From a virus, in the IMG/VR virus record IMGVR_UViG_3300035701_000147, positions 1 to 35,022 of that record: 35,022 nucleotides of DNA; one strand, written 5' to 3'. A program made the translations under genes and the position numbers. Below, one piece after another: positions 1-35,022 of this stretch. The first letter of the stretch is position 1. Every line of letters begins with the position of its first letter. Below the pieces are notes generated by a model that saw only the letters and a program-made list of their open reading frames with translations, ran no database searches and was not told the DNA's origin.

Positions 1-127
1 AATTTGACAAGGAGGAAAAGTGAATAACGATAAACTCAGAGAAATATTATTAGAAGAGTTAGAAGCTATAAAGAGACTTTTAATTCTGTTTTTAGTATTA
101 GAAGAAAATCAAAGAGGGATTAGTAAG
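1..127. repeat. Left copy of the 127-bp terminal direct repeat
   Basis: Bases 1-127 are identical to 34896-35022. The repeat begins and ends inside coding sequence (the ribosome site and first third of the gene at 20-208). Together with its odd length of 127, a common assembler k-mer, this fits an assembly overlap of a circular or circularly permuted genome better than a true packaged terminal repeat. A real direct terminal repeat of this size remains possible. Confidence 0.95.
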
Positions 128-208
128 TATAAAGAACTTTTTTCGGCGATGAAAGATGGTTGTGAAGATTTGAGTTCCTTTATTGAATTGTCAAAGGAGG
201 ATAAATGA
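20..208 (+). CDS. Small hypothetical protein (62 aa)
   Basis: Unrecognised. It starts at GTG with AAGGAGG just upstream (9-15). The first 30 residues are leucine/glutamate-rich and should form an amphipathic helix, including LLILFLVLEE; the rest is polar. On the circle, the GTG overlaps the stop of the gene at 34727-34918 in a GTGA arrangement, so the two are translationally coupled within the early operon. Its end overlaps the next start in ATGA. The hydrophobic stretch is too short and too charged to be called a membrane segment with confidence. Confidence 0.7.
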   Translation: MNNDKLREILLEELEAIKRLLILFLVLEENQRGISKYKELFSAMKDGCEDLSSFIELSKEDK

Positions 209-345
209 GAGAGATAGAGCAAATGAAGGAAGAACAACTTGTCAAGATGCTTAAAGTAATTAGAGAAGAACTTGATAGGAGAAGGGAGTTAGTTATGGAA
301 AAATGTAATTTCGTTTATCCTATAAGGAGGGTAAATCATGAGTAG
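205..345 (+). CDS. Small coiled-coil hypothetical protein (46 aa)
   Basis: A 46-codon frame starts at ATG 205, overlapping the previous stop (ATGA), with AAAGGAGG at 193-200. It ends at TAG 343-345, inside the start of the next gene. The product is almost all charged helix (E/K/R/L heptad-like pattern) with one cysteine near the end. The good ribosome site and overlaps on both sides make it a likely gene. No function is recognised. Confidence 0.6.
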   Translation: MREIEQMKEEQLVKMLKVIREELDRRRELVMEKCNFVYPIRRVNHE

Positions 346-628
346 AAAGATTAATGAAATTGTAAAAGAAGTTTACAAAGATTGGAAAAATCCATTTTAC
401 GGAGCTGTGCCTTACATGGAGGCAATGCTATTGTTAGAAAAAATAACTGATAAATATGGATATGATTCAGGAGAGAGCATAGTGCTTTATTTCCTTTCAA
501 ATGTTCAAACTTGGAGAGGAGAAACTGCGCGAAGAATTAAGAAAGAATTATTCCAGTTGGTTGAAGATGCAAAGACCGATAGGAGAGTAAAGGAGGCTGA
601 AAAGTATTCAGGAGGAATGAAATGGTAA
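338..628 (+). CDS. Conserved phage hypothetical protein (96 aa)
   Basis: The sequence contains DWKNPFYGAVPYMEAM near residues 16-31 and SIVLYFLSNVQTWRGETAR around 47-65. From memory this pattern belongs to a small protein family found in many unrelated phages, always of unknown function. The start is ATG 338 with an AAGGAGGG site. The last codons overlap the next ATG at 622. The compact alpha-helical make-up suggests a small cytoplasmic early protein; no catalytic motif is visible. Confidence 0.75.
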   Translation: MSRKINEIVKEVYKDWKNPFYGAVPYMEAMLLLEKITDKYGYDSGESIVLYFLSNVQTWRGETARRIKKELFQLVEDAKTDRRVKEAEKYSGGMKW

Positions 629-831
629 AAAACATATTCAAAGTAATTTTTAGAGGTATGGAGTGGTTTCTTATTGAAACTAATATGAACAAAGAAGACA
701 CGGAAAAAATTATACAGGATTGGCTTAATGCGAATACTAAAAAATCCTTTGAAGACTTCAGAAAAGACCTGCGAGAAGACCTTTACCATTGGATTACAGT
801 AATTGAAATAGCCGAAATCCATGTGGGATAG
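622..831 (+). CDS. Hypothetical protein (69 aa)
   Basis: Unrecognised. ATG 622 overlaps the previous stop by seven bases and has an AGGAGG site. The N-terminus (KNIFKVIFRGMEWFLIET) is aromatic and hydrophobic but charged; the remainder is helical and charged, with a RKDLREDLYHW segment. This is the last gene before an intergenic stretch with a promoter, so it may end a transcription unit. Confidence 0.6.
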   Translation: MVKNIFKVIFRGMEWFLIETNMNKEDTEKIIQDWLNANTKKSFEDFRKDLREDLYHWITVIEIAEIHVG

Positions 832-875
832 GAGAATAGGGAACAAAGCAAGTATATATCAAGGAATTTAAGGGC

Positions 876-903
876 TTGATTAAAAATAAAAACTATGTAT
901 AAT
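876..903 (+). promoter_or_regulatory. Sigma70-type promoter candidate
   Basis: TTGATT (876-881) and a perfect TATAAT (898-903) are separated by 16 bp, with a second overlapping TATAAT at 903-908. They lie in the largest intergenic gap of this part of the early block (832-928), just upstream of the HTH gene at 929. The layout suggests a fresh transcription start for the replication/recombination genes that follow. This is read directly from sequence; activity is inferred. Confidence 0.65.
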
Positions 904-928
904 ATAATAGAAATAAAGGGAGGATAAG

Positions 929-1126
929 ATGAAATCAAAACAAAACTATTATAGCATAAAAGAAATAGCCGATTACTTCGGCGTTTCAGATGCAACAATT
1001 AGAACACAAGTGTTATCTGGCAAAATCAAAAGCATAAGAGTCGGTATTCTTTATAGAATTCCACGAAAAGAATTTGAAAAACTTCTTACTAATAAATTTA
1101 AAGAAGATGTTTTGGTTAAGACTTAG
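929..1126 (+). CDS. Helix-turn-helix DNA-binding protein, MerR/excisionase type (65 aa)
   Basis: Residues 7-55 match the small winged HTH of the excisionase/HTH_17 group: YYSIKEIADYFGVSDATIR (helix-turn-helix), a basic wing (GKIKSIRVG) and the characteristic YRIPRKEFEKLL end. Such proteins act as Xis-like recombination directionality factors or as small transcription regulators. No integrase is visible in the window, so a regulatory role is more likely here. It follows its own promoter and begins the operon running to 10312. Confidence 0.85.
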   Translation: MKSKQNYYSIKEIADYFGVSDATIRTQVLSGKIKSIRVGILYRIPRKEFEKLLTNKFKEDVLVKT

Positions 1127-1286
1127 TTATTTATTAGTCTTGCCTTTTGTCGGTATCATAGTGGCTTTTTTAACTTGTCTTATTCTATATCTGCTTGAGA
1201 ATTTCACCTCGGCAGGTAAATTTATAATCAAATTCAGGGATATCCTGCCCTCAGAATACAGGATAAAGGAGAATGACGATGGCTGA
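1107..1286 (+). CDS. Single-span membrane protein (59 aa)
   Basis: The frame is open from ATG 1074, but that start lies 53 bases inside the HTH gene and has no ribosome site. ATG 1107, with AAAGAAG just upstream, is preferred. The product is short, with one strong hydrophobic stretch (about residues 5-30, LSYLLVLPFVGIIVAFL) followed by a charged tail, so it should be an inner-membrane peptide. It overlaps the next gene by a few bases. Function unknown. Confidence 0.55.
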   Translation: MFWLRLSYLLVLPFVGIIVAFLTCLILYLLENFTSAGKFIIKFRDILPSEYRIKENDDG

Positions 1287-1704
1287 TTTGGTCAAAGTCA
1301 AAGTTGAAGAACTTGTCGAACAAAAAAAGAAAGATGGCAATCCTTATTGGATTGTCAAATCGGAAGGAAAAAACTATGTATGCTTTGATGCAAAGATTAA
1401 GGAATGTCTTGGCAAAGAAGCAGAAGCCTATGTAAATGACAAAGAACAAACAAGCTTTGATGGAAGCACCTCCATAGTTCATTATTTGAACTTTCCCAAA
1501 AAAGGCGGATTTGGATTTGGAAGACCACAGGCAAATCCTGATACAATGATTTTAAGTTATGCAAAGGACATTGTAGTTGCTAAAATGCAATGTTCAACGG
1601 AAACTAAAACATTAGATGACCTAAGTGGTGAAGTCGCCAAATTGTATAAGGATTTCAAAAAATTGATAGAACCAAAGGAGAAAGAGGAAAAGAAGGAGGA
1701 GTAA
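1279..1704 (+). CDS. Putative OB-fold, possibly ssDNA-binding protein (141 aa)
   Basis: ATG 1279 is chosen over ATG 1273 because AAAGGAG (1265-1271) sits seven bases before it. The first 60 residues have the beta-rich look of an OB fold (YWIVKSEGKNYVCFD). A middle helix (ILSYAKDIVVAKM) and a helical segment lead to a strongly acidic/lysine tail (EKEEKKEE), as many SSB-like proteins have. The position just upstream of a replication initiator and an exonuclease-like gene fits ssDNA handling. Family assignment is inference; a regulatory protein is the alternative. Confidence 0.5.
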   Translation: MADLVKVKVEELVEQKKKDGNPYWIVKSEGKNYVCFDAKIKECLGKEAEAYVNDKEQTSFDGSTSIVHYLNFPKKGGFGFGRPQANPDTMILSYAKDIVVAKMQCSTETKTLDDLSGEVAKLYKDFKKLIEPKEKEEKKEE

Positions 1705-2154
1705 GTGGAAAAGGATGACTATAAGTTAGATTTAGATAACTTAACTCCTGAAGATGCACGAGAAGAATTGAAAGGTTTTTATGTAGAACGCATGACTTCT
1801 TCCCGGTGGATAAAGATAGAAGCCTATCATGAGATAGGCAAGGCAATCGTTCAGAAAAAAGTAGATATAGATACGGTTATAGAAACTACAGGAAGGAATA
1901 AAAGCGATGTAGAAATTTGGATAGCTTTTGCAACAGAATTCAAAACAACAGGGGAAAGCCCTTTTACAAAAGATAGCAGTTGGAGAGATGTCAAAGAACG
2001 CTATGTAAAACCTAAAGAGAGAATAAGCTTTAGGATAAGCAATTTGAAGAAAATACTTGATGACCGGGAAATGATAAATACTCAACTTGGATTAAGTTCA
2101 AAAGCAGAAGAGGATAGAACAATAATTGATATTGTGAAAAATAAAGGGAGGTAA
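1705..2154 (+). CDS. Hypothetical protein, helical, DUF3102-like pattern (149 aa)
   Basis: It starts at GTG directly after the previous stop, with AGGAGG at 1694-1699. The residues IEAYHEIGKAIV (about 36-47), a helix-turn-like segment and the later SSWRDVKERYVKP recall the layout of phage proteins of the DUF3102 kind (growth-inhibition-like HTH followed by a W-containing segment). The resemblance is weak. It ends before a hairpin leader, so it may close a transcription subunit before the replication gene. Confidence 0.5.
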   Translation: MEKDDYKLDLDNLTPEDAREELKGFYVERMTSSRWIKIEAYHEIGKAIVQKKVDIDTVIETTGRNKSDVEIWIAFATEFKTTGESPFTKDSSWRDVKERYVKPKERISFRISNLKKILDDREMINTQLGLSSKAEEDRTIIDIVKNKGR

Positions 2155-2159
2155 AATAA

Positions 2160-2183
2160 AAGGGGAGGCTACCACCTTCCCTT
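2160..2183 (+). promoter_or_regulatory. Leader hairpin burying the only Shine-Dalgarno sequence
   Basis: AAGGGGAGG (2160-2168) pairs with CCTTCCCTT (2175-2183) over nine base pairs, one of them G-U, with a 6-base loop. The 5' arm contains the only purine-rich ribosome-like site before ATG 2195, 26 bases upstream of it. No U-run follows, so a classic terminator is unlikely. A translational control element for the initiator gene is the favoured reading. Confidence 0.55.
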
Positions 2184-2194
2184 GAATATATTAT

Positions 2195-3046
2195 ATGGAA
2201 ATATTAAATATAATCAAGTTAAAATTATCAACAAGAGAATTAAAAATAATGATACTTTTGCAGTTAAGAGGGGCGATGAGGAATAAAGATATAGTAGAAG
2301 GACTTAAATTAGCTGAGTGTAATATTTCAATAACTCTTAAAAAATTAGAGAAAAAAGGTTATATTTTGAAAAGAGATAAATTTTATTCTCTAAATGAAAA
2401 CATTTTAAATCAAAATATTTTAAATCAAAATATTTCAGTAGAAACACAGATAAATACTAATAGCAAAAGCACCGAGATGAAAGGGCAGTATCTTTATAGT
2501 ACTTACTTAAATATATTTAAAGAAGGAAAGAATAAAGATACTCTTAAACGAAGAAGTTTAAAAACTATGACCCCTGAAGAACAGAAACAAGCTTTTCGTC
2601 TTATAAAGGAATTTCGTTTAGTTAGAGGATTGAAGGCTTGGAACGCAACCGACCAAGAAAGAGAAATGGCACACGCAAAAAGATTTATTGTTTTAAGAAA
2701 GGAAACAGTTGAAGAACTCATTGGCCTGATGTATCAGATTAAAGAAAAGTTGCCTTTTGAATGGGGAATTTTTTGGAGTTTAGGAACTTTATGGACAAAA
2801 GAGAGTCAATGGAAAGCGAAATTGGAAGAATTGGAGAACAAAAAGACTTTGAACTTTCACCAATGGCTGGATAAGAATAAAAATATACCTGATTTAGATT
2901 ATAGACTTTTACCGGCCACTCAACAATGGGAGAAAGCTAAAAGATTTGTCATGGCTTTTAAGAAAGCAGGAAGTGAAATCGTTCCGACAGCCAATGAATT
3001 GGAAAGGTATCACTTAGCAGTAGAAATTTTAACGGAGAAAAAATGA
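2195..3046 (+). CDS. Putative replication initiator with winged-helix N-terminus (283 aa)
   Basis: Residues 11-66 form a MarR-like winged helix: helices ending in NKDIVEGLKLAECNISITLK (recognition helix) and a wing at KKGYILKRDKFYSL. An Asn/Gln-rich linker (68-100) contains a tandem NILNQ duplication. The C-terminal 170 residues are helical, aromatic and basic and unrecognised. Winged-helix plus linker plus second domain is the plan of phage initiators such as lambda O and of Rep/DnaD-like proteins, and the linker DNA carries iteron-like repeats. A transcription regulator is the main alternative. ATG 2195 lacks an accessible ribosome site. Confidence 0.6.
   Translation: MEILNIIKLKLSTRELKIMILLQLRGAMRNKDIVEGLKLAECNISITLKKLEKKGYILKRDKFYSLNENILNQNILNQNISVETQINTNSKSTEMKGQYLYSTYLNIFKEGKNKDTLKRRSLKTMTPEEQKQAFRLIKEFRLVRGLKAWNATDQEREMAHAKRFIVLRKETVEELIGLMYQIKEKLPFEWGIFWSLGTLWTKESQWKAKLEELENKKTLNFHQWLDKNKNIPDLDYRLLPATQQWEKAKRFVMAFKKAGSEIVPTANELERYHLAVEILTEKK
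2387..2431 (+). repeat. Iteron-like 15-bp tandem repeats, candidate origin
   Basis: Two perfect copies of ATTTTAAATCAAAAT lie at 2402-2416 and 2417-2431. A degenerate copy in the same 15-bp register precedes them (2387-2401, 10 of 15 bases match). The stretch is very AT-rich and lies inside the putative initiator gene, as lambda's origin lies inside gene O. The repeat is seen directly; origin function is inferred. Confidence 0.5.
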
Positions 3047-3378
3047 ACGATAAAATTGAAAAGTTGAGTCTTGATTTAGAAAAATTTAAAAAGTTTGCAC
3101 AGGAACAGCAGAGAAAAATAAGAGAGCATCTTACGGAGGTCGAGAAGGAACTTAAAACTTATCATGAAAAGGGAACCTTTACGGAGATGATATGCAGGGG
3201 AAAGAGTGGAAGATTTAATTGCGGAGAAACTTCAAAATCAAAGAAGTCTATTATCGGAGTTGTAATTACATTGGAAGATGGAACATTTTTAAAGTTCGGA
3301 GTCGTTTGTCCTTATGCAAATAGCGAGATTTGTATTTTAGAAGACTATGATATGAAAAGAAAGAAGGAGGAATTATGA
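3043..3378 (+). CDS. Coiled-coil/zinc-site hypothetical protein (111 aa)
   Basis: Residues 1-42 form a charged coiled coil (LEKFKKFAQEQQRKIREHL). The second half has four cysteines (C51, C60, C89, C97) spaced like two knuckles of a small metal-binding fold around a beta segment. It overlaps the initiator stop (ATGA) and the following nuclease start, so it is probably co-expressed with replication/recombination functions. No family is recognised. Confidence 0.6.
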   Translation: MNDKIEKLSLDLEKFKKFAQEQQRKIREHLTEVEKELKTYHEKGTFTEMICRGKSGRFNCGETSKSKKSIIGVVITLEDGTFLKFGVVCPYANSEICILEDYDMKRKKEEL

Positions 3379-4235
3379 AAACGACAAATCGTTATAATTT
3401 ACCGGTGCCTTTATTCAAGGCAATGCAGTCAGATGAGAAAGAAATACAGCCCAACAGGATTTCAGTTACAGCATTGATAGCACCACCACTTATGAGGGAA
3501 TTGTCTATTGAACATTGGGATGAGTTAGAGGAAGATGTAAGCGAAAAACTTTGGGCATTACTTGGAGGTGCAGTTCATGAGGTCTTGTTAAAATATGGAA
3601 CGGGAGAAGCATTTGAAGTTGAAAAGAAAATTGAATTGAAGCAGAAAGATAAAGAGATAGTTGGTAAGATAGATTTATTAGACAAAGCCATGAGTTCTGT
3701 TGAGGATTACAAGGTAACGAGTGTTTGGAGTTTCATGCTTGGAGATAAAATTGAATGGGAGAGGCAGTTGAATTGTTATGCCTTTTTAGCAAGAGTGGAG
3801 GGATACAATATAGAACATCTTTACATCAATGCAATATTAAGGGATTGGCAGGTCAATAAAGTTGGCGAAGAAGGTTATCCTGAAATTCCTTTTTTGAGAA
3901 AAGAGATACCACTTTGGAATTTTGATAAACAGGAAAACTATATTAAGGCAAGGTTAATTCTATTTAGTAAACAGGCACAAGAATGCACCGATGAAGAAAA
4001 ATGGAAGCGAGGTGGCAAAATCGCTTTGATACAAGAGGGGAGAAAGAAGGCTTTGAAACTTTATGATGAAGATGAAGCAAATAAAATAACTTTGGCAAAA
4101 GGACAGCATTTTGAAAAACGAAAGGTTGAATATTTTAGGTGCTTGAATTATTGCAGGGTTAGAAAGTTTTGTCCTTATAATCCTTACAGGGATACATATG
4201 GGAGCGAGGAAGGTTATGACAAGAACGATTTATAA
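3375..4235 (+). CDS. PD-(D/E)XK nuclease, Cas4/RecB-like with possible Fe-S cluster (286 aa)
   Basis: The nuclease core is visible in order: GAVHEVLLKYG (H68), GKIDLLD (D100), VEDYKVTS (D111, K113 of the D-x-K active site) and the Q131 motif QLNCYAFL. A C-terminal set C256, C260 and C266 (RCLNYCRVRKFC), plus C204 upstream (QECTDEEKW), matches the four cysteines that hold an Fe-S cluster in Cas4/AddB-type exonucleases. Phage members are thought to process DNA ends for recombination or replication. Start ATG 3375 overlaps the previous stop and has an AAGGAGG site. Cluster occupancy is inferred. Confidence 0.85.
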   Translation: MKTTNRYNLPVPLFKAMQSDEKEIQPNRISVTALIAPPLMRELSIEHWDELEEDVSEKLWALLGGAVHEVLLKYGTGEAFEVEKKIELKQKDKEIVGKIDLLDKAMSSVEDYKVTSVWSFMLGDKIEWERQLNCYAFLARVEGYNIEHLYINAILRDWQVNKVGEEGYPEIPFLRKEIPLWNFDKQENYIKARLILFSKQAQECTDEEKWKRGGKIALIQEGRKKALKLYDEDEANKITLAKGQHFEKRKVEYFRCLNYCRVRKFCPYNPYRDTYGSEEGYDKNDL

Positions 4236-4246
4236 AAGGAGGAGTT

Positions 4247-4516
4247 ATGAGTAAATTTGTTCGTTCAATCTTACCCTTTATTGCAGGAATGATGATGGCA
4301 AATGAAGGAGAAATACCTAAAGAAGAAGGAGGAAATATGGGCGAAAATTCATTGTGTTTAAAGTGTGAATCTTACAACATAGCAGATAGAGTAAAGAGTT
4401 GCTATATTGCAAATTCATTTGAGGTATTTTGCAAAAGAAATAAAGTTGAGGCAATTATTATTAATTGCAAGGGATTTATAGAACAAAAAGCAATAATCAT
4501 TAAGGAGGAGAAATGA
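4247..4516 (+). CDS. Cysteine-rich hypothetical protein with two in-frame starts (89 aa)
   Basis: The full frame starts at ATG 4247 (AAAGGAGGAG upstream). The first 30 residues include a short hydrophobic stretch (ILPFIAGMMMA) and then an acidic linker. An internal in-frame ATG at 4337 has its own strong GAAGGAGG site and would give a 59-residue protein containing all five cysteines (C37, C40, C52, C62, C74 of the long form). Zinc binding by a CxxC-based knuckle is likely. Function unknown. Confidence 0.65.
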   Translation: MSKFVRSILPFIAGMMMANEGEIPKEEGGNMGENSLCLKCESYNIADRVKSCYIANSFEVFCKRNKVEAIIINCKGFIEQKAIIIKEEK

Positions 4517-4737
4517 AAACTATATTGTTTGATAATCGAAAAGAAGATTTAATAGAAATAACTACAAAGCAGAATAGAATCACTGTGGCTAATATTGTAA
4601 GTATCTTCCTTTTAAATAATGGTTTTTTTGAAATTAACTTTAATAATGGTGAAACTGCTATTGTGAATGATGTTGTTGGTTTATTAAAAAGAAGAAAGGA
4701 GGAAAAGAAGAATGAAAATAATAGCGACAAAAATTAA
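4513..4737 (+). CDS. Hypothetical protein (74 aa)
   Basis: Unrecognised. It starts in an ATGA overlap with AAGGAGG upstream. A beta-rich core (ANIVSIFLLNNGFFEINF, then GETAIVNDVV) is followed by a very basic tail (LKRRKEEKKNENN), which could contact nucleic acid. It overlaps the next start by 26 bases; that next start has its own AAGGAGG site inside this tail. Confidence 0.55.
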   Translation: MKTILFDNRKEDLIEITTKQNRITVANIVSIFLLNNGFFEINFNNGETAIVNDVVGLLKRRKEEKKNENNSDKN

Positions 4738-4909
4738 AGCAAAAGATTTAAAAGTAGGAGATTTATTTTCAACAGCAGGTCAAGATTATTGGAACCTCAG
4801 AAGTAGTTCAGTAGTTGGTGAAAGAGTTTATATCAGAACGGAAACTCCGACATCAAAAGACCAGGAAGATGAAGAGATTTATAAAATTGAAATTAAAAAG
4901 GAGGAATGA
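4712..4909 (+). CDS. Small conserved phage protein (65 aa)
   Basis: The segment DLKVGDLFSTAGQDYW (about 12-27) followed by ERVYIRTETP resembles a small beta-barrel family common in phage genomes, often annotated only as hypothetical; this is from memory. It is beta-rich with an acidic end. The start has AAAGGAGG in the preceding gene. It is part of the continuous early operon. Confidence 0.6.
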   Translation: MKIIATKIKAKDLKVGDLFSTAGQDYWNLRSSSVVGERVYIRTETPTSKDQEDEEIYKIEIKKEE

Positions 4910-5226
4910 TGAGCAATAAATTTAAGTTTGTTTATTCAATTAAAGATAGATACCTTTTTAAGAAGGCACAAAAGAGTAAACACTTCTTGGAAAGCCCTGA
5001 AGCGATTGCTATTGATAAGGATATTTTTAAGAAGTCCGTAAAGACCGGCCATATAATAGGAGTTAAGGTTTATGAGATAGAACATGGGATTACCTACACA
5101 GCATCGTTGGAGAACTTCATTACAAATTCAATTCTCATAGACAGGGGATTTGGCGAGCAATATGCCTTGCCTTTGGAATATTGGGAGAAGGAGGGGAAAG
5201 GATATGATAAAGCCAGATTGCTATAA
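4909..5226 (+). CDS. Hypothetical protein (105 aa)
   Basis: ATG 4909 is preferred to ATG 4906 because AAGGAGG (4898-4904) would sit only one base before the latter. The N-terminal third is basic (FVYSIKDRYLFKKAQKSK); the middle contains IDKDIFKKSVKTGHIIGVKVYE, a pattern seen in small phage proteins of unknown role. Mixed alpha/beta, no cysteines, no catalytic motif. Its end overlaps the following cysteine-rich gene. Confidence 0.6.
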   Translation: MSNKFKFVYSIKDRYLFKKAQKSKHFLESPEAIAIDKDIFKKSVKTGHIIGVKVYEIEHGITYTASLENFITNSILIDRGFGEQYALPLEYWEKEGKGYDKARLL

Positions 5227-5515
5227 ATGCAAGTGGAAAAGAAATAATCCCGGAGATGCTAATATTAAATGCGAGCATCCTAAAAATAAAGCAATTTTAG
5301 AAAATCCTATCTTAAAAGTTATGTCAATACTTGCTTCTGTTGGAAGGGTTACTCCGACACCATGTATGGGAATTTATGTCAGGGGAAATCCTCAAGGTAT
5401 TAAAGGGGGCTGGTTCAACTATCCATTTAGTTTTGACCCGATATGGCTTGAAGAGTGCGATGGTTTTGAAGTAATGGAGGTGAAAGATGGCGACAATTGT
5501 AAAAGCGTACTGTAA
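5204..5515 (+). CDS. Zinc-ribbon-like conserved phage protein (103 aa)
   Basis: ATG 5204 is chosen because AAGGAGGGG lies just upstream; the upstream ATG 5150 has no ribosome site. Six cysteines appear: CYKCKWKR (C6, C9), C23 in IKCEHP, then C54, C85 and C99. The C-terminal GGWFNYPFSFDPIWLEEC motif is shared, as far as I recall, with a widespread family in clostridial phages and plasmids. Probably a structural zinc site; molecular role unknown. Confidence 0.7.
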   Translation: MIKPDCYKCKWKRNNPGDANIKCEHPKNKAILENPILKVMSILASVGRVTPTPCMGIYVRGNPQGIKGGWFNYPFSFDPIWLEECDGFEVMEVKDGDNCKSVL

Positions 5516-5738
5516 GAAAGGAAAATGTAAAGTCGGTTGGAGAGAATGTCAACTTAATAGTTATTTAGTTAATGAACGGAATAAACCTAATGGAAATTTT
5601 ATTCAGCACGATTCTGGTACGACACAATGGATTTGTAAAAAACAAGAAAAACTGCAATGCAATTCTAATGATTGTAAAAATAATGTTTTTATTCCTCTTA
5701 AACAGAGGAAAAAATTTGTAAAAGAGGTAAAAGAATGA
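5487..5738 (+). CDS. Cysteine-rich hypothetical protein (83 aa)
   Basis: Six cysteines at 9, 14, 21, 50, 58 and 63, with a basic C-terminus (LKQRKKFVKEVKE). The spacing suggests two small metal-binding knuckles. GGAGGTG lies upstream of ATG 5487, and both ends overlap neighbours. It is the second of three consecutive cysteine-rich genes (5204-5914), which suggests a shared local role or repeated duplication, although the sequences do not align obviously. Confidence 0.6.
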   Translation: MATIVKAYCKKGKCKVGWRECQLNSYLVNERNKPNGNFIQHDSGTTQWICKKQEKLQCNSNDCKNNVFIPLKQRKKFVKEVKE

Positions 5739-5914
5739 AAAGAAAATATATGAAAATACCTCAAGGAGATAAGTGTAAGGGTTGTAATTTCTTTCATCGT
5801 AACTTAATAGATGATTGTCCAGATTATCAATGCGATTTGTTTCTCAAATCTTGGAGTAAAGACGATTCTAAAATAAAAGAATGTCTCGAAAAATTTCCCG
5901 AGGAGGTGAAATAA
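5735..5914 (+). CDS. Cysteine-rich hypothetical protein (59 aa)
   Basis: The 59-codon frame starts in an ATGA overlap at 5735. It contains CKGC (C14, C17), C28, C33 and C50. The pattern GDKCKGCNFF...CPDYQC looks like a small zinc ribbon. The ribosome site is only AAGAGGTAAAAG, weaker than its neighbours. It ends at TAA overlapping the next ATG. Confidence 0.55.
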   Translation: MKRKYMKIPQGDKCKGCNFFHRNLIDDCPDYQCDLFLKSWSKDDSKIKECLEKFPEEVK

Positions 5915-6015
5915 TGCCTTGGCAAAAAGCAGTATTATTAATCGTTGGAATGGTTGCAGTTGGCGTTGTATTGTTTATTGCAGTATATCATTTTGTAAAA
6001 CCTAAAGGAAGATAA
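5914..6015 (+). CDS. Single-span membrane micropeptide (33 aa)
   Basis: AGGAGGTG directly precedes ATG 5914, which overlaps the previous stop (TAATG). Residues 5-29 (KAVLLIVGMVAVGVVLFIAV) are one hydrophobic helix and the tail is basic (KPKGR), predicting N-out/C-in insertion. Its size and charge resemble small phage membrane peptides such as superinfection or lysis modulators, but nothing identifies it. Confidence 0.55.
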   Translation: MPWQKAVLLIVGMVAVGVVLFIAVYHFVKPKGR

Positions 6016-6016
6016 A

Positions 6017-6154
6017 ATGTGCTTGAAATTATTAGCAAGATTTAGAAAAAAGAAGAATGTTGATATTATAAAAGTAAAGAAATTTGAATGGCCTCATTTC
6101 AAAGATTGTGCAAATTATAAGAGAAGGGAAAAAAGGAGGAAAGGATGGAGTTAG
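6017..6154 (+). CDS. Small basic hypothetical protein (45 aa)
   Basis: Starts at ATG 6017 with GGAAG upstream and runs 45 codons to a TAG inside the next gene. Very basic (about one third K/R), with a short hydrophobic start (MCLKLLARF) and two cysteines. The C-terminal codons double as the ribosome site of the next gene. Supported mainly by gap-free packing; moderate confidence that it is expressed. Confidence 0.45.
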   Translation: MCLKLLARFRKKKNVDIIKVKKFEWPHFKDCANYKRREKRRKGWS

Positions 6155-6414
6155 GAAAAATTGTATGGACAAGAGGTATTAATGAAAGAATTGCGAAAGA
6201 TTTAAAGTTCGCCGAATTTGTGGAAGCAAGTTTTAAGAGATATTGCAAAGAAGATTTTGGAGAATTGTGTGATGAGGATAAAAAGGAAAATGAACTGGCT
6301 TTGAAAGAGGGGAATAGAATCTTGGCAAGTTATAAATATAACGAGGAAAAAATATGGATAATAACCGAAGCAGATAGGGCATCAACGACAATTTTGTTCT
6401 CTTCTGAGTATTGA
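6145..6414 (+). CDS. Conserved plasmid/phage protein of unknown function (89 aa)
   Basis: The run FGELCDEDKKENELAL and the end IWIITEADRASTTILFSSEY match, from memory, a small family common on plasmids and in phages and sometimes wrongly labelled a type I restriction subunit. Relatives I recall end in LFP-x-EY. Here the end reads LFSSEY, whereas the downstream homing endonuclease ends LFPDEY, which bears on how that element inserted. The start has AAAGGAGG. Confidence 0.75.
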   Translation: MELGKIVWTRGINERIAKDLKFAEFVEASFKRYCKEDFGELCDEDKKENELALKEGNRILASYKYNEEKIWIITEADRASTTILFSSEY

Positions 6415-6426
6415 CTTGGAGTGAAT

Positions 6427-7059
6427 ATGAGAATAACAATTTATGAAATACAAAATAAAATAAATAGTAAGATATATATAGGACAAACGAGAATGAATCT
6501 TAGACAAAGAGTCCAAGCTCATATAGATAATGCTAAAAGAAAAAATATAACTATTATAGGTCTTGCATTGTTAAAATATGGAAGAGAGAATTTCAAAATA
6601 ATACCATTGGAATATTATGATAATCAAGAAGACGCCGATAAAAAAGAAAGAGAATTAATCAGGGCTAATAATTCATTTTCGCCGAATGGTTATAATATAA
6701 GAGAAGGAGGAAGTAGGGGGGCGATAGCGGAAGAGACTAAAGAAAAATTAAGGAAATATATTCGAACCTCGGATACGAGAAAACGAATGAGTCAATCAGC
6801 GAAAGGGAAAATATCTACAATAAAACAATTGGAAGCATTAACTAAAGGAAGGATTATTAGAAATAAATTACATTATAGGGGAGAAAACAATGCTAATGCT
6901 AAATTAACAAATAAAGAAATTTTAGAAATAAAATGCTTATATCAAACTAATGAATATTCTGAAGAGGAATTAGGGAGAAAATTTGGAGTTAAGCAGGTTA
7001 CTATAAGTGCAATTATTACTGGTAAAAATTGGAAATTTTTATTTCCAGATGAGTATTGA
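6427..7059 (+). CDS. GIY-YIG homing endonuclease (210 aa)
   Basis: ATG 6427 is preferred to GTG 6421 because TTGGAG lies at a good distance. The GIY-YIG catalytic domain spans about residues 1-95: ITIYEI (strand 1), KIYIGQT, a conserved arginine (LRQRVQAH), the glutamate-bearing helix (KKERELI) and PNGYNIREGG. A NUMOD3-like basic patch (TRKRMSQSAKGK) and a C-terminal helix-turn-helix (LGRKFGVKQVTISAIITGK) supply DNA recognition. Such freestanding enzymes cut phage lacking them and spread by recombination. It is out of place among operon genes and flanked by a short repeat. Confidence 0.92.
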   Translation: MRITIYEIQNKINSKIYIGQTRMNLRQRVQAHIDNAKRKNITIIGLALLKYGRENFKIIPLEYYDNQEDADKKERELIRANNSFSPNGYNIREGGSRGAIAEETKEKLRKYIRTSDTRKRMSQSAKGKISTIKQLEALTKGRIIRNKLHYRGENNANAKLTNKEILEIKCLYQTNEYSEEELGRKFGVKQVTISAIITGKNWKFLFPDEY

Positions 7060-7228
7060 AATGTATAAAGAAGAAGAATTATTAAGGCTTTGGAGGAAGT
7101 GGACAGAAAAGAAACAACGACTTGAAAGTTATAAATTTCTAAATCCGACAATGGAGGAAAATCGACTGGAAAGAATAAAAACTTGTGTGAAAAGACTTGA
7201 TGAAATAAACAAGGAATTAAGGAGGTAA
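7049..7228 (+). CDS. Small coiled-coil protein (59 aa)
   Basis: ATG 7049 lies inside the last codons of the homing endonuclease and has no ribosome site of its own; an ATG at 7061 has none either, so it probably depends on translational coupling. The product is almost wholly charged helix (LLRLWRKWTEKKQRLES). Before the endonuclease arrived it was presumably coupled to the gene ending at 6414. Confidence 0.55.
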   Translation: MSIEMYKEEELLRLWRKWTEKKQRLESYKFLNPTMEENRLERIKTCVKRLDEINKELRR

Positions 7229-7230
7229 AA

Positions 7231-7734
7231 GTGAAATGGATTAAAAGTTGGCAGGTTAAATCAGAAAGTGGAAATGGAGTTTATACTGTTTCACTATCGG
7301 ATACAGGGGAATATGGTTGCTCATGTCCTGTTTGGAAATTCAAAAGAGAAGAGTGCAAGCATATCCGGTATGTAAAAGATTTTAATCCAACAGGGGAAAG
7401 TCAATATGACGGAAAAGAGGCAAGACCTGGCAATGTAGGGCAGGTAACGGAAATAGATGGAATATTGTTATATCCACTTGTTCCTATTGAGCCTTTCAAT
7501 ACTCATCTTGCGGCGACTATTATTTATGATTTGTTAAAATTGGGAGCAAAAAAAGAAAAGGTAAAAGATTATAAAGATAAGATGTTTTCTCGCAGTTCAT
7601 TGAAAGACATTATTGAATATGTAGAAATAAGAGGCAGATATGTATATACGGAGTTTATACAGGGGAGAGGTTGGACTAATCCACAGATAGTTAAGATTGA
7701 AAAAGTGAGGAGGGAAAATGGAAGTCATAGTTGA
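7231..7734 (+). CDS. SWIM zinc-finger protein (167 aa)
   Basis: GTG start with TAAGGAGGT upstream. Residues 19-48 hold a SWIM-type zinc finger: C30-x-C32, nine residues, then C42-x-H44 in CSCPVWKFKREECKHI, preceded by the typical strand YTVSLSDTGEYG. SWIM domains bind DNA or protein and occur in recombination and transposition factors. The C-terminal 110 residues are mixed alpha/beta and unrecognised. It overlaps the next gene by 17 bases. Confidence 0.8.
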   Translation: MKWIKSWQVKSESGNGVYTVSLSDTGEYGCSCPVWKFKREECKHIRYVKDFNPTGESQYDGKEARPGNVGQVTEIDGILLYPLVPIEPFNTHLAATIIYDLLKLGAKKEKVKDYKDKMFSRSSLKDIIEYVEIRGRYVYTEFIQGRGWTNPQIVKIEKVRRENGSHS

Positions 7735-7915
7735 ACAAGTTTCTATCGGAAAGAGAAGTGATAATGATTACCGATTAATTTTTATCATCAGGTCTCATGG
7801 AGAGAGGGAATTAAAAGTTCTTCTTCAAAAAGCAAGTCAAGAATTAAAATTTGATGTGTTGGATATATCTTCTCTTCTTGAAAAAGAATTGAATCTTTCA
7901 TTGGGAGACAAATGA
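7718..7915 (+). CDS. Hypothetical protein (65 aa)
   Basis: Unrecognised small alpha/beta protein: strand EVIVEQVSIG, strand YRLIFIIRS, then two helices. The start has GAGGAGGG inside the SWIM gene and the end is an ATGA overlap with the nuclease gene. It may be a partner of one of these two because of tight coupling. Confidence 0.55.
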   Translation: MEVIVEQVSIGKRSDNDYRLIFIIRSHGERELKVLLQKASQELKFDVLDISSLLEKELNLSLGDK

Positions 7916-8394
7916 AAAGAAAAGAGAAAACTCCTAAACAGATTTTATCAGATGAGAACGATGACCTTTGCTATTGGATAATCGTTGCAACTTCTAAAGG
8001 CATTGATGCTTTTGATGATGAAGAATTGAAACGCCCGGTTGCAGTTCATCATTTAATACACAAAACAAAACCTGCAATGAGGTGGAATTTAGATGATTTA
8101 TTTCCTATGAAGCAGAGCAATCATGTTACGGTGCATTTTAGAGAAGAGGCTTGGTTCATTGCTAAAATTATTAAGGAAAGAGGAATGGAATGGCTTGATA
8201 GATTACACTTATTAGCAGTTGGTTCTTACAAGATGAATTTAGATAAACTTATGAGAGTCAATGCAGAATTGAGAGTTATTTTTAGACAAAGAATAGGTAT
8301 GGGTTATGATGAGTTCAGAGCATTGCCTGAACCAAAAGATGACGAGAATTATTACAGATGGAGTGTTATTTACAAGATATGGAGGAAGAAATGA
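7912..8394 (+). CDS. HNH-like nuclease, NinG/Rap-type pattern (160 aa)
   Basis: Residues 44-75 show a beta-beta-alpha-metal-like layout: VAVHHLIHKTKPAMRW (H46, H47), N59 and NHVTVH (H71, H75). This recalls NinG/Rap recombination endonucleases, in which a GHF motif is followed by a basic-aromatic segment and an asparagine. The structural-zinc cysteine pairs usual in that family are absent, with only C20 left. It may cut branched DNA during recombination or packaging. Certainty is limited to an HNH-like fold. Confidence 0.6.
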   Translation: MKRKEKTPKQILSDENDDLCYWIIVATSKGIDAFDDEELKRPVAVHHLIHKTKPAMRWNLDDLFPMKQSNHVTVHFREEAWFIAKIIKERGMEWLDRLHLLAVGSYKMNLDKLMRVNAELRVIFRQRIGMGYDEFRALPEPKDDENYYRWSVIYKIWRKK

Positions 8395-8561
8395 TTGAAT
8401 TATTAAAGAAGTTTTTAGCAGAACAGTTAGAAGATAGTAAGGAAGGAGTTAAAAGAGCAGTAAAGAATAAGTCAGGATATAAGCAATCTTATTTTGAAGG
8501 AAAGGCTTCTGCTTACCGGCGCATATTAGATTTTATAAAAGAGATGGAGGAAGGGAAATGA
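8391..8561 (+). CDS. Small helical hypothetical protein (56 aa)
   Basis: ATG 8391 follows GGAGGAAG and overlaps the previous stop; the in-frame ATG at 8358 lies inside the nuclease gene without a ribosome site. The product is a charged helical protein with a YFEGKASAYRRILDFI segment, a pattern common in small phage proteins. No function can be assigned. Confidence 0.6.
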   Translation: MIELLKKFLAEQLEDSKEGVKRAVKNKSGYKQSYFEGKASAYRRILDFIKEMEEGK

Positions 8562-8728
8562 ATGAATGTCAAGAAATAATAAGATTTGGCGATTGGTTTG
8601 GCCCCAACATTATTGTTTTTGAATGCGAATTATCAGAAGGACATAAAGGGACACATCGAAAAAGTGGAGAATCAAATGGGCAAAAATATGAGATAACTTG
8701 GGAAAATAAAATTAAGGAGGAGAAATGA
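8558..8728 (+). CDS. Small Cys/His protein (56 aa)
   Basis: ATG 8558 overlaps the previous stop and follows GGAGGAAGG; the frame runs to TGA 8726-8728, overlapping the next ATG. C4 and C23 with H29 and H33 (FECELSEGHKGTHRKSG) could bind one zinc ion. The CELSEGHKGTH pattern resembles C-x-L-xx-H-x-G-x-H segments of small phage and actinobacterial proteins. Unrecognised beyond that. Confidence 0.6.
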   Translation: MNECQEIIRFGDWFGPNIIVFECELSEGHKGTHRKSGESNGQKYEITWENKIKEEK

Positions 8729-8940
8729 AATGTAAGGCTTGCGGAAAGGAAATTTATTTTTTGAAAACCTCAAAAGGAAATATGATGCCTGTGAATGCTG
8801 AAAGTATTTCACAAGATGATAGGGACTTTATAAACTCTAATTTATATAGAGAAGGAGATGTTTTATTTGACCCTAAGAAAGGACATATTTCACATTTTGC
8901 AGATTGTCCGGAAGCAAAGAAATTTAGGAAAAAGAAATGA
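8725..8940 (+). CDS. Zinc-ribbon conserved phage protein (71 aa)
   Basis: CKACGKEI (C3, C6) at the start and GHISHFADCPEAKKFRKKK (H54, H57, C61) at the end make a plausible zinc site. MMPVNAE in the middle matches, as I recall, a family widespread in phages whose members begin C-xx-C-G and contain M-P-V-(N/D). Strong AAGGAGG upstream. Likely a small nucleic-acid or protein adaptor. Confidence 0.7.
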   Translation: MKCKACGKEIYFLKTSKGNMMPVNAESISQDDRDFINSNLYREGDVLFDPKKGHISHFADCPEAKKFRKKK

Positions 8941-9107
8941 ATAAAACAATACGGGGATTGATTATGTTTACACTTGCTTTGTGTGTAGTCTTTGACTGTA
9001 TCACAAAACAGGTGGATATCTGGTATTTTTCTGTGTATTTTTTTATCCAATTAATTTTAATTTGGTGGGTGATAGAAGATAAAGGAGGAAAGGATGAAAC
9101 GCATTGA
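8937..9107 (+). CDS. Two-span membrane protein (56 aa)
   Basis: ATG 8937 lies in an ATGA overlap. Two hydrophobic segments (about 7-22, LIMFTLALCVVF; and 29-46, WYFSVYFFIQLILIWW) are joined by a short polar loop, and the tail is polar. The last codons contain the ribosome site and start of the next gene. It could modify the host membrane early in infection; no family is recognised. Confidence 0.6.
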   Translation: MNKTIRGLIMFTLALCVVFDCITKQVDIWYFSVYFFIQLILIWWVIEDKGGKDETH

Positions 9108-9330
9108 AGTAAAAGAAAGTGAATTTAAAACCAAACTTGATGAATTAAGCAACATTACTTACGATGAGGATAATAATGAGATAACTCACCGACCTGAAAT
9201 CAATAAAATGGAAGTAGATAGTTTTGTTGTTAACGATGATGAGAAAGGAAAATTAAAATTGATTTATTGGGGAAAGTTGATAGACTTTTTAAAGGAAAAT
9301 AAGATTACTTATAAGGTGAAAGATGGGTAG
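9094..9330 (+). CDS. Acidic hypothetical protein (78 aa)
   Basis: Starts at 9094 with AAAGGAGG. Acidic and polar throughout, beta-rich towards the end (KLKLIYWGKLIDFLKENKITY). The acidic composition would fit a DNA-mimic or protein-binding role, but this is speculative. Overlaps the next gene by eight bases. Confidence 0.55.
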   Translation: MKRIEVKESEFKTKLDELSNITYDEDNNEITHRPEINKMEVDSFVVNDDEKGKLKLIYWGKLIDFLKENKITYKVKDG

Positions 9331-9775
9331 AAATAAAATAATTTTCAAGACAAAAGATAAGTATGAAAAAGTTGCTGGAGCAATTAGAGATGCAAGGCAG
9401 TTCTTCAAGGGAGGGGAGAGAGCAGAACAGGAAGATATAAGGATACAAGTTAAAGCATTTGCTTATAGTGTTAAGCACAACTTGCAAATGGCAAAAGTTG
9501 ATAAGAAGTTTATTGATGCTGTTAATGAAGCGGAAAAAGAGTTTAAAGAACATCTCAAAGCAAATCAATATTCAAATAAGTTTTTTAAATACTATGTGGG
9601 AAAGAAAGTAGTTTATATGCAGATGCAGTTATTCTTTGACAAAATTATTGATAAGGTTGATTATGTTATAAGTTTGGAAGAACCTGATTTTGACATGGAA
9701 AAATTCAGGAGGCAAAGTAAAAGTGCAGAAGGCGATATTTTTTATGAAATTAAAAAGAGAAAGGAGAGAAAATGA
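9323..9775 (+). CDS. Basic helical hypothetical protein (150 aa)
   Basis: Unrecognised. Almost all helical, basic, rich in K, F and Y, with AFAYSVKHNLQMAKVDKKF and a basic tail (KKRKERK). Ribosome site AAGGTGAAAG is weaker than average. It lies two genes before the sigma-like factor, in the middle-gene block. A nucleic-acid-binding role is plausible from charge only. Confidence 0.6.
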   Translation: MGRNKIIFKTKDKYEKVAGAIRDARQFFKGGERAEQEDIRIQVKAFAYSVKHNLQMAKVDKKFIDAVNEAEKEFKEHLKANQYSNKFFKYYVGKKVVYMQMQLFFDKIIDKVDYVISLEEPDFDMEKFRRQSKSAEGDIFYEIKKRKERK

Positions 9776-9996
9776 CAAAAGAATCAGTAGAACAGTTTGA
9801 AGATTTGAAAAAACAAATCGAGAAGTATGACAAGCAGATTGATGAGATTGAATTGAGAGGAATTTTTGATATTCCAAACATGGTAAGACTTTTTATAGCA
9901 CTTGATAGAAAAGTAACTGCATTTTATAAACAACAAGAACTTATTTATCAGGTATTAAGTGGAGAAGATAAGTCTAAAATTGTTCGACCTGGATAA
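9772..9996 (+). CDS. Coiled-coil hypothetical protein (74 aa)
   Basis: Starts in an ATGA overlap with AAAGGAGAG. The first 30 residues are coiled coil (FEDLKKQIEKYDKQIDEIEL), followed by a helical segment IPNMVRLFIALDRKVTAFY. It overlaps the sigma-like gene by 38 bases if that gene starts at GTG 9959. Possibly a partner of the sigma-like factor, judged from position alone. Confidence 0.55.
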   Translation: MTKESVEQFEDLKKQIEKYDKQIDEIELRGIFDIPNMVRLFIALDRKVTAFYKQQELIYQVLSGEDKSKIVRPG

Positions 9997-10312
9997 AGAA
10001 CAGGATATTTTAGACCAGGCGAAGTATAACAGGGGAGTAATGGAGATACTTATTGAAATTGCAGAACCCTATCTTGCAAAGATATGTATGAATTTTACAA
10101 GCGATAAGGATAAGATTGAGGAATACTTGCAGGAAGCAGAACTGGCTTTTTTAAAATCGATAAAAGGATATGACAGGAACAAAGGTAAGTTTTCAACCTA
10201 TATGATTTCGGCAGTTAGAAGGGAAGTGCTTAAATTTATTTATCAGAAGAATGGGGATATAAGAATTGATTATATTCCGAAAAGTAAGAGAAAAGATGTA
10301 AAAAGAGATTAA
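9959..10312 (+). CDS. Sigma-70 region 2-only transcription factor (117 aa)
   Basis: Residues 55-95 carry the region 2 signature: EEYLQEAELAFLKSIKGYD (core-binding helix) then GKFSTYMISAVRREVLKFI (-10 recognition/melting helix). The protein ends about 20 residues later, so region 4, which reads the -35 box, is missing. GTG 9959 gives 117 residues; ATG 10040 has a stronger site (AGGGGAG) and would give 90 residues that still include region 2. It is the last middle gene and lies immediately before the late block, the usual place for a late-gene activator. Confidence 0.8.
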   Translation: MEKISLKLFDLDKEQDILDQAKYNRGVMEILIEIAEPYLAKICMNFTSDKDKIEEYLQEAELAFLKSIKGYDRNKGKFSTYMISAVRREVLKFIYQKNGDIRIDYIPKSKRKDVKRD

Positions 10313-10350
10313 AAAGTATGTAAATGATGTGTGATTTATTTCAATTTCCA

Positions 10351-10359
10351 GTATAATGA
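10351..10359 (+). promoter_or_regulatory. Late promoter candidate, -10 motif GTATAATGA (copy 1)
   Basis: A perfect TATAAT at 10352-10357 sits inside GTATAATGA in the gap between the sigma-like gene and the ParB-methyltransferase. No acceptable TTGACA-like box is found 15-18 bp upstream (the best is TGTGAT at 10330). The same nonamer occurs in two other late intergenic sites. It is the likely start of late transcription. Confidence 0.6.
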
Positions 10360-10384
10360 AGAGGATAGGTGATTTACTCTTTTT

Positions 10385-10453
10385 CATCTTCCTCCTTTAA
10401 TTTCTTAGGGGGGCAGGATAAAAACTTGTCCCCTGAACTTTGCATAGGAGATG
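10385..10453 (+). promoter_or_regulatory. 5' leader able to hide the ribosome site
   Basis: Between the promoter and the coding start is an untranslated leader. It has a pyrimidine run CATCTTCCTCCTTT (10385-10398) complementary with a small bulge to AGGAGATG (10446-10453), the ribosome site. A second element, AGGGG (10407-10411) with CCCCT (10430-10434), could form an intervening hairpin. This allows alternative folds. Seen by hand pairing only. Confidence 0.35.
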
Positions 10454-10458
10454 TTAAG

Positions 10459-11811
10459 TTGAACATAGAGATAAGAAAGATTGAAAAATTAAAGTATTAT
10501 CCGGGCAATCCGAGAAAAATTTCTGGTGAGATGTTGGAAAATTTAAAGAAATCAATCAAGGAATTTGGCATGGTTGACCCTTTAATCATTAATAAAGACA
10601 ACGAAGTCATCGGTGGGAATCAAAGATTAAGGGCGGCTATAGAAGAAGGATTGGCAGAAGTTCCTGTTGTTACGATTAATTTGACAAAAGAAAAAGAGAG
10701 AGCATTAAATTTGGCGCTTAATAAAATTCAAGGAGAATGGGATAACGGATTGCTGGTTAATTTTGTTAAAGAATTGTCTAAAGAAGAAATTAATTTGACG
10801 GGATTTACTGAATCTGAACTCTATATGCTTGATTGGGATTCAAGATTAGATGAAACGAGAAGGGGGAATTTAAGCAAAGAATTATTATATCCTCCTTTTA
10901 CTGTTTTGGATACAAAAATTAAACGATGGCGAGATTTGAGAGTTTACTGGGATAATAAATATGGAGATAATTTAACAGAAACAAAAAACTATCTTTTGAG
11001 TGGAGGGCAGTGCATGATGACTGCTCTTAATAAGGGTACTTCAAAATTTGACCCTGTTTTAGCACAGATAATTTATAAGTGGTTTATGCCTTTTTCAGGG
11101 GGAATGATTTTAAATCCAACCTGTGGAGAACCGACAACAGGGATAGTGGCCGGGGAATTGGGATTTGGATATTTAGGCATAGACATCAGGCAAGAACAGG
11201 TGGATATAAATAATCGTTTGGCAAGGCAGTACAAATTTGATAAAGTGGAATATCTTACTTTTGATTCGACTAAATTAAATGAAAAGATAACAGATAGAAA
11301 ATTTGATTTAGTTTTTTATTCTCCTCCTTATTATGGAATTGAAGTATATTCTTTTGATATTGATGATATTTCAGTTAAAGGGGAAAAGCAAGGATATTCG
11401 TATTTCATGGAAGGATTTGAGAAAATCATCATGCACTCGGCTAATCTTTTGAAAGATAATCGTTTTTATGTTATAAAGTTAGGCGATGTACGAGAAATTA
11501 AAGGAAAGGATAAAGGAATATTGTTGAACTTTTTAGGGGATACGATAAATGTTGCGTCAAAATACGGTCTGAAATATTACAATGATTTAATTCTTGCGAC
11601 TGCGATAGGGACTGCACCGTTTAGGGCAAGAAATTTATTCGGAAATAGAAAAATAGTAAGAACGCATCAGAGAGTTTTAATTTTCTATAAAGGGGATTTT
11701 TCAGAAATCCAAAAGGAATTTCCTTTAAAATTTTCTGAAGAGGAATTGAAAGAGTTAGTAAAAGTTGAAGGCGAGGAGATAGATTTAGAAAGTGCAGATA
11801 TTGAAAGTTAA
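10459..11811 (+). CDS. ParB-like / DNA methyltransferase fusion (450 aa)
   Basis: A TTG start at 10459 is chosen because AGGAG (10446-10450) precedes it and NIEIRKIEKLKYYPGNPRKI is how ParB-type domains begin; the GTG at 10369 would add 30 unlike residues. Residues 1-80 are ParB/Srx-like, with GGNQRLRAA at 52-60. A methyltransferase domain follows, with NPTCGEPTTGI (219-229) and LGIDIRQEQV for SAM binding and SPPYYG (288-293) as catalytic motif IV, suggesting N4-cytosine or N6-adenine methylation. Such fusions often sit beside terminases. It could mark phage DNA against host restriction or at packaging. No cognate nuclease is seen. Confidence 0.85.
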   Translation: MNIEIRKIEKLKYYPGNPRKISGEMLENLKKSIKEFGMVDPLIINKDNEVIGGNQRLRAAIEEGLAEVPVVTINLTKEKERALNLALNKIQGEWDNGLLVNFVKELSKEEINLTGFTESELYMLDWDSRLDETRRGNLSKELLYPPFTVLDTKIKRWRDLRVYWDNKYGDNLTETKNYLLSGGQCMMTALNKGTSKFDPVLAQIIYKWFMPFSGGMILNPTCGEPTTGIVAGELGFGYLGIDIRQEQVDINNRLARQYKFDKVEYLTFDSTKLNEKITDRKFDLVFYSPPYYGIEVYSFDIDDISVKGEKQGYSYFMEGFEKIIMHSANLLKDNRFYVIKLGDVREIKGKDKGILLNFLGDTINVASKYGLKYYNDLILATAIGTAPFRARNLFGNRKIVRTHQRVLIFYKGDFSEIQKEFPLKFSEEELKELVKVEGEEIDLESADIES

Positions 11812-12283
11812 TTTGCTTGAAAAAAAGATTAGAGCAGAAGTAATAAAGAAATACCTCAATCGCATTGGGACGAATGAATGTGTTTGTTTTACCTGTGGAA
11901 ATGCAAGTAAATATTTAAGGGAAGCAGGTTTGGATGTCATCAGCATTGGAAAAAATGAAGAACTAAAACCTAATAGGTGGTTTGAATATGAGGAAATTAT
12001 AAATACTTTTAAAGCATTTAACGCAACAAGTGGATATTTGAATATCAATCTGTTAAATAGAATAGGTTTAAAAATGAAGGAAATTCTTGGAGAATTGGAA
12101 GATGATAAATATCTCGTTCCGACGGGAAGTGGAGAAACTATTTTAGCTTTAATAATGGCTTATCCTAAAAAGAGATTTTATCCATTGAGATTAGGAACAA
12201 TGGAGACGAAATATGATGAAGGAAATCCTCTGAATATGCTTTTAGAAGCGATATTAGATAGAGATAAATTGGGGAAGAAATGA
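11792..12283 (+). CDS. Conserved phage protein next to methyltransferase (163 aa)
   Basis: GTG 11792 lies 20 bases inside the methyltransferase gene; a TTG at 11801 is an alternative. Motifs include ECVCFTCGNASKYL near residue 30, then SGYLNINLLNRIGLKM and YLVPTGSGETILALIMAYP. I recall similar proteins, with a VPTGSGET segment, next to ParB-methyltransferases in other phages, without known function. The two may work as a pair. Ends in an ATGA overlap with the small terminase. Confidence 0.6.
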   Translation: MQILKVNLLEKKIRAEVIKKYLNRIGTNECVCFTCGNASKYLREAGLDVISIGKNEELKPNRWFEYEEIINTFKAFNATSGYLNINLLNRIGLKMKEILGELEDDKYLVPTGSGETILALIMAYPKKRFYPLRLGTMETKYDEGNPLNMLLEAILDRDKLGKK

Positions 12284-12822
12284 AAGAAACTTTAAGACAT
12301 TCTGAAGCATTTGAATACTATTATACTTTGGGTCAGGGAAGAAGTTTAAAGTCAGTAGCAAGTCAATTTAAAGTCGATGAAAGAAGCGTAGCAAGATGGA
12401 GCAGAAATTTTAATTGGCAGGGAAGAATTGTTTTGAGAGATATCGAAATTGCAAAGAAATTGCAAGAAGGAACTGATAAGAATATTTTAAATACAAAGGC
12501 AGATTACAGAAAAGAAATTCAGGAAAACTTAAAAATTATCAGAGCAGGAATTCAATCAGCATTAAGAATCGAAACAGATGAGGTAACGGGGAAAAGAACT
12601 GTCAAATTGAAATTTTCTGCTGATGATGTTGAAGAATTAATAAAGCTTATTGCTTCTTATGAGAAGTTAGTCAGGTTGGATTTGGAACTTACCGGGGCAA
12701 CGACTTTCAGAGGAGAACTTGAAATCAAAGGGATTGATATACTGACTAAAGAAATTTTGGGTAATCAGGAACTAACGGAAACCCTGTTGGATATTTTGGA
12801 AAAGGCAAAGAAAAGTGGTTAA
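12280..12822 (+). CDS. terS: Terminase small subunit (180 aa)
   Basis: Residues 6-47 form a helix-turn-helix of the small-terminase type: EAFEYYYTLGQGRSLKSVA, FKVDERSVARWSRNFNW. Helical oligomerisation segments follow, with LIKLIASYEKLVRLDLEL late in the protein. Position directly before the large terminase, with an eight-base overlap, supports the call. It should recognise the packaging start site and feed DNA to the motor. Confidence 0.85.
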   Translation: MKETLRHSEAFEYYYTLGQGRSLKSVASQFKVDERSVARWSRNFNWQGRIVLRDIEIAKKLQEGTDKNILNTKADYRKEIQENLKIIRAGIQSALRIETDEVTGKRTVKLKFSADDVEELIKLIASYEKLVRLDLELTGATTFRGELEIKGIDILTKEILGNQELTETLLDILEKAKKSG

Positions 12823-14194
12823 TATCGATAAGCAGTATTCTCTTGCTATCATGAATATTCTGCAGAATAAAACTGTTAGAGGATTTGGAAATGCTTATTA
12901 TCCTGAATATAAGAGGCCGAAGCATGTTGAATATTTTGAGAAGATAGTAAAGAAACTTACTTTTGAAAAGACATTGAGATATATTATAGAAGTTCCGCCT
13001 CGACACGGGAAGAGTGTTTTATTTTCTGTCATATTACCTGCTTTTTACATCGTTAACAATCCTAATAAAAAGATTTTACTTGCAAGTTATGCATACGATT
13101 TGGCCGGAGAGTTTGCGTATAAAGTAAGAACATTGTTAAAGAACAACAGACTCATTGACTTTACTATTGAGAAATTAGATAACTGGGAAACTGTTGAAGG
13201 AGGAGGATTGTTCTCCGCAGGAGTAGGTGGGTCAATAACGGGAAAAGGCGCAAGTCTTTTAATTCTTGACGACCCCATTAAGAATATGGAAGAAGCAAGA
13301 AGCAAACATATAAGAGATAAGACTTATGAATGGTTTAATTCTACATTTTTGACGAGAGCAGAACCTGATGCAAATATTGTCGTGATTCAAACTCGTTGGC
13401 ATTCGGATGATTTAGTCGGAAGATTAGTTAAAGAAAAAAAGGAGAAATGGGAGGTAATTAAACTTCCTGCCTTTGCAGAGGAAGGAGATGTTCTGGGAAG
13501 AACAATTGGCGAACCTTTATGGCCTGAAAGATTTCCGAAAGAGGAACTCGAAAACAAAAAGAAAGCCATGGGCAGTTATGTTTGGAATGCTTTGTATCAG
13601 CAAAATCCTATCAGTGAAGAAGCATGTTTATTCAAGTCTTCTTATTTCAAGTATTTTGAATCTAAAGATGGGAAATATTTTACCGAAGAAGAAGCATTAA
13701 AAGATTTTGATTTTATATTTGGAACTTTGGACTTGGCCGTAACCGAGAAGCAAACAAGTCATTATACAGCGATTGGAATCTGGGGCAAGGTGAGGGAAAA
13801 GGTTTTGTTGTTAAATGTAACACGAGAAAGAATGGAGGCCCCGGAGATTTTAAAAACGATTCAAAGTATTTATTACAAATTCAGGCCAAACATGTTTTAC
13901 ATTGAAAGCTTTGCATATCAGGTAAGCATAACGCAACAAGTATTGGACATGAACATTCCCGTAACGCCTTCATATTTGAAAGGAGATAAATACTCAAAAG
14001 CTTTAAGCGTCATTCCTTTTTTTGAACAGGGGAGAATTTATTTTGACAGGAATGCAGGTTATCTTCAGGACTACGAAGAAGAACTGTTGGAATTTCCTAA
14101 TGGGAATTTCGATGACCAAGTAGACATGACAAGTTTAATAATTGAAGCAATAAGTTCGGAAGCGATGATAGCGCCAAAGCCGAAAGGAACATGA
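12815..14194 (+). CDS. terL: Terminase large subunit (459 aa)
   Basis: GTG start inside the small terminase. The ATPase domain has Walker A PPRHGKS (61-67), Walker B LLILDDP (148-154, acidic pair D152/D153) and coupling motif QTRWHSDDL (192-200). The nuclease domain has the acidic triad pattern D306 (GTLDLAV), E364 (YIESFAY) and D433/D434 (FDDQVDM). Length and motif order are those of a full-length headful- or pac-type large terminase. It drives DNA into the prohead and cuts the concatemer. Confidence 0.95.
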   Translation: MVNIDKQYSLAIMNILQNKTVRGFGNAYYPEYKRPKHVEYFEKIVKKLTFEKTLRYIIEVPPRHGKSVLFSVILPAFYIVNNPNKKILLASYAYDLAGEFAYKVRTLLKNNRLIDFTIEKLDNWETVEGGGLFSAGVGGSITGKGASLLILDDPIKNMEEARSKHIRDKTYEWFNSTFLTRAEPDANIVVIQTRWHSDDLVGRLVKEKKEKWEVIKLPAFAEEGDVLGRTIGEPLWPERFPKEELENKKKAMGSYVWNALYQQNPISEEACLFKSSYFKYFESKDGKYFTEEEALKDFDFIFGTLDLAVTEKQTSHYTAIGIWGKVREKVLLLNVTRERMEAPEILKTIQSIYYKFRPNMFYIESFAYQVSITQQVLDMNIPVTPSYLKGDKYSKALSVIPFFEQGRIYFDRNAGYLQDYEEELLEFPNGNFDDQVDMTSLIIEAISSEAMIAPKPKGT

Positions 14195-14202
14195 TTGAGA
14201 TT

Positions 14203-14236
14203 TATACTTATTTTAATAAAAATGTAAGTATAATGA
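14203..14236 (+). promoter_or_regulatory. GTATAATGA promoter (copy 2) overlapped by a dyad
   Basis: TATACTTA (14203-14210) and TAAGTATA (14225-14232) are perfect inverted repeats. Inner TTTT/AAAA pairing extends the dyad. TATAAT at 14229-14234 lies partly within the right arm, inside GTATAATGA (14228-14236). No good -35 box is present. The arrangement looks like a promoter with an operator over its -10, feeding the portal gene; an AT-rich hairpin in RNA is the alternative. Confidence 0.5.
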
Positions 14237-14244
14237 TAATAGGG

Positions 14245-14258
14245 AAACCGAAAGGTTT
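14245..14258 (+). promoter_or_regulatory. GNRA-capped hairpin next to ribosome site
   Basis: AAACC-GAAA-GGTTT forms a 5-bp stem with a GAAA tetraloop, ending two bases before GGGAGG (14261-14266), the portal gene's ribosome site. If transcription starts near 14241 this hairpin would be at the very 5' end of the mRNA, a position known to protect transcripts. The pairing is seen; the role is inferred. Confidence 0.45.
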
Positions 14259-14272
14259 ATGGGAGGTAGATA

Positions 14273-15694
14273 ATGTTATATGATTTAGATTTTATTAAGA
14301 GAGATAGTACTTTTCCACCGGTTGACGAATATGACAGATTAAAGTTGTATGACAACAATAGACTTCTTTGGAAAGGAGAACACAAACAGATATTCAGAGA
14401 GCGATATAATCAATTGTTTGATGTTGATGAACTTGAAGTTTGGCAGTTTGATTTTAATTGGTACAGGAGAGTATCTGTTGCATTCGCAAATCTTTTATTT
14501 GGAGAACCACCAAAGATAACGGTTGGAGAACCTGAATCTAAAGAACAGATATTTTTAAATTCAATGCTTGATAAGAGTGATTTCATAACCATTTGTTATG
14601 ACAATGCAATAGACATCTCAAGATATGGAACGGGAATATTTAAACCTTTGATAGAAGAAGGAACGATAAGAATAGATTCATTGTCTCCTGCTTATTGGTT
14701 TCCTATCTTTGATGCTAAAAATATGAAAAAGATAATTGCTCATTTTGTTTGTTGGATTGTCGGAGAAGAATTATTTGTTGAGGTGCATACCCCGGGACAA
14801 ATAGAATACAGAACTTATAATATCAGGAGTGGAATAGTAAAAGAACTTATAGAAACTTCAGTTGTTCTTACTAAAGTAAATACCTCTTTGATAGTTCCAG
14901 CACACAATCTAACTACAAGCGAAAGCGCTTTTGGAACGGATGATTATCAAATTCTTGACACTATAATTTGTGAACTTGAAATCAGATTTTCACAGGTGGC
15001 GAGGATATTAGATAAGCATGCAAGCCCAACCATGTATGGGCCAAAAACTTTAATACAACAGGATAAGAGAACAGGAAAGGCGTTTGTTGATATCGTAGGG
15101 AAATATTTAGGCGCAAATCCAAACGATGTATTGCCTGCTTATTTAGTTTGGGATGCGCAATTATCGGCAGTTAATCAAGAGATAGACAATCTAATGATTC
15201 AATTATATGCACTGTCAGAAACGGCACCTGCATTGTTTGGAGAATTGAAAGCGGGACTTGCGGAAAGTGGAAGTGCTTTAAAAAGACTTTTGATTTCTCC
15301 TCTCTCAAAGGTAAACAGATTAAGACTTTCTCTTGATAAGAAAATCAAGCAGGTTTTGGCGTTGGCGAGTGAACTGGCAGTTGCAAATAGTGTTGCTGAT
15401 GCTGTTAAGTTTGAGGCTAAAAATGTTCACATAGATTGGCAAGACGGGCTTCCAACCGATGCGAGAGAGCAAATTGACATTGAATCAATGGCAGTTGCAT
15501 CTAAATTGAGTTCGATAGAAAGTGCATTGAAGAGATTGTGGGGATTGGAAGGAGAAGCATTAACAACTGAATTGACTAAAATAAAAGAGGAAAATGCCTT
15601 GCCTGCGCCTCCGACCACAAAGATTGGATTGACAGAGGAAGAATTAACTAAACTTGGGATTGGAATACCTCCTGAAGAAGTACCCCCTGAATAA
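14273..15694 (+). CDS. Portal protein, SPP1 gp6-like (473 aa)
   Basis: Length, place after the large terminase and the sequence course fit the SPP1-type portal family: an N-terminal WYRRVSVAFANLLFGEPP segment (about 63-80), the ISRYGTGIFKPLI region, a helical stem/crown section (ETAPALFGELKAGLAESGSALK, split here as ETAPALFGE and SGSALKRLL) and an acidic end (PPEEVPPE). Twelve copies should form the DNA gate at one capsid vertex. Start ATG 14273 with GGGAGG. It has its own upstream promoter candidate. Confidence 0.88.
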   Translation: MLYDLDFIKRDSTFPPVDEYDRLKLYDNNRLLWKGEHKQIFRERYNQLFDVDELEVWQFDFNWYRRVSVAFANLLFGEPPKITVGEPESKEQIFLNSMLDKSDFITICYDNAIDISRYGTGIFKPLIEEGTIRIDSLSPAYWFPIFDAKNMKKIIAHFVCWIVGEELFVEVHTPGQIEYRTYNIRSGIVKELIETSVVLTKVNTSLIVPAHNLTTSESAFGTDDYQILDTIICELEIRFSQVARILDKHASPTMYGPKTLIQQDKRTGKAFVDIVGKYLGANPNDVLPAYLVWDAQLSAVNQEIDNLMIQLYALSETAPALFGELKAGLAESGSALKRLLISPLSKVNRLRLSLDKKIKQVLALASELAVANSVADAVKFEAKNVHIDWQDGLPTDAREQIDIESMAVASKLSSIESALKRLWGLEGEALTTELTKIKEENALPAPPTTKIGLTEEELTKLGIGIPPEEVPPE

Positions 15695-15696
15695 AA

Positions 15697-17115
15697 ATGG
15701 CGCTATCAACTGAGGAAGCAAATCTTTTAAAATTATATTCTACTGCCGAAAAGGATATTGAATCTATCCTTAATGAATTAATTGCTAAAGGAAAATATAC
15801 TGCTTATTATCAGCAGTTAAGTGGTAAAATCAAGGGACTCATCAATGATTTGAACAAAGATGCGAAGGGTTGGGTCGAGAAAAACATCAAGAAGAATTAT
15901 TTGGGAGGAATGGCTCAAGCAGAATCTAAAATCAAAGGATTGAACATGATGATAGGAATTCCCGATATTATCATGCACACTCAAGCAATAAACATTCTTG
16001 CTCAGAATACTTACAGCAGATTATTAGATGTTAGTCAAACAATAGGAAGGAGAACAAACGATATTTTCAGGACTGTAGCGTTGGAAGAGATAAGAGGGTC
16101 GGTTATCGGATATAAGGATTGGAAAAGAACTGCAAAGGATATAAAAAATTCATTGATTGAAAACGGAGTAACGGGATTTGTTGATAAGGCAGGAAAGAAA
16201 TGGAACATGACTTCTTATGCGGAAATGGTGTCAAGAACCACGACAGCAGAAGCTTTTAATGCAGGAACAATGGACAGAATATTGGAAACGGGACACGATT
16301 TAGTTAAGATAGATGTGATACCGACAGTTTGTCCGATATGCTCACGATGGGCAGGAAAGATTATAAGCCTAACAGGAAAGACAGAAGGATATCCAACCAT
16401 GGAAGATGCAAAAGCCGACGGAATGTTCCATCCTCGTTGCAGGCATTCTTTCTCGATATGGATTCCCGGAATGGAGGAAGAGAAAGTAATTACTAAAGAA
16501 GAAGTTCCTATTGGAGAAGTTGGAAGCAAAATAAATTACGATGCTCAGTCTAAATATGAAGATTATACTGGAGATATTACGGATTATAGAGAAGCTTGCA
16601 AAAGATTAGGCGTTAAGATAGATGAAGATGTTTATAATAAAGCAAAAATTGGATTTGAACATTGGCAAGAAAACTTTGAAAATTGTATACCGATGAGAGA
16701 ATACGAATTAACTGGAGAAGGAACGGTGGATATTAAAGCAGAAGTTGATGCTATGCAAAAAGTAGTTAAAACAATGCCTTATTATGATGGAGATATTTAT
16801 AGAGGAATGCATTTAAAATACGAAGAACCTGTGCTTAAAGTTTTTAAAACATTGAAATCGGGTGATATATTTGATATTGATGCATTTTCTTCATTTTCCC
16901 CCAGTTTAGAACTTGCTGAATCGTATAGTCAATGGGCTGGAAAAGAATCAGCTGTTATAATTAAAATCAATAAGGGAACTGTTAATAGTATTCAACTTCC
17001 TTGGAATGAAGTATTAGTAGATAAAACGCAATTAAAAGTAATATCTAATGAAATAGTAAAAGATAGAGTAGGAAGGTTTGAAAGATTAATAACTTGTGTG
17101 GAGGTAAGACCATGA
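15697..17115 (+). CDS. Minor capsid protein fused to ADP-ribosyltransferase (472 aa)
   Basis: Residues 1-260 are a phage minor head protein (minor capsid 2/Mu gpF-like), ending in the metal-binding-like set DVIPTVCPICSRWAGK (C212, C215) and FHPRCRH (H245, C248, H250). Residues about 340-472 look like an ADP-ribosyltransferase of the R-S-E class: YRGMHL (R369), AFSSFSPS (S398, S399) and NEVLV (E438). The position normally held by the first Glu/Gln of the ExE motif is W436. The transferase would be packaged in the head and could be injected, as T4 Alt is. Three bases separate it from the portal gene. Confidence 0.8.
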   Translation: MALSTEEANLLKLYSTAEKDIESILNELIAKGKYTAYYQQLSGKIKGLINDLNKDAKGWVEKNIKKNYLGGMAQAESKIKGLNMMIGIPDIIMHTQAINILAQNTYSRLLDVSQTIGRRTNDIFRTVALEEIRGSVIGYKDWKRTAKDIKNSLIENGVTGFVDKAGKKWNMTSYAEMVSRTTTAEAFNAGTMDRILETGHDLVKIDVIPTVCPICSRWAGKIISLTGKTEGYPTMEDAKADGMFHPRCRHSFSIWIPGMEEEKVITKEEVPIGEVGSKINYDAQSKYEDYTGDITDYREACKRLGVKIDEDVYNKAKIGFEHWQENFENCIPMREYELTGEGTVDIKAEVDAMQKVVKTMPYYDGDIYRGMHLKYEEPVLKVFKTLKSGDIFDIDAFSSFSPSLELAESYSQWAGKESAVIIKINKGTVNSIQLPWNEVLVDKTQLKVISNEIVKDRVGRFERLITCVEVRP

Positions 17116-17237
17116 TTAAAGTTAAAGAAAAAGATGAAAAGAGAAATGATGTTCAAAATGGTGATTGGACTTTTAGAGATAAAAATGGGAATGTTATCTT
17201 GATAATTAGAGATGGTAAAATTGTTTTTTCAGTATAA
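17112..17237 (+). CDS. Small beta-rich protein (41 aa)
   Basis: ATG 17112 overlaps the previous stop (ATGA) and follows GGAGGT. The 41 residues end NVILIIRDGKIVFSV, a beta-hairpin-like sequence; GDWTFRDKNGNVILII suggests a small two- to three-strand sheet. Its last sense codon and stop (GTA TAA) lie within promoter motif copy 3. No family is known to me. Confidence 0.5.
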   Translation: MIKVKEKDEKRNDVQNGDWTFRDKNGNVILIIRDGKIVFSV

Positions 17238-17240
17238 TGA
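17232..17240 (+). promoter_or_regulatory. GTATAATGA promoter candidate (copy 3)
   Basis: TATAAT at 17233-17238 lies within CAGTATAATGATA, upstream of the small basic protein, scaffold and capsid genes. The expected -35 position has no TTGACA-like sequence (AGATGG at 17210-17215). It shares GTATAATGA with the sites at 10351 and 14228. It would raise scaffold and capsid expression relative to upstream head genes. Confidence 0.5.
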
Positions 17241-17254
17241 TATAGGAGAGAAAA

Positions 17255-17410
17255 ATGCCTTGGGTAAGAAAGGGAAAGACAGTTTATAAAAAAGTAGGAG
17301 GACACTTGGTTAGGAAAGGTAAATCGAAAAGTGTCAAAAAGGCAAAGAAGTATATGACAGTATTAAGAATGGTTCATGCAGGAGTAAAATTGAGAAGTAA
17401 AAAAAGATAA
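17255..17410 (+). CDS. Small highly basic protein (51 aa)
   Basis: Starts at ATG 17255 after AGGAGAG. About 35% K/R: RKGKTVYKKVGGHLVRKGKS, then KSVKKAKKYMTVLRMVHAG. The charge suggests DNA or RNA binding, or a role inside the capsid. I recall similar short lysine-rich proteins starting M-P-W next to scaffold genes of other phages. It lies between promoter copy 3 and the scaffold gene, so it should be expressed late. Confidence 0.6.
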   Translation: MPWVRKGKTVYKKVGGHLVRKGKSKSVKKAKKYMTVLRMVHAGVKLRSKKR

Positions 17411-17414
17411 TATA

Positions 17415-17428
17415 CAGCCGACGGGCTG
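17415..17428 (+). promoter_or_regulatory. Tetraloop hairpin before scaffold ribosome site
   Basis: CAGCC-GACG-GGCTG is a perfect 5-bp GC-rich stem with a 4-base loop, immediately followed by GAAGGAG, the scaffold gene's ribosome site. It parallels the GAAA hairpin before the portal gene. It may stop ribosome-site pairing with upstream RNA or act as a processing/stability element. Confidence 0.4.
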
Positions 17429-17443
17429 GAAGGAGAAACGGAA

Positions 17444-17947
17444 ATGGCAGAAGATGTAAAGAAAGAAGAAAAAAAGACTGATGAAAATCAGGAAGTAAAA
17501 CTCTTTAAACAAGAGGATGTTGACAGGATTGTAAGTGAAAGACTCGCAAGGGAGAAAGAGAAGTATAAAGACTTTGAGGAATATAAGAAAGCTAAAGTAA
17601 AATTGGATGAGATTGAAAATGCTAATAAAACAGAACTTGATAAAGCAAAAACAGAAAAAGAAGTATTGGAAAAACAATTAGTGCAGAAGGAATTGGAAAG
17701 AAAACAGTTAGAAGTTGAAAACTTAAAGCTTTCTTTATTAGACCTTGCAGGACTTCCGAAGAGTTGGGTAAAAAGAATTCTCGGACAAACTGAAGATGAG
17801 ATTAAAGCCGATATTGAGGAGTTAAAAAAACTCCTTCTGGAGAAAGGAATTAATATCGGTCAAGGAGTCGGAGGAGAACCGAAGAAAATGCCTGACTTTG
17901 ACAACATGAGTATGGAGGAATACGAATTACTTCGTAAGAAGAAATAA
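17444..17947 (+). CDS. Capsid scaffolding protein, DUF4355-like (167 aa)
   Basis: FKQEDVDRIVSERLAREKEK (about 21-40) is the hallmark of scaffold proteins annotated as DUF4355. A long coiled coil follows (roughly 40-100), then LPKSWVKRILGQTEDEI and a short C-terminal helix (MSMEEYELLRKKK) that probably docks to the coat protein. Directly precedes the major capsid gene. Scaffold directs prohead assembly and is then lost or cleaved. Confidence 0.88.
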   Translation: MAEDVKKEEKKTDENQEVKLFKQEDVDRIVSERLAREKEKYKDFEEYKKAKVKLDEIENANKTELDKAKTEKEVLEKQLVQKELERKQLEVENLKLSLLDLAGLPKSWVKRILGQTEDEIKADIEELKKLLLEKGINIGQGVGGEPKKMPDFDNMSMEEYELLRKKK

Positions 17948-17967
17948 GTAAAAATAGGAGGTTATAA

Positions 17968-19083
17968 ATGCCTAATACACTTTTATTGCCTTCAGTCATT
18001 GCACGAGAAGCAATAATGAGACTGAAGAATAATTTAGTTTTAGCAGGATTAGTTCATAGAGGATATTCTGACGAATTCGTAAAGGGTGTCGGGGATACGG
18101 TAAAAATTCCTGTTCCCGCAACCTTTATCGCAAAAGTATTCAACGGAACTGCAATTGAATATCAGGATATTACAGAAGGAAGCGTTGAGGTTAAATTGGA
18201 TACAATCCTTGATGTTTCATTTAAAGTAACAAGCAAAGAACTTTCTCTTGACATTGCAAACTTCGGAGATAAGTATATCGAAGGAGCGACGGATGCTTTT
18301 GCAGATAAGATTGATGCTCTTCTTGCAGGTTTGTATGTTGACATTCCTTATTTCTGTGATGTTACAGGAACTCCTGTCATTACAGACCTTCAGAATATCA
18401 ATGAGAAGATGAACCTTAACAAAGTTCCAATTGCAGGAGGATTAAGGAGATTGGTTGTTGACCCTACGACACAAACAAAATATGTTACAATGGACGCTTT
18501 TCTTCATGCAGAGAAAGCAGGAGATACTCAAGCATTGAGGGAAGCAAGTATGGGAAGGGTTTTTACTCTTGATTCTTATCTTGACCAGAATATTTTAACT
18601 CATACAAAGGGAACTCTTAATGCGGCCGCAATTGCAACAGGAACAGCAGGGGCTTTAACGATTGCTGTTACTGGAATAGCTCAGAATGAAACTGTCAAAA
18701 AGGGCGACCTGATTACAATAGCAGATACAGCAGGGCAGTATGTTTGCACGGAATTAGCAACAACTCCTGCTACTCCATTCACAGTAACTGTAAAAATTTA
18801 TCCTGCTTTGGCTCAAAACTGTTCAGCAAAGACTGTAACTCTTCGTGCTTCTCATGTTGCAAATCTTGCTTTCCACAGGAACGCATTTGCTCTTGCAAGC
18901 GCTACACTTGAACCACCTGTTGGTGGAGTTAATGCCGCAGTTATGAGAGACCCTGTTTCTGGACTTGCTATCAGAGCAGTCTATGGATACGATATAGACG
19001 CAAAGACGAATATGGTATCTCTTGATATGATTGTTGGCGTCAAGACCTTAAAGCCCGAACTTGCAGTTAGATTCTGTAAATAG
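17968..19083 (+). CDS. Major capsid protein, P22 coat-like HK97 fold (371 aa)
   Basis: The N-terminal course ARE-x-(I)-RL-NN-LV...VHRGY, then GDTVKIPVPATF, FKVTSKELSLDI and FADKIDALLAGLY matches the P22 gp5/coat family. Residues about 215-293 form a Thr/Ala-rich beta insertion (AVTGIAQNETVKKGDLITIA), comparable to the inserted domain of that family. A strong GGAGG site and a dedicated upstream promoter fit high expression. A hairpin follows the stop codon. Confidence 0.88.
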   Translation: MPNTLLLPSVIAREAIMRLKNNLVLAGLVHRGYSDEFVKGVGDTVKIPVPATFIAKVFNGTAIEYQDITEGSVEVKLDTILDVSFKVTSKELSLDIANFGDKYIEGATDAFADKIDALLAGLYVDIPYFCDVTGTPVITDLQNINEKMNLNKVPIAGGLRRLVVDPTTQTKYVTMDAFLHAEKAGDTQALREASMGRVFTLDSYLDQNILTHTKGTLNAAAIATGTAGALTIAVTGIAQNETVKKGDLITIADTAGQYVCTELATTPATPFTVTVKIYPALAQNCSAKTVTLRASHVANLAFHRNAFALASATLEPPVGGVNAAVMRDPVSGLAIRAVYGYDIDAKTNMVSLDMIVGVKTLKPELAVRFCK

Positions 19084-19097
19084 TATAATTGATTAAT

Positions 19098-19132
19098 GGG
19101 GGTAGGTTTCCTCCTTGTTCCTGCCCCCTTTA
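19098..19132 (+). terminator. Terminator/attenuator after capsid gene
   Basis: GGGGGTAGG (19098-19106) pairs with CCTGCCCCC (19120-19128): nine base pairs with one U-G, a 13-base loop and a short TTTATA tail. The weak U-tract suggests partial termination, letting some transcription reach the connector genes. The loop contains CCTCCTT (19110-19116), exactly complementary to the next gene's AAGGAGG (19134-19140). A TATAAT (19084-19089) just before it is noted but has no -35 box. Confidence 0.65.
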
Positions 19133-19145
19133 TAAGGAGGTAAAT

Positions 19146-19292
19146 ATGTTCAAATGTCCTTTTTGTGGAATTGAATTTCTGCGAGAGCAGGATTATAATC
19201 TTCATGTTGTAAAATGTCCTAATCAATATGGAAAACCAGAAAAGAAAAAGGAAAAGCATGAACCTAAAGTTGAAGAAAAGAAGGAGAAATAA
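19146..19292 (+). CDS. C2H2-like mini zinc finger protein (48 aa)
   Basis: ATG 19146 follows AAGGAGG at the right distance; ATG 19089 would place the start inside the terminator and is rejected. FKCPFCGIEF (C4, C7) and HVVKC (H20, C24) form a C2HC zinc finger, followed by a charged tail (EKKKEKHEPKVEEKKEK). Small zinc-finger proteins after the capsid gene occur in other phages; a head-completion or regulatory role is possible. Confidence 0.7.
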   Translation: MFKCPFCGIEFLREQDYNLHVVKCPNQYGKPEKKKEKHEPKVEEKKEK

Positions 19293-19772
19293 ATGCTCGT
19301 TATTCTTGCAGAATCAGAAATTTATTTTGCGTCAAGACCTTTTGCAGAAGAATGGCTTGTTATGGATAATCCACATAAGACTAAATTTTTAACCATGGCT
19401 TCTAATAAGATTGAAAATCTTCCTTTCATAGGAGAAAGAGAAGATAACGAACAGACAACTTTATTTCCTCGTTTAATTAAAACGCCTTCTCAAGCTATAT
19501 TTTTTGCCGAACTACAATCTTATCTTCCAGGTAACTATATAGTTATTGAGGAAACCCCCGACCAAGTAAAGTGGGCTGTTTATGAAGAAGCATTTGCTAT
19601 ATTCAAGTATATGAATAGCGAGATATATAAGTTGAGAGAACAGGGAGTTCAAAGTGCTTCAAGGGGAGGTCTTTCAGAGGCTTATGAAACCTACAGGCCG
19701 GTTGAAGAACTGATGAGTGTAATGGCAAAATCTTATTTAAGAGATTGGCTCGTGCAGAGTGCGAGGATATGA
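19293..19772 (+). CDS. Head-tail connector (adaptor), DnaT-like fold (159 aa)
   Basis: The N-terminal FASRPFAEEWLVMDNPHKTKFL and later helices (AVYEEAFAIFKYMNSEI) match the pattern of the DnaT-like head-tail adaptor family (gp15/gp6-like helical bundles). This is the position expected for the first connector protein below the portal. It overlaps the next gene at its stop. Twelve copies would extend the portal channel. Confidence 0.7.
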   Translation: MLVILAESEIYFASRPFAEEWLVMDNPHKTKFLTMASNKIENLPFIGEREDNEQTTLFPRLIKTPSQAIFFAELQSYLPGNYIVIEETPDQVKWAVYEEAFAIFKYMNSEIYKLREQGVQSASRGGLSEAYETYRPVEELMSVMAKSYLRDWLVQSARI

Positions 19773-20185
19773 TGAACTTAGTTTTGCAAATCGTTGACCC
19801 TGTTTCAAAAAAGTCTTTAAGTTTTTCTGATTTGAGAGGATTTCTTTCTTATGATAAGGATAAATTATTCAATGGATTAAAGACAAGCGGATGGATAGCA
19901 ATTTCTTATGCTAAACAGGTTAGACCTCCTCAAGTTATTTCAGGAGAGATGAATAGGGGATATGATGTTGCTGAATACAAGGATTCTATGATGATTAAAA
20001 TAGGAAGCGCAAAATTTTATTGGAAATTTCAGGAATATGGAACTATGCAATATGGAATGCTGGCTGGTTCTCAAACTGCGAGAAAGGGTGGAATCAAACC
20101 TAAATTAATGGCGCATAAGGGGATAGTTCTGGCAAAGGATTTAATTGCAAACGAATTATCAAAAGCGTTGGTATGGAAAAAATGA
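19769..20185 (+). CDS. Neck / HK97 gp10-like protein (138 aa)
   Basis: ATG 19769 (or ATG 19772) near GAGG overlaps the previous stop; a TTG at 19745 is less likely. The fold-typical FYWKFQEYGT segment (cf. F-Y-x-x-F-x-E-x-GT in HK97 gp10-like proteins) lies about residues 83-92, after KDSMMIKIGSAK. The C-terminal helix KGIVLAKDLIANELSKAL is also typical. Likely links the connector to the tail. Confidence 0.65.
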   Translation: MMNLVLQIVDPVSKKSLSFSDLRGFLSYDKDKLFNGLKTSGWIAISYAKQVRPPQVISGEMNRGYDVAEYKDSMMIKIGSAKFYWKFQEYGTMQYGMLAGSQTARKGGIKPKLMAHKGIVLAKDLIANELSKALVWKK

Positions 20186-20517
20186 TTTACGAAGAGATTG
20201 CAAAGATAATAGAAGCAGAAGGGATAATCGTTCAGGATACGGAAAAACTTGCTTTCATTCCTAATTCAGTTTATCTGAATCAATTATCTACTTCTCCTTT
20301 AAGATTTGGACAAAGTATAACCGTTGAAATGGTAGTGCTTGATGACAAGGATGTAAAACATCTTTATGAAATAATCGTTCAAGCAATTGGAACGAGAGGA
20401 ACTTTTGGAGAATATGTGGTTAAGAGAATTACTTACAGTCCTGAAAATCCGAAGGAAGCTTTGGATAAAATTTGGGCTGTAAGATGCATGATAAATTTAA
20501 CAGTAGAGGAGGTTTAA
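20173..20517 (+). CDS. Tail terminator-like protein (114 aa)
   Basis: Alpha/beta protein with GQSITVEMVVLDD, KHLYEIIVQAIGTRG and a final beta strand (RCMINLTVEEV), the layout of tail-terminator/completion proteins (gpU-like), and in the expected gene position between the gp10-like protein and tail-tube candidates. ATG 20182 (ATGA overlap) is an alternative start. Assignment rests on synteny more than sequence. Confidence 0.5.
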   Translation: MEKMIYEEIAKIIEAEGIIVQDTEKLAFIPNSVYLNQLSTSPLRFGQSITVEMVVLDDKDVKHLYEIIVQAIGTRGTFGEYVVKRITYSPENPKEALDKIWAVRCMINLTVEEV

Positions 20518-20850
20518 ATGGCTGAAAGTGCATTAACCCCCCAAAGTATGGTACCGGGAGGAACAGAAGTAACTTTTGAGGCCGCAAATGTCGATGGAAA
20601 CTTTTTCGAGAATACTGGAAAAATGTTTCTATGGGTCAAGAATGGAAGTGCAAGTCCGATAACTGTAAACATTGATTCTCCGACAAATTGCAATTATGGT
20701 TTTGCTCATGATGTTTCAGTCGTAATTACAGCAGGAGAAGACAGATTGATAGGATTATTTGCTACTGCGAGGTTCAATGATTCCTCAAAGTATGTTCACA
20801 TAACTTATACTGCTGTTACGACAGTAACGGTAGCACTTGTAACAACTTAG
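20518..20850 (+). CDS. Virion structural protein, beta-sandwich (110 aa)
   Basis: Thr/Val/Ala-rich beta protein: FENTGKMFLWVKNGSASPI (about 31-49) and ITAGEDRLIGLF. Proteins with an N-(G/T)-G-K-x-FL-x-VKNG segment followed by a Thr/Val-rich end are frequent in phage structural modules, as decoration or tail proteins. Its place before the tail chaperone makes a tail-tube or head-decoration role plausible. AGAGGAGG upstream. Confidence 0.6.
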   Translation: MAESALTPQSMVPGGTEVTFEAANVDGNFFENTGKMFLWVKNGSASPITVNIDSPTNCNYGFAHDVSVVITAGEDRLIGLFATARFNDSSKYVHITYTAVTTVTVALVTT

Positions 20851-20859
20851 GAGGTATAA

Positions 20860-21213
20860 ATGATATACGGAATTTTAATTTCATCAGGTTTGCCCGGCAC
20901 GGGCTGGGCTGTTAGCGATTTTACTATGCCGACAGCAGGAGAAGACAAAGAATTAACAGGAAATCCTGCTTCAGAAATTATCGATAGAAGAGCAGGAAAA
21001 GTAAGTCAAAGCATAACGGCAAATTATGCTTTTCTCACGATTCCTACTGCGGCAGAAATCAGGGCATTAATCGGAACAGATGCAACGGTAACAATAACTT
21101 CAGAAGATACTGTGGGAGTTACTCTTGCAGGAAAGATTTCAGCCTTTGATGTCAAGGGCAGTAAAGATGATTGGTGGGTTGCAACCTGTACAGTAAAATA
21201 TGTAGCGGCATAA
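20860..21213 (+). CDS. Probable tail-tube or virion protein (117 aa)
   Basis: Beta-rich, with a Gly/Pro-containing N-terminus (ILISSGLPGTGWAVSDFTMP) and a C-terminal strand (WWVATCTVKYVAA). TAGGAGGT upstream. Tail-tube proteins normally lie just before the tail-assembly chaperone pair, as here, but no diagnostic motif is seen; either this or the preceding gene could be the tube subunit. Confidence 0.5.
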   Translation: MIYGILISSGLPGTGWAVSDFTMPTAGEDKELTGNPASEIIDRRAGKVSQSITANYAFLTIPTAAEIRALIGTDATVTITSEDTVGVTLAGKISAFDVKGSKDDWWVATCTVKYVAA

Positions 21214-21219
21214 ACTGAA

Positions 21220-21447
21220 ATGACTTACAGAGACATTGAACAATGCTTTGAATTGACAGGCGTCAATATTTATGGATTAGGTAGGTTTGATGCAACGACT
21301 GTCGGGACCCACAATCCTAAATTGGTTTCATTTTTTGTATGGAAATACAGGCAGAAGGAAACACCTGCAATTACTTTTGAAGAAATAAAAGACTTGAAGA
21401 TTGATACCGATGAAGTGGGGAAAGCAATAGACAGTTTTTTTTCGTAA
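21220..21447 (+). CDS. Tail assembly chaperone, short form (gpG-like, 75 aa)
   Basis: Lies between the tail-tube candidates and the tape measure. The small helical protein ends DEVGKAIDSFFS at TAA 21445-21447. Its last codons are a run of eight T, which allows a fraction of ribosomes to shift to the -1 frame and make the longer form. The ribosome site is weak (no AGGAGG). In lambda the equivalent gpG coats the tape measure protein. Confidence 0.8.
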   Translation: MTYRDIEQCFELTGVNIYGLGRFDATTVGTHNPKLVSFFVWKYRQKETPAITFEEIKDLKIDTDEVGKAIDSFFS

Positions 21448-21689
21448 GAGAGTATGGAAAGATAGCCGACTTCTATGCTTTTCTTATTAGGAACGGGTTG
21501 GCTAATTTTGATATCCGAGACTTAGATGCTTATTTGTGCAATCAGATAATCGAAATACTATTGCCTAAAAAGAAAGAAACGAAACCGGGTCTTGATGAAC
21601 TTGCTGATATGGAAATGCCTACAAAAGAATCTATGGAAAAGACCATGAAAAAAGTTGAAGAAATAAGGAAGAGGGAAAAACATGCCTGA
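21220..21689 (+). CDS. Tail assembly chaperone, -1 frameshift fusion (gpGT-like, ~156 aa)
   Basis: After the slip at the T-run the -1 frame continues without a stop: FVREYGKIADFYAFLIRNGL, then a domain beginning ANFDIRDLDAYLCNQIIEIL and a lysine-rich end, stopping at 21689 inside the tape-measure start. The -1 part has no good independent start (only a TTG at 21498 without ribosome site). This is the conserved G/GT arrangement of long-tailed phages; the fusion recruits tail-tube subunits to the tape measure. Confidence 0.8.
21435..21441 (+). other. Programmed -1 ribosomal frameshift slippery site
   Basis: In the zero frame the bases read AGT TTT TTT TCG TAA, so T TTT TTT (21435-21441) is a perfect X-XXY-YYZ heptamer, inside an eight-T run (21435-21442). 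After slipping back one base both tRNAs re-pair fully. The zero-frame stop lies only one codon beyond, as is common at such sites. Confidence 0.82.
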
Positions 21690-23100
21690 AGAAAGAGAAT
21701 TGTGGGTTGCAATAAAAGCTGATACTACTGCAATAAACTCTAAACTTGATGAATTAACCGGCAGGATGGTTGGTTCTGTTCAGAAAGCTCAAAATCCTAT
21801 CTTGGGAATTCTCGGCAAAATAGGCATAGCGATTGGAATTGCTTTTAGTGTCAAGAAGATTATTGATTTTGGGTATCAATCCATTACGGCCTTTTCAAAT
21901 GCTGAAAAAAGCGTATTAAGATTAAACAATACTTTGAGAAATCTCGGAGTCAGTCCTGAATCGCAAAAAAGTATAGAAGGTATTCTAACAACTCTTTCAG
22001 GGATAACAGCATTTTCTACTACGGATATAAGGTCGGCTCTTGAAGACATGACCATGAGATTTGGAAATGCTGATATTGCCGTCAAAGGACTTTATACTGC
22101 AATGGAAGTCGCAAGAGGGCAGGGAACGAATCTTGCAGAAGCGGGATTTAGCATAGGTCAAGCAATGATGGGGACTGCCCGATATTTAAAACAATTTGGA
22201 ATTGAAACCATTAAAGATAAAACGGACATGCAAATTCTGGATATGATATTGAATAAGCAAAAAGGAAATATGGAAAGTTATTCTGGAGCAGTTGGATTTT
22301 CAACAGAAAAATTGGCACTTTCTTTCCGTGATTTGAAAGAGGCAGTCGGAAAGAATATGGCAGAATCTACTAAATATGTTTCGACTTTCTTTTCTTCAAT
22401 GTTAATAAGCATGACTGCAACGATAGGCGCTTCTTCTCAAGTCTCTGCAGATTTAGACCAAGCATCTAAAAGTGGAATAGGTTTTGCAGAAAAATTAAAA
22501 GCAATGTGGTATTTAGCAAGTGAGTTCTTTCTCGCAATTAGGTCAACAATTACAGTCTTGCCTCTATTGTGGGAAGGATTAAAAAATGTTTTCAATCCTG
22601 AAAAAGCAAAAATTATTGCTGATAAAGTAAATGCGATTTATACTGGGATGTACACGGATTGGGAAAAGGGCTGGGAAGATAAAACGATGGTAGCGCAGGA
22701 TGCTCTGGTAAATCTTGGAAGCGTCGGCGTAGATGCAATGGATACATTCTGGACAGAATTAACGAAGTATCTTTCAGGAATTAAAGGCGGGGTCGAAGAT
22801 ACTGCTAATTCAATGGAAAAACTTTGGAAACCTATCTCTATCGTTGGTGGAAATGTTCCTGAACTTGTTAAATTCGTTGGCAGTTTAAGAGGTGCCGTTA
22901 TTACAACAATTAGAAAAGCACAGTTAACAGTAGATATAAATGTTCATACTGAACCAGGAACTCCAACTGGAGAAAAGCCTACTACGGAAACTAAAAAAGT
23001 TGCAAAAGCTATTGGATATGTAGCGGCTAAATTATTAAGAGAAGAATTACAGGAAGGTTATGTTTCCCATGGGATTCTTCCAATTGGAGGAGGTAGATAA
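21682..23100 (+). CDS. Tape measure protein (472 aa)
   Basis: Follows the frameshifted chaperone and overlaps its end. It has a hydrophobic segment ILGKIGIAIGIAFSVKKII (about 43-61), a helical body with Ala/Gly/Ser-rich stretches (FGNADIAVKGLYTAMEVARG, FSIGQAMMGTARYLKQFG) resembling tail tape measure domains, a second hydrophobic stretch near 285-300 and a polar C-terminus. It is short for the family. Its length should set the tail length, roughly 70 nm. Confidence 0.85.
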   Translation: MPEERELWVAIKADTTAINSKLDELTGRMVGSVQKAQNPILGILGKIGIAIGIAFSVKKIIDFGYQSITAFSNAEKSVLRLNNTLRNLGVSPESQKSIEGILTTLSGITAFSTTDIRSALEDMTMRFGNADIAVKGLYTAMEVARGQGTNLAEAGFSIGQAMMGTARYLKQFGIETIKDKTDMQILDMILNKQKGNMESYSGAVGFSTEKLALSFRDLKEAVGKNMAESTKYVSTFFSSMLISMTATIGASSQVSADLDQASKSGIGFAEKLKAMWYLASEFFLAIRSTITVLPLLWEGLKNVFNPEKAKIIADKVNAIYTGMYTDWEKGWEDKTMVAQDALVNLGSVGVDAMDTFWTELTKYLSGIKGGVEDTANSMEKLWKPISIVGGNVPELVKFVGSLRGAVITTIRKAQLTVDINVHTEPGTPTGEKPTTETKKVAKAIGYVAAKLLREELQEGYVSHGILPIGGGR

Positions 23101-23438
23101 TGGTTAATTTAGTTCCCGACAATGATTCTAAAATAGGAACATATCTTGTATCGGATAGCAAAGATATACCAAAAATCATGCAGAGTTTTGAAATGGGTTT
23201 GAATGGATTAATAGTCTATTCAAGAAAATATTATGAAAGACATCTTGTAATTGAATTCAGGTCAGAAACTGAATTGACTAATTTTACAAATGGATTAGAT
23301 GAAAATGATGGAGGATTGATTAACTATGCCGGACAAGTATATTATTATCAAGATATGAATTTGAATGAACAACATGGTGGGTCAGGGAGTTTAGACAATC
23401 CCATGTGGACTTTTACAATCGACTTGGTGAGAGAATGA
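23100..23438 (+). CDS. Tail protein of unknown function (112 aa)
   Basis: Starts in a TAATG overlap with the tape measure and AGGAGG upstream. Beta-rich; ERHLVIEFRSETELTNF and GGLINYAGQVYYYQDM. By position (directly after the tape measure) it could be a distal-tail or hub-adaptor subunit, but it is shorter than typical Dit proteins. Overlaps the next gene. Confidence 0.55.
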   Translation: MVNLVPDNDSKIGTYLVSDSKDIPKIMQSFEMGLNGLIVYSRKYYERHLVIEFRSETELTNFTNGLDENDGGLINYAGQVYYYQDMNLNEQHGGSGSLDNPMWTFTIDLVRE

Positions 23439-24493
23439 TAAATGTTAATACTAAAAGAGAAATTTCAATAGTCGCAGGAGATGCGGGGGAAATAGTTGAA
23501 CTCTCTGGTAAGAGAAGGATTATAACTTCTATCACTTATGGAAGCACTTTATTTTCAGGAGGAAGCGCGGCTATTCAATTATTTGAACCGATGGGAATTG
23601 AACCTTTGATGAGTCTTGGCGGCATCTGGCAAATTGCTATTGATGACATTGTAAGATTTCAGGGTTTTCTTACAAATGCAGGGAAGCAAAGATACAAAGG
23701 TGGAAGTCTTTTTACTTATAATCTGATTGATGTTTCAAGAGCATGGGATGTACTTTTAACAACCACCATATTCCCAACTCCTGCAAACGCTAATTATAAA
23801 GTAACTGATTTTTTAACTTCTTTGAAGAATACCGTTGGTGGATTAAGTGGAATTTATCTCAACGGAGCTGTTCCTACTAATCTTGCAAAATTTACGGATA
23901 TGTATAAAGACGGAACTTTATCGGTTACTGATTCAAGTTATCTGGCAGAAATTCAAAAGGCCTGTCAGAATATCGGGTTTCTTTTAATCGCTGATGTCGC
24001 TTTTGGAGACCTCGTGATGCTTGATGCTTTAAGTCCTTCAAGAGGAGAAATTAATATTGATTTAGATTATGTTGAAAAAGCAGATTTTGATATAGACATT
24101 CTTTCAATTCCTGCAACCGTTCTTGTAACTGACGACCTGACGCAGAAAGCAAAAGCTTATGGTTATTTAGGAACGGGGAGTGAATATGACCATAGGAACT
24201 ACGATATGACAAAAATAAATAACATTGTTTTTGCAACTGTCGTGGGAGTTGATGATAGTGCTTTGGCCGGTATTGCACAAAAGATTTATAATATTTCAAG
24301 GAAGGCATCTCAAGTTCTTACTGTGGTAAAAGCAGATTTAGAAGAACCCTACGATAGAAGGATGCTGGGTCTTGATTTAAACTGGGATGACAGTTCGAAC
24401 AGAAGAGGAGAATACACCGTATCCGAATATATGATTTCTGTGGCACCCGATAAAATAACAGCAGAAATAAAAGCATATTTGAGGGGGGGATAA
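23435..24493 (+). CDS. Putative tail hub / baseplate protein (352 aa)
   Basis: ATG 23435 (ATGA overlap with the previous stop, GGTGAGAG upstream) is preferred to ATG 23405, which has no site. The sequence has the beta-barrel-rich course of tail hubs (gp27/gpD-like): IWQIAIDDIVRFQGFLTNAG, FTYNLIDVSRAWDVLL, then a helical SSYLAEIQKACQNIGFLLIA and a later LVTDDLTQKAKAYGYLGTG. Hub proteins cap the tail tube and carry the fibres. Moderate certainty, supported by position. Confidence 0.6.
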   Translation: MINVNTKREISIVAGDAGEIVELSGKRRIITSITYGSTLFSGGSAAIQLFEPMGIEPLMSLGGIWQIAIDDIVRFQGFLTNAGKQRYKGGSLFTYNLIDVSRAWDVLLTTTIFPTPANANYKVTDFLTSLKNTVGGLSGIYLNGAVPTNLAKFTDMYKDGTLSVTDSSYLAEIQKACQNIGFLLIADVAFGDLVMLDALSPSRGEINIDLDYVEKADFDIDILSIPATVLVTDDLTQKAKAYGYLGTGSEYDHRNYDMTKINNIVFATVVGVDDSALAGIAQKIYNISRKASQVLTVVKADLEEPYDRRMLGLDLNWDDSSNRRGEYTVSEYMISVAPDKITAEIKAYLRGG

Positions 24494-24819
24494 TGCCCAT
24501 TAAATCCATTAAACAAACTGAAAGATTGATTATAACCCATCAACATTCAAATCCTCAAATAGTTATTTTAGGAACGGTGGGCGATAGTGCAGGAGTTATT
24601 ACTATTGATTTTGGAGATTATATATTTGTCGGAATGCCTGTCATCTTGGCAATTTATCCTGAAGGAGTTGCAACAGGAAAGACTGCACAACCTATTTGCT
24701 ATCATCAAGAATGGATAATTGACGGAACGGATACAAGGCTTTATACCGGAATGAAAGTTTTCTCAAATGGATTAGGGACTGCTATTCATTGGGCAGTTCA
24801 AGGAATAGTGAAAAAATAA
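24493..24819 (+). CDS. Small beta-rich tail protein (108 aa)
   Basis: Overlaps the hub gene's stop (TAATG), with GAGGGGGG before the start. Beta strands alternate with Gly/Asp turns (VITIDFGDYIFVGMPVILAI), ending in AIHWAVQGIVKK. Placement between hub and fibre genes suggests a baseplate component or fibre adaptor. Not recognised. Confidence 0.55.
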   Translation: MPIKSIKQTERLIITHQHSNPQIVILGTVGDSAGVITIDFGDYIFVGMPVILAIYPEGVATGKTAQPICYHQEWIIDGTDTRLYTGMKVFSNGLGTAIHWAVQGIVKK

Positions 24820-27060
24820 ATGGCACAGCAAACAAGAGCAGGAACTATTTTTGCTAATGATACAACCGTTGGGACGATAGCTTGGACAAGTCCTGAAAAA
24901 GTTGCAAGTTCAAATGATGATTGGGCTTCCGCTTCATTAGCAAAAGGAGTTATATCTTACTATTTAAAGGTTACAGGTTTTGGATTTTCAATTCCTGATA
25001 ATTGTATTATCAACTGGGTCAAAGTTACAGTTGAAAGACATGCAACAAATACTTTGATTTATGATTACTCGGTGAAACTTATCAAAGGTGGAACTATTCA
25101 AGGAACTGACAAACCAACTGCTACTGGTTGGCCAGCAAGTGATATAAGTGAAGACCATGGTGGAACTGACAAGTGGGGATTAACCTTACTTTATTCTGAT
25201 GTAAATGCTGATAATTTTGGTTGTGTAATTTCTGCAAAAAACTATAAATCATCAGGGACAGGCACATATATAGGATACATTGATTGTATAACAATAACAA
25301 TTGATTATGCACTTGGAAAAAGTTTATCAGTTATAACTCAAAATGTGGTTTCTTTTTCAAGTAAAAAAATATTGGAAAAACTTTTTGAATATTGTAATAC
25401 TGGAAATACAGGTGGTTATATAATATATTTAGGCACGAATGAATATAGTCAAACTTTTACTCCAGTTGAAGACCATACTATTTTATATGTAAAATTGCAA
25501 TTGAAGAGATTAGGTTCTCCAGGAAATGTTAAGATTTCTTTATTGTATGTAAATTCTTCAGGATTGCCTTGTGTAACTTATCCTATTCAAGAACAGATTT
25601 TTGATGCAAATACTTTGGCTACAACTTATCAATGGATTACTTTTAATTTTACAAACTTATTGCCTTTTTCTTCAGGCATTATGTTGGCTGTTCGTATAGA
25701 GGCTCTGGGTGGAAATTCAACTAACTATATAGTTTGGGCTTATAGAAATACAAGTGGTTATTCTGATGGATATGTTACTACTGATACTACTAAGTATCCT
25801 GATAGTGATTTTATGTTTGAAGTTTGGGGAATTTCAGCAGTTGCTACTCATTGGTATTATATTGCTAATACTGTTTATATTGGAGGGTTTTTAAAACATA
25901 GTTTTATTATAGATGTAAATGGAAATTTTCATGTTGTTTATAATAGAATTGATACCACTAATCATTATCTTTGTTATGCAAAAAGCATAGATAAAGGCAA
26001 AACTTGGACAGAAACAATAATAGCAACATATGCAAAAGCAAACTGGAGTAATGTTTATCCTTCTATATTGGTTTATAGTGGATATTTATATGTAACTGCT
26101 GGAGTAGTTGATACTTCAATTACAAATTGGAAACTTGTAGAATTTAATAAAATTTTATCTGATGGAATCTGGAGTGGAGAAACAATTATTGAAAGTGGTG
26201 TCCATTATAAAAACTTTCATGGAGGAGAAGTTGTTGGCAGTTCTATTGTGATAACGGGACATTATACTACTACAATGTATTACTCAGTTTATACTGGAAG
26301 TTGGAGTAATTTTTCTTCTTTTTTGGTAGAATCAAATGCGATAAGATATCCTTCTCATTTGATAGGTAATTTTGGGGAAGAAAGACTTTTTTACGATTTT
26401 CCTATAACTTTTGATTCTCCTTTAAAAGAAATTGATTATTCAGGTTCTTGGGGTACACCAACACAGGTTTTAGATACTGATAAAATGTTATCAAAACCAT
26501 TTGGTATTTTAGTTAATGGAGTTATGCACTTGTTTTTTGTAGAAAGACAAGGAAGTGCTACACAATACAAAATAGGTTATATAAAAGAAATTGCTGGAGG
26601 ATGGTCAGCACCGATTTATGCTTCTGATATATTTTATATATTACATGATGACTCTTGTTATATAAGAGTATTGTACAGACAAGAAGATGGAAATTTTGAT
26701 GTGGTTTTTAGCGGAAAACAATTATCAACTGGACAATATTTAACTTATTATTATCAATTTAATGGAAGTGCTTTTAGTTCTTTATATCAATTATTTGTAG
26801 GGAGCAACCTTTGTATAGTAGATTGTTTTGCAGAAGGTCAGGAAAGATATTTTACTTGTAGAGGATTATTAAACAATTGTACTACTTCTGGTTACTGGAT
26901 ATTTAATTTAAAAATGTCTAATCTATTTGTAGGAGGACAAACGATTCCAAAACTCTTACAAATTCTTATGGTAAATCTTCTGCATCTTGCAAAATGCAAA
27001 CCTATTAAGCGTTGCATGTCTTTTAATCAATTTATGAGAAATTCAAGGCGCGTAAGTTAA
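24820..27060 (+). CDS. Tail fibre / receptor-binding protein with BNR propeller (746 aa)
   Basis: Four parts are visible: a beta-sandwich (1-165); one copy of an LSV repeat (GKSLSVITQNVVSFSSKK, 166-183) shared with the next fibre gene; a jelly-roll of the SQTFTPVEDHTILYVKLQL type (about 209-340) with LGSPGNVKISLL; and from about 341 a BNR/sialidase-like propeller, with AKSIDKGKTWTETI (387-400, the S-x-D-x-G-x-T-W box) and repeated G-Y-L-Y-V / G-V-M-H-L-F-F strands. It probably binds cell-surface glycans. The last 38 residues look out of character (see findings). It starts right after the previous stop, with no clear ribosome site. Confidence 0.75.
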   Translation: MAQQTRAGTIFANDTTVGTIAWTSPEKVASSNDDWASASLAKGVISYYLKVTGFGFSIPDNCIINWVKVTVERHATNTLIYDYSVKLIKGGTIQGTDKPTATGWPASDISEDHGGTDKWGLTLLYSDVNADNFGCVISAKNYKSSGTGTYIGYIDCITITIDYALGKSLSVITQNVVSFSSKKILEKLFEYCNTGNTGGYIIYLGTNEYSQTFTPVEDHTILYVKLQLKRLGSPGNVKISLLYVNSSGLPCVTYPIQEQIFDANTLATTYQWITFNFTNLLPFSSGIMLAVRIEALGGNSTNYIVWAYRNTSGYSDGYVTTDTTKYPDSDFMFEVWGISAVATHWYYIANTVYIGGFLKHSFIIDVNGNFHVVYNRIDTTNHYLCYAKSIDKGKTWTETIIATYAKANWSNVYPSILVYSGYLYVTAGVVDTSITNWKLVEFNKILSDGIWSGETIIESGVHYKNFHGGEVVGSSIVITGHYTTTMYYSVYTGSWSNFSSFLVESNAIRYPSHLIGNFGEERLFYDFPITFDSPLKEIDYSGSWGTPTQVLDTDKMLSKPFGILVNGVMHLFFVERQGSATQYKIGYIKEIAGGWSAPIYASDIFYILHDDSCYIRVLYRQEDGNFDVVFSGKQLSTGQYLTYYYQFNGSAFSSLYQLFVGSNLCIVDCFAEGQERYFTCRGLLNNCTTSGYWIFNLKMSNLFVGGQTIPKLLQILMVNLLHLAKCKPIKRCMSFNQFMRNSRRVS

Positions 27061-27078
27061 AAGTATATAGGAGGCAAT

Positions 27079-27234
27079 ATGAATTTAAAAAAGTTTTTAA
27101 AACTTTTCAGGCGTAAAAAAGTAGAATCAGTCTTGAGAGCAAGAATTATCAGGGCTGACGGAACAATTGAAGACCTTGGAGTAATTGCAAGGGGCAAAGC
27201 AGTTAAAAATTTCACGGAGGTGAAACATGGCTGA
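27079..27234 (+). CDS. Small basic fibre-associated protein (51 aa)
   Basis: ATG 27079 follows TAGGAGG. The N-terminus is strongly basic (NLKKFLKLFRRKKVESVLRA), then RIIRADGTIEDLGVIARGKA, a short beta segment. The end contains the ribosome site of the next gene. Proteins with an I-R-A-D-G-x-(I/V)-E-D-L-G segment at this place occur in other phages beside fibre genes; no function known. Confidence 0.6.
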   Translation: MNLKKFLKLFRRKKVESVLRARIIRADGTIEDLGVIARGKAVKNFTEVKHG

Positions 27235-27580
27235 TGTAACAGTCTTAACGCAAAAAGGTGAAGAGTGGGTCGTTGATTTAATGGCCGCAGTAACGCAGTA
27301 TGGAACTTGGGGAACAGGTGCAGGAACAGCCGCAAAAGGTGATACTACGATGTTCACAGAAGGAAGTGAGGCAAGAGTTTCAACTACGATTACTCAACCC
27401 GTTGCTGATAAGATTCAGCATGTATGGTTGATGACTGCCGATGCAGGAAAGACCATAACAGAGGCGGGAATTCTATCTGCTTCAACTTCTGGAACTATTT
27501 ATTATCATGCTTCCTTTACAGGAATTGTATTGAGTTCGGGTGATAAAATAGAATTCACTCTTCAAAATGAGGTAACCTAA
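27227..27580 (+). CDS. Tail fibre accessory / virion protein (117 aa)
   Basis: Typical features: YGTWGTGAGTAAKGDTTMF (about 25-43), then SEARVSTTITQ, and a beta end (TITEAGILSASTSGTIYYHA; GDKIEFTLQNEVT). Short proteins with a W-G-x-G-x-G-xx-A-xx-D-T-x-(L/M) segment are common next to tail fibres, where they may act as a receptor-binding or head-fibre domain. ACGGAGGTG upstream. A hairpin follows the stop. Confidence 0.65.
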   Translation: MADVTVLTQKGEEWVVDLMAAVTQYGTWGTGAGTAAKGDTTMFTEGSEARVSTTITQPVADKIQHVWLMTADAGKTITEAGILSASTSGTIYYHASFTGIVLSSGDKIEFTLQNEVT

Positions 27581-27584
27581 ATTA

Positions 27585-27615
27585 AGGGGTCAGGGATATA
27601 AAATTCCTGACTCTT
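27585..27615 (+). terminator. Intergenic hairpin, possible partial terminator
   Basis: A 12-bp stem (27585-27596 with 27604-27615, three G-U pairs) built on GTCAGG/CCTGAC, with a 7-base AU-rich loop. It sits between two fibre genes and is followed by CATTTG rather than a U-run, so termination would be weak. It could define an mRNA end or limit expression of the repeat fibre gene. Confidence 0.5.
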
Positions 27616-27628
27616 CATTTGAGGTAAA

Positions 27629-29395
27629 ATGGCACATACTTACGACACAAAAGCTGAGACTAATGGCTCTGCAAATCCATTAACTCTGGCTTATACTTGT
27701 GGGACTGGGGCGACCCTATTAGTCCTTTGTATTGTTGTTTCAGGCTCGACTAACAGGACTGGAGGAAATCCAACTTATAACGGAGTTGGGATGACGCCTG
27801 TATATGAAAATATTAAATATGCTTCGTCTCCTGAAAACTCCGTGAGTATGTATTATTTGTTAAGCCCTCCGACTGGAAGTGCCTACGATATTTCAGTTCC
27901 AAATTCTGGTTCGCTAACAATGTGGTTGTCTGCTTCATCTTACAAAGCCCAAAGTGGTTACACAAGCACCTACGATGTAGGAAAGACAAACACAGGACTT
28001 TCTGCTAACCCTTCGGATTTGATAACTACGACAGTTGACGGAGATGTATGTGTCCAAGTCGTTGGAGATGGCTATAAAGATGTTCCTTCTGGACAAACTC
28101 ATACTTGGTTAAACGACCACGACTTCGGGGCAAATGTTGGGGCAAATCAATATGCCTTACAGGCAACTGCTGGCAATATTACAATGGGCTTTACTGAGTC
28201 TTCCGATGACTGGCAAATGATTACTGCATCGTGGAAAGAAGTTCTGGGAGCAACTCAAAAAGCACTTTCAGTTGCTATGTCTAATGTTTTATCAAGAGTA
28301 TTGAAGACTTCAAAGCGACCCTCTGTAACTATGTCAAATGTTCTCACAAAAGTAAGGAAAATAAGCAAGTTTCCTTCTAAACAAATGATAAATAATGTTG
28401 TTTTAAGTAAGGGAAGATTTAAAGCAATTTCAGTAATGATGACTAATGTTTTGGTTCTTATAAGACACTTTGTTTTTTCTAAAATACTTTCAGTTATATT
28501 AACCTCGGTTTTGAATATAAAGAGAAAGATAAGTAAGTTTCCTTCAATAGTTTTAATTTCAGTTTTATCTACTCGGAGAAAAATATCTAAAAATCTTGTA
28601 ATAACTATGACCAATGTGCTTTCTAAAATTAGGAAGATTTCAAAAGCATGTTCAGTTGTTATGATAAATATTTTGACAATACTAAAGAAAAGAACTTGGA
28701 TAAAAATTTTATCAGTTATCTCTCAAAATCTTATTGTGATGAAAAAGACTGCAAAGAAAATCCTTTTACTTGTTTCCACTTATGTTATTAGTTTTACTTA
28801 TGCAAAGATTTGGTTAAAAGGATTGTCTATTGCAATACAGAATATTTTATCTTTTGCAAAGCAGGTTATCTCTGGTGTTATATCAAAATCATTAAGCGTA
28901 ATTTCAACAAATATTTTATCTGTTCAAAAAGGTATTAGAAAAATAATTTCAGTTGTAATGATTAATATTCCATCTCTGGCAAAAAACATTATCTCAAGCA
29001 TTATTCACAAATTGCTTATTGTAACTTCTGTGAATATTTTATCTTTAAGAAGGAACATTAAAAAGACGATTTCAGTTATTACTGTGATGGTATTGAGTTT
29101 TATCGCAAGAAGCACAGCAGTTATATATAAAGGATTTACTGTTTCTATCGTCAACATTGTTTATATGAACAAGAAACTTTTTATTGAATTAAATGTTATA
29201 ATGATTAATGTGCTATCCATTGTCGCAAAGTTTGTAGAAAGAGTTCTTAGCAAGAAAGGGACTATTTTGAGAATGACCAAGAAAGATACAGAACTTTTGG
29301 AAAATAAAGCTGTATTGAAAAAAGATAATATTCAAGAAATAAGTAATAAAGATAAAACAGTAAAATTAATTGAGAAGCGAGGTGAATTACAATGA
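27629..29395 (+). CDS. Repeat-built fibre-like protein (588 aa)
   Basis: Residues 1-207 are a beta-sandwich module common in virus fibres (LTLAYTCGTGATLLVLCIVV near the start, TYNGVGMTPVY, WQMITASWKEV at the end). Residues 211-543 consist of about 17 degenerate units of 18-23 residues with the core (L/I)SV-x-M-x-N-(V/I)-LS followed by a basic segment such as RKISK. The last 45 residues are a charged tail. Hydrophobic 11-residue strands alternating with lysine clusters suggest a beta-solenoid or stacked-strand shaft rather than membrane helices. Function in adsorption is inferred from location. GAGGT before the start. Confidence 0.7.
   Translation: MAHTYDTKAETNGSANPLTLAYTCGTGATLLVLCIVVSGSTNRTGGNPTYNGVGMTPVYENIKYASSPENSVSMYYLLSPPTGSAYDISVPNSGSLTMWLSASSYKAQSGYTSTYDVGKTNTGLSANPSDLITTTVDGDVCVQVVGDGYKDVPSGQTHTWLNDHDFGANVGANQYALQATAGNITMGFTESSDDWQMITASWKEVLGATQKALSVAMSNVLSRVLKTSKRPSVTMSNVLTKVRKISKFPSKQMINNVVLSKGRFKAISVMMTNVLVLIRHFVFSKILSVILTSVLNIKRKISKFPSIVLISVLSTRRKISKNLVITMTNVLSKIRKISKACSVVMINILTILKKRTWIKILSVISQNLIVMKKTAKKILLLVSTYVISFTYAKIWLKGLSIAIQNILSFAKQVISGVISKSLSVISTNILSVQKGIRKIISVVMINIPSLAKNIISSIIHKLLIVTSVNILSLRRNIKKTISVITVMVLSFIARSTAVIYKGFTVSIVNIVYMNKKLFIELNVIMINVLSIVAKFVERVLSKKGTILRMTKKDTELLENKAVLKKDNIQEISNKDKTVKLIEKRGELQ
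28259..29257 (+). repeat. Coding repeat array (about 17 units of 54-69 bp)
   Basis: The DNA for residues 211-543 repeats the protein unit with heavy divergence. The best-conserved nucleotide stretches code for the basic junctions, e.g. AAGTTTCCTTC at 28366-28376 and again at 28533-28543. Unit lengths run 18, 18, 18, 20, 18, 18, 18, 20, 18, 20, 23, 18, 23, 18, 22, 19 and 23 residues, with a tendency to alternate short and long in the second half. Confidence 0.7.
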
Positions 29396-29697
29396 TTGAA
29401 ATTTTTCAAGGTAGTGAGTTTTCTTTTCCGATTGAGATTTTAAACTATGATGGTTCAGGAAAAGTTTTGACAGAATTTACAATCAAAGCAGGAATAAGAT
29501 TTCAAGGAGAAACTATTCTTATTAAAGAATGCGCTATCGAGGATGTCGGATTGATTTCTCTTCCTTTGCTACCGGAGGATACTGCAGTAATAGGGATTTA
29601 TGTTGTTGAGATAAGACTTGAGAAAACAGGATATAATGAACCATGGGGACAATTCAGTTATGAAATTATAGAGAGTATAATTTTGCAAGGAAGTTAA
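29392..29697 (+). CDS. BppU-like baseplate/fibre adaptor domain (101 aa)
   Basis: An immunoglobulin-like beta protein: IEIFQGSEFSFPIEILNYDG at the start, LTEFTIKAGIRFQ, and YVVEIRLEKTGYNEP...FSYEI at the end. This is the course of BppU/tail-fibre N-terminal adaptor domains, normally starting with a strand that reads V-x-x-G-D-x-x-x-x-x-x-x. It overlaps the repeat fibre stop in ATGA and has GAGGTG before it, so the two may form one fibre complex. Confidence 0.55.
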   Translation: MIEIFQGSEFSFPIEILNYDGSGKVLTEFTIKAGIRFQGETILIKECAIEDVGLISLPLLPEDTAVIGIYVVEIRLEKTGYNEPWGQFSYEIIESIILQGS

Positions 29698-29698
29698 A

Positions 29699-29920
29699 AT
29701 GAAAAACAATAATTCATTGCAGGAAATTGAAGCAATCATTGTGGAGAAAAGAGCAAAGATAAAAAATGGGATATTGTTGGATTATGTTGAGTTGTTATTT
29801 TTAAAAAATGCTATAATAGTTGATGAGAAGTTCCAAACAATAAATAGTGGGATAGCTGAAATTTCAAAAAGTTTAAAGGATTTAAGAATAGATTTAGGAT
29901 ACAGGAATGGAAAGACTTGA
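29699..29920 (+). CDS. Small helical hypothetical protein (73 aa)
   Basis: Starts one base after the previous stop, with AAGGAAG upstream. Helical throughout (SLQEIEAIIVEKRAKIKNG; IAEISKSLKDLRIDLGYR). It precedes an XhlA-like gene and overlaps it by 14 bases, so it may belong to the lysis/anchoring cassette. An extended -10 sequence (TGCTATAAT, 29809-29817) lies inside it. Confidence 0.55.
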   Translation: MKNNNSLQEIEAIIVEKRAKIKNGILLDYVELLFLKNAIIVDEKFQTINSGIAEISKSLKDLRIDLGYRNGKT

Positions 29921-30143
29921 AATTATAGAAAATGATTTAAAAGACATCAAAAGGATTTTATATGGAGGCGTTGAAGAAGGAGAAGAGGACGGATTGTGCA
30001 AGAAAGTTAAAGATATGCATGCGGAGTTCCTTTTCTTTAGAAGGATTTATAGAGTTTTGATGTTTTTCGTTGCATCAATACTTTTAATTTTATTAGGAAT
30101 TCTGTTCAAGGACATTTTATTGAAAGCATTTTTAGGGAGGTGA
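29907..30143 (+). CDS. XhlA-like holin-associated protein (78 aa)
   Basis: An N-terminal coiled coil (ERLEIIENDLKDIKRILYGG), an acidic linker, then KKVKDMHAEFLFFRRIYRVL and one membrane helix at about 50-70 (VLMFFVASILLILLGILF). This is the layout of haemolysin XhlA-type proteins, which sit beside amidases and holins in Gram-positive phages and help release the endolysin. Its position directly before the amidase supports the call. Confidence 0.75.
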   Translation: MERLEIIENDLKDIKRILYGGVEEGEEDGLCKKVKDMHAEFLFFRRIYRVLMFFVASILLILLGILFKDILLKAFLGR

Positions 30144-30147
30144 GATT

Positions 30148-30771
30148 ATGCGAAGAATAGATGTTATCGTATTGCACCATTCTGGTGGAAATGCTACTGC
30201 AAGTTCTACGGATGTAACGGGAGAATTGAGATTTGAAGTTATCAAAAAAGACCAGCACGACAATGCGATTCAAGAACATTGGGGAGAGAACTATGTCATG
30301 GACTATCATTTTGTGATAGGGCCAACGGGAGTTATTTTTAAGGGGATGCCCATGGAGCAAGTGGCATTCCATTGCGCAAACTATCAAATAAATCTAAACT
30401 CTTTAGGGATTTGTTTCTTGGGAAACTTTGAAATTACAAAACCATCTAAGGAACAGTTAAAAGCAGGAATTGATAAAGTTAAAGAATTGATGAGTTATTT
30501 TGGAGTGGCGTTAGACCATGTCAAAAAGCACAGTGATTTCGTTGCTACTGATTGTCCGGGTAAGAACTTTCCTTATGAACAATTTATCCAGGAATTGAAA
30601 GAGCCAACGGAATTCGATAAGGCAATAGATGAGGCAATTCGTTTGAATTTGATAAGGCCACCGGTCGGAGCAGATATGAAAAAATATCGAGAAGAAAATC
30701 TTTCATTGGAAAGAACGATTGTAATAATGATAAGATTATATCACCTGTTACAGGGAGGAACTCATGAGTGA
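30148..30771 (+). CDS. N-acetylmuramoyl-L-alanine amidase endolysin (207 aa)
   Basis: An amidase_2/PGRP zinc amidase: VIVLHHSGG (H10 ligand), MDYHFVIGPTGVIFKG (51-66), LNSLGICFLGNF (83-94) and the zinc-binding end KKHSDFVATDCPG (H128, C136). It cuts the bond between muramic acid and the stem peptide. After about residue 150 comes a small helical region (EFDKAIDEAIRLNLIRPP) that may bind the wall. No signal peptide, so export depends on the holin. GGGAGGTG upstream. Confidence 0.92.
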   Translation: MRRIDVIVLHHSGGNATASSTDVTGELRFEVIKKDQHDNAIQEHWGENYVMDYHFVIGPTGVIFKGMPMEQVAFHCANYQINLNSLGICFLGNFEITKPSKEQLKAGIDKVKELMSYFGVALDHVKKHSDFVATDCPGKNFPYEQFIQELKEPTEFDKAIDEAIRLNLIRPPVGADMKKYREENLSLERTIVIMIRLYHLLQGGTHE

Positions 30772-31651
30772 TACAAGATTAGAAGACTACTTGCTTGGCT
30801 CAAAAGTTATTGATGGAGTTAAGCATGATTTTTATTTTACTGGAGAACCTGTTAAACCGATTATCGTTACCAAGATGGGCGATGGAATTTTTGTCTGGGG
30901 AGAACCTGCATATTCAGGAAAGATTGATTTCAAGACAAAAGCAATCATTTCAGAACATCACAATGAAAAAGTTGAGTGGGACGAAGAGCCTTTGCAGTAT
31001 CCAAAGGAAATGGAAATTGGTGAAAGCTATCTCATTCATAAAACTGGAACGACAACGATTGTGAAAAACTTGAATCCTGAGTTCACAATTCAGATGGTTA
31101 TCGGTGGAAACTTTGGGGACAGAAAACAGATATTCGTATATAAAGGAATGAAGGCAATTCCAAAGTATGATACTGTCAATGTCAAGGATTTCATTTCTGA
31201 AGATAAGTGGAATGCACTCACGGCAGAAGAGCAAATTAAACTGTCTCAAGTAGTTCCTGAAGTTTTACATAAGGAACTTATTAACTATTTTGAAAAAGGT
31301 TATACACCAGGTCCTTACATTGGGGCTTTAATTGAGTTTGATAATTCAGAGGCAAGAGCAATAAAATGGGTTCCTGATTATCAACTTCAGCCTTCAAGAG
31401 AATTAAAAAATGTGGATATTACCGTTGAACTCATCGGCGAAAATATCTCAAAAACTGTAAAAATCACAGAAGGAAGTATTCAAACAAAATGTAACAGTGA
31501 AGGACTCATAACGGGAGAATATTATCATTATAATTTCAGCCTTGCAATCCTTCCATTCGTTTATGATTGGTGTGGATTGAAAGAAAAAGAATTAGTATCT
31601 ATGAAAAACGAGAAAAAGTTTTTTGGAAAAATTAGGAAAGGAGATGAATGA
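30764..31651 (+). CDS. Unknown protein inside the lysis cassette (295 aa)
   Basis: Not recognised. It overlaps the amidase by eight bases and the holin by four, so all three are coupled. No signal peptide or membrane helix is seen. Mixed beta/alpha sequence includes KPIIVTKMGDGIFVWGEPAY, IGESYLIHKTGTTTIVKNL, then a helical region (WNALTAEEQIKLSQVVPEVL) and a beta end (GEYYHYNFSLAILPFVYDW) with a basic tail. It could be a virion or wall-directed accessory. A displaced tail or fibre protein is also possible. Confidence 0.65.
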   Translation: MSDTRLEDYLLGSKVIDGVKHDFYFTGEPVKPIIVTKMGDGIFVWGEPAYSGKIDFKTKAIISEHHNEKVEWDEEPLQYPKEMEIGESYLIHKTGTTTIVKNLNPEFTIQMVIGGNFGDRKQIFVYKGMKAIPKYDTVNVKDFISEDKWNALTAEEQIKLSQVVPEVLHKELINYFEKGYTPGPYIGALIEFDNSEARAIKWVPDYQLQPSRELKNVDITVELIGENISKTVKITEGSIQTKCNSEGLITGEYYHYNFSLAILPFVYDWCGLKEKELVSMKNEKKFFGKIRKGDE

Positions 31652-31944
31652 TGGATAGCATAATAGAGTTAATTCCTTGGTATGCGTGGTTTATTCCTGT
31701 TTTAATTCCTTTCGTAATTGAACACCTGACAAGTTCAACAATGGCTACATGGAAGAAATCTGTAACTGCGTTTGTTGTTTGCACCCTGATTGCATTAGGA
31801 GCAGTTGCTCTTGCAGGGAAGTTTGATTGGAAGAATATTGTAGCAACAGTAGGAATTGTTTTTACTGAAGCACAGATATTGTATGATAATTTCTTTAAAG
31901 CGGGAATTAAAGCAAGACAGGCAACGAGAGAAAGTCTCATATAG
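31648..31944 (+). CDS. Holin-like membrane protein (98 aa)
   Basis: Two clear membrane helices (about 9-25, WYAWFIPVLIPFVI; and 38-57, SVTAFVVCTLIALGAVALAG) and a third weaker one (63-80), with a basic C-terminal end (KAGIKARQATRESLI). The size and three-span layout fit a holin controlling endolysin release. Tandem ATG codons at 31648 and 31651 follow AAGGAG; such dual starts occur in lambda-type holins, though here the two differ by a single residue. Last gene before the terminator. Confidence 0.7.
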   Translation: MMDSIIELIPWYAWFIPVLIPFVIEHLTSSTMATWKKSVTAFVVCTLIALGAVALAGKFDWKNIVATVGIVFTEAQILYDNFFKAGIKARQATRESLI

Positions 31945-31968
31945 AATATTATTCTGTTTTGTAAGTAT

Positions 31969-32001
31969 AAAGGGATGGACTTAAAAAATCTGTCCCTTTT
32001 T
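31969..32001 (+). terminator. Rho-independent terminator of the late operon
   Basis: AAAGGGATGG (31969-31978) pairs with CTGTCCCTTT (31990-31999) over ten base pairs, two of them G-U, with an 11-base loop. The right arm runs into TTTTT (31997-32001). It follows the holin stop by 24 bases. This is the clearest terminator in the window and divides late from early genes. Confidence 0.85.
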
Positions 32002-32257
32002 CTATATCTCATCGATTTCTGAAGGGATAGGTGGCGTAAGTGGGTAAGAAGTGGTACATATATCCTATCTTCCTTTTTTATGGATTTATTATGTTTAAGA
32101 AAGACTAATAACCTCAATAAAGTTCAAGAACTTAAAGGATTTTAAAAGAATCTTTAAGAAAAATGGAAGAAAGATGGTGAAACGAGTTGACAAAAATGAA
32201 AAACCTATTAACATAGTAGTAGAAATGAAAGAAATAAAGGAAAGGAGGATGAAAAAC
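32002..32257 (+). promoter_or_regulatory. Early-region control segment without an assured gene
   Basis: About 250 bases with little coding evidence. It has GATAGG/CCTATC arms (32026-32031 and 32064-32069) followed by a TTTTTT run (32074-32079), then a palindrome at 32120-32133 and an imperfect inverted repeat (32135-32155). No convincing -35/-10 pair was found by eye, although transcription of the early operon should begin here. The frame of the next gene is open back to ATG 32174. Probably regulatory. Confidence 0.45.
32120..32133. promoter_or_regulatory. Perfect 14-bp palindrome, operator candidate
   Basis: AAGTTC-AA-GAACTT has perfect 6-bp arms around a two-base centre. It lies in the only long non-coding region of the early block, upstream of its first gene, where a repressor or activator site would be expected. 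Confidence 0.45.
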
Positions 32258-32506
32258 ATGAGAATGGTAGAAGATTTGAAAAATTCTTTTAACATTGATT
32301 GTGCAACGGCTATGGATTGTTTGAAAGTCTGGGATGTAACTCCTTTTTTGAAAGGTTCAAGTTCGGGTCAACAGTTCTCAAATTCAGTTCAGCATTATCT
32401 TCTTATAAGTCCTGAAAAAAGTTATTCTATGAACGGTAAAGAACGAAAGAAATTGGTGAAGGTCTATCGTAAGTATCGTAAGCTTGTAAGACTTTTAAGA
32501 AATTAA
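32258..32506 (+). CDS. Hypothetical basic protein, first early gene (82 aa)
   Basis: ATG 32258 is preferred because AAAGGAGG ends nine bases before it; the frame is open from ATG 32174 (110 aa), where the upstream site AAGAAAG is poor. The product has NSFNIDCATAMDCLKVWDVT in its first half and a very basic C-terminus (KLVKVYRKYRKLVRLLRN). Charge suggests nucleic-acid binding. Unrecognised. Confidence 0.55.
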   Translation: MRMVEDLKNSFNIDCATAMDCLKVWDVTPFLKGSSSGQQFSNSVQHYLLISPEKSYSMNGKERKKLVKVYRKYRKLVRLLRN

Positions 32507-32518
32507 AAAGGAGGAAAG

Positions 32519-32758
32519 ATGGAAACTATCAGCACAATGATAACAATGAAACGAAAAAGTGGAGATATGAAACTACAAGAATATCATCCTGTTATCATTT
32601 ATCAAAGGCCAAAGAGAATTTGGGACAGGGATACCGTAGTATGTAAGAATTGTAAAACTATGTGGTCTTTGGAAATCGTTAGAACAAGAGAAGATTATGA
32701 ACCGGGGGTTTGTCCAAAGTGCGGTGGGTTCTTAAAAGTTCATAAGGAAAGAGCATAA
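32519..32758 (+). CDS. Zinc-ribbon protein (79 aa)
   Basis: AAAGGAGG precedes ATG 32519. Residues 40-70 form a classic four-cysteine ribbon: VVCKNCKTMW (C42, C45) and VCPKCGGFLKVH (C65, C68). The N-terminal part is basic and beta-rich. A DNA-, RNA- or protein-binding adaptor is likely. Overlaps the metalloprotease-like gene at one base. Confidence 0.7.
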   Translation: METISTMITMKRKSGDMKLQEYHPVIIYQRPKRIWDRDTVVCKNCKTMWSLEIVRTREDYEPGVCPKCGGFLKVHKERA

Positions 32759-33276
32759 TGATTTATCTCAAAAATTCTACAAAGTATAGTAACAAAGCAA
32801 TTCTGAAAGTTCTACGATATGCGGAAAGAAAAATTGGAGTGGAAGGAAATACTTACATTGAAGTCAAACCTGCACAGCATTATTATGGAAGTAGAGGAAT
32901 GGCTAATCGGAGTTGGAAATATGATTTTGGAAAATTTAAGAAGATACAATTTGGTTATGGTTGGATTGAGATTTGGATACCAACTTATATCAGGAAAGAT
33001 ATCGGTTATGACGAATTGAGTTTGGCCGATAGTTTTTTAGATATATCTTTACATGAATTGGCACATGTCAAAGATTACAGAACAGGAAGATATTTTAATG
33101 AACCTAAAACAAAATCAGGCAGAAGGATTGCACATGATAAAAGACCTTGTGAAGTTTCTTCATATAATCAAGTATATGATGCAAGAAAATTAACAAGGAA
33201 AAATCAACTATCAAAAGAGCAGAAGATTATTTTTGACTTCGCATTAGAAATCGAAAGAACAATGAAGGAAGATTAA
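32758..33276 (+). CDS. Zincin-type metalloprotease-like protein (172 aa)
   Basis: The motif LHELAHVKDYRTG places H99, E100 and H103 in an HExxH zinc site. E132 in RPCEVSSY, 29 residues on, could be the third ligand, or H126 in RRIAHDKRP. The domain is small, like SprT-like or phage-encoded minigluzincin proteins. The region before it, FGYGWIEIWIPTYIR, looks like the edge strands of such folds. An early-expressed protease could act on host regulators or defence proteins; this role is inferred. Starts in a TAATG overlap. Confidence 0.75.
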   Translation: MIYLKNSTKYSNKAILKVLRYAERKIGVEGNTYIEVKPAQHYYGSRGMANRSWKYDFGKFKKIQFGYGWIEIWIPTYIRKDIGYDELSLADSFLDISLHELAHVKDYRTGRYFNEPKTKSGRRIAHDKRPCEVSSYNQVYDARKLTRKNQLSKEQKIIFDFALEIERTMKED

Positions 33277-33277
33277 A

Positions 33278-33445
33278 ATGGCAAGAAAAAGTTTAGGCAA
33301 AGTAGTAAGGGCTGACTGTGGGCATCTTGAATTTGAAAAGGTTATTATAAAGCAATTTGGAAAAACTCAATGTAGAAATTGCGCAAGGAAAAATAATAAA
33401 TATCTAAGCAAATTGGTATCAAGTGTGTTGAAGAAAAAAGCATAG
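33278..33445 (+). CDS. Small zinc-binding basic protein (55 aa)
   Basis: Starts one base after the previous stop and runs 55 codons. ADCGHLEF (C14, H16) and QCRNCARK (C32, C35) make a C-H-C-C zinc site with basic surroundings and a basic C-terminal helix (LVSSVLKKKA). The ribosome site is weak (GGAAG). Resembles small phage zinc-ribbon proteins of unknown role. Confidence 0.6.
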   Translation: MARKSLGKVVRADCGHLEFEKVIIKQFGKTQCRNCARKNNKYLSKLVSSVLKKKA

Positions 33446-33477
33446 GGTAATATACGACTTATCCCTTACTTATGCAA

Positions 33478-33499
33478 TGGCGACCCCTAAGAATCGAAC
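33478..33499 (-). other. Remnant resembling a tRNA 3' end
   Basis: On the minus strand, bases 33499-33478 read GTTCGAT, a short spacer, then TAGGGGTCGCCA, which looks like the T-loop and 3' acceptor strand with CCA of a bacterial tRNA. Two bases are missing between the T-loop and the acceptor, compared with a normal tRNA, and no D-arm, anticodon arm or 5' half is present upstream on that strand. It could be an attachment-site core or chance. Confidence 0.35.
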
Positions 33500-33534
33500 A
33501 CTTTTATTAAAAAAAAGAAAGGAAGGAGGATGTA

Positions 33535-33672
33535 ATGGGAGGAAAGAAAGTTTTAGAGATTTTGAACAAAACGAAAAGTGACAAAGAGTATATCGAGAAA
33601 TTGGAAAAGTTGAACAGGAAAGATTTTGACAAAGTATTAAAAGAAATTGGTAAATTTGCAAAGGGAGGATAA
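33535..33672 (+). CDS. Small helical basic protein (45 aa)
   Basis: GGAAGGAGG precedes ATG 33535 after a 90-base gap. Charged helical protein (KVLEILNKTKSDKEYIEKLE; KDFDKVLKEIGKFAKGG). Its last codons carry the ribosome site for the next gene. Unrecognised but well supported by its ribosome site and spacing. Confidence 0.6.
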   Translation: MGGKKVLEILNKTKSDKEYIEKLEKLNRKDFDKVLKEIGKFAKGG

Positions 33673-33673
33673 A

Positions 33674-33877
33674 GTGAAAGAAGAAATGAGTGGAAAAGAA
33701 TTCAAGGAATTTGTAGAATTCTTGAGGACAAGAAATGTAGAGGATAATGAATACCTCAAAGGCAAAAGCACATTAGATAAGATAGGAACTTTGTATAAAG
33801 TCTTTGTTTATGAACGAAAAACAAAAGAGTTTTTATTACGAGGATTATCACAAAAAGGAGGAACAAATGGTCAATGA
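33674..33877 (+). CDS. Hypothetical protein (67 aa)
   Basis: GTG 33674 with GGGAGG five bases before it is preferred; ATG 33647 lies inside the previous gene and ATG 33686 lacks a site. Helical, charged, with SGKEFKEFVEFLRTRNVED and LDKIGTLYKVFVYERKTKEF. Unrecognised. Overlaps the next gene by 11 bases. Confidence 0.55.
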   Translation: MKEEMSGKEFKEFVEFLRTRNVEDNEYLKGKSTLDKIGTLYKVFVYERKTKEFLLRGLSQKGGTNGQ

Positions 33878-34157
33878 AATAAAGAAATTACGAATTTGGC
33901 ACATTCCACAAGTGCCTGCAGAAGTAAACGATGCTTTTTATGTTGAGGTAAAAGACATAGAAGAAGCAAAGAAGATTTTATCAGTTCTTTGGAAGTATGA
34001 CCAATATCAATTCTCTCATCACATCAAACCTGATTATTGTGATGCTTCTGGATTAGAAGAATTAAATAATTATTCAGGAAAATATGAATGGCTTGAATGG
34101 GAAAGTGATGAAGGACAGGATATTATTACATACATGAAAGAGGAGGGATTAGCATGA
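33867..34157 (+). CDS. Conserved phage superfamily protein (96 aa)
   Basis: ATG 33867 follows AAAGGAGG; the ATG at 33804 is out of line with any site. LRIWHIPQVPAEVNDAFYVE, VKDIEEAKKILSVLWKYDQY, KPDYCDASGLEELNN and EWLEWESDEGQDI follow the pattern, as I recall it, of a small superfamily present in very many phages, where it is annotated only as a conserved domain. Role unknown. Confidence 0.75.
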   Translation: MVNEIKKLRIWHIPQVPAEVNDAFYVEVKDIEEAKKILSVLWKYDQYQFSHHIKPDYCDASGLEELNNYSGKYEWLEWESDEGQDIITYMKEEGLA

Positions 34158-34360
34158 TAAGCATGATGGTAAACTTTCACAGAGTTGAAAAAATAAAAGT
34201 AAAAACAGGGTTACCAGATTATAATTATGTTTATATTGTGTTGATAGGGGAGAATAAGGAAGAGCAAGAAATAACGGTCTTCTTTGATACTTCAGAACAT
34301 CGTTTGCAATTTTTAGAAGAATTAAAATCAGGAAACATCGAGAGGAAGGAGGGATTATGA
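34154..34360 (+). CDS. Hypothetical protein (68 aa)
   Basis: Starts in an ATGA overlap with AGAGGAGGG upstream. Beta-rich start (YNYVYIVLIG, EQEITVFFDTSEHRLQFLEE), then a helix; a compact alpha/beta protein. Its end overlaps the next gene. No family recognised. Confidence 0.55.
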   Translation: MISMMVNFHRVEKIKVKTGLPDYNYVYIVLIGENKEEQEITVFFDTSEHRLQFLEELKSGNIERKEGL

Positions 34361-34725
34361 TTGATTTAAAAGTTAGCATTTCTGAAAGATTTAAGGAAAA
34401 ACTTTCAGAGAGATTTAATTTAAAGAATGCAGAGTTGGATGCAGAAAAGTATAAGTTTAGAATACACGGATATTGTCCACTCTGTCAAGAATTTATGCAT
34501 CGAAAGGAGCAACTTTGTGAATATTGTTCATTTGATAAATTCAAAAAAGATGCTATTGTCCCCGGATGTTGGGAATGGATAAAATCTGTTCTCAAAGAAT
34601 ATCCTGAATTCTATACTACATTATACGATGTTAATTGGGATAAAAGTAATGATGAGAAAGCAAGAAAACAATTAAAACTTTTATGTGAGAAAGCAAAGAC
34701 CTTAATTACTTGGGTGGAGGATTGA
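34357..34725 (+). CDS. Zinc-finger-containing hypothetical protein (122 aa)
   Basis: Residues 38-58 hold two CxxC knuckles: YCPLCQEFMHRKEQLCEYCS (C40, C43, C54, C57), a small zinc ribbon. The C-terminal half is helical with several tryptophans (GCWEWIKSVLKEYPEFYTTL). AAGGAGGG upstream. It may bind nucleic acid; the family is not recognised. Confidence 0.6.
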   Translation: MIDLKVSISERFKEKLSERFNLKNAELDAEKYKFRIHGYCPLCQEFMHRKEQLCEYCSFDKFKKDAIVPGCWEWIKSVLKEYPEFYTTLYDVNWDKSNDEKARKQLKLLCEKAKTLITWVED

Positions 34726-34726
34726 A

Positions 34727-34918
34727 ATGAAAAAACAGTATTGTATTTTTGAAGGCAACAAGATTATAAAGATGTCAGAAAGCAAACAGGAATTAATTGA
34801 TTTCAGAAATTCCTTTCCTGAAGAAGTGAAAAGAACTCTATTACTTGCAGAAAGAATTGTTGGTGGAGAGGCAGAATGGCAAAAAGGATTTTGGCAATTT
34901 GACAAGGAGGAAAAGTGA
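34727..34918 (+). CDS. Hypothetical protein (63 aa)
   Basis: Starts just after the previous stop with GTGGAGG upstream. Alpha/beta start (KQYCIFEGNKIIKMSES), then a helix and WQKGFWQFDKEEK. It overlaps the copy of the first gene (GTGA at 34915-34918), which proves the junction between contig end and start is a normal operon join. Confidence 0.55.
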   Translation: MKKQYCIFEGNKIIKMSESKQELIDFRNSFPEEVKRTLLLAERIVGGEAEWQKGFWQFDKEEK

Positions 34919-35022
34919 ATAACGATAAACTCAGAGAAATATTATTAGAAGAGTTAGAAGCTATAAAGAGACTTTTAATTCTGTTTTTAGTATTAGAAGA
35001 AAATCAAAGAGGGATTAGTAAG
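34896..35022. repeat. Right copy of the 127-bp terminal direct repeat
   Basis: Identical to bases 1-127 without mismatch. Removing one copy gives a circle of 34,895 bp in which the gene order reads straight through the join. Confidence 0.95.
34915..35022 (+). CDS. Partial second copy of the first gene
   Basis: The first 36 codons of the 62-aa gene at 20-208, cut by the contig end. It is the same gene seen twice because of the terminal repeat, not a paralogue. Confidence 0.9.
   Translation, partial: MNNDKLREILLEELEAIKRLLILFLVLEENQRGISK

Follow-up and report, generated by a model that had tools for sequence, protein, structure and literature searches.

Probable insertion of a GIY-YIG homing endonuclease gene at the 3' end of a small phage gene, whose ancestral last codons very probably became the tail of the enzyme

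In the viral DNA analysed here (the window, 35,022 bp, IMG/VR record IMGVR_UViG_3300035701_000147), a GIY-YIG endonuclease gene and the small gene upstream of it (gene A) end alike, and the question is how the same gene end came to be present twice. The sequence TGAGTATTGA is present at 6405-6414 and at 7050-7059, each time closing in the stop codon of its ORF. Over the last 24 bases, 17 are identical, including 10 in a row, and related residues close the two proteins, LFSSEY in gene A and LFPDEY in the endonuclease. These likenesses had been noticed in an original prediction made from the window alone, and all of them were confirmed. Its interpretation, an insertion at the old junction of gene A with the downstream gene B, is largely supported and right in substance. 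A GIY-YIG gene was very probably inserted at the A/B junction in a phage ancestor, with the end of A now being the endonuclease tail and A itself having a look-alike end. For the junction, this verdict depends on a single empty relative; for the ancestral ending, it depends on 157 members of the family. The features are listed in Table 1.

Table 1. Features of the A/endonuclease/B locus in the window
Feature	Position	Strand	Basis
Gene A (upstream neighbour), 89 aa	6145..6414	+	ORF, relatives and C-terminal conservation; here ends ADRASTTILFSSEY
Left copy of the A 3' end (substitute or duplicated; LFSSEY-stop)	6391..6414	+	17 of 24 bases shared with the right copy, 16 of 24 with L002
GGAG, probable ribosome-binding site of the endonuclease	6418..6421	+	5 nt ahead of ATG 6427; inference from sequence
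Free-standing GIY-YIG endonuclease, 210 aa from ATG 6427	6427..7059	+	Pfam, PHROG, TIGR01453, tails of relatives
Right copy, probably the ancestral A 3' end (LFPDEY-stop), last codons of the endonuclease	7036..7059	+	18/24 identical to the gene A end in L002
Gene B (downstream neighbour), 55 aa	7061..7228	+	69% aa identity to L002 5272-5439

The first 25 bases of the window are found again at 34896 and its last 25 at 103-127, which fits a terminal repeat of 127 bp (1-127 and 34896-35022); such a repeat makes it probable that the contig represents a whole genome, circular or circularly permuted. The alignment with the relative L002 spans this terminal joint.

The uninterrupted junction was identified in L002, an IMG/VR contig of 23,291 bp with gene A 84% and gene B 69% identical in aa sequence and with about 75-78% DNA identity to the window. 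A comparison with a relative lacking the endonuclease had been proposed in the original prediction, and it supports an insertion, as gene A is followed there directly by gene B and ends LFPEDY-stop, not LFSSEY. The junction reads ATT TTA TTC CCC GAG GAT TAT TAA g ATG TAT AAG. The two genes had been expected to overlap; the junction as the site of insertion holds, and the overlap does not, A and B abutting with a 1-nt spacer. Gapless alignments were obtained between window 6041-6412 and L002 4897-5268, and between window 7037-7230 and L002 5248-5441. In L002 the two flanks overlap by 21 bp, and relative to it the window therefore carries a net insert of 645 bp between two imperfect A 3' ends. 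The right copy keeps the consensus residues, the stop, the 1-nt spacer and the start of gene B as they are in L002. That the ancestral 3' end was fused to the endonuclease is borne out by its last codons and stop, which align gaplessly with the A end of L002, lead into B and encode the consensus LFPDEY. The L002 record gave no match to the endonuclease, and no other relative with gene B was found beyond L002. Since there is only this one, at about 75-78% DNA identity, the inferred polarity of the change rests largely on the gene A family.

The same comparison bears on the gene starts. The most likely start of the endonuclease is ATG 6427, preceded by GGAG, rather than GTG 6421. For gene B the most likely start is ATG 7061, one base past the endonuclease stop, because L002 has a matching ATG there (MYK...) and no counterpart of the ATG at 7049. 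An ATG of B inside the last codons of the endonuclease, as first proposed, is thus not retained, while the absence of a clear ribosome site ahead of B in the window is. L002 has GAGG 9 nt ahead of the B ATG, within the last codons of A; the window equivalent is GATGAG, and gene B may for this reason have become more dependent on its coupling to the endonuclease.

Gene A is a member of an uncharacterised family of small proteins (about 85-93 aa) present in phages, bacteria, and archaeal MAGs (L002-L081 and L095-L174). Relatives were found in 118 viral and 526 genome stretches, with 80 viral and 80 genome stretches among the matches listed. No convincing match to a Pfam or NCBIfam model was obtained in the members scanned. 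The C-terminus is nearly fixed as WIITEADRSxTTxLxPxEY. As the peptide WIITEADR was used in gathering part of the set, its conservation is a product of collection; the last nine residues lay outside every search pattern. Y is terminal in 157 of the 159 members read, and within these T-T-x-L-x-P-x-[ED]-Y is nearly fixed, with L in 152. P stands at position -4 in 155 of the 157 members with an intact C-terminus; gene A of the window, ending LFSSEY, is one of the two exceptions and alone among the members read in having S there. Judged by this alignment, its loss of P is nearly unique, and its look-alike end keeps the conserved C-terminal Glu-Tyr of the family. LFPDEY, the ending of the endonuclease, is a canonical gene A ending found in 20 of the 159 members and fits the family consensus at all six positions, which argues for the identity of the tail.

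In a GIY-YIG profile search of the other gene A loci, one match only was obtained, and it does not adjoin gene A; because of this, the presence of the endonuclease at the A/B site is taken as the derived state. The match is a short GIY-YIG piece on the minus strand of L042 (2802-2972), about 2 kb upstream of the gene A relative and on the opposite strand, possibly a decayed endonuclease.

The endonuclease has an N-terminal GIY-YIG domain (PF01541, 8e-13, above the cut-off; TIGR01453, the NCBIfam group I intron endonuclease subfamily, 1e-21) and matches the PHROG 314 homing endonuclease with 3e-29. The catalytic-domain columns Y6, Y17, G19, R28, E74, and N90 are invariant in an alignment of seven sequences. 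The C-terminal helix-turn-helix region ends at about GKNWKFL and is followed by FPDEY; similar C-terminal regions are present in phage GIY-YIG and HNH endonucleases, and the Pfam HTH_3 match of the window endonuclease is below the cut-off. A single-sequence AlphaFold model was set aside, with a mean pLDDT of 38. The sequence match to PDB 1mk0, of the group I intron endonuclease I-TevI, is weak (E 0.087). The arrangement resembles that of I-TevI in the GIY-YIG catalytic domain and C-terminal DNA-binding region and differs from it in that no group I intron surrounds the gene: no Rfam family was found at gathering score in the window, and the ORF almost fills the 645-bp net insert. From these features the insert is judged to encode a free-standing GIY-YIG homing endonuclease outside any intron, with homing as its predicted activity.

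In most relatives of the endonuclease, the stop comes at W-x-[HN]-[IV] or shortly past it (SWVNI*, SWKHI*, IWSHVI*, TWSHITNINLP*), and their tails past the conserved region differ in length and sequence. A P-x-E-Y ending is absent from all the relatives compared. Two of the related loci have other arrangements. In Bacillus phage FADO (L084, 1-1875), a related GIY-YIG gene is separated by 5 bp from the RNA ligase gene ahead of it and shares 8 bp with the gene that follows. In Vibrio phage 1.244.A (L089, 1-1578), a long ORF with the annotation terminase large subunit contains the GIY-YIG match, and another terminase-like ORF follows it; the two may have been fused in frame, or the terminase gene may have received an insertion.

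The arrangement could have arisen as follows. The conserved 3' end of A would be the cutting site of the enzyme or of its ancestor, and the endonuclease gene, perhaps together with the A end of the donor, would be copied in during repair, by homology on the A side. On the other side, the endonuclease 3' end, TTTTTATTT, would be joined to the tail of A, ATTTTATTC, through the short similarity of the two. The right breakpoint would then lie inside or next to the last codons of A, so that the endonuclease ORF would end in frame with LFPDEY-stop, followed by B as before, and the left side of the insert would supply LFSSEY-stop to A. Because TTTTTATTT resembles ATTTTATTC, the breakpoint could be anywhere in the L-F codons, and only P-D-E-Y-stop is firmly target-derived. 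In the search of viral contigs for a donor with the exact left end there were three matches, none in gene A or beside an endonuclease. The substitute end that the original prediction gave to A was confirmed as a look-alike end, LFSSEY, but not necessarily as one carried by the element, for it may be a duplicated copy of the target. One could tentatively imagine that the endonuclease spreads through an exchange of the last codons of its target, carrying a replacement A 3' end and taking the end of the target as its own stop, although we hold this to be rather doubtful; if true, the target would stay functional after each such insertion, and the enzyme would gain a fresh stop. No second copy of the window endonuclease at an A/B site is known, which is a point against the insertion reading, and no convincing second pair of endonuclease and neighbour with common tails was found among about 89 GIY-YIG loci.

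Several other explanations were weighed. If LFPDEY were native to the endonuclease, its resemblance to gene A would be a coincidence, and the variable tails of the relatives would allow this. The DNA likeness would allow it too: when gene ends of the window and L002 were aligned at the stop, 22 of 3915 pairs (0.6%) reached 17/24. These 22 pairs share chiefly the common purine-rich ribosome-site sequence; the endonuclease tail and gene A of L002 are also among them, with 18/24. Because pairs of this level in an AT-rich genome mostly reflect ribosome-site purines, the DNA match alone is weak to modest evidence. At the protein level, by contrast, the match of the two ends is far from chance. An ending P-x-[ED]-[YF] was found in 50 of 1123 ORFs of the fetched loci, of which 49 have the gene A motif and the only other is the window endonuclease (L001). 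The pair of A and endonuclease has the best C-terminal score (19) over 147 pairs of a GIY-YIG ORF and its upstream ORF, a score that mismatched pairs reach in 0.07%. The tail agrees with the A consensus at six of six positions and is absent from the endonuclease relatives, and its stop is 1 nt from gene B, the same distance as in L002. A degenerate DNA pattern of the fused tail gave five matches in viral contigs, all in short, apparently unrelated frames. Coincidence is thus highly improbable. The polarity could also be the reverse, the endonuclease being ancestral at the site and lost in the L002 lineage by recombination between the repeats. Such repeats would permit a clean loss, and the pair of window and L002 taken alone is compatible with it. 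Nearly all other A members nevertheless end P-x-[ED]-Y, the sole GIY-YIG piece in their loci is the distant one in L042, and a loss in L002 would leave the first origin of the structure unchanged. We consider this reading improbable.

A variant of the preferred insertion does without A sequence borne by the element: the last ~24 bp of A would have been doubled by staggered repair or template slippage and would have diverged later. This would give the same layout without a donor, and GAG-TAT-TGA is common to both copies, while L002 has GAT-TAT-TAA. The repeated stretch is about 24 bp only. Over these 24 bp, however, the copies differ from each other at 7 positions, near the distance of each from L002 (left 8, right 6), and a duplication would therefore need to date from about the time of the split from L002. 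The left copy agrees with L002 at 16/24 and the right one at 18/24, a difference that speaks only slightly for a substitute end of foreign origin. To our knowledge, phage GIY-YIG enzymes are not known for long duplications. The cuts described for them in a 2010 review leave 2-nt 3' extensions (PMC2988022). We regard this variant as possible, although on the unlikely side, and in the preferred insertion the new end of A may be either a substitute carried by the element or duplicated target.

In T4-like phages, free-standing endonucleases are located between genes, overlap the upstream ORF, or split genes, according to the passages of that review found by term search (PMC2988022). The window enzyme is similar to the Seg and Mob enzymes described there in being intergenic between conserved genes, not in an intron, and absent from relatives. 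It differs from those descriptions in having the native last codons of its neighbour, with the neighbour having a substitute end (PMC2988022). A closer likeness, and a precedent for an end carried by the element, is found in mitochondria of Glomus and Allomyces, where endonuclease ORFs bring a foreign C-terminus and the native one stays behind (Allomyces atp6; Glomus atp6, atp9, cox2, and nad3; PMC3630166); a competing reading of this replacement has been published (PMC4019555). In the atp9 case, the enzyme is of the GIY-YIG family and the native end starts directly behind the ORF (PMC3630166). As with these mobile ORFs, the window endonuclease is at the 3' end of a gene, A has an in-frame substitute end (A stop at 6414, endonuclease start at 6427), and the native A end persists downstream (7036-7059) and runs into B. 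The swapped mitochondrial pieces are about 50-240 bp, unlike the about 24 bp here, and their substitute end has been argued to be foreign, whereas that of the window may be element-borne or duplicated. Also unlike the mitochondrial ORFs, for which this is not reported, the native end in the phage supplies, in frame, the last codons of its endonuclease. A phage case of a 3'-end swap with a borrowed endonuclease tail was not found in the open-licence literature. The enzyme is read as a free-standing phage homing endonuclease whose tail is borrowed in frame, together with a 3'-end swap of the mitochondrial type. As a case of endonuclease insertion at the very 3' end of a gene in a phage, with both frames intact, the locus is well resolved, and a relative has the empty site. 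C-terminal tails of endonucleases can be borrowed from a neighbour, a point of importance for annotation and for the search for target sites, and the locus links the free-standing endonucleases of phages to the replacement-C-terminus mobile ORFs of fungal mitochondria.
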